Source: Pseudomonas fluorescens (lineage in GTDB: Bacteria; Pseudomonadota; Gammaproteobacteria; Pseudomonadales; Pseudomonadaceae). Taken from it: 64,000 nucleotides of DNA. Made by a program: the position numbers and the translations under genes. This document shows, one piece after another, positions 1 through 64,000 of this stretch. Where the stretch lies: the NCBI RefSeq assembly GCF_001623525.1, contig NZ_CP015225.1, forward strand, positions 5,530,501 to 5,594,500, written 5' to 3'. The notes under the pieces were generated by a model that was not told where the DNA came from, searched no databases, and saw nothing but the letters and a program-made list of their open reading frames with translations. The number at the start of each line of letters is the position of its first letter. Within the stretch, counting starts at the first letter, position 1.

Positions 1-405
1 TTTCAGCATGAGCCCAATTCTGAAATCGCTGTCCGCCTTGCGGTCGAAGATGGATCTGATTTTTTCCTCAGAAAGGAGGTGGGCCGCATCCTGGATCATT
101 GGCAGATACTTTATGCCCTGAGTGAAGCCAGAGCTGTCAAAGTAACCAATCGGCCTCGCCTCTACCTTCCGCACAAACGTCTGCCGGCCTTCATGCATCT
201 CCGTGCGGCCTTCATCCAGGAACTCGCCCTCGACCATGCAGACGATGTCGCGGAAACCGCGCTGGATGGACAAGTATTCGCGGATTGAGACTCCCTTGTA
301 TTTCTCGCCCTCATAGAACAGCGTTTCCTTGCTCGACTGCTCGTCGATCTTCAACACCACTTTGGTGCCATGGACTGCGATTACCTCACCAACCCTGATG
401 CTCAT
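1..405 (-). CDS. HerA-type ATPase, N-terminal part (SIR2-HerA defence; cut by window edge)
   Basis: The first 135 codons of a gene that runs off the left edge. The translation opens MSIRVGEVIAVHGTKVVLKI and continues with a stretch containing DIVCMVEGE, a VEARPIGYFD motif and KYLPMIQDAAHLLSEE. This is the N-terminal HAS-barrel pattern of HerA/FtsK-superfamily hexameric ATPases. Walker A and B lie beyond the edge and cannot be checked. The start ATG (405-403) overlaps the stop of the SIR2 gene as ATGA. An AAGGA ribosome site sits 7 bases before it, inside the end of the SIR2 gene, so the two are translationally coupled. In known SIR2-HerA systems HerA forms a hexamer that docks on SIR2 and controls its NADase activity. 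Assignment to the superfamily is firm; the role in defence is inferred from the pairing. Confidence 0.85.
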   Translation of the reverse strand, partial: MSIRVGEVIAVHGTKVVLKIDEQSSKETLFYEGEKYKGVSIREYLSIQRGFRDIVCMVEGEFLDEGRTEMHEGRQTFVRKVEARPIGYFDSSGFTQGIKYLPMIQDAAHLLSEEKIRSIFDRKADSDFRIGLMLK

Positions 406-1604
406 ATCTGATCCTTGATGTCTGCATGGGCAGCATGGGCAACAGGAGCAAGAGGAGCAAGAGGCGCAGGAGGAACAGGAGGAGGACCTGCAGGCGCCGC
501 AGCTTCTGGCCAGGCCAAAACCTGCTCATTGAACGCGGTGAAGTCCATCACGCTATCCTGCAACATCAGGCATTTGACGCTGCGGTGTCCCTTGAATTTG
601 TCTTCCATCGCGGCGTGCCCTGACTTGCTGTAGCAGCAGACAAACACCTGCAGTCCTGGATTGGAAAGAGAACGCATCACCAAATTGAGGATGTGCTCGT
701 CGGCAAACGAGAAGCCGAAGGTGATGAGTACGGCGTTGGGCTTCTCAAGCTCATAGCTGAGCAACTGCAGCATCTGATAGTAATGTTCCTCGTATACCGT
801 CTCGTGGAACTTCCATTTGGTAGGGTTGACGATAGGGATCTGCTCATAACTTGCCCAGAATGCTTCCAGCTCTGCATCGGAAAAGTCTGTGTCTGGCACG
901 TCGGCAAGTGTTGATGCGGGATTGTTAAGTGCCACCGAAAATGGTCGCAGTAACTCCATCGTGTCGTCATCCAGCAGGCTTTCGCGGCCAGACAGGTCGT
1001 AGCCAACCTTAATCGCGGCATCCAACTTGTTCCAGTAGACCGACCCATGCAAATTGATGAGGTTGATCTGAGGGATGCTGTTCTGATGACGCCCAAAGAC
1101 GCCGGCCTGGCAAAGGTAAGACCCGAAGTTTCGGGCCTGTAGAATGCGTCGCGTGAATCCTCGCGCGCCGTCATTCAGCACGAAGTCAATGTTGCCCTCT
1201 TTAATAAGCGCGTCAGCCACGAGTGGGAAACAGCCGTCATAATTAGTTGTGAACACATTGCAGCGACGATCCAGCGCTTTGCGGCGTTTCACCATTTCAA
1301 GTGCTGTAGTTAGGAATGTGCGGTAGTTCTTGATAACCGTAGCGCCGGGCTCTCCGGCTAACGCCTGTTCCAGGCTGAGTTGCTCGGCGGGACGTATGCA
1401 AGTGGCGTAGTAGTGCATAAACAGCGGGATCAGACGCCGGTCTTTTTCACGTTCAAACTTGGTGGCCAAGTCTTCTAGAGTAAAGCGAGAGTCGCCCTCA
1501 CCGGTCTGAACCTCCAATTGAAGGGTCGGAAGGAGGCCGAACGATGCGCCCGACCCGAACAGAAAATTGATGTCTTGGTTGTAGATGTCGCCGATAGAAA
1601 TCAC
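402..1604 (-). CDS. SIR2-domain NADase-like effector of a SIR2-HerA anti-phage system
   Basis: A 400-residue protein starting at GTG (1604), with AGGAAGGA placed correctly upstream. SIR2 fold landmarks are visible: an NAD-binding GSGAS loop (17-21), FTTNYD with the conserved Asn (about 121), a NLHGSVYW block with the likely catalytic His (about 186), and GFSFADEHI near 297-305. It matches the SIR2 effectors of bacterial defence, which destroy NAD+ on infection, rather than protein-deacetylase sirtuins, because there is no CxxC zinc pair. Residues 366-394 form a Pro/Ala-rich tail with tandem APL units, probably disordered. The stop overlaps the start of the HerA-type gene (ATGA), the two-gene order known for SIR2-HerA systems. 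It lies in accessory DNA next to tRNA-Ile2. NADase activity is inferred from the family. Confidence 0.85.
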   Translation of the reverse strand: MISIGDIYNQDINFLFGSGASFGLLPTLQLEVQTGEGDSRFTLEDLATKFEREKDRRLIPLFMHYYATCIRPAEQLSLEQALAGEPGATVIKNYRTFLTTALEMVKRRKALDRRCNVFTTNYDGCFPLVADALIKEGNIDFVLNDGARGFTRRILQARNFGSYLCQAGVFGRHQNSIPQINLINLHGSVYWNKLDAAIKVGYDLSGRESLLDDDTMELLRPFSVALNNPASTLADVPDTDFSDAELEAFWASYEQIPIVNPTKWKFHETVYEEHYYQMLQLLSYELEKPNAVLITFGFSFADEHILNLVMRSLSNPGLQVFVCCYSKSGHAAMEDKFKGHRSVKCLMLQDSVMDFTAFNEQVLAWPEAAAPAGPPPVPPAPLAPLAPVAHAAHADIKDQI

Positions 1605-1723
1605 TGGCTGTCCTTCCTGGCTGCGCAGCTAAAGGAATGAATGTTTCTGTTAGACGATACATGCCAGCGTGGGCAGAGTGCCACTGTGGGTTCTTTAGTG
1701 ACTTTTAGGCGGCAAAAAGTCGG

Positions 1724-1749
1724 AACCTGTCGCTCATCAGCGACAGGTT
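1724..1749 (-). terminator. Probable Rho-independent terminator between membrane-protein gene and SIR2
   Basis: AACCTGTCGCT and its exact complement flank a 4-base loop. Read leftward the stem is followed after five bases by TTTTT. It would stop transcripts coming from the 1917-2543 gene and insulate the SIR2-HerA unit. Confidence 0.5.
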
Positions 1750-1803
1750 GCTTCTGTCCGTTTGCGACGTGTAGGAGCCTCGATTAAATTGAAAGGCGAC
1801 GAC

Positions 1804-1820
1804 CTATGCACGGTGCATAG
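1804..1820. promoter_or_regulatory. Perfect palindrome, possible operator of the SIR2-HerA unit
   Basis: CTATGCAC-G-GTGCATAG is a perfect 8-1-8 inverted repeat. A second one, GCATA-GCT-TATGC (1815-1827), overlaps its right arm. It lies about 200 bases upstream of the SIR2 start. Operator function is inferred only from symmetry and position. Confidence 0.3.
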
Positions 1821-1916
1821 CTTATGCGGCTGACTCTTGGATTTTTTGCTGCTCTGGCGTCAGTGCCTTGATTGATCCTTATGACCTCGACGAGAGCCGC
1901 GCTATGGCCTCGACGG

Positions 1917-2543
1917 CTAAGCTGCTGGCGGTGTGATAGCTTCGCTCGGCGTTGCATGGCGTAGGCGTCTAGCGGCCCAGCTTGCGCCGATTGTGGATCC
2001 GACTGCATCGGCAAAAAGTTGCTCCCATTGGAGGGTGCCACGCGGTCCGGTGCCATAAACGTCTACGAGTGGCTGGTTGTAGAGTTCCCAGAGCCATGAA
2101 ATGGCGAGGCAGAACAGCAGTGTGAGGCTCAGTGCGTAGCGACCGGCCGTCCAGGTGAAGATTTCGCCCATGGTCGCGCGCGCAAAGGCGGCAAGAAGCA
2201 TGGTCATCGTTATTGCTGCGGCCGCGGTGCCGCTCATGATGCCGCTTTGATTCGCCAGCCATACGACCCCAGTCCCTGCCGAGGCTGCCAGCAATAGCCG
2301 TGGTAGGCTCTCCTCAAGCCGCTTGCCTTGTGCCTGACTTAGTAGAGGAACCAGGCATGCCGCCATGCCTGCAAACCCAACGAAATGAGCGACTGCTCGC
2401 CACCACAACACATTTCCAGCGAACAGAGGTATGGCCGAGAGTGCGATGCTCACAAGCGCAGTTACAAGGCCGATCTGGGTTGTCTGCTTACGAAGTACCA
2501 CTGCGCTGCTCAACGATGAAACTCCCAGGTGAATAGCGGGCAT
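1917..2543 (-). CDS. Small integral membrane protein of unknown function
   Basis: About 208 residues with roughly five hydrophobic stretches (near 24-45, 50-70, 82-100, 105-125, 133-152). It ends with a polar tail containing LFADAVGSTIGASWAARRL, an arrangement reminiscent of small VanZ-like or DUF2238-like membrane proteins, but I do not recognise the family with confidence. The ATG used (2543) directly follows the T-run of a terminator stem-loop, with only an AAGGCGG within the stem as a possible ribosome site. The true start may therefore be a later GTG (residues 15 or 32). It sits in the accessory cluster, transcribed toward SIR2-HerA but separated from it by 312 bases and a terminator-like hairpin. 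Confidence 0.55.
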   Translation of the reverse strand: MPAIHLGVSSLSSAVVLRKQTTQIGLVTALVSIALSAIPLFAGNVLWWRAVAHFVGFAGMAACLVPLLSQAQGKRLEESLPRLLLAASAGTGVVWLANQSGIMSGTAAAAITMTMLLAAFARATMGEIFTWTAGRYALSLTLLFCLAISWLWELYNQPLVDVYGTGPRGTLQWEQLFADAVGSTIGASWAARRLRHATPSEAITPPAA

Positions 2544-2577
2544 AAAAAAACCGCCTTAGAGGTTAGAGGCGGTTTTT
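2544..2577. terminator. Bidirectional Rho-independent terminator
   Basis: AAACCGCC and GGCGGTTT arms around a 12-base loop, with A-runs on the left and T-runs on the right, work in both directions. It follows the 57-residue gene read leftward and abuts the start codon of the membrane-protein gene. Confidence 0.7.
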
Positions 2578-2588
2578 GGCGGCGGTAA

Positions 2589-2762
2589 TTAACAGGCGCG
2601 AGTGCGAGCCCCTGCCATCGGCCCGGCAGGCTCCTGATCACGGCCTCGTGTTGCTGCGATGCGGAACATCCGGCGCTGGCCATTGGTGGTGCCCATCAGG
2701 CTAAGAGCTTCAGCTTTGAAAAGCTCAATCATTGCCGGCTTAATCGATTCTTTCTTACGCAT
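2589..2762 (-). CDS. 57-residue basic hypothetical protein
   Basis: The ATG at 2762 is preceded by AGAGGTGAC, a good ribosome site, so this start is preferred to an upstream in-frame ATG without one. The product begins MRKKESIKPAMIELFKAEAL, a short amphipathic helix, and ends in a basic region RDQEPAGPMAGARTRAC with a terminal Cys. No known family is recognised. It begins 34 bases after the stop of the GNAT-fold-like gene and ends at a terminator, so the two may form a unit. Confidence 0.5.
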   Translation of the reverse strand: MRKKESIKPAMIELFKAEALSLMGTTNGQRRMFRIAATRGRDQEPAGPMAGARTRAC

Positions 2763-2796
2763 AGTCACCTCTGTGCCATGTGTTGGTGGACTCATG

Positions 2797-3327
2797 TTAG
2801 GCGTCTGCAAGTGAAATCACAAGCCGACCCTCGTCGTCAAAGTTGAACCCGAAGGCATTGTAATGCGGAATCGCGGCTTGCCAGGGATCCTCAATCTCAA
2901 TCGTTTCTAGGCCAAGGGCCCTACCGTAGTTCCCAATGGCAGTCATCGCTAGGGCCAATACGAAGCCCTTTAGCGGGTGTGTCTCATCAGGCTTCCCCTC
3001 CAGCAGTATCACCTTAATGCAGATGGTGCTCTTGCGTGGCGATGCATAGCACAAACCACACAGCTCCGGTCCGAACCATAGGGAGATGTCAAAGCCCTTC
3101 CGGTCTTTTGTCTTCCACTGAGGGACGGACTCCCATGGAAAGAGGGCGGCTGTCTCGCCCCACAGCGCGGACGCCTCAAGAGCTTCACGTGTGATGGGCT
3201 CTAATCGGACCTGATCTACTTGCAAACCAGTGCCCAAAACGTATGGGTCGGCTGAAAATGAGGCAAGAGCTTGCGACATAGCGGTCGAACGAAAGACTTG
3301 GTATTTCAGGCTGTTAAATTGGGCCAC
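2797..3327 (-). CDS. GNAT-fold-like protein, possible N-acetyltransferase
   Basis: A 176-residue protein from a GTG (3327) with AAGGA six bases upstream; an internal ATG at residue 17 is the alternative. The C-terminal half shows a strand (CIKVILLEG, about 102-110), a long helix (FVLALAMTAIGNYGRALG), a strand (ETIEIEDP) and a final helix with HYNAFGF. This order is typical of the second half of GNAT folds, where the last aromatic motif is common. The acetyl-CoA motif R/QxxGxG/A is not evident, so activity is uncertain. It lies 72 bases after another GNAT gene and before the 57-residue gene, all on the same strand in the accessory region. Confidence 0.5.
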   Translation of the reverse strand: MAQFNSLKYQVFRSTAMSQALASFSADPYVLGTGLQVDQVRLEPITREALEASALWGETAALFPWESVPQWKTKDRKGFDISLWFGPELCGLCYASPRKSTICIKVILLEGKPDETHPLKGFVLALAMTAIGNYGRALGLETIEIEDPWQAAIPHYNAFGFNFDDEGRLVISLADA

Positions 3328-3399
3328 AGACTGTCCTTGGCAGATTGTCAGGTATCCCAGCTAGAGCCGGGATCACAGAGTAGGGCACTCAACCAGGTG

Positions 3400-3990
3400 T
3401 CAGATCACCATGAGGGCAAGAATGTCGTTGTCGTTCAGCATGAAGACTGGGCATGAAGAGCTGGCGTCTGTCGTACCCATTAGCATTAGGTCTCTGTACA
3501 TATCCCGCGTGAACGCAAAGCCTTGTTGTGCGGTCGGCGCTGTGTAGCTCCCCAAGAACTCCATACCGGCCTTCTCGTAAAATTCCACTAACTCATTGGA
3601 GCAGAGCAGACAAGTCGCGTGGCTTTCTGCGAGTAGCCCTTGCAGCATCTGGCTGCCGATACCATGGCCGCGATACTGCTCATACACAAATATCTTGTGG
3701 CAGTAACGTGCAATCGAAGGGTCTGGGTGGACGAAAAGCAGGGCGTAGCCGTACAGCATTCCATGCTCGTGGCTAATCATCACTTTGAGATGTCCGGCGC
3801 GATAGCATTCTTCAAGGATGCCTTTCACATGAGCGATCGCTCTGTGGGTTTGCGCCTCGGTAAACCCCATGAAGTGGAGCGCGAGAGCCGGCTGCGCGAG
3901 CAGATCAGAAAGGATACCCTTGGCATCATTCTCCAAGATCGTTGGTACATACTTGTCGAAAAGCTCTTGCTCAGATACTGACTGTGGCAT
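3400..3990 (-). CDS. GNAT family N-acetyltransferase
   Basis: 196 residues from the first ATG (3990); an in-frame TTG at 4029 is less likely. The acetyl-CoA pyrophosphate-binding motif A is clear: IFVYEQYRGHGIGSQMLQGL around residues 104-123 (RGHGIG core). It is followed by a strand with ATCLLCSNELVEFYEKAGMEFLG, the standard GNAT C-terminal pattern. The substrate cannot be told. It is the first gene of the leftward accessory cluster, nearest to the tRNA. Confidence 0.75.
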   Translation of the reverse strand: MPQSVSEQELFDKYVPTILENDAKGILSDLLAQPALALHFMGFTEAQTHRAIAHVKGILEECYRAGHLKVMISHEHGMLYGYALLFVHPDPSIARYCHKIFVYEQYRGHGIGSQMLQGLLAESHATCLLCSNELVEFYEKAGMEFLGSYTAPTAQQGFAFTRDMYRDLMLMGTTDASSSCPVFMLNDNDILALMVI

Positions 3991-4584
3991 TGACGATCGC
4001 CCTGTGTTTGGCCCGATACAACGCGCCAAGGGTAGGTGTTTCTACCCGGCGCGGGTTCCTAGTGTGACTCCCCGGCGCGATCTAGGGAAACTTGGCTAGC
4101 GCCTGTGAATGCTAACTCATACCAGCAGCCAGTGCGCCCGCTGGATTTTCTAGGGGTTATGCCAGATAACTGAAATACAGCACGAGGCCCGAAAACATCA
4201 GGAGCGGGTGACGAATCCAGCCCCAGAACCAGCCCAGCATGCAATGGAGTGCAGCAGAGCATTTAAAAGCGTGGGATCGATCAGCATAAGAGGGTACTCA
4301 ATAGGCGAGGCGATGCTGCCTCACTCTAAATAGTGCGGAGGCGCTGCCCCCTTTTTCGGCCTTTCTCCCCTGAGAGCCAAAAATATATTTCGACCACCCC
4401 TGCCTGATTCGTACCAAGTTTCCCGCAAAATTAGCTTGCTGCGCCCCTGCAGCGCTGTGCCGAAAGCCGCGCAGGGGGATGCCCAGGTATTCCGCGCTTA
4501 CAGAAGTGGGGACTGAGGCGGGGACCAAAATGGCCGGATACGAAAAAGCCCACCAATGTGGTGGGCTTAAGTCTTTGATTTGTA
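3991..4584. other. Junction region between accessory cluster and tRNA-Ile2
   Basis: About 590 bases with no supported gene. It holds the tRNA terminator (4543-4568). A plus-strand open frame (about 4372-4629, containing TEVGTEAGTKMAGYEKAHQ) runs into the tRNA antisense; it could be a decayed 3' end of an integrase, but no recombinase motif is visible. A 27-codon leftward frame at 4157-4240 (Trp-rich, membrane-like, no ribosome site) is not called. Confidence 0.4.
4543..4568 (-). terminator. Rho-independent terminator of tRNA-Ile2
   Basis: Ten-base perfect arms AAGCCCACCA / TGGTGGGCTT around a 3-base loop. Read leftward the stem ends in TTTTT, 17 bases after the tRNA CCA end. Confidence 0.8.
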
Positions 4585-4661
4585 TGGTGGGCCCACACGG
4601 ACTCGAACCGTGGACCAAAGGATTATGAGTCCTCTGCTCTAACCAACTGAGCTATAGGCCC
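4585..4661 (-). tRNA. tRNA-Ile2 (CAU anticodon, lysidine type)
   Basis: A 77-base tRNA with CCA encoded. The acceptor stem GGGCCTA/TGGGCCC, D-arm AGCTCAGTTGGTTAGAGC and T-arm with GGTTCGAGTCC are all present. The anticodon loop reads CTCATAA, giving CAT. The GACTCATAATC stem-loop resembles the minor isoleucine tRNA (ileX type) whose C34 is changed to lysidine, not an elongator Met tRNA. The 3' end faces the accessory DNA at 1-4584 and is complete, as expected when an element integrates into a tRNA gene and restores it. Confidence 0.88.
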
Positions 4662-4676
4662 TCAGTAGGTCGCGGA

Positions 4677-7600
4677 TTATAGCGACGGTTTCTCGGCTGT
4701 GCTATCCGAAAAATCCGATACGGCCACACGAAGAAACGTTGCGGCAAACTCATCGGCGCACAGGGGCAGGCTGACGATGTAGCCCTGGATCTGTTCGCAA
4801 CCTTCCTCGGTCAGGAATTGCTGTTGGGCCAGGGTTTCGACGCCCTCGGCGATGATGGTGAATTGCATGCTGCGGCCCAGGGCGATGATTGCCCGTACGA
4901 TGGCTGCGTCGTGGGGGTCGTCGGGCAGGCCGCGGACGAAGGATTGGTCGATCTTGAGGATGTCCAGTGGCAGGCGCTTGAGGTAGCTCAGGGAGGAATA
5001 GCCCGTGCCGAAGTCGTCGATGGCCAATTGCACGCCGAGTTTTTTCAGCTGGTGCAGCACTGTCAGGGCCTCTTCAGCCTGGCTCATGATGAAGTTTTCG
5101 GTAATTTCCAGTTGCAATAAGCCGGGTTCGAGCTGGTGCTCTCGCAGCAGTTGTTCGATACGCCCCAGTAGATTGGGTTGACGCAGCTGGGCTCCGGCCA
5201 GATTGACCGAAAGGGGGCCGAGGCTGTCGTAGGCGTCATTCCATTCACACAGCTGCCGGCAGGCGCGCTCCAGCACCCAGTCGCCGATTTGCAGGATCAT
5301 GCCGTTTTCTTCCGCCAGGGGGATGAAGTGTTCCGGCGGCACGTCGCCAAACGTGGGGTGCGTCCAGCGGATCAATGCTTCGGCACCTACCAGTTGGTTG
5401 TCGACGAGGCTGATTTTGGGTTGGAAGGACAATGACAACTCGTTGCGTTCAATCGCCCGCCGTAGCTCATGCTCCAAGGCCACTCGCTCGCTGGCCTGGG
5501 CGGTGAGGTCGCGGGTATAGCTTTCCACCCGGTTGCGTCCCTTGGCCTTGGAACGGTACATCGCCGCGTCGGCATTCTTCACCAGCGTGGCGACATCGCA
5601 GCCGTCCTGCGGGTAGAGGCTGGTACCGATGCTGGCACTGATGAAGAACTCGTGCTCGCCGGCCTGGAACGGAGCGGCAAAGCAGTTCAACAGTTTTTGG
5701 GCGATGTGCTCCGCATCGCTGGGCTGTTGCAGGCCCGGCAGCAGGATAATGAACTCGTCGCCGCCCAGGCGCGCCACGGTGTCGATGTCGCGCAACTGCT
5801 CGCGCAAGCGCACGGCAATGCCCTTGAGCAACAGGTCGCCGACCGGGTGTCCGAGGCTGTCATTGATGTGCTTGAAGCGGTCCAGGTCCAGGAACAGCAC
5901 GGCACCCTGGCTACCGTTTTCCTGCTGGCCATTGAGAGCTGCCAGCAAGCGGCTTTCGAACAGCGTGCGATTCGGCAGGCCGGTCAGCGGGTCGTGGTGG
6001 GCCTGGTAGTCGAGACGGGCCTGGGCGTGTTTGAGGCTGGAGATATCGGCGAAGACCGCGACGAAATGGGTGATCTGTCGGTCCCGATTGCGCACCGCGC
6101 TGATGGTCAGCCAACTGGGGTACAGCTCGCCGTTCTTGCGTCGGTTGGAGATCTCTCCTTGCCAGTGCCCTTCGGCCGTCAACTGATGCCACATCGCGGC
6201 GTAAAACGCGCTGTCGTGCAGGCCGGAAGCCAACAACCGGGGCGTATGGCCCAAGGCTTCGGTTTCGCTGTAGCCGGTGATTTCGGTGAAGGCTCGGTTT
6301 ACCGCGCTGATGTGCTGTTGCGTATCGGTGATCAGCACGCCTTCGGCAGTGCTTTCGAACACGGTGGCGGCCTGTTGCAGTTTCTCCTGCATGAGATGGC
6401 GTTCGGTGATGTCCCGGGCGATGGTCAGCATGCAGTCTTCGTTGCCGATAGGCAGCGGGCGACTGGAGACTTCGCAGAGCCGGATCTGCCCGTCGTTGCG
6501 ACGGATGTGGCAACTGAAGTCCCTGACGAAGCCGTCCCGCTTCAGCAGGTCGAGCATCTGCTTTCGCTCGTTGAGGTTGACCCAGATGCCCAGGTCCAGG
6601 GTAGAGCGGTCCACCGACAGGGCACTGTTGAAACCGGTAATGCGACTGAAGCCTTCGTTGACTTCGATCAGCAGGCCATCGCTTTGCCGGGACAACAGCA
6701 GGCCATCGGGCGAGGCGTGGAACGCCTTGGCAAACTTCTCTTCGGATGTCTGCAATTGCTGCTGGGTTTCCTTGAGCTGGCTGATGTCCCGCACCACCAC
6801 GACCAGGGCTGGCGTCGTGTCGAGGTCGAAGGGCTCGGCGGAGATCAGCCCGGTGAACACCTGGCCATTGCTACGGCGGAAGGGCATTTCCAGGTTGCGA
6901 ATGCTGCCGGCCTGCAAGCGCTGCAACAGGCCCGGCCCCACGCCCTGGATGCCCCAGATATTCAGTTCGGTTGCGCTGTGTCCCACCACCTCGGCGGCGC
7001 TCAGGCCGATCTGCTCTTCGAAGGCCTTGTTGACCTCCAGCAGGCAACCGTCCAACAACCGTGCAATCACCAGGATGTCCGGGCACTGGCGGAACACCGA
7101 GGCAAATTTCTGCTCCGAAAGGCGCAGGGCTTCCTCGGTGCGCTTGGCTTCGCTGATGTCGATCATTAGCCCACGCATCACCGGTTCGTGCCCGTGTTCG
7201 ATCAGGCTGACAATATCGCGCACCCACAGGCAGCGGCCATCGGCAGTGATCACACGATAATCGATGCAGTGGTCGCGACCCGCCAGCACTTCATGATCGC
7301 AATAGGTCTGGGCACGGATCAGGTCGGCGGGATGAATGATGTTGCGCCAGAAGCCCGGTATCAGCCAATGGGAAAGGGGATAGCCCAGCAAGTCTTCGGC
7401 GTGGGGCGAAACGTAGCTGTAAGTGAAGTCGCTGACCCTTGCCTCCCAGGCGATGGCCGACAGGCTCTCCACCAGCCCACGGTAATGGTATTCACTGCTG
7501 CGCAGCTCCTGTTCCAGCTCGACCCGCCGGGCGATTTCCGAGCTGAGTCGGCGGTTGATGCGAATCACCACTGCCAGTATGCCGATCAGGAGCAGCAATG

Positions 7601-8420
7601 CAGGCAGGCCGTAAAGCAGCAAGTCTGACCAGAGCTGGCGGTAGTCGTGCACATTGCCGACCCACTTCTGCTGGATCTCGGCAACTTCGGCGGGGCTCAT
7701 GTCCGCCATGACCTTGTCCAGGATGCCCACCAATATCTTGTTGTCTCGAGGGACGGCCATTGCCAACTGATAGCGATACGGCGTTTCCCCGCTGACATAA
7801 AGGCCTTCAAGCTTGAGTTGACGCAGGCTCCAGACGCTGGAGGCCAGATCGCCCACTACCGCGTCCACCTCGTCGGTCGCCAGGGCTTGCAGGGCTGAAC
7901 TGACGTTGGGCAGCGCCACGAGGTTCAGGTCGGGGTGGTGGTTGCGCAGCAATTCATGGGGGGCATAGTTCTCCACCACGGCTATTTTCAGCCCGTACAG
8001 TTCCTTGAGGTTGTACGGCTGGGCGCCACCGCGGTGGGCCAGGATGACGATGGGGAAGTCCAGGTAAGGGCGGGTAAATGCCAGGTAATTCTGACGCTCA
8101 GGTGTGGACATGATGCCCGGCAAAAGGTCTATCTTGCCCTGTGCGACCTGCTCCAGCACGGCGGTCCAGCTGACCGGCTCGATGGGTGTGAGCTTGATGG
8201 CCAGCCGTTCACGAATGATGTCGACGTAGTCGGCGGCCAAGCCCTGATAGCGGCCCTGGTCATCACGAAACTCAAACGGCGGCCATGAGGCATCGACACC
8301 CAGGCGCAGGTCGGGGTGGTCCTTGAGCCAGCGGAGCTCCTCGTCGGTGAGCGTCAACGCGCCAGCTGTTGCGGTCCAGGTCATCAATGACAGCAAAAGC
8401 GCGGCCGTCAGTCTGGGCAT
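4677..8420 (-). CDS. Membrane sensor with periplasmic SBP domain, four PAS, GGDEF and EAL domains
   Basis: 1247 residues from the ATG at 8420, which opens a clear signal peptide; upstream in-frame codons overlap the rpoD end and are unlikely. Order: signal peptide (1-20), a periplasmic amino-acid-binding-type (SBP_bac_3) domain starting LRLGVDASWPPFEFRD (about 35-255), one membrane helix (about 265-287), four PAS domains (about 310-800), GGDEF (intact GGDEF near 883, with an RDID inhibitory site just before it) and EAL (intact EAL near 1013). It should make and/or break cyclic di-GMP in response to a small periplasmic ligand, perhaps an amino acid or amine. Which activity dominates cannot be read from sequence. 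It stands alone after rpoD, with the rpoD terminator between. Confidence 0.9.
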   Translation of the reverse strand: MPRLTAALLLSLMTWTATAGALTLTDEELRWLKDHPDLRLGVDASWPPFEFRDDQGRYQGLAADYVDIIRERLAIKLTPIEPVSWTAVLEQVAQGKIDLLPGIMSTPERQNYLAFTRPYLDFPIVILAHRGGAQPYNLKELYGLKIAVVENYAPHELLRNHHPDLNLVALPNVSSALQALATDEVDAVVGDLASSVWSLRQLKLEGLYVSGETPYRYQLAMAVPRDNKILVGILDKVMADMSPAEVAEIQQKWVGNVHDYRQLWSDLLLYGLPALLLLIGILAVVIRINRRLSSEIARRVELEQELRSSEYHYRGLVESLSAIAWEARVSDFTYSYVSPHAEDLLGYPLSHWLIPGFWRNIIHPADLIRAQTYCDHEVLAGRDHCIDYRVITADGRCLWVRDIVSLIEHGHEPVMRGLMIDISEAKRTEEALRLSEQKFASVFRQCPDILVIARLLDGCLLEVNKAFEEQIGLSAAEVVGHSATELNIWGIQGVGPGLLQRLQAGSIRNLEMPFRRSNGQVFTGLISAEPFDLDTTPALVVVVRDISQLKETQQQLQTSEEKFAKAFHASPDGLLLSRQSDGLLIEVNEGFSRITGFNSALSVDRSTLDLGIWVNLNERKQMLDLLKRDGFVRDFSCHIRRNDGQIRLCEVSSRPLPIGNEDCMLTIARDITERHLMQEKLQQAATVFESTAEGVLITDTQQHISAVNRAFTEITGYSETEALGHTPRLLASGLHDSAFYAAMWHQLTAEGHWQGEISNRRKNGELYPSWLTISAVRNRDRQITHFVAVFADISSLKHAQARLDYQAHHDPLTGLPNRTLFESRLLAALNGQQENGSQGAVLFLDLDRFKHINDSLGHPVGDLLLKGIAVRLREQLRDIDTVARLGGDEFIILLPGLQQPSDAEHIAQKLLNCFAAPFQAGEHEFFISASIGTSLYPQDGCDVATLVKNADAAMYRSKAKGRNRVESYTRDLTAQASERVALEHELRRAIERNELSLSFQPKISLVDNQLVGAEALIRWTHPTFGDVPPEHFIPLAEENGMILQIGDWVLERACRQLCEWNDAYDSLGPLSVNLAGAQLRQPNLLGRIEQLLREHQLEPGLLQLEITENFIMSQAEEALTVLHQLKKLGVQLAIDDFGTGYSSLSYLKRLPLDILKIDQSFVRGLPDDPHDAAIVRAIIALGRSMQFTIIAEGVETLAQQQFLTEEGCEQIQGYIVSLPLCADEFAATFLRVAVSDFSDSTAEKPSL

Positions 8421-8515
8421 CACTGTCTCGTCATGGCTTGGTGAGGATGATTCGAGTGTAGACGGGCAACAGGGTGCTGAGGAGCGTAGCGAAGGGGATT
8501 TTATCTGTGCATAGC

Positions 8516-8542
8516 AAAACCCCCGGCAGGGCCGGGGGTTTT
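8516..8542 (-). terminator. Rho-independent terminator after rpoD
   Basis: Strong GC stem CCCCCGGC/GCCGGGGG flanked by AAAA and TTTT, six bases after the rpoD stop read leftward. It ends the rpsU-dnaG-rpoD transcript. Confidence 0.85.
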
Positions 8543-8547
8543 GAAGG

Positions 8548-10395
<1,848 letters not shown>

Positions 10396-10462
10396 AACAC
10401 CCTATCCACTGAAGGTCTTGGCGGGCAAAAAACAAGCCGAGGATTATACCTGAGCTGTGACC

Positions 10463-12421
10463 TCACGCGCCAGTTGAGGTCGGGTTTGATGCGCAAACAT
10501 TGCGGCTGAGTAAGTCGCGCAATTGGTTTTTCTCTTCGCTGGTCAACTCGCTCTGGCGAGCTTTTCGCAGAAGTTGTTCCAGGTTTCGCTCGCGTTGGCG
10601 GGCGGACAAGCTAGTAATGGTGTCGAAAAACTGTTGTTCAAGGTTGTCTCCCTCAATCAGCCATTCCTTCTCGGCCAGGGCCTTCAACAGGCGCCCCTGC
10701 TCGGTGCCGTGCCACCGTGCAATCAACTGGAAAGAGTTTAGCTTGGGGTTCTTCTGCACGGCTTCAAGGAGTGCGACCAGCAATTGCGTATTGCTGTGGT
10801 CCTCGGCGGCGAAGTGCCCGGCGTCCTCTACTTTTTCCGCCAGTTGCGGGTGATGCAGCAAGGTGCGCAAGGCGGCCAGTGTTGGTGGTTCGACGGCGGC
10901 CGGCACGCGCGGGGCACGTGGCTGGTCGCGATCGCCGCGCTTGCCGTTCTTGTCCCAGGGTTTCTTGTCCCATTTCTTGCCGCCACTGCCGGTTTTTTTC
11001 GGTGTCCATTCCTGCTGGGGGGCGTAATCCTGCTGAGGTTGATGATAGTCGGCGAAATCCGGCATCGCGTCGTAATCGATGCCCGGGTCATAAGCCGGTG
11101 GCGCCTCCTGGGGGGCGCTGTGCACCAGTTGATTGACCGCTTCGCTGTTCAGGCCGGTGATCTCGCTCAGGCGCTGGCGCATGAGTGTGCGCAGGTTGGC
11201 GCCGGGCACCTTGTCGATCAACGGTGCCGCGAGGGTGGCCATGTGGGCCTTGCCTTCGAGGGAGCGTGGATCGGCTTCTTCGGTCAACTGCTGGAAAAAA
11301 TAGTCGGCCAACGGTTGTGCGTGCTGGTTGATCCGGGCACGGAACGCATCGGTGCCTTCGGAGCGCACCAGGGTGTCCGGGTCCTCGCCCTCGGGCAGGA
11401 ACAGGAAGCGTGCCCGCCGGCCGTCCTGCAGGCACGGCAAGGTCGCTTCCAGGGCGCGCCAGGCGGCGTTGCGACCGGCCTGGTCGCCGTCGAAGCAGAA
11501 CAGCACGTTGGGCACGACACGAAACAGGCGTTTCATGTGCTCTTCGCTGGTGGCCGTGCCCAGGGTCGCCACGGCGTTGCGCAGGCCTTGCTGGGCCAGG
11601 GCAATAACGTCCATGTAGCCTTCGACGACAATGATTTCATCGAGGTTGCGGTTGTTCTTGCGTGCTTCGTACAGGCCATAGAGTTCCTGGCCCTTATGGA
11701 ACACCGGGGTTTCCGGGGAGTTCAGGTATTTCGGCTTGTCGTCGCCCAGCACCCGGCCACCAAAGGCGATGATCCGTCCGCGTGTGTCGCGGATCGGAAA
11801 CATGACCCGGTCGCGGAAGCGGTCGTAGCGCTTGCCGGTTTCGGCATTTTCAATCAGCAGGCCGGCGTCGATCATGGCGCGCTGTTGCAACGTATCGCTG
11901 CTTAGGTGCTTGTACAGGTTGTCCCAGCCGGGCGGGGCGAAGCCGAGGCCGAAGTCCCGGGCGATTTCGCCGGTCAGGCCGCGGCCCTTGAGATAATCCA
12001 CCGCAGCCTTGCGTGCCGGATGGCTTTTGAGGGCCTGGCGATAAAAATCCGCCGCCGCCGTCAGCAGTGGGTAAAGCGGAGAATCGGTCGGTTGGCGTGG
12101 CTTGTGCTGTCGACCGCTTTCCTCCCGGGGTATTTCCATGCCGGCGGCTTTGGCCAGTTCTTCGACGGCCTGGGGGAAGTCCAGGTTGTCGTGGTCCATG
12201 ATGAAGCCGAGGGCATTGCCGCCAGCGCCGCAGCCGAAGCAATAGTAGAACTGCTTGTCGGGGCTGACGCTGAAAGAAGGCGTTTTTTCTTTATGGAACG
12301 GGCAGCAGGCTGTGTAGTTCTTGCCCGCTTTCTTCATTTGCAGGCGAGAGCTGACCACGTCGACGATGTCGGTGCGGTTCAGGAGGTCGTCAATAAAGCT
12401 CTGGGGAATCAGCCCGGCCAT
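10463..12421 (-). CDS. dnaG: DNA primase
   Basis: 652 residues. The N-terminal CHC2 zinc finger has C40, H43, C61 and C64 (CPFHKEKTPSFSV...YYCFGCG). The catalytic TOPRIM core holds VVEGYMDVIAL and the CFDGDQAGRNAAWRALE acidic block (roughly 260-330). A Pro/Gln/Lys-rich linker (about 440-505) leads to the C-terminal helicase-binding domain. It makes RNA primers for replication and contacts DnaB through that domain. It lies between rpsU and rpoD. The 479-base gap upstream gives room for a separate promoter. Confidence 0.98.
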   Translation of the reverse strand: MAGLIPQSFIDDLLNRTDIVDVVSSRLQMKKAGKNYTACCPFHKEKTPSFSVSPDKQFYYCFGCGAGGNALGFIMDHDNLDFPQAVEELAKAAGMEIPREESGRQHKPRQPTDSPLYPLLTAAADFYRQALKSHPARKAAVDYLKGRGLTGEIARDFGLGFAPPGWDNLYKHLSSDTLQQRAMIDAGLLIENAETGKRYDRFRDRVMFPIRDTRGRIIAFGGRVLGDDKPKYLNSPETPVFHKGQELYGLYEARKNNRNLDEIIVVEGYMDVIALAQQGLRNAVATLGTATSEEHMKRLFRVVPNVLFCFDGDQAGRNAAWRALEATLPCLQDGRRARFLFLPEGEDPDTLVRSEGTDAFRARINQHAQPLADYFFQQLTEEADPRSLEGKAHMATLAAPLIDKVPGANLRTLMRQRLSEITGLNSEAVNQLVHSAPQEAPPAYDPGIDYDAMPDFADYHQPQQDYAPQQEWTPKKTGSGGKKWDKKPWDKNGKRGDRDQPRAPRVPAAVEPPTLAALRTLLHHPQLAEKVEDAGHFAAEDHSNTQLLVALLEAVQKNPKLNSFQLIARWHGTEQGRLLKALAEKEWLIEGDNLEQQFFDTITSLSARQRERNLEQLLRKARQSELTSEEKNQLRDLLSRNVCASNPTSTGA

Positions 12422-12900
12422 GGCGTTCTCATCATCACTGCGCGAAATATGGACCCGAAATCGGCAGGCGTAACCGAGTCTGGGTTTGAGGCACGCTAAA
12501 TCGGTGGCTCGACCGGGTCGTCTGCATCATCGCTGTCGGGAAGTGTATCTGCCGATAATCCACTGACGTTAATAACTATCAGTATTCGACTGTTTGAATG
12601 TGTTGCGCTGAGTCCGGTAACGGCTGTTCAGGCCTCGGGTAGCTCATGAAGCGGACACGCAGGCAGGTGCCTTGGGCTGATCGTCGTTAGAGGAATCAGG
12701 GTGTGCTCGTCGGTAGCCTTGGAAGGCTCGTCAGGAAAGACGTGCACCGCTGGCAAAAGAGCCAGGTCTGACGCGGTGAAGCAGGTTGTCTATGTCGCGT
12801 CTGCGACTTTGACAGTGAAGCATCAAGCGTTATTCCGCAAATGCCATAAGCCCGGCTTGAGGGCCGGGCTTGGCAGAAGCTTGCTACGGACGTCTGTGTA
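12422..12900. other. Intergenic region between rpsU and dnaG
   Basis: No gene is supported here. It holds the rpsU terminator/attenuator hairpin (12848-12871) and an AT-rich stretch (12560-12600) that may carry an internal dnaG promoter; no clear boxes are claimed. Confidence 0.5.
12848..12871 (-). terminator. rpsU terminator or attenuator
   Basis: Nine-base perfect arms AAGCCCGGC/GCCGGGCTT around a 6-base loop, about 30 bases after the rpsU stop. The T-run is weak (TTATGGCATTT), consistent with partial termination that lets some transcripts reach dnaG and rpoD, as is known for the E. coli operon. Confidence 0.65.
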
Positions 12901-13116
12901 TTAGTACAGACGTACGGCGCGGCGCTGTTCGCGCTGAACTTTCTTGGCGTGACGCTTAACAGCGGCTGCTGCCTTGCGCTTACGCTCAGAAGTCGGCTTC
13001 TCGTAGAATTCGCGGCTACGAACTTCAGCCAGAACACCGGCTTTTTCGCAGGAGCGCTTGAAACGACGCAGAGCTACGTCGAAGGGTTCGTTCTCTTTTA
13101 CTTTGACGGCTGGCAT
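12901..13116 (-). CDS. rpsU: 30S ribosomal protein S21
   Basis: A 71-residue basic protein, [20 protein letters not shown], with the lysine/arginine-rich helix [21 protein letters not shown], the full length of the family. S21 joins the small ribosomal subunit near the anti-Shine-Dalgarno region and helps initiation. It is the first gene of the rpsU-dnaG-rpoD cluster and is divergent from tsaD. Confidence 0.98.
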
Positions 13117-13315
13117 CCAGAGCTACCTTCATTCATTACCGGGGTCAACATCCTCGCGGCAAAAGAGCACTTGAAGACGTCGGTTTTTAAGGGTTGCGGA
13201 TGTTAACCCCTCAACGCTCGGAATGCAAAGCCTCTGATCGAAAACCGCTGGTCGGGGCACAACGCGGCGACTATTATGCGCGCCTTCGAATTCAGCCTCT
13301 ACAAGGCGCAAACCC

Positions 13316-14341
13316 ATGCTAGTACTGGGATTAGAAACCTCCTGCGACGAAACCGGTGTCGCACTTTACGACAGTGAACGTGGCCTGCTGGCCGATGCGC
13401 TGTTCAGCCAGATCGACCTGCACCGTGCCTACGGCGGGGTGGTGCCGGAGCTTGCCTCTCGCGATCACGTCAAGCGCATGCTGCCCTTGATCCGCCAGGT
13501 CCTGGCCGAAGCCAACTGCGTGTCGACCGAGATCGACGGCATCGCCTACACCGCCGGCCCGGGCCTGGTGGGCGCGTTGCTGGTGGGCGCCTCCTGTGCC
13601 CAGGCGCTGGCCTTTGCCTGGGGGATTCCGGCCTTGGGCGTGCATCACATGGAAGGTCATCTGCTGGCGCCGATGCTGGAGTCGCAACCGCCGCAATTTC
13701 CGTTCGTCGCTTTGTTGGTATCGGGCGGCCATACGCAGCTCATTCGAGTCGATGGCATCGGCCAATACGAGTTGCTCGGCGAGACGCTCGATGATGCTGC
13801 CGGCGAAGCGTTCGACAAAACTGCAAAAATGATGGGCCTCAATTATCCCGGTGGGCCGGAAATTTCCCGGCTTGCGACGCAAGGGGTCGATGGGCGTTTC
13901 GTGTTCCCGCGGCCGATGTGCGACCGTCCCGGCCTGGATTTCAGTTTCAGCGGGTTGAAGACCTTCGCCCTGAACACCTGGCAGCAGTGCGTCAGCGCCG
14001 GGGACGACAGTGAACAAGCCCGTTGCGACATCTCGCTGGCGTTCCAGCAGGCCGTGGTGGAGACTTTGACCATCAAGTGCAAGCGTGCCCTCAAGCAGGC
14101 CGGGCTCAAGCGCCTGGTGATCGCAGGCGGCGTGAGCGCGAACAAGGCCTTGCGGGCATCGCTGGAGAAAATGCTCGGCGACATGAAGGGCGACGTTTAC
14201 TACGCCCGGCCGGAGTTCTGTACAGATAACGGCGCGATGATTGCCTTTGCCGGTTGCCAGCGCTTGCAGGCCGGCCAGCACGAAAGCCTGGCGATCAGCG
14301 TGCAGGCGCGCTGGCCGATGGAGCAGTTGGCGCCCCTGTGA
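13316..14341 (+). CDS. tsaD: tRNA N6-adenosine threonylcarbamoyltransferase
   Basis: 341 residues. The ASKHA fold begins [19 protein letters not shown]. The metal-binding HHMEGH motif (His 111 and 115) and the C-terminal GVSANKALR nucleotide-binding loop are present. With TsaB, TsaC and TsaE it transfers the threonylcarbamoyl group to A37 of ANN-decoding tRNAs, an essential modification. It is divergent from rpsU and convergent with plsY, 8 bases after its stop. Confidence 0.97.
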
Positions 14342-14349
14342 CAGGGCAT

Positions 14350-14919
14350 TTAAAAATGCCGTTCGCGCCCGGCGAACAGGTCGCGTAGATTGCCCCGGTG
14401 ACGCCAGACGATCAGCGCAACCAGCGCGGTCATCGGTAGCAAGGCCGCCGGTTCCTGCCAGGCCAGTAGCGGCAGGGTCAGCGGCGTGGCGATCAGCGCG
14501 GCCAGGGAGCTGGTGCGGGTCAGGTAGAACGTCAGCAGCCAGGCACAGACAGCCAGCAGGGCGGCGGGCGGGTACAGGCCCAGCAACATGCCGGCGGCGG
14601 TGGCGACACCCTTGCCGCCACGAAAGCGAAAGTACAGCGGGAATAGATGGCCGATGACGGCGCAGACGCCAATCCAGGCCTGTTGCTGCAACGAGAGCCC
14701 TGCGAGGCTGGCGATCAATACCGGGACAAGGCCTTTGCAGAGGTCGCCCAGCAGGGTCAGGATGGCGAGTTTGCGTCCGGCCAGGCGCAGCATGTTGGTG
14801 GCGCCGGCATTGCCTGAGCCACTCATTCGCGGATCCGGGCGACCGGTCAGGCGGCTGAGCAAAATGGCGAAGGACAGCGAGCCGAGCAGGTAGGCGAGAA
14901 TCGCCAGTAACCAAAACAT
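14350..14919 (-). CDS. plsY: Glycerol-3-phosphate acyltransferase PlsY
   Basis: A 189-residue membrane protein with about five helices. The PlsY loop [11 protein letters not shown] (about 36-46) and [13 protein letters not shown] (about 97-109) form the acyl-phosphate and phosphate-binding motifs. It transfers an acyl group from acyl phosphate to glycerol-3-phosphate, the first step of phospholipid synthesis, in the inner membrane. It is convergent with tsaD and divergent from folB. Confidence 0.96.
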
Positions 14920-14993
14920 GCTAACTATTCCGGGCGAGGACGCCCTGATTCTAACGGCGCATTGCGCCCTTGTCGTGCTGCGGAGAAGAGTGC

Positions 14994-15347
14994 TTGGACA
15001 GAGTGTTTATCGAGGGCCTGGAAGTCGACACGGTAATCGGGGCCTACGACTGGGAGCGAGGCATCCGACAGTGCCTGCGGCTTGACCTGAGCTTCGCCTG
15101 GGACAACCGTCCGGCCGCCGCGGGCGACGACCTGACCCTGGCACTCGACTACGCCAGCGTATCGTCGCGCATCCAGGCATTTGCCGAACAGGCGCAGTTC
15201 CAATTGGTCGAGACCTTTGCCGAGCGACTGGCCCAGGAGCTCATGGATGAGTTCAAGATCACCTGGCTGCGTCTGAAATTAACCAAGCCTGGCGCCGTAC
15301 CGGCGGCCAGCGGCGTTGGTGTGGAGATCGAGCGCGGATGTCGCTGA
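14994..15347 (+). CDS. folB: Dihydroneopterin aldolase
   Basis: 117 residues from a TTG start (14994) preceded by GGAGAAGAG. The product then begins (M)[20 protein letters not shown], the usual Pseudomonas N-terminus; the upstream in-frame ATG would add eight unusual residues. It converts dihydroneopterin to 6-hydroxymethyl-dihydropterin in folate synthesis. Its last 10 bases overlap the start of folK, the next enzyme of the pathway, so the two are coupled. Confidence 0.93.
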
Positions 15348-15856
15348 CTCAGGTTTTTCTCGGGCTCGGCAGCAATATCGAGCGCGAAACCCATCTGTGC
15401 GCCGGTCTTGAAGCCTTGGCCGGTTTCCTGGTGGACATCCGCTGTTCGGCCGTGTTCGAGAGCCAGCCGGTGGGTATCAAGAGCGGGCCATTCTTCAATT
15501 TCGTCGTCTCGGCCTTCACGGATCTGCCGCTGATGGAGCTGGATCGTCGTCTCAAGTTCATCGAGGCGGACAACGGTCGCTATGCGCCGGACCGCAAGGG
15601 GCTGCCGCTGGATATCGACGTGTTGTTGTATGGCGAACAGGTCGGCAACTTCGATGGGTTGATCTTGCCGCGTGCGGAAATCCTCAAGAACGCCTTCGTC
15701 CTATGGCCTTTGTCGTTGATCGCGCCGGATCGGATTCACCCAGGCGTCGGCAAAAGCTTCGCCACTTTGTGGGAAGAATCGCAGATCGACCAGGTGCTGG
15801 CGCCAGTGGCTTTCGAATGGCGTGGCCAGCAGCTTACGCCATCGAATCTGCTGTGA
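15338..15856 (+). CDS. folK: HPPK (6-hydroxymethyl-dihydropterin pyrophosphokinase)
   Basis: 172 residues. The N-terminus VFLGLGSNIERE and the FFNFVV block are HPPK signatures. The Mg-binding Asp pair is in LPLDIDVLLYG (about 88-98), a variant of the usual RTLDLDLLLYG. It pyrophosphorylates the pterin made by FolB. It overlaps folB by 10 bases. The divergent motif suggests the second, folB-linked HPPK form found in pseudomonads, which usually also have a panB-linked copy elsewhere; that second copy is outside this window. Confidence 0.9.
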   Translation: MSLTQVFLGLGSNIERETHLCAGLEALAGFLVDIRCSAVFESQPVGIKSGPFFNFVVSAFTDLPLMELDRRLKFIEADNGRYAPDRKGLPLDIDVLLYGEQVGNFDGLILPRAEILKNAFVLWPLSLIAPDRIHPGVGKSFATLWEESQIDQVLAPVAFEWRGQQLTPSNLL

Positions 15857-15860
15857 GGCG

Positions 15861-15900
15861 CCTGCCGTCATCGCGAGCCTGCTCGCGATGGCGGCGTTAC
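15861..15900. repeat. REP element (single)
   Basis: Palindromic core ATCGCGAG-CC-TGCTCGCGAT-like sequence at 15870-15889, matching the short end of the REP family seen at five other sites here. It lies between the convergent folK and cca genes. Confidence 0.7.
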
Positions 15901-15935
15901 ATCCGGCCGGAATGCGAACTGACCTGAAAAGCCCG

Positions 15936-17162
15936 TCAGCTCGCCGCCTCTTTATAGGCCTTCAACGCCTTGAGCCGCTCGCGCTTGATCGCCTCACCCA
16001 GCTCCGGTCCCTTGAAGCCTTTCTCCAGCAAGGGCTGCACCGCCACTGCGCGGGCTGCTGCCGCAGCGCCCCGCAAATAATCAGCCTGTGGATAACTTCT
16101 GTCTTCAAGCCCTTTGCGCCCCCGCGCATCCATCTCACAGGCTGCGATGAATTCCTCGAAGCGCTGAGGTCGACGGTACACATCGAAACTCTGCAGCAGC
16201 TCAAGCAAAGTGGACGCCTTGAGCTCAAGCGCGCGATGACCATGGGTGTGGTATTGGCCTACCAGTAACGCCAATTCCTGACAGTCGCGGGGCGCCTTGA
16301 AGCGTTCGTTGACCGCTTTGATCAGCTTCAGCCCCGTGTGCTCATGGGCGATGTGTCGCGGCCATTCGTGTTGGGGCGTCAGGCCTTTGCCCAGGTCATG
16401 GAGCAGGCAGGCCCAGCGGACTGTCAGCGGTTGTTGGTGCAGGGCGGCTTGTTCCAGCACGCTCAGGGTATGGGCGCCAGTGTCGATTTCCGGGTGATGG
16501 GCTTCAGGCTGGGGTACGCCAAACAGCGCATCGACCTCTGGCATCAGGACCTTGAGGGCCGTGCAGTCGCGCAAGACCTGGATAAATACCTGCGGCTGTT
16601 TTTCCATGAGGGCGCGGGAAATTTCTTTCCAACTGCGCTCGGCCGTCAGTGCTTCCAGCTCGCCGGACTCGCTGAGTTGGCGCATCAGTTCAAGGGTTTC
16701 GTCCGCCACCTTGAAACCCAGCGGGGCATAACGCGCGGCGAAGCGGGCAACCCGCAGGACTCGGAGTGGATCTTCGGCGAAAGCGGGGGAAACGTGGCGT
16801 AGCACCCGGGCTTCCAGGTCGCGCTGGCCGTGGTACGGATCGGTCAGGTTGCCGTGGTCATCCTCGGCCATGGCGTTGATCGTCAGGTCCCGGCGAACCA
16901 GGTCCTGCTCCAGGGTCACTTCAGGGCTGGCATGGAACACGAAGCCGCCATAGCCTCGGCCGCTCTTGCGTTCGGTGCGGGCGAGGGCGTACTCCTCGCC
17001 GCTCTTTGGGTCTAGGAATACCGGAAAATCGGCTCCCACCGGGCGAAACCCCTTGGCGAGCATTTCCTCGGCGGTGGCCCCCACCACGACCCGATCGATG
17101 TCGGTGACGGGAATGCCTAGCAGGCGGTCGCGAACGGCGCCGCCGACTTTATAGATCTGCAT
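15936..17162 (-). CDS. cca: CCA-adding tRNA nucleotidyltransferase with HD domain
   Basis: 408 residues. The N-terminal class II nucleotidyltransferase core has [11 protein letters not shown] and TDIDRVVVG (metal-binding Asp pair), followed by a [10 protein letters not shown] motif. A C-terminal HD phosphohydrolase domain carries LLHDLGKG (about 252-259) and HEHTGL. It adds or repairs CCA ends of tRNA; the HD domain gives phosphatase/phosphodiesterase activity in the E. coli enzyme. It ends convergent with folK and a REP element. Confidence 0.96.
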
Positions 17163-17225
17163 AAAAAACCTCCGTTGGTCCGACAGGATAACCTTTGCGT
17201 CGGACGTCCGGAGGCGAAAACGGGA

Positions 17226-18791
17226 TCAAAGATGAATGACGGCCAGGTCCAGGCGACCGTAGTCTCCTTCGGCTTGTTCGCCCCTGGGGGGGACGTGATG
17301 GGTTTTCATCACCTGGTCGCCTTGCAGGGTTTCCAAGTGGATGTCGAAACCCCAGAGGCGATGCAGGTGCTTGAGCACTTCGTCGGTGGAGTCGCCCAGT
17401 GGTTTGCGGTTGTGTGCCTGGTGTCGCAGGGTCAGCGAGCGATCCCCGCGGCGGTCAATGCTGTAGATCTGCACATTGGGTTCGCGATTGCCCAGATTGT
17501 ACTGCGCCGCCAGGGTTTCGCGAATGATGCGGTAGCCGCCCTCATCGTGAATGGCAGGTACCAGCAGGTCATCTTTCTGATCGTCATCGAGGATGCTGAA
17601 CAGTTTCAGGTCGCGAATCACCTTGGGCGAGAGGTACTGCAGGATGAAGCTTTCGTCCTTGAAGCTGCTCATGGCGAATTTAATGGCGGACAACCAGTCC
17701 GAGCCGGCAATTTCCGGGAACCAGCGACGATCTTCCTCGGTGGGGTTTTCGCACATGCGCCGGATGTCGCGGTACATGGCGAAGCCCAGTGCGTAAGGGT
17801 TGATACCGCTGTAGTACGGGCTGTCGAAGCCAGGCTGGAACACCACGCTGGTGTGGGACGTCAGGAACTCCATCATGAAGCCGTCTGTGACCAGGCCCTC
17901 GTCGTACAAGTCGTTCATCAGCGTGTAGTGCCAGAACGTGGCCCAGCCCTCGTTCATGACCTGGGTTTGGCGCTGTGGATAGAAGTACTGGGCGATCTTG
18001 CGCACGATGCGCACGATTTCCCGCTGCCACGGCTCCAGCAGCGGCGCATGTTTTTCAATGAAATAGAGAATGTTCTCCTGGGGCTCGGCAGGGAACCGGG
18101 CATTGTCTTTTTCGTTGTACTTGTCTGCACCTTTGGGAATGGTGCGCCACAGATCGTTGATCTGTTTTTGCAGGTGCTCTTCGCGATCCTTCTGGCGCCG
18201 ACGTTCTTCCTCGGCGGAAATCGGATACGGCCGCTTGTAGCGGTCCACGCCGTAGTTCATCAGGGCGTGGCAGGAGTCCAGCAGGTCCTCCACCGCGTCG
18301 ATACCATGGCGCTCCTCGCATTGCATGATGTACTGCTTGGCGAACACCAGGTAATCGATGATCGAGCTGGCATCGGTCCAGGTGCGGAACAGGTAGTTGC
18401 CCTTGAAGAAGCTGTTGTGCCCATAGCAGGCATGTGCCACCACCAAGGCCTGCATGCAGATGGTGTTTTCTTCCATCAGGTAGGCGATGCAGGGATCGGA
18501 GTTGATGACGATCTCATAGGCCAACCCCATCTGGCCCCGGCTGTAGGATTTCTCGGTGCTGAGAAAGTGCTTGCCGTAGGACCAGTGGTGATAGCCCAGC
18601 GGCATGCCGACCGACGCGTAGGCGTCCATCATCTGCTCGGCGGTGATCACCTCGATCTGGTTCGGGTAGGTGTCGAGGGCATAACGGTCCGCGATACGGC
18701 TGATTTCGCGGTCGTAGGCCTTGATCAGCTCGAATGTCCATTCGGAGCCGGTGGAAATAGGCTGGCGCTTCTGCTCTTTTTTGGCGGTCAT
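17226..18791 (-). CDS. SpoVR family protein (YcgB-like)
   Basis: 521 residues, the length of E. coli YcgB. SpoVR landmarks include [38 protein letters not shown] (a His-rich segment) and [13 protein letters not shown]. The biochemical role is unknown. It is the third gene of a prkA-yeaH-spoVR operon: its ATG overlaps the stop of the yeaH gene by four bases. In other bacteria this trio is RpoS-dependent and linked to nitrogen starvation and stress. Confidence 0.93.
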
Positions 18792-20059
18792 GTCACTAAC
18801 CTGCGCTGGAAGAGTTCACGGAAGACCGGGTAGATATCCCCGGCCGAGACCAATTGCTGTTGGGCAAATGTGTCGGAAAAAGCTTCGGCAATCCGTTCGT
18901 ATTCGTACCACAAGGCCTGGTGTTCGCGTGGAGTAATTTCCACGTAGGTGTAGTACTGGACGAACGGCATGATCTGGTTGATCAGGATGTCACGGCAGAT
19001 CGGTGAATCGTCGTTCCAGTTGTCACCGTCCGACGCCTGGGCTGCATAGATGTTCCATTCGTTGGCGGGGTAGCGCTCGGCCATGATCTCCTGCATCAGC
19101 TTCAGGGCGCTGGAGACGATGGTGCCGCCGGTTTCCCTGGAATAGAAAAACTCCTCTTCGTCCACTTCCCGGGCGCTGGTGTGATGGCGGATGAACACTA
19201 CATCGATCTTGTCGTAGTTCCGTTTCAGGAACAGGTACAACAGGATGAAGAAACGCTTGGCGATGTCCTTGGTGGCTTGGGTCATGGAGCCGGAGACGTC
19301 CATCAGGCAGAACATCACCGCCTTGGAGCTGGGGTTTGGCTGCTTCACCAGCAGGTTGTACTTGAGGTCGAACGTGTCGAGGAACGGTACGCGATGGATG
19401 CGGGCGCTGAGTTTCTCGATTTCCGCTTCAAGGTCCTGAATGTCGCCAAAATTGTCGGGTTCTTCGCGTTTCAGGCGGGCCAGTTCTTCCTTCACCTCGC
19501 GTAGTTTTGCCCGGCTGCTGCCCGACAGCGCGATACGCCGGGCGTGGGCTGAGCGAAGGGTGCGGATGATGTTGATGCGTGATGGATTGCCTTCGTTGCT
19601 GATACCGGCACGCACGGTCTTGAAGGTGTCGGTGCCGGTCAGGTTACGCTTGACCAGGTTCGGCAGTTCCAGGTCCTCGAACATGAACTCCAGGAATTCC
19701 TCCTGGGTGATCTGGAACACGAACTCATCCATGCCTTCGCCGGAGTTGCCGGCCTTGCCGGGTCCCTTGCCGCCGCCTCCGCCCTGGGGACGGGGGATGT
19801 GCTCGCCACTGGTGAATTCCTTGTTGCCGGGGTGTACGACGGTCTGTTTGCCACCGCGACCATGGTGAAGCACCGGCTCGTCGATGTCGCGACCGGGGAT
19901 ACTGATCTGTTCGCCGTGTTCCATGTCGGTAATGGAACGCCGGCTGACCGCCTCTTCGACGGCCTTCTTGATGTGGTCACGGTAACGCCGCAGAAACCGC
20001 TGGCGGTTCACCGTGCTCTTGTTCTTGCCATTAAGGCGTCGGTCGATCACATAGCTCAT
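18788..20059 (-). CDS. yeaH: YeaH/DUF444 family protein with VWA-like domain
   Basis: 423 residues. The N-terminus [26 protein letters not shown] is the YeaH signature. A Gly-rich segment (about 90-107) precedes a von Willebrand A-like domain with the metal site [15 protein letters not shown] (DxSxS, about 242-256) and a later [10 protein letters not shown]. It probably partners the PrkA kinase encoded upstream. Start codon 113 bases after the prkA stop; stop overlaps the spoVR start. Confidence 0.95.
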
Positions 20060-20074
20060 AGGCCCCTCCGGGGG

Positions 20075-20165
20075 AGCTTCAAGTCGTAAGCCTCAAGCTG
20101 CAAGGGGCGTGGCGTCGAGCCATGGGCTCAACGCCGTTCCCTTACAGGCTGTAGCTAGAAGCTTG
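20075..20165. repeat. AGCTGCAAGC-type intergenic repeat
   Basis: Imperfect inverted units (TTCAAGTCGTAAGCCTCAAGC, then GTAGCTAGAAGCTTGCCGCTGCT in pieces) between prkA and yeaH. The same family appears downstream of argC at 58941-59004. It is distinct from the GTGGGAGCGAGC REP family. It may lower downstream expression or stabilise the prkA message. Confidence 0.5.
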
Positions 20166-20172
20166 CCGCTGC

Positions 20173-22095
20173 TTACTGCGATTTCCGGACCCGCAGATAC
20201 CACTCGGAGAGCAGTCGTACCTGTTTGTCGGTATAGCCACGTTCGACCATGCGTGTGACGAAATCGTTGTGTTTTTGCTGGTCCTCCTTGCTGGCCTTGG
20301 CGTTGAAGCTGATGACTGGCAGCAGGTCTTCGGTGTTGGAGAACATTTTCTTCTCGATGACCACCCGCAGCTTTTCATAGCTGAGCCAGGTTGGGTTCTT
20401 GCCGTTGTTGTTGGCTCGGGCGCGCAATACGAAGTTGACGATCTCGTTGCGGAAGTCCTTCGGATTGCTGATGCCCGCCGGTTTCTCGATTTTCTCCAAC
20501 TCCTCGTTGAGGGCCACGCGATTGAGGATTTCGCCGGTTTCCGGGTCGCGGTATTCCTGGTCCTGGATCCAGAAGTCTGCGTACAGCACGTAGCGGTCGA
20601 AGATGTTCTGGCCGTACTCGCTGTAGGACTCCAGGTACGCCGTCTGGATTTCCTTGCCGATGAACTCGATGTAGCGCGGGGCCAGGTATTCCTTGAGGAA
20701 ACGCAGGTAGCGCTCGCGGGTTTCGGCCTGGAATTGCTCTTGCTCGATCTGCTGTTCCAGCACATACAGCAGATGAACCGGGTTGGCCGCGATCTCGTGA
20801 GGGTCGAAGTTGAAGACCTTGGACAGGATCTTGAACGCGAAACGTGTGGACAGCCCGTTCATCCCTTCATCGACCCCCGCATTGTCGCGGTATTCCTGGA
20901 TCGACTTGGCCTTCGGATCGGTGTCCTTGAGGTTTTCACCGTCGTACACGCGCATCTTCGAATAGATGTTGGAGTTTTCCGGCTCCTTGAGGCGCGACAG
21001 CACCGTGAACTGGGCAAGCATCTTCAGGGTGTCGGGTGCGCAATGGGCCTTGGACAGCGAACTGTTGAACAGCAGCTTGTCGTAGATCTTCACCTCATCG
21101 CTCACTCGCAGGCAGTACGGCACCTTGACGATGTAGATCCGGTCGATGAAGGCCTCGTTGTTCTTGTTGTTGCGGAAGGTATGCCATTCCGATTCGTTGG
21201 AGTGGGCCAGCAGGATGCCGGTGAACGGAATGGCCCCCAGCCCCTCGGTGCTGTTGTAGTTGCCTTCCTGAGTGGCGGTCAGCAGCGGGTGCAGCACCTT
21301 GATGGGTGCCTTGAACATTTCGACGAATTCCATCAGGCCCTGGTTGGCCCGGCACAGCGCCCCCGAATAGCTGTAGGCGTCGGCGTCGTTTTGTGGGAAT
21401 TCTTCCAGTTTACGGATATCGACCTTGCCCACCAGGGCGGAAATATCCTGGTTGTTTTCGTCACCCGGTTCGGTCTTGGCCACCGCGATCTGGTTGAGGA
21501 TCGATGGGTAGAGCTTGACCACCTTGAACTGACTGATGTCACCGCCGAACTCGGCCAGGCGCTTGGTTGCCCAGGGCGACATGATGGTATTGAGATAGCG
21601 GCGTGGAATGCCGAAGTCTTCCTCGAGGATCGCGCCATCTTCAGTGGCGTTGAAAAGCCCTAGAGGCGATTCGAACACCGGTGAGCCCTTGATGGCGTAG
21701 AAGGGCACTTTTTCGATCAGTTGCTTGAGCTTCTCGGCCAGGGACGATTTACCACCACCCACGGGGCCGAGCAGATAAAGGATTTGTTTCTTCTCTTCCA
21801 GGCCTTGGGCGGCGTGGCGGAAATAGGAGACGATTTGTTCGATGCATTCTTCCATCCCGTGGAAGTCCGCAAAGGCCGGATAGCGGCGAATCACCTTGTT
21901 GGAAAAAATTCGCGAGAGCCTCGAGTTGGTCGAGGTATCCAGCAACTCCGGTTCTCCGATTGCCAGCAACAGACGCTCCGCAGCCGATGCATAGGCACTG
22001 CGGTCCTGCTTGCAGAGTTCGAGGTATTCCTGCAGCGAGTATTCCTCCTGCCGCGTGGACTCGAAACGTTGCTGGAAGTGGCTAAAAATGCTCAT
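20173..22095 (-). CDS. prkA: PrkA family serine protein kinase (YeaG)
   Basis: 640 residues from the ATG at 22095 with GAGGTGAC upstream; this gives the standard MSIFSHFQQRFE N-terminus. An AAA-type domain has the Walker A LLGPVGGGKSSLAEKL (about 108-123). The C-terminal PrkA kinase-like part contains NEALIDRIYIVKVPYCLR-like and YSEYGQNIFDRYVLYADFWIQD segments. YeaG of E. coli is a Ser/Thr kinase that acts with YeaH in stress and starvation. First gene of prkA-yeaH-spoVR. Confidence 0.95.
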   Translation of the reverse strand: MSIFSHFQQRFESTRQEEYSLQEYLELCKQDRSAYASAAERLLLAIGEPELLDTSTNSRLSRIFSNKVIRRYPAFADFHGMEECIEQIVSYFRHAAQGLEEKKQILYLLGPVGGGKSSLAEKLKQLIEKVPFYAIKGSPVFESPLGLFNATEDGAILEEDFGIPRRYLNTIMSPWATKRLAEFGGDISQFKVVKLYPSILNQIAVAKTEPGDENNQDISALVGKVDIRKLEEFPQNDADAYSYSGALCRANQGLMEFVEMFKAPIKVLHPLLTATQEGNYNSTEGLGAIPFTGILLAHSNESEWHTFRNNKNNEAFIDRIYIVKVPYCLRVSDEVKIYDKLLFNSSLSKAHCAPDTLKMLAQFTVLSRLKEPENSNIYSKMRVYDGENLKDTDPKAKSIQEYRDNAGVDEGMNGLSTRFAFKILSKVFNFDPHEIAANPVHLLYVLEQQIEQEQFQAETRERYLRFLKEYLAPRYIEFIGKEIQTAYLESYSEYGQNIFDRYVLYADFWIQDQEYRDPETGEILNRVALNEELEKIEKPAGISNPKDFRNEIVNFVLRARANNNGKNPTWLSYEKLRVVIEKKMFSNTEDLLPVISFNAKASKEDQQKHNDFVTRMVERGYTDKQVRLLSEWYLRVRKSQ

Positions 22096-22328
22096 GACGT
22101 CACCTCGCTCGATACGTGGAGCCGGTGTCGGATCAATCAGTCGATGCTGGACAGCCGCTGGGAACCCAGTTGCCGTTTTACCCCCCAGAATGCTTTCAAG
22201 CATGCAGGCTCTTGAAAGCTGACTCCCGATGACCCGCGCGCCGGTGTACCGGCTCTCCCCTGTTTTGGATGGCCTGAGGCTAAGGATAGTTCGGAATCGC
22301 GGAGGTAAAGGTGGAATACGTAATTAGT

Positions 22329-22384
22329 TATGGCAGACCGTTCGTCTGCCATCGCTCAAGCCCACGGTTCACGCGGGCTTGGAC
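22329..22384 (-). terminator. Two tandem stem-loops downstream of glpE
   Basis: Read leftward from glpE come CAAGCCCGCG...GTGGGCTTG and then ATGGCAGAC-GAAC-GTCTGCCAT, both near-perfect stems. Neither is followed by a strong T-run. They probably end or protect the lptD-glpE transcript before prkA. Confidence 0.45.
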
Positions 22385-22395
22385 GGCATAAAAAA

Positions 22396-22725
22396 TTATT
22401 CGTGATTGTCTTGCGCTGTTTCTGAAGGATAAGTCGCACGCCACAACTCAAAACCGCCGTCCAGGCTGTAGACGTCGCTGAAGCCCTGGCTGACCAGATA
22501 GGCGGCTGCGCTCTGGCTGGAGTTGCCGTGATAGCAGACCACGACCGTAGGCGCATCGAGGTCGGCGGCCCGGATGAAGTCGGAGATGGAATGGTTGTCC
22601 AGATGCCGGGAGCCACTGATATGCGAAGCCGCAAAAGTGGCTGGGTCGCGGACGTCGACGACGACCGCGCCTTGCTCGCGCAGGGCCTGGGCCTGTTCCG
22701 GGGGGATGCGTTTGAATTCGCTCAT
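22396..22725 (-). CDS. glpE: Thiosulfate sulfurtransferase GlpE (rhodanese)
   Basis: 109 residues from the ATG at 22725, preceded by AGGAG; an upstream in-frame start is disfavoured. A single rhodanese domain with the active-site loop CYHGNSSQ (Cys64) and [10 protein letters not shown] near the N-terminus. It moves sulfane sulfur from thiosulfate to cyanide or thiol acceptors in the cytoplasm. It is the last gene of the leftward lptD-surA-pdxA-rsmA-apaG-apaH cluster, 32 bases after apaH. Confidence 0.93.
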
Positions 22726-22757
22726 GAGGGGCTCCTGTAGCTGAAGCGCAACGCCGG

Positions 22758-23633
22758 TCAAACGGCAGTGCCGGCCGGCAATGGTGCAGTGGTCGGGTGA
22801 TGGATTTTGGCGTGGCCCTGTTCATCGCAATCGCAATGTAGTTGCTCGCCAGTGTCGACGTTCATCAGGGTCATGGCGCTGCCCCACACGCAACCGGTAT
22901 CGAGGGCGAAGACGCCGGGTTCGTCGGATTGGCCGCCCAGTGCGGCCCAGTGCCCGAAAATGATCTTCAGGTTACGGGTCTTGCGCTCACTGTGCTTGAA
23001 CCAGGGGGCATAACCGGGTGGCGCCGTCTCGATACCTTCCTTGCCCTTGAGATCGAGCTTGCCGTCGCGGGTGCAGAAGCGCATGCGCGTGAAATAATTG
23101 GTGATGACGCGAAGACGAGCGCTGCCGGTGAGGTCGTTGTCCCACTTGACCGGCTCGTTGCCGTACATGCCATCCAGGTAGGGGGCGAACAGGTTGTCGT
23201 CGCGCAATGCCTGTTCGACTTCGCCAGCGCACTTGAGCGCCTTGCGCAGGGACCACTGGGGCGGGATGCCGGCATGGACCAGTGCAAGGTTGCGCGCCTC
23301 GTCGTAGTGCATGAGCTTCTGCTGGCGCAACCACTCCAGCAGTTCAACGCAATCGGGGGCGTCGAGAATTTCGCTCAAGGTGTCGGACTTTTTCAGGCGC
23401 TCGATGTTCTGCCAGGCAGCCAGCAGATGCAGGTCGTGGTTACCGAGCACGCACACCAGCGACTGGCGGATGCCGTAGAGAAAACGCAACGTCTCAAGGG
23501 ACTGCGGGCCACGGTTGACCAGGTCGCCCACCAGCCACAACGTGTCTTTTTGAGGATCGAAAGCAACGCGCTCCAGCAAGCATTTGAGCGGGTCGAGGCA
23601 GCCTTGCAGGTCGCCGACCGCATACGTGGCCAT
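22758..23633 (-). CDS. apaH: Diadenosine tetraphosphatase ApaH (symmetrical)
   Basis: 291 residues from the ATG at 23633. Calcineurin-like phosphoesterase motifs are clear: [28 protein letters not shown] and [11 protein letters not shown] in the first 65 residues. It splits Ap4A into two ADP and decaps NpnN-capped RNA in E. coli. Its start shares bases with the apaG stop (TAATG), so translation is coupled. Confidence 0.95.
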
Positions 23634-24013
23634 TAGTGCAGGGCTCCGGGCACGGCCAGGCGAAAGGGTTTGATGACGGCGTCGAAGCGTTTGCCGTCCT
23701 CGGCCAGCATCTGGTAGGTGCCTTGCATGGTGCCGACCTTGGTCGTCATCACTGTGCCGCTGCTGTAGCTGTGGCTCTTGCCTGCATCGATCAATGGCTG
23801 CTGGCCGACCACCCCTTCGCCACGCACCTCTTCGACATGGCCATCGCCGTCGGTGATGATCCAATGCCGTGACAGCAGCCTGGCTGGCAAGGAGCCGTTA
23901 TTGCGCACGGTAATGCTGTAGGCGAAAGCGAAGCGGTCATGCTCGGGTTGCGACTGTTCTGCCAGAAAACGGGTGGTGACGCTGACGTCGACCTGGTAAC
24001 GAGGATCAGACAT
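23633..24013 (-). CDS. apaG: Co2+/Mg2+ efflux protein ApaG
   Basis: 126 residues, the exact family size, beginning [20 protein letters not shown]. It has a fibronectin-type-III-like ApaG fold with [21 protein letters not shown] and [19 protein letters not shown]. The molecular role is poorly known. It sits between rsmA (116 bases upstream) and apaH (overlapping). Confidence 0.94.
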
Positions 24014-24129
24014 GCAAATAAGGCCTTAAAAACGAAGCGGGACGCGGGCGCGACTCAGGAGATCAGTCTAGGCCAAGTATCGGGTAGTAGACCAGACTGG
24101 CGTACTGCCCGATAGCGATCGTCACCCGT

Positions 24130-24948
24130 TCAGTTGGCGTCGACTTGCGGGGCGACCTGCTCACTGAGTTTGTCGGCCAGGCGCACGAACGCTGCCAGGT
24201 CCAACTGCTCTGGGCGCAGGCTGCCATCGACGCCGGCGGCTTCGATTTCGGTGCTGCTGAGCAATAGTTTCAGGGTGTTGCGCAAGGTTTTGCGGCGCTG
24301 GTTGAACGCTTCGCGTACCACCCGCTCCAGTAGGCGATGATCCTTGGCCGGGTGCGGCAGGACGGCATGGGGCACCAGGCGGACAATGGCCGAGTCGACC
24401 TTCGGCGGCGGGTTGAACGCGCCCGGGCCTACGTTGAACAGGTGTTCGACCCGGCAATGGTACTGGACCATGATCGACAGGCGACCCCAGTCACCACCGC
24501 CAGGGCCGGCGGCGAGTCGCTCGACCACTTCTTTCTGCAACATGAAATGCATGTCGCGGATCAGGCCGGCGTTGCTCAGCAGGTGGAAGATCAGCGGAGT
24601 GGAGATGTTGTACGGCAGGTTTCCCACCACCCGCAGGCTGTTCGGTGCAGCGTTCAGGCTATTGAAGTCGAACTTCAGCGCGTCGCCCTGGTGCAGGCTG
24701 AAATTGCTCCTGCCGGCGAACTGCTGGTTGAGGATCGGCACCAGGTCCTTGTCCAGTTCCACCACGTCCAGTTGTGCGCCGCTGTCGAGCAGGCCCTCGG
24801 TCAGGGCGCCTTGGCCCGGGCCGATTTCCAGCAGGCGGTCGTCGGGCTTGGCCCGGATCGAGCGCAGGATACGATCGATCACGCCGGCGTCATGCAGGAA
24901 GTTCTGGCCGAAACGCTTGCGCGCGCGGTGTTGGTATTGCTCGGTCAT
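24130..24948 (-). CDS. rsmA: 16S rRNA (A1518/A1519) dimethyltransferase
   Basis: 272 residues. [11 protein letters not shown] opens the protein, then the SAM loop [15 protein letters not shown] (about 41-55) and the [10 protein letters not shown] catalytic motif (about 109-118). It dimethylates two adenines in the 3' hairpin of 16S rRNA late in 30S assembly; its loss gives kasugamycin resistance. Its start overlaps the pdxA stop (ATGA). Confidence 0.97.
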
Positions 24949-25934
24949 AAATGGGTCTCGGCCATCTGGTAGGCGGTTTCCAGCGCGACTTGCAGGCTGC
25001 CGGTATCGATCTTGCCGCTGCCGGCCAGGTCCAGGGCAGTGCCATGGTCCACGGAGGTGCGGATGATCGGCAGGCCCAGCGTCACGTTGACCGCCGCGCC
25101 GAAACCTTTGTACTTCAGCACGGGCAGGCCCTGGTCGTGGTACATCGCCAGCACCGCGTCGCAGTGCTCCAGATATTTTGGGGTAAACAGAGTGTCGGCA
25201 GGCAGCGGGCCACGCAGGTCCATGCCCTCGCTGCGCAGGCGCTCCAAAGTGGGTTCGATGATGTCGATTTCTTCACGGCCCAGGTGTCCGCCTTCGCCCG
25301 CGTGGGGATTGAGCCCGCAAACGAGGATGCGCGGCCGGGCGATGCCGAATTTTTCCTGCAGGTCGGCGTGCAGGATGCGCGTGACCCGCTCCAGGCGTTC
25401 CGGGGTGATGGCGTCGGCGACGTCCCGCAAGGGCAGGTGAGTGGTCACCAGGGCCACACGCAGCCCACGGGTAGCGAGCATCATCACCACTTGCGCGGTG
25501 TGGGTCAGGTCCGCCAGGAATTCGGTGTGCCCGGAAAAGGCAATCCCGGATTCGTTGATCACGCCTTTGTGCACCGGTGCGGTGATCATGCCGGCGAACG
25601 CACCGTCCAGGCAGCCCTGGCCGGCGCGGGTCAGGGTCTCGAGGACGAACGCGGCGTTGGCCTTGTCCAACTGCCCTGTGACGACCGGAGCACCCAGGGG
25701 CGTATCCCAGACATACAGGCTGTTGGCGGGTGCCGGGACGTCCGGCCAGGCCTGCGAGGTCACGGGCAACAGGTTGACGACCAGCCCCAGTTGCGCGGCC
25801 CGCTCAAGGAGCAGGTCGCGACTGGTGATGGCAATCAGGGGGTGTGGCTGGGCTTGCGAGGCGAGCAGCAGGCACAGGTCGGGACCGATGCCGGCTGGTT
25901 CGCCGGGGGTCAGCGCGAAACGCTTGGGTTTCAC
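24945..25934 (-). CDS. pdxA: 4-hydroxythreonine-4-phosphate dehydrogenase
   Basis: 329 residues. [12 protein letters not shown] at the N-terminus, [10 protein letters not shown] around 138-147 and [16 protein letters not shown] in the C-terminal half are PdxA signatures, including metal-binding His residues. It oxidises 4-phosphohydroxy-L-threonine in pyridoxal phosphate synthesis. Coupled by four-base overlaps to surA before it and rsmA after it. Confidence 0.97.
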
Positions 25935-27253
25935 TGCGCTGCCTGGTCTGCACCAGGAAGTTTGATTTCAACGTAGGCTTCGTCGCGAATCTGACGCAGC
26001 CAGGTTTGCAGCTCTTCGTCGTATTTGCGGTTGCGCAAGACAGTCATTGCCTGCTGTTCGCGAGCCTGGGTGGTGCTGTCAGTGGCGCGGCGGCCAAGGA
26101 CTTCCAGCACGTGCCAGCCATAAGGGCTCTTGAACGGCTTGGACAACTGGCCTTGCGGCGTGTCGGCCATGACCTGGCGGAACTCGGGAACCAGTGCATT
26201 GGGGTCAACCCAATTCAGGTCGCCGCCGTTGAGGGCCGAGCCCGGGTCTTCGGAAAAACTCTTCGCCAGTTCAGCAAAGTCTTCGCCCGCTTCGATGCGG
26301 TCGTAGAGTTTCTCCGCCAGGCGCTTGGTCTCGGCTTCGCTGCGAATCTCGCTTGGCTTGATCAGGATGTGGCGAACATGCACTTCGTCACGGACCTGGG
26401 TTCCGCCACCGCGCTTTTCCAGCACTTTCAGGATAATGAAGCCGCCTGGGGTGCGTGCTGGCTGGGTGATGTCGCCCACGGCCATGGCGCTCAGTTCACG
26501 GTCGAACGGAGGCGGCAGTTGAGCGGGTTTTCTCCAGCCCATGTCACCGCCTTCCAGGGCGTTGTCGCTGCCCGACTTGGCAATGGCCATCTGACCGAAA
26601 TCAGCGCCTTGCTTGAGTTGCTGGTAGACATCCATTGCCTGGCGATAAGCGCTCTGGATCGCTTCGGAGTTGGCGCTTTCCGGGGTCGGAATCAGGATGT
26701 TCGCCAAGTGCAACTCTTCGGAAAGCTGCATCTTGCCCAGGTCCGAGGCGAGGAAGTTTTTCACTTCCTGCTCCGACACCTGGATGCGTTCGGCCACACG
26801 GCGCTGACGCACACGGCTGATGACCATTTCGCGGCGGATCTGATCACGGGCGTCCTCGTAGGAGAGGCCGTCGCGAGCCAGGGCGGCGCGGAACTGGTCG
26901 ATGCTCATGTTGTTGCGCTGGGCAATGGTGCCGACGGCCTGGTTCAGTTCTTCATCGGTGATGCGAATGCCGGAGCGTTCGCCGATCTGCAACTGCAGGT
27001 TTTCGACGATCAGGCGTTCAAGCACTTGCTGGTCCAGTACGCCTGGTGGCGGCTGGCCACCGCCGCGCTTGGCGATGGTTTGCTGCACTTCATGGACGCG
27101 CTGGTCCAGCTGGCTCTGCATGACCACGTCGTTATCGACAATGGCCACCACTTTATCGATGGACTGTACCGCGGCGTTGGCCGCGGTACCCAGGAACAGC
27201 GCGCCCAACATCAGCGGGCGCAGACAATCAGAAAGCTTGGTCTTCACGTTCAC
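25931..27253 (-). CDS. surA: Periplasmic chaperone / peptidyl-prolyl isomerase SurA
   Basis: 440 residues. A signal peptide (1-28, LGTAANA end) is followed by a SurA N-domain ([22 protein letters not shown]). Two parvulin domains follow, the first near 180-280 ([12 protein letters not shown]...) and the second near 290-390 ([13 protein letters not shown] ... [24 protein letters not shown]). It escorts outer-membrane proteins, LptD among them, through the periplasm. Its start lies 26 bases inside the end of lptD. Confidence 0.97.
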
Positions 27254-29996
27254 GATAACCTTGGATGCCTTTGTCGAGGAAGCTCTCTACCTTGGCGCCG
27301 GTCAGGCCGCCGAGTCCCTTCAGAACAATTTGGAGGAAGATGCCGTGGTCGCCTTTTTCGTTTTCCGGGGCGGCTTGACTGAACTCTTCGTAGTCGACCC
27401 AGTAACGGTTGATCAGGCGCAGTTTCCAGCAGCAATTGTCGTATTCGAAACCACCGAAGGCTTCCAGGGTACGGTTGCGGTTGTAGTCATACTGCCAGCG
27501 GCTGATGAGGTTCCACTGTGGCACGATCGGCCAGATGACCGAGAAGTCGTGCTGCTTGATCTTGTAGTAGTCCTTCACATAGTCCGCATCGCCCGGGCGA
27601 CCATAGTCGCCACCGCCCACTTGCCATTGGCCGGTCGCCTCGTCGTAGCGGACCTGGTCATTGCGGTAGCGGTAACCGGCATTGATGACCTTGTTCGGGT
27701 TGTCTTCCGGCTGGTAATGGAACATCGCGCTACCCGAGCGAGGGCTGCGGGTGTCCGGGTCCCAGTTGTAGGTCGCAGTGGTGCGCCAGTCGCGGTTCCA
27801 GTGGTATTCGTATTCCAGTGCGTACGGAGAAACGTCCGACTTGGCGTCTTCTCGAGTATCGAAGTCAATGCCTGGCAATTGGACTTTGCGATCCTTGAAA
27901 TAAAACGCCTGGCCGACGGCGAGACGTTGGCGCTCAAAGCCGTTCTCTTCAATCCAGCGGCTGGTCACGCCCAAGGACAACTTGTTCTCGTCCCCGACAC
28001 GGTCAGAGCCGGTGAAGCGATTGTCGCGAAACAACGAGGAATAGCTAAAGGTCGATTCGCTGGTATCGAAGATAGGAATGTCGCTCTGGTCCTTCTCGGG
28101 TACATAGAGATAGAACAGGCGTGGTTCCAGGGTCTGACGATAGTTGGTGCCAAACCATTGCGTGTTGCGGTCGAAGTACAGACCGCTGTCGATGCTGGCG
28201 ATAGGGACACTGCGGTTTGGCGTGCTGTCGTAGCCGTTTCCAACGACGCTCTTGCCCGTACCATCCAGATCCAAATCATATTGGGTGTATTGGTACTTGA
28301 GGGACGGTTTGAGATAGCCATAGGACGCGGTCATCGGCAGGCTCATAACCGGCGCGAGGTTCATGCGATTGCCGTTAGCCCGTGCCAGGCCGCGAACGTT
28401 GGTATCCAGCCACGGCTCGACGTTGCCGTCCTCATCGGTATAGTTGCCAGTGCGCAAATCACGGTCAAACCGCACCAACTCTGTCTTGTATGCGAAATCC
28501 AGCCCATACGGGTGCTCCGGCAGAGCACCGCTGAACGTAATCTGGGGCAGGCGGTTGTACGGTGTGATCTTCGAAATCGTCGCCAACTGGTAGGCCTGTG
28601 CATTCAAGCGGGCAACGTAGTTATCCCCCCGATAGCTGACGATCCCTTGCTGATTGACGCGATCATTGGTCTCGATACCAATCTGATCGCTTTTAAGATC
28701 CTGGAAATAGTAAGGATCGCTGATCTTGGTGTAGTCGACTTCCGTCAGCACGCGCGAGTCGAGGCCGCCCTTGTGCTGCCAGTTATACATGTAGCGGGTC
28801 TTGTCGTAGTCGCTTTGCCCGCTGCGCTCATCGTCCTCGTCGTTGAGGTACGCAGCACCGAACTGACCTTCGCTGGATTTGGTCAGGTAGCGGAATTCGC
28901 CTTCCATCAACAGGCCGCGCTTGGCCATGTAGCGCGGATACAACGTGGCATCGTAGTTCGGCGCCAGGTTGAAGTAGTACGGGGTGACCAGCAGGAAGCC
29001 GGTGTCGCTGCCGCTGCCGATGGTCGGCGGCAGGAAGCCGGACTGGCGACGGTCGTCGATCGGGAAGTAGATGTACGGTGTGTACAGGACCGGGAAGTCC
29101 TTGACCCGCAGCGTCACGTTGGTCGCGGTACCGAAGCCGGTGGCCGGGTTCAGGGTGATGTTGTTGCCCTTGAGCGTCCAGGCGTTGCTGTTCGGTTCGC
29201 ACGTGGTGTACGTACCGTCCTTGAGACGGATGATCGCATTCTCTGCACGCTTGGCGTACAGCGCGTTACCGCGAATACGCGACTTGTGCATCACGTATTC
29301 GGCGTTGTCGACCTTGGCTTCGCCGGTGTCCAGCTGTACATCGGCATGGTCGCCGACGATCAGTGCACCGTTGTCGCGAACGCGGACGTTACCGCTCAGC
29401 TCACCGCGGTTCTCAGCCTGGTACAGGCTGGCCTCGTCGGCCTCGACCTGCATGCTGCCCTGGCGCATGACCACGTCGCCGGCCAGGGTCGCCACCTGTT
29501 CTTCCTGTTGATAGCGCGAAGCCTTGGCGCCGAGGAAGGTAGGAGCGTCGCTCTTGGCCGTCTTGTCGTTCATGCCAGGACGGGTCGGCTCGATATAGGC
29601 ACCCGAGCAGTAAGGGCCGGTTTCAGCCAATTGCGCCGGGGTAAGGTTCTCCCGTGGAACCCAATCCAGGTGACTGTAGTCTGCACTGCGCGACTTCAGG
29701 CCGCGGCCCTTGGCTTCGGTAACGAGCATCGGCTTTTCGCCGGCTTCCTCGCCCGAGCTGCTGTCGGCCGGAGCCGCGCCGCTGTCGGAAACCGCACTGC
29801 CGTCATGCACGGGACGCGGCGGCAACGCGGCGGCCGGTGTCTTGGGCGCACAGTCCCAGGCACCCGAAGCGGAGACGGAGCAGTCATACTGCTGCGCCGC
29901 GACGACGAATGAAGAGGCCAGGGGTTGCAGGGCCAGCAGACTGCCGGTGACCAGCAACGGAAATTTTTTACGAAACGCGGGGGATTTCAATGCCAT
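27228..29996 (-). CDS. lptD: LPS-assembly outer membrane protein LptD
   Basis: 922 residues from the ATG at 29996 ([20 protein letters not shown], signal peptide to about residue 33). The N-terminal OstA/jellyroll domain starts around 180 ([29 protein letters not shown], shortened). A large C-terminal beta barrel contains many alternating aromatic segments and closes with the LPTD core [20 protein letters not shown]. It inserts lipopolysaccharide into the outer leaflet together with LptE. Its Pro/Ala/Ser-rich region (about 55-95) is longer than in E. coli, as in other pseudomonads. It is divergent from amgK. Confidence 0.97.
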
Positions 29997-30126
29997 CTTA
30001 TTAGTCCGGGCTTCCTGCGTGCCATCTGCCCGCGGTGTGGGCCGCACGCCTCTCGATGGTCTGAAAAAGATGCTGGATAATAAAGCATGACCCGCTTGAC
30101 GGCTAGCGCCGTCGGAGACCCTTGCA

Positions 30127-31820
<1,694 letters not shown>

Positions 31821-31821
31821 T

Positions 31822-32589
31822 ATGTGGTGGCCAGGGACTCTGATTGGAGCCGGGGCGGGCTTTGCCATAGCCAACATTCCGGGGGCCATGCTTGGTGCGT
31901 TATTAGGACAAGCGTTGGATAGGCGCCTAAACGTGCAAAGCTGGGAGCAGCTTCGTGAGCGTCTGGGCGGGCGCCCAGCATTGCGCAACGATGAATTGTT
32001 GTTTGTGTTGCTGGGGCGTTTGGCGAAAAGCGATGGGCGTGTGGTCGACGGTCACATCCAACAGGCTCGCCAGGAAATGCGAGCCCTGGACCTGAGCGAA
32101 TCGGCGCAACGCCGGGCCATCGCTGCATTCAACCGGGGCAAGTCTGGAGATGTCCGCCTACGTGGTTATCTGCGCCGTCTCAGCACCCAGCCGCATGCGG
32201 CGGAAGGCGTGCTGCGGGCCTGCTGGCGAATGGTTTGGGCTGATGGCAAGGCGGGCGTCGGCGAGCGTGAATTGATTGCCCGGTGGGGCAAGTGGCTGGG
32301 CTGGACCCAGCAACAGGTCCAGGCATTGGCCAGCGATTACGAACCGCACAAACTGTCGCTGCCCAGCAGTGGGGTGACGTATCAGGAGGCGTTGCGTTTG
32401 CTGGGCGTTTCCGCCACGAGCGAACCGTCACAGATCAAGCGCGCTTACCGACGCCTGCTCAGTCGCCACCATCCGGACAAGATTGCCGGTAGCGGGGCAA
32501 CGCCCTTGCAGGTGCGTGAAGCCACTGACAGGACTCGGGAGTTGCACAACGCCTATCGCTTGATACGGGAACGGCGGAATTTCCGGTAG
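31822..32589 (+). CDS. djlA: DnaJ-like membrane co-chaperone DjlA
   Basis: 255 residues. An N-terminal membrane segment with glycine spacing (MWWPGTLIGAGAGFAIANIP) precedes a TerB-like helical domain (about 45-170). A C-terminal J domain (about 185-255) carries the HHPDK motif. It stimulates the ATPase of DnaK from the inner membrane. It follows murU after one base, so is probably cotranscribed. Confidence 0.94.
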   Translation: MWWPGTLIGAGAGFAIANIPGAMLGALLGQALDRRLNVQSWEQLRERLGGRPALRNDELLFVLLGRLAKSDGRVVDGHIQQARQEMRALDLSESAQRRAIAAFNRGKSGDVRLRGYLRRLSTQPHAAEGVLRACWRMVWADGKAGVGERELIARWGKWLGWTQQQVQALASDYEPHKLSLPSSGVTYQEALRLLGVSATSEPSQIKRAYRRLLSRHHPDKIAGSGATPLQVREATDRTRELHNAYRLIRERRNFR

Positions 32590-32600
32590 CGCCACTATCC

Positions 32601-32728
32601 CCTGTGGCGAGGGAGCTTGCTCCCGTTCGGCTGCGCAGCAGTCGCAGTCCGGGTCTTTATGAAGAACCGCAGTGCTCGCTTTGGGGACCGCTTCGCGCTC
32701 CAGCGGGAGCAAGCTCCCTCGCCACAGG
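32601..32728. repeat. Paired inverted REP elements
   Basis: Two perfect 25-base inverted copies (32601-32625 and 32704-32728; cores GGGAGCTTGCTCCC and GGGAGCAAGCTCCC) face each other around about 80 bases. This is the BIME-like arrangement between the convergent djlA and DUF3530 genes. The flank type is GTGGCGAGG, a subgroup also seen at 39573-39686. Confidence 0.85.
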
Positions 32729-32761
32729 AGGGTGGGCGCCGACATCCCGAACGGGTCAGCC

Positions 32762-33754
32762 TTACTCCCCCGCCTTCTGCGGATTCAACCAACCCCGGAC
32801 CCGACGAAACAGCTGCTCCTGCTCCGCCGCCGGGTTCGGCAGGGCCTTGAGGGACACCTGGCTGAAGGTCGAGCCTTTCAAGCGTTTGCTCGCCTGCAAG
32901 CGCTCCAGCGCCGCGTTTCGATCCAGCGGCTTGTCCATGTAGAAAATGTCGGCGGTCGCCAGTTTCAAGGTCGAGGTCAGTTCGGCCAGGGCCGGCTTGG
33001 CGGTGGCCGGGGTCTGGGCGGCCACCATCACGAAGCGTTCGACTTGTGAGGGCTGCTTTTCACTCAAGTAGCGCGCTGCCCAATAGGCGCCAGTGCCATG
33101 GCCCAGCAGCACGATACGGCGTGCGCTTTGCTGTTCGGCGTAGGCCAGGGCTGCATCGATACGGGCGAAGATGCGCTCGGCGTCGGCCTTGGCATGTTCT
33201 TCATCGGTTTGGTCGACGACGGGATCTGTCGCATCGGCTTCGCCGCCTGCGGCCTGTTCGATCGGCGCCGCAGTGGTGGCGTCCGGTGTTGCGGCAGCGG
33301 TGTCGGTCGGCTTGGTCTCGGGCGGTGTTTCTACCACGCGCGGTGCAATGACGTCGCTTTGTAGGTCCGGCAGGGTGATACTCAGGCTGCTCCACTCAAC
33401 ATCGGGCAACTTTTTCCGCAAAGGGCCGATAGCTTGAGGCCAGTCAGCTGTTTCGCCGGCGCCGGGGATTATGATGACTGCGCCTCTGGGGTCGCCGGTA
33501 TTGGCTGGTTTCCACAGTGCCAGGAAGGCATCGCTGCCGGTCTGTAACTGTTGTTGTTCCTGGGCCGGGACTCTTCGTTCAAGTGCGGTCGCCTCTTCCT
33601 GGCTACGCTCGAGCAAGGGTTGGCGCTCGACGGGTTTTTCCTCGGCAGGTTGCTGCGCGGCGGGCGCCGTTTCGCTGGCCTGTACAGAAAAGGCACTTGG
33701 CAGGATCAGCGACAGGCACAATGCTGGCAACGCCAGGCGATAAACAGAGGGCAT
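32762..33754 (-). CDS. DUF3530 family protein, exported alpha/beta-hydrolase-like
   Basis: About 330 residues; the ATG at 33754 is preferred because GGA precedes it and MPSVYRLALPALCLSLILP then forms a signal peptide (an ATG four codons earlier is possible). The mature part has VIIIPGAGETADW (hydrolase-like oxyanion region) and IVLLGHGTGAYWAARYL, where the usual nucleophile motif GxSxG is GHGTG. The nucleophile Ser is therefore missing, and catalysis is doubtful. An acidic/Ala/Thr-rich insert lies around 145-185. Likely periplasmic, role unknown. Confidence 0.8.
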   Translation of the reverse strand: MPSVYRLALPALCLSLILPSAFSVQASETAPAAQQPAEEKPVERQPLLERSQEEATALERRVPAQEQQQLQTGSDAFLALWKPANTGDPRGAVIIIPGAGETADWPQAIGPLRKKLPDVEWSSLSITLPDLQSDVIAPRVVETPPETKPTDTAAATPDATTAAPIEQAAGGEADATDPVVDQTDEEHAKADAERIFARIDAALAYAEQQSARRIVLLGHGTGAYWAARYLSEKQPSQVERFVMVAAQTPATAKPALAELTSTLKLATADIFYMDKPLDRNAALERLQASKRLKGSTFSQVSLKALPNPAAEQEQLFRRVRGWLNPQKAGE

Positions 33755-33828
33755 TGGATATTCCATGACCAGAAGTATTTCCGGCAGCCTAATGGGTTGG
33801 TCAGTATTTGTCAGTGCATGAGATTTCG

Positions 33829-36225
33829 ATGATGCGTTTTTGCTGCCTGTGGGTTATCGGCTGTTTATGGCTTCCCTTGATGGCGTGGGCCGCGCCCGCG
33901 CCGTCGACGCATGGGGTGCAATTGAATGCGGGACAGCGCCAGTGGTTGGTGCAACATCCGCAATGGCGGGTCGGCCTGGTATTGCAGGCGCCCTATGCCC
34001 AATACGACCGGCGCCTGCAGCGTTTGTCCGGCACTAACGTCGAGTTGATGCAATGGCTGGGCAAGGCGTTGAACGTCGAGCTCACCTGGCGCAATTTCCA
34101 GGACCTGGCACAACTGGAAGCAGCGGTGCGCGCCGGCGAGGTGGACGTAGCTCCGGGCCTGACCCAATCCCCGGGCGGGCTCAAGCTCTGGCAATTTTCC
34201 GATCCCTATATGCGCGTGCCGCAACTGATCGTCGGCGCGCAGAAGGGCGCCGAAGGGGTTGAGTTGGAAAAACTCGACAGCCAGGCCCGGGTCGCGGTGC
34301 GCATGCCCAGCGCGACGGCCGATTACCTGCGCAGCAACTACCCGACGCTGAATCTGCAAGGTGTGCCGATGGAGCGCGAGGCCCTGCAATTATTGCTGAC
34401 CCAGCAGGCTCGATACGCGGTGGTCGACGAGGCACAGCTCGGGCGGTTGATGGTCGAGCCCGAATTCGCCGAGCTGGCGGTGGTGGGCGACATCGGCCTG
34501 CCGCAGTTGCTGCGGGTTGCCACACGCCGGGACTGGCCGGAACTGGCCGAGATCATCGACAGCGGTTTGCAGGCGATACCGGCCAAGGAGCTGGAGCAAT
34601 TGCACAGCCGTTGGCTCAAGCCAAAATATCCACGCCTGACCGAGACCCCGGGCTTCTGGCAGAACTTGACCCTATTGATTCTGGCCCTGCTGCTCAGCAG
34701 CGTCGCCATCGTGTTCTGGCAGCGCCGCCAGCAACGCGCACTGGAGCGTCGTCTGCGTGCCGCGAGGGAGGACATCGCCCAGCGTACGGCCAGCGAAGAA
34801 GCCTTGCGCCTGACGCAGTTTTCCATCGATCAAAGTACGGTCGGCATCCTCTGGGTCAATTGGGACAGTCACGTGCGTTATGCCAACCGAGCGGCTGAAA
34901 CCATGCTCGGCTATGCCTCGGGCGCCATCATCGACCGCCCCTTGATCGACTTCGAGCCGGGTTTGCACATGGATCGCTGGCTGAACCTGTGGAAGCGCGC
35001 CCGGGCCAGCGAAGATGGGCCGCAGAGTTTCGAAACCGAATGCGTGCGAGCCGATGGCAGCATCTTGCCGGCTGACGTTTCTCTGAGCTTCCTGCGCTTT
35101 CGCGACGCTGAATACCTGGTGGTCTACCTCAACGACGTGACCGAACGTCGACGTGCGCTGGCGGCGTTGCGCGAAAGCGAAGCACGGTTGCAAGGTATTG
35201 CCGCTAATGTGCCAGGCCTGGTCTTTCGCCTGGAGCGGGCGCCGGTGACCGGTCAGATCGACTTTGCCTACATCAGCGAAGGCAGCGAAAGCCTGGTGGG
35301 TTATTCCCCTGCAACCCTGGCCCGCAGCGACACCGGGTTGCGCAGCCTGGTGCACCCGCAGGACAAGGCCGATTACCACCGCACTCAGGACCAGGCGCTG
35401 GACACCGACAGTGACTGGTCATGGCAAGGCCGCATCCTGACCCGCGAAGGCCAGGAGCGCTGGGCCGAGATCAAAGCGATCACCCGCCGTCTCGAAGATG
35501 GCGCCTATGTCTGGGACGGAATCGTCTGGGATATCACCGAAAGCAAACGCATCGAACTGGAGCTGGCCAGCTCACGGGAACAGTTGCGCGAATTGTCAGC
35601 GCACCTGGAAAGTGTGCGGGAAGAGGAAAAGGCGCGCATTGCCCGGGAGGTCCACGACGAGCTGGGCCAGATGCTGACGGTGTTGAAGCTAGAAACATCC
35701 ATGTGTGAATTGGCCTACGCGCAACTCGACCCGGGCCTGCATGAGCGGCTTAATAGCATGAAGCGCCTGATCGCTCAGTTGTTCCAGTTGGTGCGGGACG
35801 TGGCAACGGCGCTCCGCCCGCCGATCCTGGATGCTGGCATTGCCTCGGCCATCGAATGGCAGGCTCGGCGTTTCGAGGCGCGTACGCAGATCCCATGCCT
35901 GGTGCAGGTGCCGGACAACCTGCCGGCCCTGAGCGACGCCAAGGCCATTGGTCTGTTCCGGATTCTCCAGGAAGCGCTGACCAACGTGATGCGCCATGCC
36001 CAAGCGCATACTGTAGAGCTGACGCTGGTTCAGGAGGGCGACGAATTGTGTCTGACCATCAGCGACGACGGTGTAGGATTTATTGCCGATACGAGTCGGC
36101 CAACCTCCTTTGGCCTGGTCGGCATGCGTGAACGGGTATTGATCATGGGCGGGCAGTTGACCCTGGAGAGTGAGCCGGGGGAGGGGACGACCCTGTCGGT
36201 GCGGGTGCCGTTGCATGAGGCCTGA
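33829..36225 (+). CDS. agtS: Sensor histidine kinase AgtS-like, with periplasmic amino-acid-binding domain
   Basis: 798 residues from the ATG at 33829. Order: signal peptide (1-22), an SBP_bac_3-type domain (QHPQWRVGLVLQAPYAQYD, about 35-275), a membrane helix (LTLLILALLLSSVAIVFW, about 282-300), two PAS domains (about 340-570), a HisKA_3 dimerisation helix with REVHDELGQML (phospho-His about 609) and a HATPase domain (EALTNVMRHAQ and DDGVGF). It pairs with the NarL-type regulator downstream. Position next to an AgtABCD-like transporter matches P. aeruginosa agtS, which controls uptake of GABA and 5-aminovalerate; the ligand here is inferred. Confidence 0.85.
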   Translation: MMRFCCLWVIGCLWLPLMAWAAPAPSTHGVQLNAGQRQWLVQHPQWRVGLVLQAPYAQYDRRLQRLSGTNVELMQWLGKALNVELTWRNFQDLAQLEAAVRAGEVDVAPGLTQSPGGLKLWQFSDPYMRVPQLIVGAQKGAEGVELEKLDSQARVAVRMPSATADYLRSNYPTLNLQGVPMEREALQLLLTQQARYAVVDEAQLGRLMVEPEFAELAVVGDIGLPQLLRVATRRDWPELAEIIDSGLQAIPAKELEQLHSRWLKPKYPRLTETPGFWQNLTLLILALLLSSVAIVFWQRRQQRALERRLRAAREDIAQRTASEEALRLTQFSIDQSTVGILWVNWDSHVRYANRAAETMLGYASGAIIDRPLIDFEPGLHMDRWLNLWKRARASEDGPQSFETECVRADGSILPADVSLSFLRFRDAEYLVVYLNDVTERRRALAALRESEARLQGIAANVPGLVFRLERAPVTGQIDFAYISEGSESLVGYSPATLARSDTGLRSLVHPQDKADYHRTQDQALDTDSDWSWQGRILTREGQERWAEIKAITRRLEDGAYVWDGIVWDITESKRIELELASSREQLRELSAHLESVREEEKARIAREVHDELGQMLTVLKLETSMCELAYAQLDPGLHERLNSMKRLIAQLFQLVRDVATALRPPILDAGIASAIEWQARRFEARTQIPCLVQVPDNLPALSDAKAIGLFRILQEALTNVMRHAQAHTVELTLVQEGDELCLTISDDGVGFIADTSRPTSFGLVGMRERVLIMGGQLTLESEPGEGTTLSVRVPLHEA

Positions 36226-36251
36226 TGGGGTGGGTTGCCTGGGCGGGCCCA

Positions 36252-36324
36252 ATCGCGAGCCAGCTCGCTCCCACATTGATTGAGATCTACACATACACCC
36301 TGTGGGAGCGAACTGGCTCGCGAT
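36252..36324. repeat. Paired inverted REP elements
   Basis: Two facing 24-base copies (36252-36275 and 36301-36324; cores GCGAGCCAGCTCGC and GAGCGAACTGGCTCGC) with one mismatch, placed between agtS and agtR. It splits a two-component pair and may lead to unequal message stability. Confidence 0.85.
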
Positions 36325-36350
36325 GAGGGATCCTGAATCTGGAGAACAAT

Positions 36351-36980
36351 GTGATCCGTGTACTGGTAGCCGAAGACCACACCATCGTCCGTGAAGGCAT
36401 CAAGCAACTGATCGGCCTGGCCAAGGATCTGGTGGTGGTAGGGGAGGCGAGCAATGGTGAGCAGTTGCTCGAAACCTTGCGGCATGTGCCCTGCGAAGTG
36501 GTGCTGCTGGACATTTCCATGCCCGGCGTCAACGGCCTGGAGGCGATCCCACGGATCCGGGCGCTGAACAATCCACCGGCCATCCTGGTGCTGTCGATGC
36601 ATGACGAAGCGCAAATGGCCGCCCGTGCCCTGAAGGTCGGCGCCGCCGGCTACGCGACCAAGGACAGCGATCCGGCCCTGCTGCTCATGGCGATTCGCAA
36701 GGTCGCGGCCGGCGGACGCTATATCGACCCGGACCTGGCCGACCGCATGGTCTTTGAAGTCGGCCTGACCGACACGCGACCGCTGCACTCGCTGCTGTCC
36801 GAGCGTGAATTCTCCGTCTTCGAACGCCTGGCCCAGGGCGCCAACGTCAACGACATCGCCCAGCAGCTGGCCCTGAGCAGCAAGACCATCAGTACCCATA
36901 AGGCGCGGCTGATGCAGAAGCTCAACATCACCTCATTGGCTGAATTGGTGAAGTATGCGATGGAGCACAAGTTGCTTTAA
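36351..36980 (+). CDS. agtR: NarL/FixJ-family response regulator AgtR-like
   Basis: 209 residues from a GTG (36351) with GGAGAA seven bases upstream. A receiver domain holds the phospho-acceptor Asp54 (VLLDISMPGVNG) and Lys at KDSD (about 104). A LuxR-type helix-turn-helix is at 148-205 (LSEREFSVFERLAQG...SSKTISTHKARLMQKLN). It should be phosphorylated by AgtS and activate the agtABCD operon 348 bases downstream. Confidence 0.88.
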   Translation: MIRVLVAEDHTIVREGIKQLIGLAKDLVVVGEASNGEQLLETLRHVPCEVVLLDISMPGVNGLEAIPRIRALNNPPAILVLSMHDEAQMAARALKVGAAGYATKDSDPALLLMAIRKVAAGGRYIDPDLADRMVFEVGLTDTRPLHSLLSEREFSVFERLAQGANVNDIAQQLALSSKTISTHKARLMQKLNITSLAELVKYAMEHKLL

Positions 36981-36997
36981 ATCCCACCGCTATGCCC

Positions 36998-37091
36998 CTT
37001 GTGGGAGCGAGCTTGCTCGCGATGGCGTCGGCACATTCAATATTGATGTCGGCTGATACTCCGCTATCGCGATCAAGCTCGCTCCCACAAG
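36998..37091. repeat. Paired inverted REP elements
   Basis: Facing 26-base copies at 36998-37023 and 37066-37091 (cores GTGGGAGCGAGCTTGC and GCTCGCTCCCAC) downstream of agtR. Confidence 0.85.
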
Positions 37092-37201
37092 GTTTTGTCT
37101 CGGCATATCCATTTGCGACACACCCCAACAGCGCTTTTCGCCCCTGCTTGCCGCTTGCCGCTCATCACTTGCCGCTGCACTTACCCAATCCCGCCATCCC
37201 T

Positions 37202-37217
37202 GTAGGGCAATCCCTAC
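37202..37217. promoter_or_regulatory. Inverted repeat upstream of agtA, possible AgtR site
   Basis: GTAGGG-CAAT-CCCTAC is perfectly symmetric and lies about 60 bases upstream of the candidate -35 of agtA. NarL-family regulators bind short inverted heptamers, so this is a reasonable operator candidate, by inference only. Confidence 0.35.
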
Positions 37218-37328
37218 CCCGACTCTTCCATCCGGCTGAGGTGATTCTCTCCTGCGCCCCGATTTGCGCAGGCCCCAGGCTCCACTAGGCTTGACTCACA
37301 AGCAGTCATCAATACAAAAGGTGCGGGT

Positions 37329-38453
37329 ATGAGCCAGGTCGATTCAAGCGCGGGGGCCAGTGATGTGCTGGTCAGCTTTCGTGGTGTGCAAAAGAGCTAC
37401 GACGGCGAGAACCTGATCGTCAAAGACCTCAACCTGGATATTCGCAAGGGCGAATTCCTGACCCTGCTCGGGCCTTCCGGCTCCGGCAAAACCACCAGCC
37501 TGATGATGCTCGCCGGGTTTGAGACCCCAACCGCCGGTGAGATCCTGCTGGCCGGGCGCTCGATCAATAACGTGCCACCGCACAAGCGCGACATCGGCAT
37601 GGTGTTCCAGAACTACGCCTTGTTCCCGCACATGACCGTCGCCGAGAACCTCGCGTTCCCGCTGACGGTGCGTGGCCTGAACAAGAGCGACGTGAGTGAT
37701 CGGGTCAAGCGCGTCTTGAGCATGGTCCAGCTGGACAGCTTCGCCCAACGCTACCCGGCGCAATTGTCCGGCGGCCAGCAACAACGGGTAGCCCTAGCCC
37801 GGGCGCTGGTGTTCGAACCGCAGTTGGTGTTGATGGACGAACCCCTGGGTGCGTTGGACAAGCAGCTGCGTGAACACATGCAGATGGAAATCAAGCATCT
37901 GCACCAGCGCCTCGGCGTCACCGTGGTGTACGTGACCCACGACCAGGGCGAAGCCTTGACCATGTCTGACCGCGTGGCGGTATTCCACCAAGGTGAGATC
38001 CAGCAGATCGCCCCACCGCGCACGCTCTATGAAGAGCCGAAAAACACCTTCGTCGCCAACTTCATCGGCGAAAACAACCGCCTCAATGGCCGCCTGCACA
38101 GCCAGACCGGCGACCGTTGCCTGGTGGAGTTGGGACGCGGTGAAAAGGTCGAGGCACTGGCGGTGAATGTCGGCAAGCCCGGCGAGCCGGTGACCCTGTC
38201 GATCCGTCCGGAACGGGTGAGCCTCAACGGCGTCAGCGAACAATGCGTCAACCGCTTCTCAGGGAGGGTGGCGGAATTCATCTATCTGGGCGACCACGTC
38301 CGGGTTCGCCTGGAAGTCTGCGGCAAGAATGACTTCTTCGTGAAACAGCCGATTGCCGAGCTCGATCCCGGGCTGGCCGTTGGCGACGTGGTTCCGCTTG
38401 GCTGGCAAGTCGAGCATGTGCGTGCGCTCGATCCCCTTCTAGAGGCGAATTGA
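37329..38453 (+). CDS. agtA: ABC transporter ATP-binding protein AgtA (polyamine/GABA type)
   Basis: 374 residues. Walker A GPSGSGKTT (48-56), signature LSGGQQQRVALARAL (about 144), Walker B LVLMDEPLGALD (about 165-176), H-loop VTHDQ, and a C-terminal TOBE domain with SIRPERV. It belongs to the PotA group and powers the AgtBCD importer. Ribosome site AAGGTGCGG. First gene of agtABCD. Confidence 0.9.
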   Translation: MSQVDSSAGASDVLVSFRGVQKSYDGENLIVKDLNLDIRKGEFLTLLGPSGSGKTTSLMMLAGFETPTAGEILLAGRSINNVPPHKRDIGMVFQNYALFPHMTVAENLAFPLTVRGLNKSDVSDRVKRVLSMVQLDSFAQRYPAQLSGGQQQRVALARALVFEPQLVLMDEPLGALDKQLREHMQMEIKHLHQRLGVTVVYVTHDQGEALTMSDRVAVFHQGEIQQIAPPRTLYEEPKNTFVANFIGENNRLNGRLHSQTGDRCLVELGRGEKVEALAVNVGKPGEPVTLSIRPERVSLNGVSEQCVNRFSGRVAEFIYLGDHVRVRLEVCGKNDFFVKQPIAELDPGLAVGDVVPLGWQVEHVRALDPLLEAN

Positions 38454-38502
38454 TCGCCCCCTGCTGTACCAACACCAACCCTGCACGTGGAGAGAACAAT
38501 AA

Positions 38503-39546
38503 ATGTTGAGATCCCTGAAGTTCACAGCCCTGACACTGGGCATGATGGGTGCGGCAAGCGCGATGGCGGCGGGCCCGGACCTGACCGTGGTGTCTTTCGG
38601 CGGGGCGAACAAGGCGGCTCAGGTCAAAGCCTTTTACGCACCGTGGGAAGCGGCCGGCAATGGCAAGATCGTGGCTGGCGAGTACAACGGCGAAATGGCC
38701 AAGGTCAAGGCCATGGTCGATACCAAGAGCGTTTCGTGGGATTTGGTAGAAGTCGAGTCCCCGGAATTGTCCCGTGGTTGTGACGAAGACATGTTCGAAC
38801 AACTCGATCCGGCCCTGTTCGGCAAGGCCGAAGACTACGTCAAGGGCGCCATCCAGCCTTGCGGCGTGGGCTTCTTCGTGTGGTCGACCGTGCTGGCCTA
38901 CAACGCCGACAAGCTCAAGACCGCGCCGACCAGTTGGGCGGATTTCTGGGACACCAAGCAATTCCCAGGCAAACGTGGCCTGCGCAAGGGCGCCAAGTAC
39001 ACGCTGGAATTCGCCTTGATGGCCGATGGCGTAGCGCCGAAAGACGTCTACAAAGTACTGGCTGGCAAAGACGGCCAGGATCGCGCCTTCAAGAAGCTCG
39101 ATGAGCTCAAGCCGAACATCCAGTGGTGGGAAGCTGGCGCCCAGCCGCCGCAGTACCTGGCTTCCGGTGACGTGGTCATGAGCTCGGCCTACAACGGCCG
39201 GATCGCCGCGGTACAAAAAGAAAGCAACCTGAAAGTGGTGTGGAACGGCGGTATCTACGACTTCGACGCTTGGGCCATCCCACGTGGCCTGGACAAGACC
39301 CGCGCCGAAGCGGCGAAGAAGTTCATCGCCTTCTCGGTGGCGCCGCAGCAGCAGAAGACCTATTCGGAAAACATCGCCTACGGTCCGGCCAATACCCAGG
39401 CTGTACCGTTGCTGGCCAAGGATGTCCTGAAGGACATGCCGACCACCCCGGAAAACATCGCCAACCAAGTGCAGATCGACGTCAGCTTCTGGGCTGACAA
39501 CGGTGAGCAACTGGAGCAGCGCTTCAACTCCTGGGCGGCCAAGTAA
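38503..39546 (+). CDS. agtB: Periplasmic substrate-binding protein AgtB
   Basis: 347 residues with a signal peptide cleaved after ASAMAA (about 23). A PotD-type SBP: VVSFGGANKAAQ, then WDLVEVESPELSRGCDEDMF and NTQAVPLL. It delivers substrate, in P. aeruginosa 4-aminobutyrate or 5-aminovalerate, to the AgtCD permeases. Two Cys (about 87 and 117) could form a disulfide. It is followed by a REP pair and a perfect hairpin before agtC, a pattern that usually keeps the SBP message in excess. Confidence 0.88.
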   Translation: MLRSLKFTALTLGMMGAASAMAAGPDLTVVSFGGANKAAQVKAFYAPWEAAGNGKIVAGEYNGEMAKVKAMVDTKSVSWDLVEVESPELSRGCDEDMFEQLDPALFGKAEDYVKGAIQPCGVGFFVWSTVLAYNADKLKTAPTSWADFWDTKQFPGKRGLRKGAKYTLEFALMADGVAPKDVYKVLAGKDGQDRAFKKLDELKPNIQWWEAGAQPPQYLASGDVVMSSAYNGRIAAVQKESNLKVVWNGGIYDFDAWAIPRGLDKTRAEAAKKFIAFSVAPQQQKTYSENIAYGPANTQAVPLLAKDVLKDMPTTPENIANQVQIDVSFWADNGEQLEQRFNSWAAK

Positions 39547-39572
39547 CCAAAGCGTCCATGGGTGAACGGGCT

Positions 39573-39686
39573 TTGTGGCGAGGGAGCTTGCTCCCGCTTG
39601 AGTGCGCAGCACTCACAAAATTGGCGTTGCCGACAAAATTTTGGGGCCGCTTCGCAGCCCAGCGCGAGCAAGCTCGCTCGCCACAA
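39573..39686. repeat. Paired inverted REP elements in agtB-agtC gap
   Basis: Facing copies at 39573-39598 and 39661-39686 (GTGGCGAGGGAGCTTG and GAGCAAGCTCGCTCGCCAC), about 26 bases each and diverged from one another, inside the transporter operon. Confidence 0.8.
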
Positions 39687-39719
39687 TGACTCGCTTGCAC
39701 AGGTTGCGGTTTCAAAAGA

Positions 39720-39743
39720 ACAGAGGCGGCCCGCCGCCTCTGT
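39720..39743 (+). promoter_or_regulatory. Perfect stem-loop upstream of agtC
   Basis: ACAGAGGCGG and CCGCCTCTGT flank a 4-base loop. There is no T-run after it, so it is more likely an RNA-stability or processing element than a terminator. Confidence 0.5.
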
Positions 39744-39772
39744 AACGATCAAAAAGATTCGCGGAGTTCGCC

Positions 39773-41020
39773 ATGGCTATCGCCGTTCCACTGAACGCGG
39801 GCACCAGCCCCACCCTCAAGCAACGGCTCAAGCATGCCGAGCGGATCAACCGCTGGAAGGCCCAGGCCTTGATCGCGCCGCTGGTGTTGTTTCTGTTGCT
39901 GGTGTTCCTGGTGCCGATCGTGGCGCTGCTGTTCAAAAGCGTCAGCAACCCGGAAGTGGTGGGCGCCATGCCTCGCACTGTCGCCGCCGTCGCTGCATGG
40001 GACGGACGCGGTTTGCCGGGCGAGCCGGTGTACAAGGCTGCCAGTGAAGACCTGGCCGAAGCCCGCAAGAATCAGACCTTGGGCGACTTGTCCAAGCGCC
40101 TGAACATGGAACTGGCCGGCTATCGCAGCCTGCTGACCAAGACCGCTCGGGCGTTGCCGTTTGCCACCGAGCCGGCTTCCTATAAAGAAGCCTTGGAAAA
40201 CCTCGATGAGCGTTGGGGCGACCCGGCGTACTGGCAGGTGATCCGCCGCAACACCAGCAACGTCACCCCGTATTACCTGCTGGCGGCCGTCGATCACCGC
40301 ATCGATGACCTCGGCGAACTGGCCCCAGCTACCCCCGACCAGGCGATTTACCTGGATATCTTCACTCGCACGTTCTGGATGGGCCTGGTGATCACCGCGA
40401 TCTGCCTGGTGCTGGCTTATCCGTTGGCCTACCTGCTGGCGAACCTGCCTTCGCGCCAGAGCAACCTGCTGATGATCCTGGTGCTGCTACCGTTCTGGAC
40501 CTCGATCCTGGTACGCGTCGCCGCATGGATCGTGCTGCTGCAGTCCGGTGGTCTGATTAACAGTGCGCTGATGGCCATGGGCGTCATCGATAAGCCCCTG
40601 GAGCTGGTGTTCAACCGCACCGGCGTATACATCTCCATGGTCCACATCCTGCTGCCGTTCATGATCCTGCCGATCTACAGCGTGATGAAGGGCATCTCGC
40701 CAACCTATATGCGTGCGGCGATTTCCCTGGGCTGTCACCCGTTCGCCAGTTTCTGGCGGGTGTACTTCCCGCAGACCTATGCCGGGGTCGGTGCCGGTTG
40801 CCTGTTGGTGTTCATCCTTGCCATCGGCTACTACATCACGCCGGCGCTGCTGGGCAGCCCGAACGATCAGATGGTCAGCTACTTCGTCGCGTTCTACACC
40901 AACACCAGCATCAACTGGGGCATGGCCACGGCGCTCGGCGGGCTGCTGTTGCTGGCGACCATCGTGCTTTATTTGATTTACAGCTGGCTGGTGGGCGCCA
41001 GTCGCCTGCGCCTGAGCTAA
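39773..41020 (+). CDS. agtC: ABC transporter permease AgtC
   Basis: 415 residues, longer than the typical PotB (about 280) because of a soluble insert (about 65-185) between the first helix (ALIAPLVLFLLLVFLVPIVALLF) and the rest. The BPD_transp_1 core has about five helices and the coupling loop EAA-like motif (MRAAISLGCHPFASFWRVYFPQT). Forms the inner-membrane channel with AgtD. Confidence 0.9.
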   Translation: MAIAVPLNAGTSPTLKQRLKHAERINRWKAQALIAPLVLFLLLVFLVPIVALLFKSVSNPEVVGAMPRTVAAVAAWDGRGLPGEPVYKAASEDLAEARKNQTLGDLSKRLNMELAGYRSLLTKTARALPFATEPASYKEALENLDERWGDPAYWQVIRRNTSNVTPYYLLAAVDHRIDDLGELAPATPDQAIYLDIFTRTFWMGLVITAICLVLAYPLAYLLANLPSRQSNLLMILVLLPFWTSILVRVAAWIVLLQSGGLINSALMAMGVIDKPLELVFNRTGVYISMVHILLPFMILPIYSVMKGISPTYMRAAISLGCHPFASFWRVYFPQTYAGVGAGCLLVFILAIGYYITPALLGSPNDQMVSYFVAFYTNTSINWGMATALGGLLLLATIVLYLIYSWLVGASRLRLS

Positions 41021-41033
41021 GGGGAGATCGAAA

Positions 41034-41858
41034 ATGGTGAGTCCTTACATGTCCCCCGTCGAGCGGGTGTGGTTCTACTGCTTGCGCACACTCTGCGGGC
41101 TGATTCTGTTGTTCCTGATCCTGCCGGTGCTGGTGATCATTCCACTGTCGTTCAACTCCGGCAGTTTCCTGGTGTACCCGCTGCAAGGCTTTTCGCTGCA
41201 GTGGTACCACGATTTCTTCGCCTCGGCCGAATGGATGCGAGCGCTGAAGAACAGCATCATCGTGGCCCCGGCGGCGACGTTGCTGGCGATGGTCTTCGGC
41301 ACGCTCGCGGCCATCGGCCTGACCCGTGGTGACTTCCCAGGCAAGGCGTTGGTGATGGCCCTGGTGATTTCGCCGATGGTGGTGCCGGTGGTGATCATTG
41401 GCGTGGCCAGTTACCTGTTTTTCGCCCCGCTGGGGATGGGCAACAGCTTCTTCTCGCTGATCGTGGTCCACGCCGTGCTGGGTGTACCGTTCGTGATCAT
41501 CACGGTGTCGGCGACCCTGCAGGGGTTCAACCACAACCTGGTTCGGGCTGCCGCCAGTCTTGGGGCTTCGCCACTGACGGCGTTTCGTCGGGTGACCCTG
41601 CCGTTGATCGCCCCGGGTGTGATCTCCGGCGCACTGTTCGCCTTCGCGACGTCGTTCGATGAAGTGGTGGTGACCCTGTTCCTGGCCGGCCCCGAGCAGG
41701 CAACCTTGCCACGGCAGATGTTCAGCGGCATCCGCGAAAACCTCAGCCCCACCATCGCGGCGGCGGCGACCCTGCTGATTGCCTTCTCGGTGATCCTGTT
41801 GCTGACCCTGGAGTGGTTGCGTGGGCGTAGCGAGAAGCTGCGTACTACCCAAGCCTGA
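41034..41858 (+). CDS. agtD: ABC transporter permease AgtD
   Basis: 274 residues, PotC-like, with six hydrophobic helices and the coupling loop VRAAASLGASPLTAFRRVTLP (about 175-194). It starts 13 bases after agtC. The stop is followed by a hairpin-forming REP half (41863-41890) that probably ends the operon. Confidence 0.92.
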   Translation: MVSPYMSPVERVWFYCLRTLCGLILLFLILPVLVIIPLSFNSGSFLVYPLQGFSLQWYHDFFASAEWMRALKNSIIVAPAATLLAMVFGTLAAIGLTRGDFPGKALVMALVISPMVVPVVIIGVASYLFFAPLGMGNSFFSLIVVHAVLGVPFVIITVSATLQGFNHNLVRAAASLGASPLTAFRRVTLPLIAPGVISGALFAFATSFDEVVVTLFLAGPEQATLPRQMFSGIRENLSPTIAAAATLLIAFSVILLLTLEWLRGRSEKLRTTQA

Positions 41859-41862
41859 CGAA

Positions 41863-41890
41863 TATGGGAGCGAGCAAGCTCGCTCCCATA
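41863..41890 (+). repeat. Single palindromic REP element after agtD
   Basis: TATGGGAGCGAG-CAAG-CTCGCTCCCATA: perfect 12-base arms. It is four bases after the agtD stop and could act as a 3' stabilising hairpin. Confidence 0.8.
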
Positions 41891-41997
41891 GGGCCTCATC
41901 CACAGGCTCCTTATCGCATTCATGGGCTGAATGGCAGACAACCTCCAATACCGAGCTATCCTTGTGCCAGCCCATACTCGAATAAGAGGCCGCGCAC

Positions 41998-43146
41998 ATG
42001 AGTCTTTCCTCATTCAAGATCGCCCATAAACTGATCACCGGTGCTGCTGCCATCGAGCAACTGGCGGCGGAGTTGACGCGCCTGGACGTCGACAACCCGC
42101 TGATCGTGACCGATGCGGCGTTGGTCAAGTCCGGCACCGTGGAACTGGCCTTGCAACATCTGGGCGGACGAGACTACGAGATTTTCGACCGGGTCATGCC
42201 GGACCCGGAAATCGCCATTGTCGAGGACTGCATGCAAGCCTATCGCGACGGTGGTCATGATGGCCTGATCGGTCTCGGCGGTGGCAGTGCCATCGACATT
42301 GCCAAGTGCGTGGGCGTCTATGCCGGGTACCACGGCGAGCTGCAGGATATGTTCGGCGTCGATCAGGTGCCGCGCAAAGGCCCGCCCATGATTGCCATCC
42401 CCACCACGGCCGGTACCGGTTCGGAAGTCACCAACGTGGCGATCCTTTCCGACAAGGCCGCACAGCTGAAAAAAGGCATTGTCAGCGATTATCTGTTGCC
42501 GGACGTGGCGCTGGTCAGTCCGCAGATGACCCTCACCTGTCCGCGCGGCGTCACGGCTGCCAGTGGCGTTGATGCGTTGGCACACGCCATCGAGGCCTAC
42601 CTGTCGCTCAATGCTTCGCCAATCACCGATGCCCTGGCCATCGGCGCAATCAAGCTGATCAGCCGCGCGCTGCCCAAGGCCTATGCCAACCCGGCTCACC
42701 TGCAAGCCCGGGAAGACATGGCCACGGCCAGCCTGATGGCCGGCATGGCATTCGGCAATGCCGGGGTGGGGGCGGTCCATGCACTGGCTTATCCATTGGG
42801 CGGGCGTTTTCACGTGTCCCATGGCGTCGCCAATGCTATGTTGCTGCCGTACGTCATGACCTGGAACAAGATGGCCTGTGTCGAGCGCATGCGTGACATC
42901 GCCGAGGCCATGGGCCTCAAGACCGCGCACCTGAGCGATCTTGAGGCGGCCGATGAGGCTGTGGAGGCGATGATTACGCTGTGTGCTGCCGTGGAAATAC
43001 CCCAAGGTCTCAGCAGCCTGGGCGTGACCGAGGACGTGATTCCATCCATGGCGGTGGAAGCGGCGGGAATAGAACGGTTGATGCGCAACAATCCACGCAA
43101 ACTGAGCGCCGCCGATATCGAGAAGATCTACCGCGCGGCGTATTGA
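41998..43146 (+). CDS. Iron-containing alcohol dehydrogenase
   Basis: 382 residues, group III Fe-ADH. The NAD-binding GLGGGSAIDIAK (about 95-106) and TTAGTGSE (about 139-146), and the metal region GVDALAHAIEAY with the Asp/His ligands (about 190-201) plus HVSHGVANAMLLP (about 268-280), are complete. It oxidises or reduces a primary alcohol or semialdehyde. Lying just after the agt genes, a role with 4-carbon or 5-carbon aldehydes is possible but unproven. It has its own leader, 139 bases after agtD. Confidence 0.88.
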   Translation: MSLSSFKIAHKLITGAAAIEQLAAELTRLDVDNPLIVTDAALVKSGTVELALQHLGGRDYEIFDRVMPDPEIAIVEDCMQAYRDGGHDGLIGLGGGSAIDIAKCVGVYAGYHGELQDMFGVDQVPRKGPPMIAIPTTAGTGSEVTNVAILSDKAAQLKKGIVSDYLLPDVALVSPQMTLTCPRGVTAASGVDALAHAIEAYLSLNASPITDALAIGAIKLISRALPKAYANPAHLQAREDMATASLMAGMAFGNAGVGAVHALAYPLGGRFHVSHGVANAMLLPYVMTWNKMACVERMRDIAEAMGLKTAHLSDLEAADEAVEAMITLCAAVEIPQGLSSLGVTEDVIPSMAVEAAGIERLMRNNPRKLSAADIEKIYRAAY

Positions 43147-43224
43147 TCGATTGCCACGGTGGGCGCGCCAAATCTTGAGGTATACAATGCGCGCCATCGT
43201 GATTTCGCTCAAAACAGGTGCGTC

Positions 43225-43899
43225 ATGCAGCCCTTCGCTATTGCTCCGTCGATTCTCTCTGCCGACTTCGCCCGCCTGGGCGAGGAAGTGGACAACGTTC
43301 TGGCCGCCGGGGCCGACATCGTGCACTTCGATGTCATGGACAACCACTACGTACCCAACCTGACCATCGGCCCGATGGTCTGCGCGGCGCTGCGCAAGTA
43401 CGGCGTCACCGCGCCGATCGACGCGCATTTGATGGTCAGCCCGGTGGACCGCATCGTTGGTGACTTCATCGAAGCCGGCGCTACCTACATTACTTTCCAC
43501 CCTGAAGCCACGCAGCACATTGACCGCTCCCTGCAATTGATCCGCGAAGGCGGTTGCAAGGCCGGCCTGGTGTTCAACCCGGCGACGCCCCTGGACGTGC
43601 TCAAGTACGTGATGGACAAGGTCGACATGATCCTGCTGATGAGCGTCAACCCTGGCTTCGGCGGGCAGAAGTTCATCCCGGGCACACTCGACAAGCTGCG
43701 CGAAGCCCGTGCGTTGATCGATGCCTCGGGGCGTGATATCCGCCTGGAAATCGACGGTGGTGTGAATGTAAAGAATATCCGTGAAATCGCCGCGGCCGGC
43801 GCCGACACGTTTGTCGCGGGTTCGGCCATCTTCAACGCACCGGACTACGAAGAGGTGATTGCACAAATGCGCGCCGAACTGGCCCTGGCGCGCCCATGA
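43225..43899 (+). CDS. rpe: Ribulose-phosphate 3-epimerase
   Basis: 224 residues from the ATG at 43225. Signatures: [42 protein letters not shown] and EIDGGVN (metal His and Asp included). It interconverts ribulose-5-P and xylulose-5-P. Its stop overlaps the gph start (ATGA). Confidence 0.97.
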
Positions 43900-44714
43900 G
43901 CGGTTTCGAGCAGCTGTTCCCCGGCAGCTTGCCACGTCTGGTGATGTTCGACCTCGATGGCACATTGGTCGATTCGGTCCCGGACCTCGCGGCGGCGGTG
44001 GACACGATGCTGCTCAAGCTTGGACGCCCGCCTGCCGGCCTCGATTCGGTACGCCACTGGGTCGGCAATGGCGCGCCGATGCTGGTGCGCCGGGCCCTGG
44101 CCAATGACATCGATGCCCAAGGTGTCGATGATGCCGAGGCCGAGCGGGCGCTGGCGTTGTTCAATGAAGCCTACGAAGACAATCACCAACTGACGGTGGT
44201 CTACCCCGGCGTGCGTTCCACCCTCAAGTGGCTGCAAAAGCAGGGCGTGGAAATGGCCCTGATTACCAACAAACCGGAGCGCTTCGTTGCGCCGTTGCTG
44301 GACCAGATGAAAATCGGCCGCTATTTCCGCTGGATCATTGGCGGCGATACCTTACCGCAGAAAAAGCCTGATCCGGCCGCGCTGTTTTTCGTGATGAAAA
44401 TGGCCAACATCCCGGCCTCTCAATCCTTGTTCGTCGGCGACTCGCGCAGCGATGTGCTGGCGGCCAAGGCGGCAGGGGTCAAATGTGTGGCACTGAGTTA
44501 CGGCTACAACCACGGCCGCCCAATCGCCGAAGAATGTCCTGCCCTGGTAATCGACGATTTGCGCCTGTTAATTCCCGGTTGCCTGGACCCGGCCGCTGAG
44601 ATAACGTTGCCCGACGCTGTTCAATCCTCTTCTGGAAACGCCATCGTGGTGGTCACTCGCAAACTCTGGATGAAAGTCATGAAGGCCCTGGCCCGCTGGC
44701 GTTGGCGCACCTGA
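43896..44714 (+). CDS. gph: Phosphoglycolate phosphatase; C-terminal tail doubles as trpE leader peptide
   Basis: 272 residues. HAD motifs: [15 protein letters not shown] (nucleophile Asp about 19), ITNKP (about 123) and [16 protein letters not shown] (about 170-185). It removes phosphate from 2-phosphoglycolate. The HAD core ends near residue 225-230, followed by a tail closing in [14 protein letters not shown]. That ending matches the trp leader peptide upstream of trpG at codon level (18 identical bases across the Trp codons). The gene therefore seems to encode the trpE leader in its last codons, by read-through or by internal initiation at 44670 or 44679. It is overlapped with rpe and lies 70 bases before trpE. 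Confidence 0.93.
44670..44714 (+). promoter_or_regulatory. trpE leader peptide coding region (in frame within gph end)
   Basis: 14 codons [14 protein letters not shown] with two Trp codons between Arg codons (CGC TGG CGT TGG CGC). The sequence at 44691-44708 is identical to 48525-48542 ahead of trpG. The stop lies 10 bases before a GC hairpin (44725-44738), the same spacing as at trpG. Attenuation of trpE and trpGDC is known in P. putida; the peptide assignment here is from sequence comparison. Confidence 0.75.
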
Positions 44715-44724
44715 TGTGATCCCG

Positions 44725-44750
44725 GCCGGTTATCCGGCGCGTTTGCATAC
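44725..44750 (+). terminator. Putative trpE attenuator
   Basis: GCCGG-TTAT-CCGGC stem followed by GCGTTTGCAT, 10 bases after the leader stop. A weak terminator by itself; the competing antiterminator with the Trp-codon segment could not be established by eye. Confidence 0.45.
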
Positions 44751-44784
44751 CTGACTGTCAGCTCCTCTTGCCACGAGGCACTCC

Positions 44785-46266
44785 ATGAACCGCGAAGAAT
44801 TCCTGCGTCTAGCCGCTGCCGGCTACAACCGCATCCCCCTTGCCTGTGAAACCCTGGCTGACTTCGACACGCCGCTGTCGATCTACCTCAAGTTGGCCGA
44901 CCAGCCCAACTCCTACTTGCTCGAATCGGTGCAGGGCGGTGAGAAATGGGGCCGTTATTCCATCATCGGCCTGCCGTGCCGCACGGTGCTGCGGGTCCAT
45001 GACCATCGCGTCAGCGTGACCCACGACGGTGTCGAAATCGAAAGCCTCGAAGTCGAAGACCCGCTGGCGTTCGTCGAAACCTTCAAGGCCCGCTACAACG
45101 TGCCGACCATCCCCGGCCTGCCGCGCTTCAACGGTGGCCTGGTGGGGTATTTCGGCTACGACTGCGTGCGTTACGTGGAAAAACGCCTGGGCACCTGCCC
45201 GAACCCCGATCCGCTGGGCGTGCCGGATATTTTGCTGATGGTGTCCGACGCGGTCGTCGTTTTCGACAACCTCGCCGGCAAGATGCACGCCATCGTCCTG
45301 GCCGATCCGTCCCAGGAAGATGCCTACGAGCAAGGCCAACAAAGCCTGCAAGCACTGTTGGAAAAGTTACGTCAGCCGATCGCTCCGCGTCCCGGCCTGG
45401 ACTTCAGCAAGCAGTCGGCGACCGACCCGGTGTTTCGTTCCAGTTTCACCCAGGACGATTACGAACGGGCCGTCGATACCATCAAGGAGTACATCCTCGC
45501 GGGTGACTGCATGCAGGTAGTGCCGTCGCAACGGATGTCCATTGACTTCAAGGCGGCGCCGATCGATCTCTATCGGGCGCTGCGCTGTTTCAACCCGACG
45601 CCCTACATGTACTTCTTCAACTTCGGCGACTTCCATGTCGTGGGCAGTTCGCCGGAAGTGCTGGTGCGGGTCGAAGACAACCTGATCACCGTACGGCCGA
45701 TCGCCGGCACTCGCCCCCGTGGCGCTACGGAGGAAGCTGACCGGGCCTTGGAAGAGGATCTGCTGTCGGACGACAAGGAAATCGCCGAGCACCTGATGCT
45801 GATTGACCTGGGGCGCAACGACACCGGGCGGGTCTCGGAAATCGGCTCGGTGAAGCTCACCGAGAAGATGGTCATCGAGCGCTATTCCAACGTGATGCAC
45901 ATCGTCTCCAACGTCACCGGCCAGTTGAAGGCCGGGCTGACGGCGATGGACGCCTTGCGGGCGATCCTGCCAGCGGGCACCTTGTCTGGCGCGCCGAAAA
46001 TCCGCGCGATGGAAATCATCGACGAGCTGGAGCCGGTCAAGCGGGGCGTGTACGGCGGGGCCGTGGGTTACTTCGCCTGGAACGGCAATATGGACACTGC
46101 CATTGCCATTCGCACTGCCGTCATCAAGAACGGCGAACTGCACGTACAGGCCGGCGGCGGTATCGTCGCCGACTCGGTGCCGGCGCTGGAGTGGGAAGAA
46201 ACCCTGAACAAGCGCCGGGCCATGTTCCGCGCCGTGGCGCTGGCCGAGCAGACTTCGAACGATTGA
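44785..46266 (+). CDS. trpE: Anthranilate synthase component I
   Basis: 493 residues. The N-terminal regulatory part has the Trp-binding [15 protein letters not shown] element (about 50-64). The chorismate-binding domain shows [31 protein letters not shown] and [12 protein letters not shown]. It makes anthranilate from chorismate with the glutaminase TrpG encoded 2.4 kb downstream. Likely regulated by attenuation via the leader at the end of gph. A GAGG ribosome site precedes the ATG by about six bases. Confidence 0.97.
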
Positions 46267-46291
46267 AAACCCTTCGACAACTCGATCAGTG

Positions 46292-46381
46292 TGTGGGAGC
46301 GAGCTTGCTCGCGATGAGGCCGTCATATTCAACCAACCAGTTGACTGACAGTCCGCTATCGCGAGCAAGCTCGCTCCCACA
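46292..46381. repeat. Paired inverted REP elements
   Basis: Perfect 24-base inverted copies at 46292-46315 and 46358-46381 (cores GGGAGCGAGCTTGCTC and GAGCAAGCTCGCTCCC) between the convergent trpE and estA. Confidence 0.87.
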
Positions 46382-46392
46382 GGTTTTCTCGA

Positions 46393-48300
46393 TCAGAAGT
46401 CCAGGCTGACGCCCAGGCTTACCCCTTGCTGGGTCATGTCATCATCCTTGCGCAGTGTATAACCACCCCGTAGCGCTAAGTCGTTGGTCAACTTGTGGCT
46501 GACCCCCAGGCTCAGGCGATTAAGGTGGCTCTGTGGCGTGTAGCCTTCCAGTGTGAAGTCGTTGGCCGGCAGGCTGTTGAGGGCAATGTTCACCTTTTGC
46601 GTGTCGTCTTCGTACTCGCGTTCGTGGGCATACTCGCCAAACACCTGGGTCTGGCGGGTGATGTTGTATTTGCCCTGCAAGCCAATGCCCAGGCGTTTCG
46701 AGTCGCGGGTCTGGTCATCGAAGGTCAGGGCCGTGGAGCGGTTGCTCTTTTCCGAGTAGCCGTCGACTTCCACCTTCGCATAGTCAGCGCTGATAAACGG
46801 CGAGAGGTGCCATTCGCTGCCCGGTTGGGCAATGTCGTAGCCCACTCGCGTGCTAAATGCCCAGAGATGGCCGTCGGTGTCGCCTTTCTCCTGCGCTTCG
46901 TTGACGCCCAGGTCGAACTTGCGCTCCAGGTTGTCGTAGTCGAGCTTGCCGCCGGTCAGTGCCGCATCGGCCCACCAGCGGTTTTGCTGGAACTGGGCGA
47001 AAGCGGTCGCCAGGTAGCTATTGAGTTTGTACTTCGAATCGTTGTGGCCTGCTTCCATGTCCTGGCGGTAGAGGCCGGCGGCGACACCTACGCGCCACGC
47101 GTCGTTGAGGCGATAGCTGCCGCCAATGTTCAGGCTGTAGCCACTGCCATCGGCGCTGGCGCCGCTGTCCTGGCTGTCCATGTCCAGATGCTGACCACCG
47201 CCGGCCACGATGGCCCGCCACTGACCGACGGCCTGCCAGTTCTCCCAGTCCGATTGCCACTGGCTGCGTAACTCGTCCTGGTGAGCGCGCAGGGTCGAGT
47301 GGGCCATTTCCGGCAGCAACGTCAGCTCCCATGGTGCCGCGAGCAGGGAATAGGCGTAGTCGGCGATCAGTTTCTGTCCGGCTTCAGTCGGATGGACCGC
47401 GTCGTTGTAGATCAGCTTGGTGGGATCAGGCGTGGCGCTGTTGATGCCGTAGGTGGCGTTTTCGGTGCAGCCATTGCCAGTGAAGCAGGTCGCGGTGAGG
47501 TTCTCACCGATGGCGAGGCCGAATCTTGCCGGGTCGGCGAAGCTTTCCTTGAGCAACAGCGGAATGTTCAATGGAATGATTTCAGCGTCGATGCCTTGCA
47601 GTCGCGTGATCAGCTGTTGGTTGAACTGGTTGCCCAGTTGCGAAAAGAAGTCTTGCGAAGGGCTGCCGTTGAGGAAGGGCGTCAGGCCCAGGTCGGGTAA
47701 CAGCCAGACCATCACATAGCGGGCTCCGGCCGTTTGCAGCGCCTGGACACTGCTGGCCAGACGGTCCGCGGCTTTACTCGCTTGCTCGGGGGTCAGCACT
47801 AGGCCTTGTAGGAAGTCGTTGCCACCACCGGAAATGTAATACAGCGCATTTGGATCGGCGCGCAGGCCATTGGACTGCAGGTAGCCAGGACGGCTGCGCT
47901 CGCCGGTGTCGGACACGCCGGTAATCGATTCGAGGATCTGGGCGGTGCGATAACCGCCCACCGCCCAGTTGTTGCCGTCCGCCAGCCCCTGGTCGGCGCG
48001 GACCGCCGAAGTGGAAGCGGCAGTCTCGTCGGCGGAATAACCCAGGCGCCCACCGAGCAACTGGGTGGAGTTGGCGGAGTAGGCCTCGCCGCTGCCGTCG
48101 GTATAGATCGGACCGGTTCGGTTGGTGTAACGCTCGGTCGAGCCGGGCGGACCATTCGGGTCGGCGAACTGGCCGGCGTCGTTGAGGCTGTCGCCGAACA
48201 CGATGAACTTGGAATAAGGGTTGGGGGCGGCGCTCGCCTGGGCGCAGGCCATCGCCAGCAGGCAACCGGCAATCGGTACGAACAACGTCTTCTTTATCAT
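46393..48300 (-). CDS. estA: GDSL-type autotransporter esterase
   Basis: 635 residues from the ATG at 48300. Signal peptide 1-24; GDSL block FGDSLNDAG with nucleophile Ser38; GGGND (about 158) and DAVHPTEAG (about 302) complete the SGNH set. The C-terminal autotransporter beta barrel (about 350-635) ends in the classical terminal Phe (GVSLDF). The passenger stays on the cell surface and hydrolyses short-chain esters; in P. aeruginosa EstA affects rhamnolipid production and motility. In P. putida the same gene also sits between trpE and trpG. Confidence 0.95.
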
Positions 48301-48461
48301 GGGAAAGTCCGTTTTTATCTTATTTTTGTTAGAAAACGAAACGACAGTACCAAAAACTTCCGGCATTTTGCCATCCATCTTGAACGTCGCGATTGTTTCA
48401 AAGCCCTTCGGGATCGCCCATATTGCGTGCTCCGCCCAGCTAAGCTACTGTGCCGGGACGT
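48301..48461. other. Divergent estA/trp leader intergenic region
   Basis: AT-richer DNA with the estA leader on one side. A candidate promoter for the trpGDC leader, TTGCGT-17-TACTGT (48423-48451), lies on the other; its start would fall so near the ATG at 48462 that the shorter leader (ATG 48510) is more likely. Confidence 0.35.
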
Positions 48462-48548
48462 ATGAACGAGACTTTCCCTGTGTCGATTGTCAGCAAACTT
48501 CTGGATCAAATGATCAAGGCACACGCCCGCTGGCGTTGGCGCGCCTGA
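48462..48548 (+). promoter_or_regulatory. trpGDC leader peptide
   Basis: A small frame encoding 28 residues from ATG 48462 or 12 residues (MIKAHARWRWRA) from ATG 48510. It has the same Arg-Trp-Arg-Trp-Arg run as the gph tail. Alignment IVSKLLDQMIKAHARWRWR versus [19 protein letters not shown] shows that the two leaders are related over at least 19 residues. The hairpin starts 10 bases after the stop. Confidence 0.75.
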
Positions 48549-48558
48549 ACATTCTCCG

Positions 48559-48595
48559 CCGGCTTCGCCGGACCTGTACCGATTTGCCTTCTTTA
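48559..48595 (+). terminator. Putative trpGDC attenuator
   Basis: CCGGC-TTC-GCCGG stem followed by ACCTGTACCGATTTGCC and a T-rich stretch. Position relative to the leader stop equals that at trpE. Confidence 0.45.
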
Positions 48596-48711
48596 CCCGC
48601 TTGTAGAGCCGCTTCGCAGGGGCATCACTTGCCTCGCCAAGCGCAGCAGCGTGCGGGTCATTCTCTGAAGGCTGTATTTAAAGTCAGTGAATTCAATAGG
48701 TCGCTTACGCC

Positions 48712-49305
48712 ATGTTGCTGATGATCGATAACTACGACTCTTTTACCTACAACGTTGTGCAGTACCTCGGCGAGCTGGGCTCCGAGGTCAAGGTCGTGCG
48801 CAACGACGAATTGACCATCGCCGAAATCGAAGCCCTCAAGCCTGAGCGCATCGTGGTTTCGCCCGGCCCATGCACGCCGACCGAAGCGGGCATTTCCATC
48901 GACGCCATCAAGTATTTCGCCGGCAAGCTGCCGATCCTCGGTGTCTGCCTGGGGCACCAGTCGATCGGCCAAGCGTTCGGCGGCGACGTGGTACGCGCCC
49001 GACAAGTCATGCACGGTAAGACTAGCCCGGTATTCCACGAGGACAAGGGCGTGTTCGAGGGGCTGAATCATCCGCTTACCGTAACCCGCTACCATTCCCT
49101 GGTGGTCAAGCGCGAAACTCTGCCCGACTGTCTGGAGTTGACGGCCTGGACCCAGTTTGAAGATGGCTCGGTCGATGAAATCATGGGCCTGCGCCACAAG
49201 ACGCTGAATATCGAGGGTGTGCAATTTCATCCCGAGTCTATTCTCACCGAACAGGGCCACGAACTGTTCGCCAACTTCCTCAAACAAACCGGCGGCACGC
49301 GCTAA
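48712..49305 (+). CDS. trpG: Anthranilate/aminodeoxychorismate synthase glutaminase
   Basis: 197 residues. Class I glutamine amidotransferase: [10 protein letters not shown] at the N-terminus, nucleophile Cys79 in [15 protein letters not shown] and the His-Glu pair in VQFHPESIL (about 168-176). It supplies ammonia to TrpE and probably also to PabB. First gene of trpGDC, spaced 9 bases from trpD. Confidence 0.97.
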
Positions 49306-49314
49306 GGACTTTTC

Positions 49315-50364
49315 ATGGATATCAAGACAGCCCTGAGCCGTATCGTCGGCCATCTCGACCTGAGCACCGACGAGATGCGCGACGTGATGCGCGAAATCAT
49401 GACCGGCCAATGCACGGATGCACAGATCGGCGCGTTCATGATGGCCATGCGCATGAAGAGTGAGAGCATCGATGAAATCGTGGGTGCGGTTTCGGCGATG
49501 CGTGAGCTGGCGGACAAGGTCGAACTCAAGACGCTGGACGGTGTGGTGGATGTGGTCGGTACCGGCGGTGACGGCGCCAATATCTTCAACGTTTCCACGG
49601 CCTCGTCGTTTGTCGTCGCGGCGGCCGGTTGCACCGTTGCCAAACATGGCAATCGGGCAGTTTCCGGCAAGAGCGGCAGTGCCGATCTGCTGGAGGCAGC
49701 GGGCATTTACCTGAACCTGACGCCGGTCCAGGTGGCACGCTGTATCGATAACGTCGGCATCGGTTTCATGTTTGCCCAGACCCACCATAGCGCCATGAAA
49801 CACGCCGCCGCGCCGCGCCGCGAGCTGGGGCTGCGTACGCTGTTCAACATGCTCGGCCCGCTTACGAATCCGGCCGGCGTGAAACATCAGGTAGTCGGTG
49901 TGTTCAGCCAGGCGTTGTGCCGGCCATTGGCTGAAGTCTTGCAACGCCTGGGCAGCAAGCACGTGCTGGTGGTCCATTCGAAGGATGGACTGGATGAGTT
50001 CAGCCTGGCGGCGCCTACATTCGTGGCCGAGCTAAAAAATGATCAGATCAGCGAGTATTGGGTCGAACCTGAAGACCTCGGTATGAAGAGCCAGAGCCTG
50101 CACGGGCTGGCAGTCGACAGCCCGGCTCAATCGCTGGAGCTGATTCGTGATGCCCTGGGGCGTCGCAAGACCGAGAATGGCCAGAAAGCCGCTGAGATGA
50201 TCGTGCTCAATGCCGGTGCCGCGTTGTACGCCGCCGACCACGCCAGCAGCCTCAAGCAAGGCGTGGAGCTGGCCCATGATGCGCTGCACACTGGGCTGGC
50301 CAGGGAAAAGCTCGAAGAGTTGGGTGCATTTACCGCTGTATTCAAAGTGGAGAACGAAGGATGA
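49315..50364 (+). CDS. trpD: Anthranilate phosphoribosyltransferase
   Basis: 349 residues. The PRPP loop [15 protein letters not shown] (about 80-94), [19 protein letters not shown] (about 107-125) and [17 protein letters not shown] are complete. It attaches phosphoribose to anthranilate. Its stop overlaps the trpC start (ATGA). Confidence 0.97.
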
Positions 50365-51197
50365 GCGTGCCAACGGTTCTGGAAAAAATTCTGGCTCGCA
50401 AGACTCAGGAAGTGGCCGAGCGCAGCGCTCGGGTCAGTCTGGCCGAGTTGGAAAGCCTGGCGCGTACAGCGGATGCGCCGCGCGGCTTTGCCCAGGCTCT
50501 GATCGATCAGGCCAAGAAAAAACAGCCGGCGGTGATTGCTGAAATCAAGAAGGCATCCCCCAGCAAGGGCGTGATTCGTGAACACTTCGTCCCGGCCGAG
50601 ATCGCGCGAAGCTACGAGAAGGGCGGTGCTACCTGCCTCTCGGTGCTGACCGACGTCGACTTTTTTCAAGGCGCTGACGACTACCTGAAACAGGCGCGGG
50701 CGGCATGCAAGCTGCCAGTGATCCGCAAGGATTTCATGATCGACCCGTACCAGATCGTCGAGGCGCGTGCGCTGGGCGCCGACTGCGTGCTGTTGATCGT
50801 TTCCGCCTTGGACGACGTGAAAATGGCCGAGCTGGCGGCCGTTGCCAAAAGCGTCGGGCTGGATGTCCTGGTGGAAGTCCACGACGGTGACGAGTTGGAA
50901 CGAGCCCTGAAAACCCTCGATACCAAACTGGTCGGCGTGAACAATCGCAATCTGCACACTTTTGAAGTGAGCCTGGAAACCACTCTGGACCTGTTGCCGC
51001 GCATTCCGCGCGATCGCTTGGTCATCACCGAAAGCGGTATCCTCAACCGGGCCGATGTCGAGCTGATGGAAGTCAGCGATGTGTATTCGTTCCTGGTGGG
51101 CGAAGCGTTCATGCGCGCCGAAAACCCGGGTGTGGAATTGCAGCGACTGTTTTTTCCTGAACGAGGCCTGCCGGTGAGCGGCTCGACGCTGGACTGA
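50361..51197 (+). CDS. trpC: Indole-3-glycerol phosphate synthase
   Basis: 278 residues. A TIM barrel with [16 protein letters not shown] (about 58-73), [20 protein letters not shown] and [13 protein letters not shown]. It is monofunctional, without a TrpF domain. It closes the indole ring of indole-glycerol-phosphate. Last trp gene of this cluster. Confidence 0.97.
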
Positions 51198-51200
51198 TCC

Positions 51201-51902
51201 ATGTCGCCTGTGATTTCCCTGACCGTCGAAGCTGGCCTGCAAGCCGAACAGGATCTGCTGGCCAGCATCTGCGCGGGCGACGCCGAGTTCGGCCTGCTGT
51301 TCTGGCAGCCCAACGACCGTGCGCTGGTCATGCCGCGCCGTTTGAGTCGCCTACCGGGGTTTGAATACGCCTGTGAAGTATCGGCCGCTCATGGCTGGCC
51401 TGTCTTGTTGCGTGAAACGGGTGGCGAACCGGTGCCGCAGTCGGCCGCTACGGTCAATATCGCCCTGGTCTACGCACCACCGCGCAGCGAAGGTGACCAC
51501 GGACGTATCGAAACCGGGTATCGCCGGTTGTGCGATCCCATCTGTCAGCTGTTGGACGAGTTGGGCGGGGTGGCTTCTCTGGGAGAGGTGGAAGGGGCTT
51601 TTTGTGACGGGCGCTTCAACGTCAACCTCGACGGCCGGAAAATGGTGGGCACCGCTCAGCGCTGGCGCCAGAGCAAGGGTGGTCAACGTCCGGTGGGGCT
51701 GGTTCATGGCGCGTTTTTGCTGGAGAACGAGCGCGAGTCCATGGTCGCGGCAGTCAATCGCTTCAATGAGGCTTGCGGCCTGGAGCCGCGAGTGCGAGCC
51801 GAGAGCCATATTGCCCTGCATGAAAAATTCCCGGCGCCTCACGCGCTGGAGCGGCTCGACGCTTTGTACCGGGAACTGCTGATCAATCTGCTGGGCGCTT
51901 AA
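51201..51902 (+). CDS. Lipoate-protein-ligase-like protein (BPL/LPL_A family)
   Basis: 233 residues. The fold is that of biotin/lipoate ligases: [23 protein letters not shown] in place of the usual RR.TGGGxVFHD.GN loop, and [18 protein letters not shown], which keeps the lysine of the binding pocket (about 148). The altered glycine-rich loop makes substrate and activity uncertain. It begins three bases after trpC, probably on the same transcript, and its stop overlaps that of the convergent vfr. Confidence 0.75.
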
Positions 51903-52543
51903 CGCGTTCCGAACACCACCATGGTCTTGCCTTTGACACTGACCAGGTTGCGCTCTTCCAGATCCTTGAGAACGCGACCAACCATTTCACGCGAACAACC
52001 GACAATCCGACCAATCTCTTGGCGGGTCACCTTGATCTGCATCCCGTCCGGGTGGGTCATGGCATCGGGCTGCTTGCACAGTTCCAACAGGCAGCGTGCG
52101 ACACGTCCGGTGACGTCGAAAAATGCGAGGTCGCCGACCTTGCGGGTGGTATTGCGCAGGCGCTGTGCGATTTGTCCGCTGAGTACGTAAAGAATGTCCG
52201 GGTCTTGCAGGGACAGTTCTCGGAATTTGGCGTAGCTGATTTCCGCAACTTCACATTCAATCTTGGTCCGCACCCAGGCACTGCGTTCCTGTTCCTTGCC
52301 CGCCTGTTCGAATAACCCCAGCTCGCCGAAAAAATCCCCGGAATTGAGGTAGGCGATGATCATTTCTCGACCGTCGTCATCTTCTATGAGGATAGTGACC
52401 GACCCCTTGATGATGAAAAACAACGTCTCGGAACGATCTCCCGCACAAATGATGTTGTGTTTGGCTGGATAGCGGCGGCGCTGGCAATGCATCAAGAGTT
52501 TGTCGAGATTCTTGATCTTGAACGTGGGAGTAATGGCAACCAT
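51899..52543 (-). CDS. vfr: CRP-family regulator Vfr
   Basis: 214 residues. The cAMP-binding domain has [11 protein letters not shown] and a phosphate cassette with RSAWVR. A C-terminal winged helix-turn-helix is at about 165-195 ([24 protein letters not shown]), identical in layout to P. aeruginosa Vfr. It is a cAMP-dependent global regulator; in P. aeruginosa of virulence genes. Its stop codon overlaps that of the convergent ligase-like gene in a TTAA. Upstream is a strong hairpin and a TATAAA -10 candidate. Confidence 0.95.
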
Positions 52544-52610
52544 GGTTGTATCCCGAAAGACTGCGCAGTGATGGTTTGGTTTTTTTATAGACGCGAATGG
52601 CTATTGCTAA

Positions 52611-52650
52611 AAGCTGGCCATGCGCCAGCGAGTTGGCGTATGGCCAGCTT
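52611..52650. terminator. Strong stem-loop in the vfr-OsmC divergent region
   Basis: Arms of 17-18 bases (AAGCTGGCCATGCGCCA and TTGGCGTATGGCCAGCTT) with one G-T wobble around five bases. Read leftward a TTTTA follows, so it could end a leftward transcript just upstream of the vfr promoter. The -35 of vfr would overlap its left edge. Confidence 0.55.
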
Positions 52651-52682
52651 AACAGAGGCGTCCTTAATTGATTTGAGAATTT

Positions 52683-52700
52683 ACCTACATGCTGGTAGGT
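52683..52700. promoter_or_regulatory. Inverted repeat upstream of OsmC-like gene
   Basis: ACCTAC-N6-GTAGGT, perfect arms, about 82 bases before the OsmC-like start. Possible regulator site. Confidence 0.3.
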
Positions 52701-52781
52701 CAGGTCTCCTAAGACGGAGGGCGGTCATGCCGGAGCGCTGTGCTAAGCTGGCGACCCTTTTTTAACAGTGGAGTCTTGGCG

Positions 52782-53204
52782 ATGAAGGCACGCATCCAAT
52801 GGGCTGGCGAAGCCATGTTCCTCGGTGAGTCAGGCAGTGGTCATGTGGTCGTCATGGACGGCCCGCCAGAAGCCGGTGGGCGGAACCTGGGTGTTCGGCC
52901 GATGGAAATGCTCCTGCTGGGCGTGGGCGGTTGCAGTAACTTCGACGTGGTCAGCATTCTCAAAAAGTCCCGCCAGGCCGTCGAAAGCTGCGAAGCTTTC
53001 CTGGAGGCAGAGCGCGCCACTGAAGATCCCAAAGTGTTTACCAAGATCCACATGCACTTCGTGGTGAAGGGGCGAGCCCTGAAGGAAGCCCAGGTCAAGC
53101 GCGCCATTGAGCTGTCCGCCGAGAAGTACTGTTCGGCTTCGATCATGCTCGGCGCCGCTGGGGTCGAAATCACCCACGATTATGAAATCATCGAGTTGGG
53201 TTGA
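52782..53204 (+). CDS. OsmC/Ohr family protein
   Basis: 140 residues from the ATG at 52782 with TGGAG upstream. The fold shows PMEMLLLGVGGCSNFDVVSILKK with one Cys (about 47) and KYCSASIMLGAAGVEI with the second Cys (about 119), the pair used for peroxide reduction in Ohr/OsmC. It belongs to the YhfA branch by length and sequence. Probably cytoplasmic thiol protein in peroxide defence. Divergent from vfr. Confidence 0.85.
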   Translation: MKARIQWAGEAMFLGESGSGHVVVMDGPPEAGGRNLGVRPMEMLLLGVGGCSNFDVVSILKKSRQAVESCEAFLEAERATEDPKVFTKIHMHFVVKGRALKEAQVKRAIELSAEKYCSASIMLGAAGVEITHDYEIIELG

Positions 53205-53242
53205 GTCGATAGCCGACGGGCCGTATTGAAGTTGTCGGACAG

Positions 53243-53278
53243 AAAAAAGGCGACTTCCCTTGGGGGAGTCGCCTTTTT
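53243..53278. terminator. Bidirectional Rho-independent terminator
   Basis: AAAAAAGGCGACT and AGTCGCCTTTTT arms with inner TCCC/GGGA pairs, between the convergent OsmC-like gene and coq7. Confidence 0.85.
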
Positions 53279-53317
53279 AATTTCTGTGGGAATGAGCTGG
53301 TCAGTCCCCAATAGCCG

Positions 53318-53965
53318 TCAAATCCGATAAGTGCTCTTGGTCATGACCTTGGCCAGCAGGCTCATGCCGAACTTGACTGGGGCCGGAAAACGGAAGCCAC
53401 CGGCCTCAAGTGCACTCTCGGCATGGTGTTCCTCATCCACGCGCATCTGCTCGAGGATCGCCCGGGATTTTTCATCCTCGGCTGGCAGTTGTTCGAGGTG
53501 TTCATTCAAATGCTTGCACACTTGATGCTCGGTCGCCGCAACGAAACCGAGGCTGACTTTGTCGCTGATCAGCCCGGCAACGGCTCCGATCCCGAATGAC
53601 ATCCCATAGAACAGCGGGTTCAGGACGCTGGTATGGCTGCCCAGCTGGCGAATCCGTTGTTCACACCAGACCAGATGGTCGATTTCTTCCTCGGCGGCAT
53701 GCTCCATTGCTTCACGCACTTGCGGTAGCTTCGCTGTCAGCGCCTGGCCCTGATACAGCGCCTGGGCACAGACTTCGCCGGTGTGGTTGATACGCATCAG
53801 TCCGGCGACGTGGCGGGTTTGCTCGTCACTCAGTTGCGCGTCCGGCTGCACGATAGCCGGCGATGGGCGGTATGGCTGGCCACTGAAGGGCAGCAGCGTG
53901 CGCATCGCGGTATCGGCTTGCAGCAACAGACGGTCAATCGGCGAGTAGTGACGTTGGGTAGTCAT
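53318..53965 (-). CDS. coq7: Demethoxyubiquinone hydroxylase (Coq7 family)
   Basis: 215 residues. Di-iron carboxylate site across four helices: [39 protein letters not shown] and [15 protein letters not shown] supply Glu and ExxH ligands. It hydroxylates the ring in ubiquinone synthesis at the inner membrane; pseudomonads use this O2-dependent enzyme instead of UbiF. Confidence 0.96.
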
Positions 53966-54040
53966 GCTTACCTCCGGGAAAAATCACAGCGGCCAGTTTA
54001 ACCCAATCGACCGCCGAAGATTTGCGTTGGGTCAGGTGTA

Positions 54041-54394
54041 TCAGCCCGGTGGCCAGTTCATCTGGCGCTGCCCCAGCACATGCATATGAATGTGATAGAC
54101 CGTTTGCCCGCCCAGTTCATTGCAGTTCATCACCACACGAAAACCTTCTTCACAGCCCAATTCAAGTGCCAGGCGCTGAGCAGTGAACAAAATGTGTCCA
54201 GCCAGGCCTTTGTCTTCCTCGGCCAGGTCATTGAGGGTGCGAATCGGTTTTTTCGGTATGACCAAAAAATGCACAGGCGCCTGCGGGGCGATGTCGTGGA
54301 AGGCCAATACCTGGTCATCCTCGTAAATGATCTTTGCCGGAATTTCCCGGTTGATGATCTTGGTGAACAGAGTATCCACAGCTGTTTTCTCCAT
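54041..54394 (-). CDS. hinT: HIT family nucleotide-binding protein (HinT type)
   Basis: 117 residues from the first ATG (54394). The histidine triad YHIHMHVLG is at the C-terminus with the FHDIAPQAPVHFLVIPKK strand before it. HinT-type proteins hydrolyse adenosine phosphoramidates. An upstream in-frame TTG (54451) would add 19 Pro/Ser-rich residues and is less likely. Confidence 0.9.
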   Translation of the reverse strand: MEKTAVDTLFTKIINREIPAKIIYEDDQVLAFHDIAPQAPVHFLVIPKKPIRTLNDLAEEDKGLAGHILFTAQRLALELGCEEGFRVVMNCNELGGQTVYHIHMHVLGQRQMNWPPG

Positions 54395-54461
54395 TGGGTT
54401 CGTCGAGGTCGGGGGGCGTGAAGGCTCCGATTGAGGCGCCTGATAGTTCAACTTGAAGGGA

Positions 54462-55250
54462 TCAGCGCGGGCAATAGGCCTTGTTGATCATGCCGGCGAT
54501 GGTTCGGACCAGCCATCGCGAGCCCAGGCGCGGCAGTGCGGCCAGCCAGCGGTTGCGGCGTCCGGGAATGATGATGGCGCGGTTGCGGTCCAGCGCGCGC
54601 ACGGCGTACAGGGCCACTTCTTCGGGGCTCATCAGTAACTTGCTGTCGATGAGCTTCTGTTCGTCCATCTGCGCCCTGGAAAAGAAGCCGGTCCGGGTCG
54701 GGCCAGGGCAAAGCACCGAGACCTTGATCGCGCATTTCTTCAGCTCGACCCGCAGGGCTTCGGAGAAGTGCAGCACATAGGCCTTGCTGGCGTAATAGGT
54801 ACTCATCCAGGGGCCGGGCTGGAACGCGGCGATCGAGGCGACGTTGAGGATCTGCCCGCCGCCAAGCAGCGCCATGCTGTTACCGATGGCGTGACAAAGC
54901 CGTGTCAGGGCGAGGATATTGACTTCGATCAGGTCCTGCTCGGTCATCCAGTCCTGGCCCAGGAACGGCCCGCTGGTGCCGATGCCTGCGCAATTGACCA
55001 GCAGGTCGATCTGCCGCTCGCCTTCCTCCAGTTCCAGGAGAAAGCCTGAAAGCCTCAGCGGTTCGCTCAGGTCACAAGCCCGGAACAATACCTCCACGCC
55101 AAACCGCCGAGTCAGTTCGATTGCAATACTTTCCAGCCGATCACGCTGTCGAGCCACCAGTATCAGGTTGCGGCCGCGCCGGGCCAGCGCTTCAGCCATG
55201 GCCAGGCCAATGCCGCTGGAAGCGCCAGTGATCAGTGCGTAACGGGTCAT
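54462..55250 (-). CDS. Short-chain dehydrogenase/reductase
   Basis: 262 residues from MTRYALITG (55250). The NAD(P) loop TGASSGIG (7-14), NCAG (about 87), Ser in VASIAAF (about 139) and the YYASKAYVLH catalytic Tyr-Lys (about 152-156) are all present. The C-terminus has a hydrophobic/basic stretch with GRRNRWLAALPRLGSRWLVR, possibly membrane-associated. Substrate unknown; similar proteins are annotated as DltE-like oxidoreductases. Confidence 0.87.
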   Translation of the reverse strand: MTRYALITGASSGIGLAMAEALARRGRNLILVARQRDRLESIAIELTRRFGVEVLFRACDLSEPLRLSGFLLELEEGERQIDLLVNCAGIGTSGPFLGQDWMTEQDLIEVNILALTRLCHAIGNSMALLGGGQILNVASIAAFQPGPWMSTYYASKAYVLHFSEALRVELKKCAIKVSVLCPGPTRTGFFSRAQMDEQKLIDSKLLMSPEEVALYAVRALDRNRAIIIPGRRNRWLAALPRLGSRWLVRTIAGMINKAYCPR

Positions 55251-55312
55251 GCAGTTCTCCATCGCAACAGCCCGCCGCCAGTTGACTGGGCTGTCACCGG
55301 CATGAAGCGCGC

Positions 55313-56278
55313 TTATTGTTCCTCTTCTTCTTCATAGTCTACAGAAGGTGGAGCGGGCTCGGCTGCCTCGACGGCGGGCTCTTCAGAGGTTTCGTTGCTG
55401 TATTCACTGCTTTCATAGCTGCTCAGGCTGCTGCTGTCGTAGTCCTCCTGAAGGGCCCCGAAGATGCCGGCAAAGGTAGCCATGAAAATCAGGACGATCA
55501 TCACCAGCCAGAGCGAGGCCAGCAATTTGACCGCAGTGGTATTGCGCGGCGGCGGGGGGCCGTACTGGTTTGCGCCGGTATTGCCCGGAGCGATGATGAG
55601 GATGAAGGGGAAGATGCTGCCCACGAAGGGAACCAGGTTGATCAGCCACAACCACCCCGACCAGCCCAGATCATGCAGGCGCTGGACGTTGAACTGGATG
55701 CTCACGAAGGCAAAGGCAAGGACGACGACTGCGGCGAGCAGGCCGCCGACGATGAGTCCCGCGACCGAGTCGGAAGCCAGCAGCCAGGCCGTGGCCAACC
55801 AGAAGCCTATGCCGACCAAGGGCAGTAGGGCCAAGGTCAACACCATGGTCCAGGCCAGGTAGCGCAGGCGTCCGATACGCCCGTCGAAGCTGAAGGGCTT
55901 GAGCGTGCCGTACTCTGCAAGCGCTTCACCGACTTCGGCGCGGGGAGGCGCGTACGGCGAGGCGGGCTCGACGATCGAATCGGGATGGCGTCCACTCGGT
56001 TGCCGTGGTGCCTCCTGTACCTCGCCAAGGTTCAGTTGGACGACGGGTTCGGCTTCGATCCTGGCATCGATCCCGCTCTTGTTGAGCGCTTCCAGGTAAT
56101 GTTGCGCCTCGCTCTGGGACAGGTTGCTTTTGAGGGCTACCTTGCGCCCGGTGAACAGCCGTTCAATGGCGCTGACATCGCTTTTGAACAGCTCGGCGAG
56201 GTTGAGTTTGGCGGTGGTGGTATCGACGCCCGGCATCAGGCCGCCGTCGAATACGATGTTGAAACGGGTTTCGCTCAT
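55313..56278 (-). CDS. DUF805 membrane protein with an N-terminal soluble domain
   Basis: About 321 residues (MSETRFNIVFDG start). An N-terminal domain (1-75) with alternating strands and helices (NIVFDGGLMPGVD, GRKVALKSNL, YLEALNKSGIDARIE) looks like a small alpha/beta ligand or sensor module. A linker is followed by a DUF805 membrane domain (about 130-280; FSFDGRIGRLRYL, RLHDLGWSGWLWL, GANQYGPPPP). The C-terminus is very acidic, ending EEEEEQ. Function unknown. Confidence 0.8.
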   Translation of the reverse strand: MSETRFNIVFDGGLMPGVDTTTAKLNLAELFKSDVSAIERLFTGRKVALKSNLSQSEAQHYLEALNKSGIDARIEAEPVVQLNLGEVQEAPRQPSGRHPDSIVEPASPYAPPRAEVGEALAEYGTLKPFSFDGRIGRLRYLAWTMVLTLALLPLVGIGFWLATAWLLASDSVAGLIVGGLLAAVVVLAFAFVSIQFNVQRLHDLGWSGWLWLINLVPFVGSIFPFILIIAPGNTGANQYGPPPPRNTTAVKLLASLWLVMIVLIFMATFAGIFGALQEDYDSSSLSSYESSEYSNETSEEPAVEAAEPAPPSVDYEEEEEQ

Positions 56279-56329
56279 GCCCGGCATCCTTGTCTCTAGA
56301 AGTTGAATAGTTGTTTTGTTCAGGCTGAT

Positions 56330-57298
56330 TCAGCGGGGCCATTGCCCGCCAAGCTGCGCCGCCCGGGCATGTGCCTGACGGTATTCTTCATCCAGGCGTG
56401 CCACCAACTGATCGACGCTGGGCAAATCATCGATTTCACCCACGCCCTGGCCCGCGGACCATACGGTTTTCCAGGCCTTGGCTTCATCGTTCAGCGGTTT
56501 GAGTTTCGAGCCAAAATCCACCTCGCCCTTGCTCTGCAGAGCGGCCAGATCGAAGCCGGCCTTCTCCAGGCTCTGGCGCATGAAACTGGCCGGCACTCCG
56601 GATACAGCGGGAGTATGCACGATGTCTGCGGCTCTGGATGTGAGCAACATCTCTTTATAAGCTTCAGGGGCGTGGCTTTCGCTCGTAGCGATAAAGCGCG
56701 TACCGAAGTAGGCCAGATCGGCGCCGAGCAATTGTGCAGCCAGAATCTGGTGACCGTGGTTCAGGCATCCTGCAAGCAGTAAGGTCTTATCAAAAAACTG
56801 CCGGATCTCAGCAATCAATGAGAACGGGCTCCAGGTCCCGGCGTGTCCGCCTGCACCGGCGGCAACGGCGATCAAGCCATCGACACCGGCTTCGGCGGCT
56901 TTCTCGGCATGACGCCGGGTCGTCACGTCATGGAACACCAGTCCGCCATAAGCATGGACGGCATCTACCAACTCCTTCACCGCGCCCAGGCTGGTGATGA
57001 CAATCGGTACCTTGTGTTCGATGCAGATGGCCAGGTCGGCTTGAAGCCGCGGGTTGCTGTGATGGACGATCAGGTTCACAGCGTAGGGTGCCGGATTTTC
57101 CAGGGTCGCCAGGCCTGCTTCGATTTCCGCCAACCAGGCCTTGAAGCCACTGCTTTCGCGCTGGTTCAACGCCGGAAAACTGCCGACGATGCCGTTACGG
57201 CAGCAGGCCAGCACCAGTTGCGGATTGGAAATCAGGAACATTGGCGCTGCCACGACGGGCAGGCGCAAGCGTTGTTCAAGCAGAGCGGGCAACGACAT
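56330..57298 (-). CDS. Nitronate monooxygenase (2-nitropropane dioxygenase family)
   Basis: 322 residues. FMN-dependent TIM barrel: VAAPMFLISNPQLVLACC at the N-terminus, HDVTTRRHAEKAAEAGVDGLIAVAAGAGGHAG (the latter part being the flavin phosphate/His motif, about 125-156) and GADLAYFGTRFIAT. It oxidises alkyl nitronates such as propionate-3-nitronate. Lies 32 bases after the hemJ stop is reached on the opposite side, both leftward. Confidence 0.92.
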   Translation of the reverse strand: MSLPALLEQRLRLPVVAAPMFLISNPQLVLACCRNGIVGSFPALNQRESSGFKAWLAEIEAGLATLENPAPYAVNLIVHHSNPRLQADLAICIEHKVPIVITSLGAVKELVDAVHAYGGLVFHDVTTRRHAEKAAEAGVDGLIAVAAGAGGHAGTWSPFSLIAEIRQFFDKTLLLAGCLNHGHQILAAQLLGADLAYFGTRFIATSESHAPEAYKEMLLTSRAADIVHTPAVSGVPASFMRQSLEKAGFDLAALQSKGEVDFGSKLKPLNDEAKAWKTVWSAGQGVGEIDDLPSVDQLVARLDEEYRQAHARAAQLGGQWPR

Positions 57299-57333
57299 CG
57301 CAAGTACCCCGCATAATGGACGCTGATTGGAGA

Positions 57334-57765
57334 TTAGAACGGTCGGACGACAACCAGAATTACGATAGCCAGCAATATCAGAACCGGCACTTCATTGAAC
57401 CAGCGATAAAAGACATGGCTGCGGGTGTTTTCGCCACGGGCGAAGCGCTTTACCTGGGCGCCGCACATATGGTGGTAACCGATCAGCAGCACGACCAGGG
57501 TCAGCTTGGCGTGCATCCAGCCACCTTGGGTGAAGTAGGCGCCGGCGTTGAGGCTGAGCAGCCAGATGCCGAATACCAGGGTGGCAATCATCGCCGGGCC
57601 CATGATGCCGCGATACAACTTGCGCTCCATGACGCTGAAGCGCTCCTTGCTGACGCTGTCTTCGCTTTGGGTGTGATAGACAAACAGGCGAGGCAGGTAG
57701 AACAGGCCGGCGAACCAGCAGACCATGCTGACGATGTGAAGTGCTTTGAGCCACAGATAGAGCAT
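57334..57765 (-). CDS. hemJ: Protoporphyrinogen oxidase HemJ-like membrane protein
   Basis: 143 residues with four hydrophobic helices. MLYLWLKALHIVSMVCWFAG carries the conserved His10; LMxxHMxKL-like GWMHAKLTLVVLLIGYHH contains the second His. It belongs to the UPF0093/HemJ family that oxidises protoporphyrinogen IX in heme synthesis, in the inner membrane. Confidence 0.88.
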   Translation of the reverse strand: MLYLWLKALHIVSMVCWFAGLFYLPRLFVYHTQSEDSVSKERFSVMERKLYRGIMGPAMIATLVFGIWLLSLNAGAYFTQGGWMHAKLTLVVLLIGYHHMCGAQVKRFARGENTRSHVFYRWFNEVPVLILLAIVILVVVRPF

Positions 57766-57900
57766 TTTTAGTTATTCCCAGGATTCACGGTAGCCCGATA
57801 GTAGAGGTTAGAGCGTCCGCACGTCACCTTGGCGGTTGTCGCCGGGCCCTGCGGCCCCTATCATCGACGGCTTTCCAGTGGGTTCGTTGAGGGCAGGTTT

Positions 57901-58935
57901 ATGGTCAAGGTCGGTATCGTCGGCGGCACGGGGTACACCGGTGTCGAACTGCTGCGTCTGTTGGCACAGCATCCGCAAGCTGAGGTGGTGGTCATCACTT
58001 CCCGATCCGAGGCCGGCCTGGCCGTCGCCGACATGTACCCGAACCTGCGAGGCCATTACGACGGCCTGGCGTTCAGCGTTCCGGACGTCAAGACCCTTGG
58101 CGCCTGCGATGTGGTGTTCTTCGCCACGCCCCACGGTGTCGCCCACGCCCTGGCGGGTGAACTGCTGGCTGCCGGGACCAAGGTCATCGACCTGTCGGCG
58201 GACTTCCGCCTGCAGGACGCTGATGAATGGGCCAAGTGGTACGGTCAACCTCACGGCGCGCCGGATCTGCTCGACGAGGCGGTTTACGGCTTGCCGGAAG
58301 TCAATCGCGAGAAAATCAAGCAGGCCCGACTGATCGCGGTACCGGGTTGCTATCCGACGGCAACTCAGCTGGGGTTCCTGCCGTTGCTCGAGGCCGGTCT
58401 TGCCGATGCTTCGCGTCTGATTGCCGACTGTAAGTCCGGTGTCAGCGGTGCCGGGCGTGGCGCCAGTGTCGGTTCGCTTTACTCCGAGACGTCGGAAAGC
58501 ATGAAGGCGTACGCGGTCAAGGGGCATCGCCATCTGCCGGAGATTCGCCAGGGGCTGCGCCGGGCTGCGGGCAAGGAGGTCGGCCTGACCTTCGTGCCGC
58601 ACCTGACGCCGATGATTCGTGGCATCCACTCCACTCTTTATGCAACCGTCGTCGATCGTTCGGTGGATCTGCAGGCGTTGTTTGAAAAGCGTTACGCCAA
58701 CGAACCGTTCGTCGACGTAATGCCGGCCGGCAGCCACCCGGAAACTCGCAGCGTGCGCGGTGCGAACGTTTGCCGGATCGCCGTGCATCGTCCGCAGGAC
58801 GGTGATCTGGTGGTGGTGTTGTCGGTCATCGATAACCTGGTCAAGGGCGCGTCCGGCCAGGCGGTGCAGAACCTGAACATCCTGTTCGGGCTGGATGAGC
58901 GCCTGGGGCTGTCCCATGCGGGGATGTTGCCGTAA
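57901..58935 (+). CDS. argC: N-acetyl-gamma-glutamyl-phosphate reductase
   Basis: 344 residues from the ATG at 57901. The NADP loop [18 protein letters not shown], the active-site Cys150 in [12 protein letters not shown] and the late [11 protein letters not shown] are ArgC signatures. It reduces N-acetylglutamyl-phosphate in arginine synthesis. Followed by an intergenic repeat and erpA. Confidence 0.97.
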
Positions 58936-58940
58936 CGACA

Positions 58941-59004
58941 GTTAAAAGCTGCAAGCTTTAAGCTACAAGCTTGCAGCCTTTAACTTGTAGCTTGCCGCTG
59001 CTCT
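58941..59004. repeat. AGCTGCAAGC-type intergenic repeat
   Basis: Overlapping inverted units (AAAGCTGCAAGCTTTAAGCT, then CAAGCTTGCAGCCTTTAAC and TTGTAGCTTGCCGCTGCTC) between argC and erpA; the same family as at 20075-20165. Confidence 0.65.
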
Positions 59005-59090
59005 TCAAATAGTTGACCGATTTTGTAGGAGAAGCGGATAATGCCCGCCATCACGCATTATGGCGGCGTAAGCGCCGGGAGATATTCAGC

Positions 59091-59441
59091 ATGAGCGTCG
59101 AAACCTTCACCCCCACGGCTTTGCAATTCACCCACGGTGCCGCGCACAAGGTGAAGAGCCTGGTCGATGAAGAGGGCAATGATCGTTTGAAGCTGCGCGT
59201 ATTTGTTACGGGTGGCGGTTGTTCCGGCTTCCAGTATGGCTTCACTTTCGATGAGGAAGTGGCCGAAGACGATACCATCGTCGAGCGCGAAGGTGTCAGC
59301 CTGGTGGTCGATCCAATGAGCTTCCAGTACCTGGCAGGTGCCGAGGTGGATTACCAGGAAGGTTTGGAAGGCTCGCGGTTCGTGATCAAGAACCCAAACG
59401 CGACCACGACTTGTGGGTGCGGTTCTTCGTTCTCGATCTGA
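59091..59441 (+). CDS. erpA: Iron-sulfur cluster insertion protein ErpA
   Basis: 116 residues from the ATG at 59091. A-type carrier with the three cluster Cys: Cys44 in [11 protein letters not shown], Cys108 and Cys110 in TTCGCGSSF. It passes 4Fe-4S clusters to apo-enzymes of isoprenoid synthesis and respiration. Its own terminator follows. Confidence 0.96.
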
Positions 59442-59452
59442 GACGGCTCCAA

Positions 59453-59493
59453 TAAAAACGCCGCAGTGCCTTACGGCCCTGCGGCGTTTTTTT
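59453..59493. terminator. Bidirectional terminator between erpA and anmK
   Basis: AAAAACGCCGCAG and CTGCGGCGTTTTTTT arms around a 12-base loop, serving both convergent genes. Confidence 0.87.
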
Positions 59494-59507
59494 GTCCATA
59501 ATCTTTC

Positions 59508-62020
<2,513 letters not shown>

Positions 62021-62232
62021 AGGTAATTTTGACTTTTGAAAAGATGAATTGGAAAAGATGAATGACATGATGAAGATGAAATAACTGTATAAAATATAAC
62101 CAAATCCCCTGCGAAGCAAGCCCGCGGACGCTCTGTTCTGTGGATTGGCGTCCGCGCGCCGGGCAAACCTTGTATTTGGTGCGCGATCTTGTATGGTTGG
62201 GGCCCTTTGAATCTGAGCCTTACGGGTCTGTT

Positions 62233-63432
62233 ATGAAGTCGGTTGAAGAGCAGCTAGCGCTGATCAAACGTGGTGCGGAAGAACTGTTGGTCGAGTCCGA
62301 GCTGATCGAAAAGCTCAAGCGCGGGCAGCCGCTGCGTATCAAGGCCGGTTTCGATCCAACGGCGCCCGATCTGCACCTGGGTCATACCGTGCTTATTAAT
62401 AAGCTGCGCCAGTTCCAGGATCTGGGGCACCAGGTCATCTTCCTTATAGGTGACTTCACTGGGATGATCGGTGATCCAAGCGGCAAGAGTGCTACGCGCC
62501 CACCGCTGACTCGTGAGCAGGTTCTCGATAACGCCGAGACCTACAAGACTCAGGTTTTCAAGATTCTTGAACCGGCCAAGACTGAAGTGGCTTTCAACTC
62601 CACTTGGATGGATCAGATGGGGCCGGCGGATTTCATTCGCCTGACGTCTCAATACACCGTAGCTCGTATGCTCGAGCGCGATGATTTCGACAAGCGCTAT
62701 AAATCCAATCAGCCAATTGCCATTCATGAGTTCCTCTACCCGCTTGTACAGGGTTATGACTCGGTCGCGTTGCGCGCGGACGTTGAGCTCGGCGGTACTG
62801 ACCAGAAGTTCAACCTGTTGATGGGGCGTGAGTTGCAGCGCGGCTATGGTCAGGAGGCGCAGTGCATTCTGACCATGCCATTGCTGGAAGGTCTGGATGG
62901 CGTGAAGAAGATGTCCAAGTCGCTGGGCAACTACGTAGGTATTCAGGAAGCGCCCGGCGTCATGTACAGCAAACTGGTCTCCATTCCTGATGTGCTGATG
63001 TGGCGTTACTTCGAGCTGTTGAGCTTCCGGTCCATGGATGAGATCAATGCGTTTCGCGCCGATGTCGAGGCGGGGGCCAATCCGCGAGACATCAAGATCA
63101 AGCTGGCCGAAGAGATTGTTGCTCGTTTCCACGGTGAGGAGGCTGCGGCCAATGCTCATCGCGCGGCGGGTAATCGTATGAAGGACGGTGAGCTGCCGGA
63201 TGATCTGCCGGAGATCGAGCTGACTGCTGTCGAGGATATGCCGATTGCGGCAGTCCTTAATAAAGCAGGCTTGGTCAAGAACGCTGCGGTGGCGCGAGAT
63301 CTCCTGGGTTCGGGTGGTGTGCGTGTAGATGGTGAGGTTGTGGATCGCGCCTATATATATGAGCTGGGTTCTACTCATGTATGTCAGGCCGGCAAGAAGG
63401 CTTTTGCGCGTATTACGCTGAAAGCTGAATAA
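62233..63432 (+). CDS. tyrS: Tyrosyl-tRNA synthetase
   Basis: 399 residues from the ATG at 62233. Class I signatures HLGHT (48-52, HIGH) and KKMSKSLG (about 226-230, KMSKS), with a C-terminal S4 domain ([14 protein letters not shown]). The length and spacing fit the TyrRS of pseudomonads upstream of an rRNA operon. No terminator is obvious before the rrn promoters. Confidence 0.96.
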
Positions 63433-63447
63433 AGCTGAAAATAGGTG

Positions 63448-63475
63448 TTGACGGCAGATTCTGGAAGTCTATAAT
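63448..63475 (+). promoter_or_regulatory. rrn promoter P1
   Basis: TTGACG-N16-TATAAT followed by the GC-rich TCGCCCC discriminator typical of stringently controlled rRNA promoters. Seventeen bases after the tyrS stop. Confidence 0.75.
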
Positions 63476-63650
63476 TCGCCCCACTTCCGGCGCAGTCGAA
63501 ACGGAAAACTCCTTTAGATTCAATGAGTTAAGTAAGTTTCGAAGGTGTGGGGCTTCAGTTCATCGAAGTCCGGAAGGAGCGGGTGGAGCGGTGTGGTTTG
63601 GCTCTATCGGCGGTTCGATCTTCTCGGTCGAAAGCGGTGAAAAAGAGGTG

Positions 63651-63678
63651 TTGACAGCAGCGAGTAACGCTGTAGAAT
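63651..63678 (+). promoter_or_regulatory. rrn promoter P2
   Basis: TTGACA-N16-TAGAAT with TCGCCTCCC after the -10. Confidence 0.85.
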
Positions 63679-63759
63679 TCGCCTCCCGCTAACGAGAGAT
63701 CGGAAGCGCAAGTGGTTGAAGTTGAAAAGGAAACTTTGAAAACTTCTGAAAATAACCGC

Positions 63760-63787
63760 TTGACAGATGTACGGGGCGCTGTAGAAT
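63760..63787 (+). promoter_or_regulatory. rrn promoter P3
   Basis: TTGACA-N16-TAGAAT followed by GCGCGCC. About 35 bases before boxA; probably the main promoter. Confidence 0.85.
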
Positions 63788-63821
63788 GCGCGCCTCGGTT
63801 GAGACGAAAGACTCAGCCAAC

Positions 63822-63834
63822 CGCTCTTTAACAA
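63822..63834 (+). promoter_or_regulatory. boxA antitermination element
   Basis: CGCTCTTTAACAA matches the rRNA boxA consensus bound by NusB-S10. Confidence 0.8.
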
Positions 63835-63982
63835 CTGAATCAAGCAATTCGTGTGGGTGCTTGTGGAGTCAGACTGCTAGTCAACAGATTATCAGCATCA
63901 CAAGTTACTCCGCGAGAAATCAAAGATGTAACCAACGATTGCTGAGCCAGGTTTAGGGTTTTCTCAAAACCCAAAGATGTTT

Positions 63983-64000
63983 GAACTGAAGAGTTTGATC
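63983..64000 (+). rRNA. 16S rRNA, 5' end (cut by window edge)
   Basis: GAACTGAAGAGTTTGATC is the start of bacterial 16S rRNA; the gene runs off the right edge. Confidence 0.93.

Follow-up and report, generated by a model that had tools for sequence, protein, structure and literature searches.

In the window, the whole stretch of 64,000 nucleotides of a Pseudomonas chromosome analysed here, the C-terminal end of the phosphoglycolate phosphatase Gph appears to be a captured trp leader peptide, the leader of trpE having come to share its frame and its stop codon with gph. Sequence comparison establishes the anatomy of this arrangement, its single origin, the keeping of the frame, the lack of nonsense codons and a covarying helix in the leader RNA. 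In our reading, to which we give a probability of roughly 0.55, this is a trp attenuator sensed by ribosomes, equipped with a promoter and a GTG start of its own, in which ribosomes translating gph on a longer mRNA would also act as sensors. Attenuation of trpE is reportedly already in print for P. putida; the surprise is the one-time merger of a leader with a coding sequence, a merger that looks selected.

The leader at the end of gph

The genes of interest are ordered rpe, gph, trpE, an autotransporter gene on the opposite strand, trpG, trpD and trpC. The gene preceding gph, whose stop overlaps the gph start by 4 bases (ATGA), we take to be rpe, and the names of the autotransporter gene and of trpD and trpC after trpG are likewise presumed from the translations. 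The features are as follows:

43896..44714, + strand: gph, phosphoglycolate phosphatase, 272 aa, with stop TGA at 44712-44714
44574..44645, + strand: linker joining the phosphatase fold to the leader, Gph residues 227-250
44579..44607, + strand: promoter-like block, TTGCCT, 17 nt, TAACGT, inside the gph reading frame
44646..44714, + strand: trpE leader ORF, 22 aa, with frame and stop common to gph
44651..44664, + strand: predicted 5' strand of the long-range helix, GGUCA (44651-44655) and GCAAAC (44659-44664), within leader codons 2-7
44725..44738, + strand: hairpin H, GCCGG-UUAU-CCGGC, 10 nt past the stop
44741..44756, + strand: predicted 3' strand of the long-range helix, GUUUGC (44741-44746) and UGACU (44752-44756)
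44785..46266, + strand: trpE, anthranilate synthase component I (TIGR00564.1, 574 bits, cut-off 517.7)
46393-48378, opposite strand: presumed autotransporter gene, between trpE and trpG
48480..48548, + strand: trpG leader ORF, 22 aa, VSIVSKLLDQMIKAHARWRWRA, from GTG 48480 to TGA 48548, unfused
48712..49305, + strand: trpG, anthranilate synthase component II (PRK08857.1, 356.8 bits, cut-off 345)

The trpE leader has Trp codons at 44667, 44697 and 44703, its positions 8, 18 and 20. An earlier note on this DNA had taken the leader to be the final 14 codons of gph, from ATG 44670; conservation gives 22 codons, from GTG 44646. Codon 1 is GTG in 117 out of 117 leaders having the start motif, which demands Val at this position and no particular codon. 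The next codon is variable (GTG 87, GTA 7, TTT 7, GCG 6, GTT 6, others 4), as is the third in the same motif-aligned leaders, and a Met near the proposed ATG is absent in 12 out of 117. Because the GTG is invariant, codons 2 and 3 vary and the Met can be missing, we delimit the leader as the 22 codons of 44646-44714, which most likely start at GTG 44646. This evidence is limited to the 117 leaders, since in the other 12 out of 129 the start was assigned by choosing an in-frame GTG, as were the starts of 86 new loci in a denser sample. The GTG start is also retained within the fused clade described below. The WxW pair is present in 129 out of 129 leaders by design of the search, and a further Trp codon precedes it in 112. 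The match to a Shine-Dalgarno sequence is weak (-3.2 in fused genomes, -3.65 in the others and -2.55 at random positions) and not clearly weaker in fused than in non-fused genomes (P=0.83). The view that Trp sensing needs gph is therefore one we do not share: the leader has its own GTG, a comparable Shine-Dalgarno match and a promoter-like block upstream.

The second leader, ahead of trpG, is fused to no gene, and the gene upstream of it (46393-48378) lies on the opposite strand. The two leaders had been described as sharing 18 identical bases and a related preceding segment, and this is confirmed: the longest string common to both is 18 nt, GCCCGCTGGCGTTGGCGC, which occurs at 44691 and 48525 and nowhere else on either strand of the window, and the two 69-nt ORFs are identical at 47 out of 69 positions without gaps. 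The equal 10-base distance from stop to hairpin likewise stands, with a hairpin of five G+C pairs in each. We searched the 6.9-Mb genome with an RNA model made from relatives of the trpE leader (Infernal, stricter filters, E <= 0.1) and retrieved two places, the trpE leader (138.9 bits) and the trpG leader (48480-48620, 54.0 bits). Since the model finds only these two genome-wide, their likeness is not due to chance. Within the trpG leader, a strict promoter scan picked up a single promoter-like match, at 48487-48514.

Origin of the fusion and the frame of the linker

We compared 135 genomes, made up of a genus sample of 59 and a family sample of 79 with two in common, minus G096, where TrpE could not be placed for want of a strong enough match. 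A leader was present in 129 of them and none was found in 6. The leader and gph were fused, with one stop, in 70 genomes and separate in 52; in another 7 the stretch did not include gph, and the leaderless 6 make up the rest. Fusion was found in 54 out of 64 genomes of the window's genus, in 2/2, 7/7 and 7/7 of three other genera, and in none of the remaining 15 genera. The 52 separate leaders lie in frames 0, 1 and 2 relative to gph in 12, 19 and 21 cases; in non-fused genomes gph ends earlier, often within the trpE promoter, and the leader may be in any frame. By this comparison, leader and promoter predate the fusion.

Placed on the tree, the fusion label changes four times, with one gain, at a clade supported by 96, and three losses; every fused row falls inside that clade. 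The denser sample, to which the window's genus contributes 86 more genomes with a match (of 87 new), gave a clade of 147 rows, 142 of them fused, with five label changes, four of which are losses. A hand count of the denser scan in the window's genus, in agreement with the tree tallies, found 125 of the 148 genomes with a match to be fused. These trees were made with quick settings from the Gph core and up to 60 TrpE residues, leaving out genomes without gph in the stretch; leaderless rows were left out of the linker counts. On this phylogeny, the fusion arose once, in the lineage ancestral to most Pseudomonas and to a few neighbouring genera. Four of the five unfused rows in the clade are out of frame (L048, L061, L284 and L285), L061 and L284 being counted as one loss that may be two frameshifts, and the fifth, L138, has lost the leader and still has the gph extension. 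In L048, gph ends within the leader; its frameshift may be a sequencing error in a C run (single contig, completeness 95).

The proposal in the earlier note that the Gph C-terminus is a captured leader is upheld by this distribution, the leader being separate or missing in 15 out of 19 sampled genera and gained once by gph. A tailed Gph without trpE, named there as a refuting case, was not seen: trpE lies behind the tail in 51/51 and 72/72 loci and in 80/80 named loci, which were found by Gph and in which trpE was sought within the fetched stretch. The 80 are the closest named relatives, all fused with trpE adjacent, in a scan that favours close relatives; the nearest named loci are those of P. 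kilonensis, P. frederiksbergensis SI8 and P. thivervalensis. The Gph proteins of P. syringae and P. aeruginosa (P0150) bear the same tail; P0022 and P0107, which look like chimeric 1-kb contigs, were set aside. A pattern search for RWRWR-like C-terminal ends across the class gave scattered hits in 43 out of 94 genomes, which are pattern matches alone.

Outside the family, gph precedes trpE on the same strand in 7 of the 28 loci from the order, none of them fused, and a few show a separate Trp-rich ORF. In the accessible portion of PMC2942843, gph (cbbZ) and trpE are reported as linked and co-transcribed in Acidithiobacillus ferrooxidans, and the gph-trpE neighbourhood is accordingly old. Excerpts of PMC6722718 give the order gph, trpE, estA, trpG for P. 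brassicacearum 3Re2-7, estA being the name used there for the autotransporter gene, with table values of 4.60 for gph and 4.43 for trpE, the paper speaking of log2 TPM.

The promoter-like block, defined as TTG[AC][TC][TC]-N16-18-TA[AG][CT]GT at 32-47 nt ahead of the GTG, occurs in 71 out of 129 genomes (49 of the 70 fused and 22 of the 59 others) and in 0 out of 2580 shuffles (first-order resamplings, as for the hairpin below); it was sought and not found in 58 out of 129. A strict sigma-70 scan of the window returned nothing fitting at the trpE leader. Among the 22 non-fused genomes that have the block, the gph stop falls in the -35 hexamer (7), in the -10 hexamer (9), before the block (5) or after it (1), and is therefore inside a hexamer in 16. 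The distance from the -10 hexamer to the GTG leaves the same remainder on division by 3 in 49 out of 49 fused genomes with the block and varies in the others (12, 8 and 2). The gph stop precedes the leader start by 36 nt or more in all of the 50 non-fused genomes outside the clade. In the ancestor, gph would have stopped ahead of the leader, in many lineages at a stop supplied by the promoter sequence, and loss of this stop in the frame leading into the leader would have left one stop for both.

Between the phosphatase fold and the leader, changes in linker length are out of frame in 4 out of 16 cases in the clade versus 27 out of 43 in non-fused lineages (Fisher P=0.018; clade versus an expectation of 2/3, binomial P=8e-4). 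The first sample gave 2 out of 11 versus 22 out of 34 (P=0.013). These P values are moderate, and the counts come from parsimony on a quick tree and are not fully independent events. No nonsense codon was observed in the linker, where 9.9-10.6 were expected (P 3e-5 to 5e-5). The count took in 563 base changes from 120 fused genomes whose linker is 72 nt long, each column being weighted by its changeability. None of the five unfused clade rows is a plain nonsense codon, one masked by a later frameshift being possible. The base changes are spread 218/145/200 over the three codon positions, so the linker peptide is little constrained. In 32 pairs greedily picked among fused rows, omega was 0.71 (0.53-0.93) for the linker, a value biased upward because the linker synonymous rate is itself low, 0.25 (0.13-0.41) for the leader and 0.126 for the phosphatase core. 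Since length changes are mostly in frame, nonsense codons are absent and the peptide drifts, the unbroken linker frame seems to be selected, and what selection has kept seems to be this frame more than the linker peptide.

Leader RNA, proposed control of trpE and alternatives

In an alignment of 57 leaders picked from the 129 for spread, covariation over GGUCA/UGACY, GCAAAC/GUUUGC and H was 0.176, versus 0.113 in shuffles (0 out of 500 reach the observed value) and no more than 0.119 for slid controls. Some genera are misplaced in this alignment, and 72.7% of its cells pair overall, 51.5% in the outer helix. Compensating strand pairs include ACACAC/GUGUGU (g9), GCAAGC/GCUUGC (g12), GCACAG/CUGUGC (g6) and AAAAACACA/UGUGUUUUU (g13). 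A leader's own strand outpairs those of other genera in 89 out of 120 distinct leaders and, by genus means, in 15 out of 18 genera; in g2, g11 and g18, foreign strands do at least as well. A strong hairpin is found in 95% of 118 distinct leaders versus 24% of shuffles, its stem lying 6-16 nt past the stop, and at 9-10 nt in 94 out of 118. The U tract behind it is weak (3 T among the next 8 nt in 76 out of 118 leaders); in the window there is no U run after H, and a terminator scan finds nothing there on the + strand. Leader free energies show no excess stability over shuffles (z 0.09 for the window's leader). The long-range helix can extend into the hairpin arm, and the minimum-energy fold contains both helix and hairpin. 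Just past the helix, the T share is 0.36 versus 0.24 overall (n=115; the window is without such a U run), which lends weak support to transcription stopping there. An Rfam scan gave no family over 44646-44787, the sole match in the window at gathering score being a tRNA at 4588, and the leader RNA, long-range covarying helix included, is a candidate new RNA family.

From this anatomy we infer promoter activity, the mRNAs, stalling, the sign of the switch and a regulatory purpose of frame keeping, as well as the feeding of gph ribosomes into trpE control. Two kinds of mRNA are expected because the leader has a putative promoter and a start of its own and shares the gph stop. On a short mRNA from the internal promoter, ribosomes would begin at the GTG; on a longer rpe-gph mRNA, the ribosome finishing gph would be the sensing ribosome. 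When Trp-tRNA is plentiful, the leader would be cleared, codons 2-7 would pair with the segment behind H and trpE would be held down. When it is scarce, a ribosome held up at the first Trp codon would mask the 5' strand, or alternatively one at the later Trp pair would block closure of the helix, and trpE would be expressed. We read this sign off the location of the first Trp codon. A model with H and its tail as a plain intrinsic terminator and the long-range helix as antiterminator was rejected on reasoning, because a stall at codon 8, by masking the 5' strand, would promote the terminator in starved cells, the opposite of what control requires; by the same reasoning, the helix is preferred as the off state. 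The further proposal, that an enzyme gene became its neighbour's Trp-tRNA sensor on read-through mRNA and that selection has held the merger since its single origin, is tentative and stands at somewhat below even odds.

The tail may also have been taken into Gph as a flexible linker followed by a C-terminal helix that is basic and rich in Trp (binding a membrane or a partner, for instance) and selected for the enzyme, which we regard as possible at rather long odds. Rare stops and frameshifts in a linker whose residues drift would agree with such a role, as would a helix modelled with low confidence at Gph 255-271 and the gph extension kept by leaderless L138, which fits it equally well. The NCBIfam model PRK13223.1 (NF009698) is 272 positions long, tail included, and matches Gph with 548.7 bits (cut-off 466), P. 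aeruginosa P0150 with 538.7 and four non-fused relatives tested with 332.6-379.9. However, AlphaFold2 (51 relatives) is highly confident only to about residue 230, with pLDDT <50 for 231-260 and 265-272, and the best solved relative, 2hsz, aligns up to residue 223. By these models, the tail is outside the phosphatase fold. Moreover, non-fused Gph of the same family lacks the tail, and Gph is unneeded to explain conservation of the leader, because the leader is just as much a conserved element in genomes whose Gph does not include it.

It is unlikely that the fusion reflects compatibility only, with the leader using its own GTG, in-frame reading from gph being tolerated and frameshifts being purged as spoiling the leader. 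The leader's own start and promoter-like block agree with this, and so does gph stopping at least 36 nt upstream in the 50 genomes that lie outside the clade and are not fused, and within the leader in L048, which is inside it. Yet an early gph stop should then be harmless, and none was seen against about 10 expected.

Those missing nonsense codons, together with the drifting peptide, would also fit an unbroken frame that shields the read-through mRNA from Rho up to the leader stop, with Trp sensing as a by-product. We consider this quite unlikely, as the same 50 genomes leave at least 36 nt between gph stop and leader. A neutral accident, a loss of the gph stop without consequence, would suit the single origin and a linker omega not far below 1, but is disfavoured as the least probable case by the out-of-frame counts (4/16 versus 27/43) and by the nonsense codons.

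Relation to known trp leaders

The trpL leader of E. coli is a short ORF with Trp codons near its stop, a hairpin soon after and a biosynthesis gene downstream, and the window's leader resembles it in all these respects. Unlike trpL, it continues the reading frame of an enzyme gene upstream, has a weak U tract together with a long-range helix from the leader start to behind the hairpin, and has no Rfam match. We call it attenuator-like and not of the E. coli type because the sequence behind H does not qualify as an intrinsic terminator. Attenuation of Pseudomonas putida trpE and trpGDC was reportedly described by Olekhnovich and Gussin in 2001; as far as the available part of that work goes, the genes and the kind of control are the same as here.

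Leader peptides are mostly regarded as free-standing and disposable; here, one is joined to an enzyme in 142 out of 147 clade rows, and databases present its sequence as part of that enzyme. The literature searched (titles and abstract openings, with subscription papers thinly covered) held no gph-fused leader. Should the coupling be real, sensing for an attenuator can be done by the gene upstream of it, and control by amino acids can extend to transcripts begun outside the attenuator's own promoter. The history also suggests a route of gene extension, in which a stop codon doubling as a promoter element drifts away.

According to the accessible part of PMC8297930, early 3' ends in P. aeruginosa adjoin a potential GTG uORF ahead of trpGDC. 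Its GTG start and its position resemble those of the window's second leader, the unfused one at trpG. A further comparison is with peTrpL of Sinorhizobium meliloti, which, from the part of PMC7298713 available, acts as a free 14-aa peptide. Both peTrpL and the window's leader are trp leader peptides that would have a second life as a product, the former as a free peptide and the latter as the tail of an enzyme.

The Gph family model and atypical gph loci

The NCBIfam model for Gph, NF009698 (PRK13223.1), has a length of 272 and includes the leader part. All four non-fused relatives tested scored between 332.6 and 379.9, under the model's cut-off of 466. Annotation with this model therefore tracks the fusion of gph to the trpE leader ORF.

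At locus L138, in a 2.6-Mb relative (genome G060), no recognisable leader was found, and the gph frame continues as far as the trpE start. At another locus, L058 (G051:C1:1591760-1593871), two gph-like matches lie in tandem, each extending to residue 271. This pair is either an assembly error or a local duplication; the genome carries a contamination flag of 9%.

Intervals around the leader and a repeat behind trpE

The distance from leader stop to trpE is 117–214 nt at four loci of one genus, g9 (L076, L078, L081 and L085), versus about 70 nt usually, the extra length being an insert upstream of the trpE ribosome site. At L087, part of the interval that separates the trpE leader from the upstream gph stop consists of GCGGCTT tandem repeats.

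On the 3' side of trpE, the window contains the following feature, presumably a REP-type element by its appearance:

46293–46380, inverted repeat, GTGGGAGCGAGCTTGCTCGCGA ... TCGCGAGCAAGCTCGCTCCCAC

A second copy of one of its arms lies at 37001–37022.

Leader RNAs and the leader peptide

Two leader RNAs are homologues of one another:

44646–44787, trpE leader RNA
48480–48620, trpG leader RNA

Neither has an Rfam match. The RNA model (Infernal) built from relatives of the trpE leader found one to three places in each of 78 out of 79 family genomes, and the two RNAs could form the basis of a new RNA family.

Within the leader peptide, the stretch KALARWRWR (44682–44708), which is Trp-rich and basic, is strongly conserved across most of the family, free leaders included, with genera g18, g7 and g19 as exceptions. 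By analogy with peTrpL, the trp leader peptide of Sinorhizobium meliloti, which is active as a free 14-aa peptide, this stretch may be functional in peptide form.
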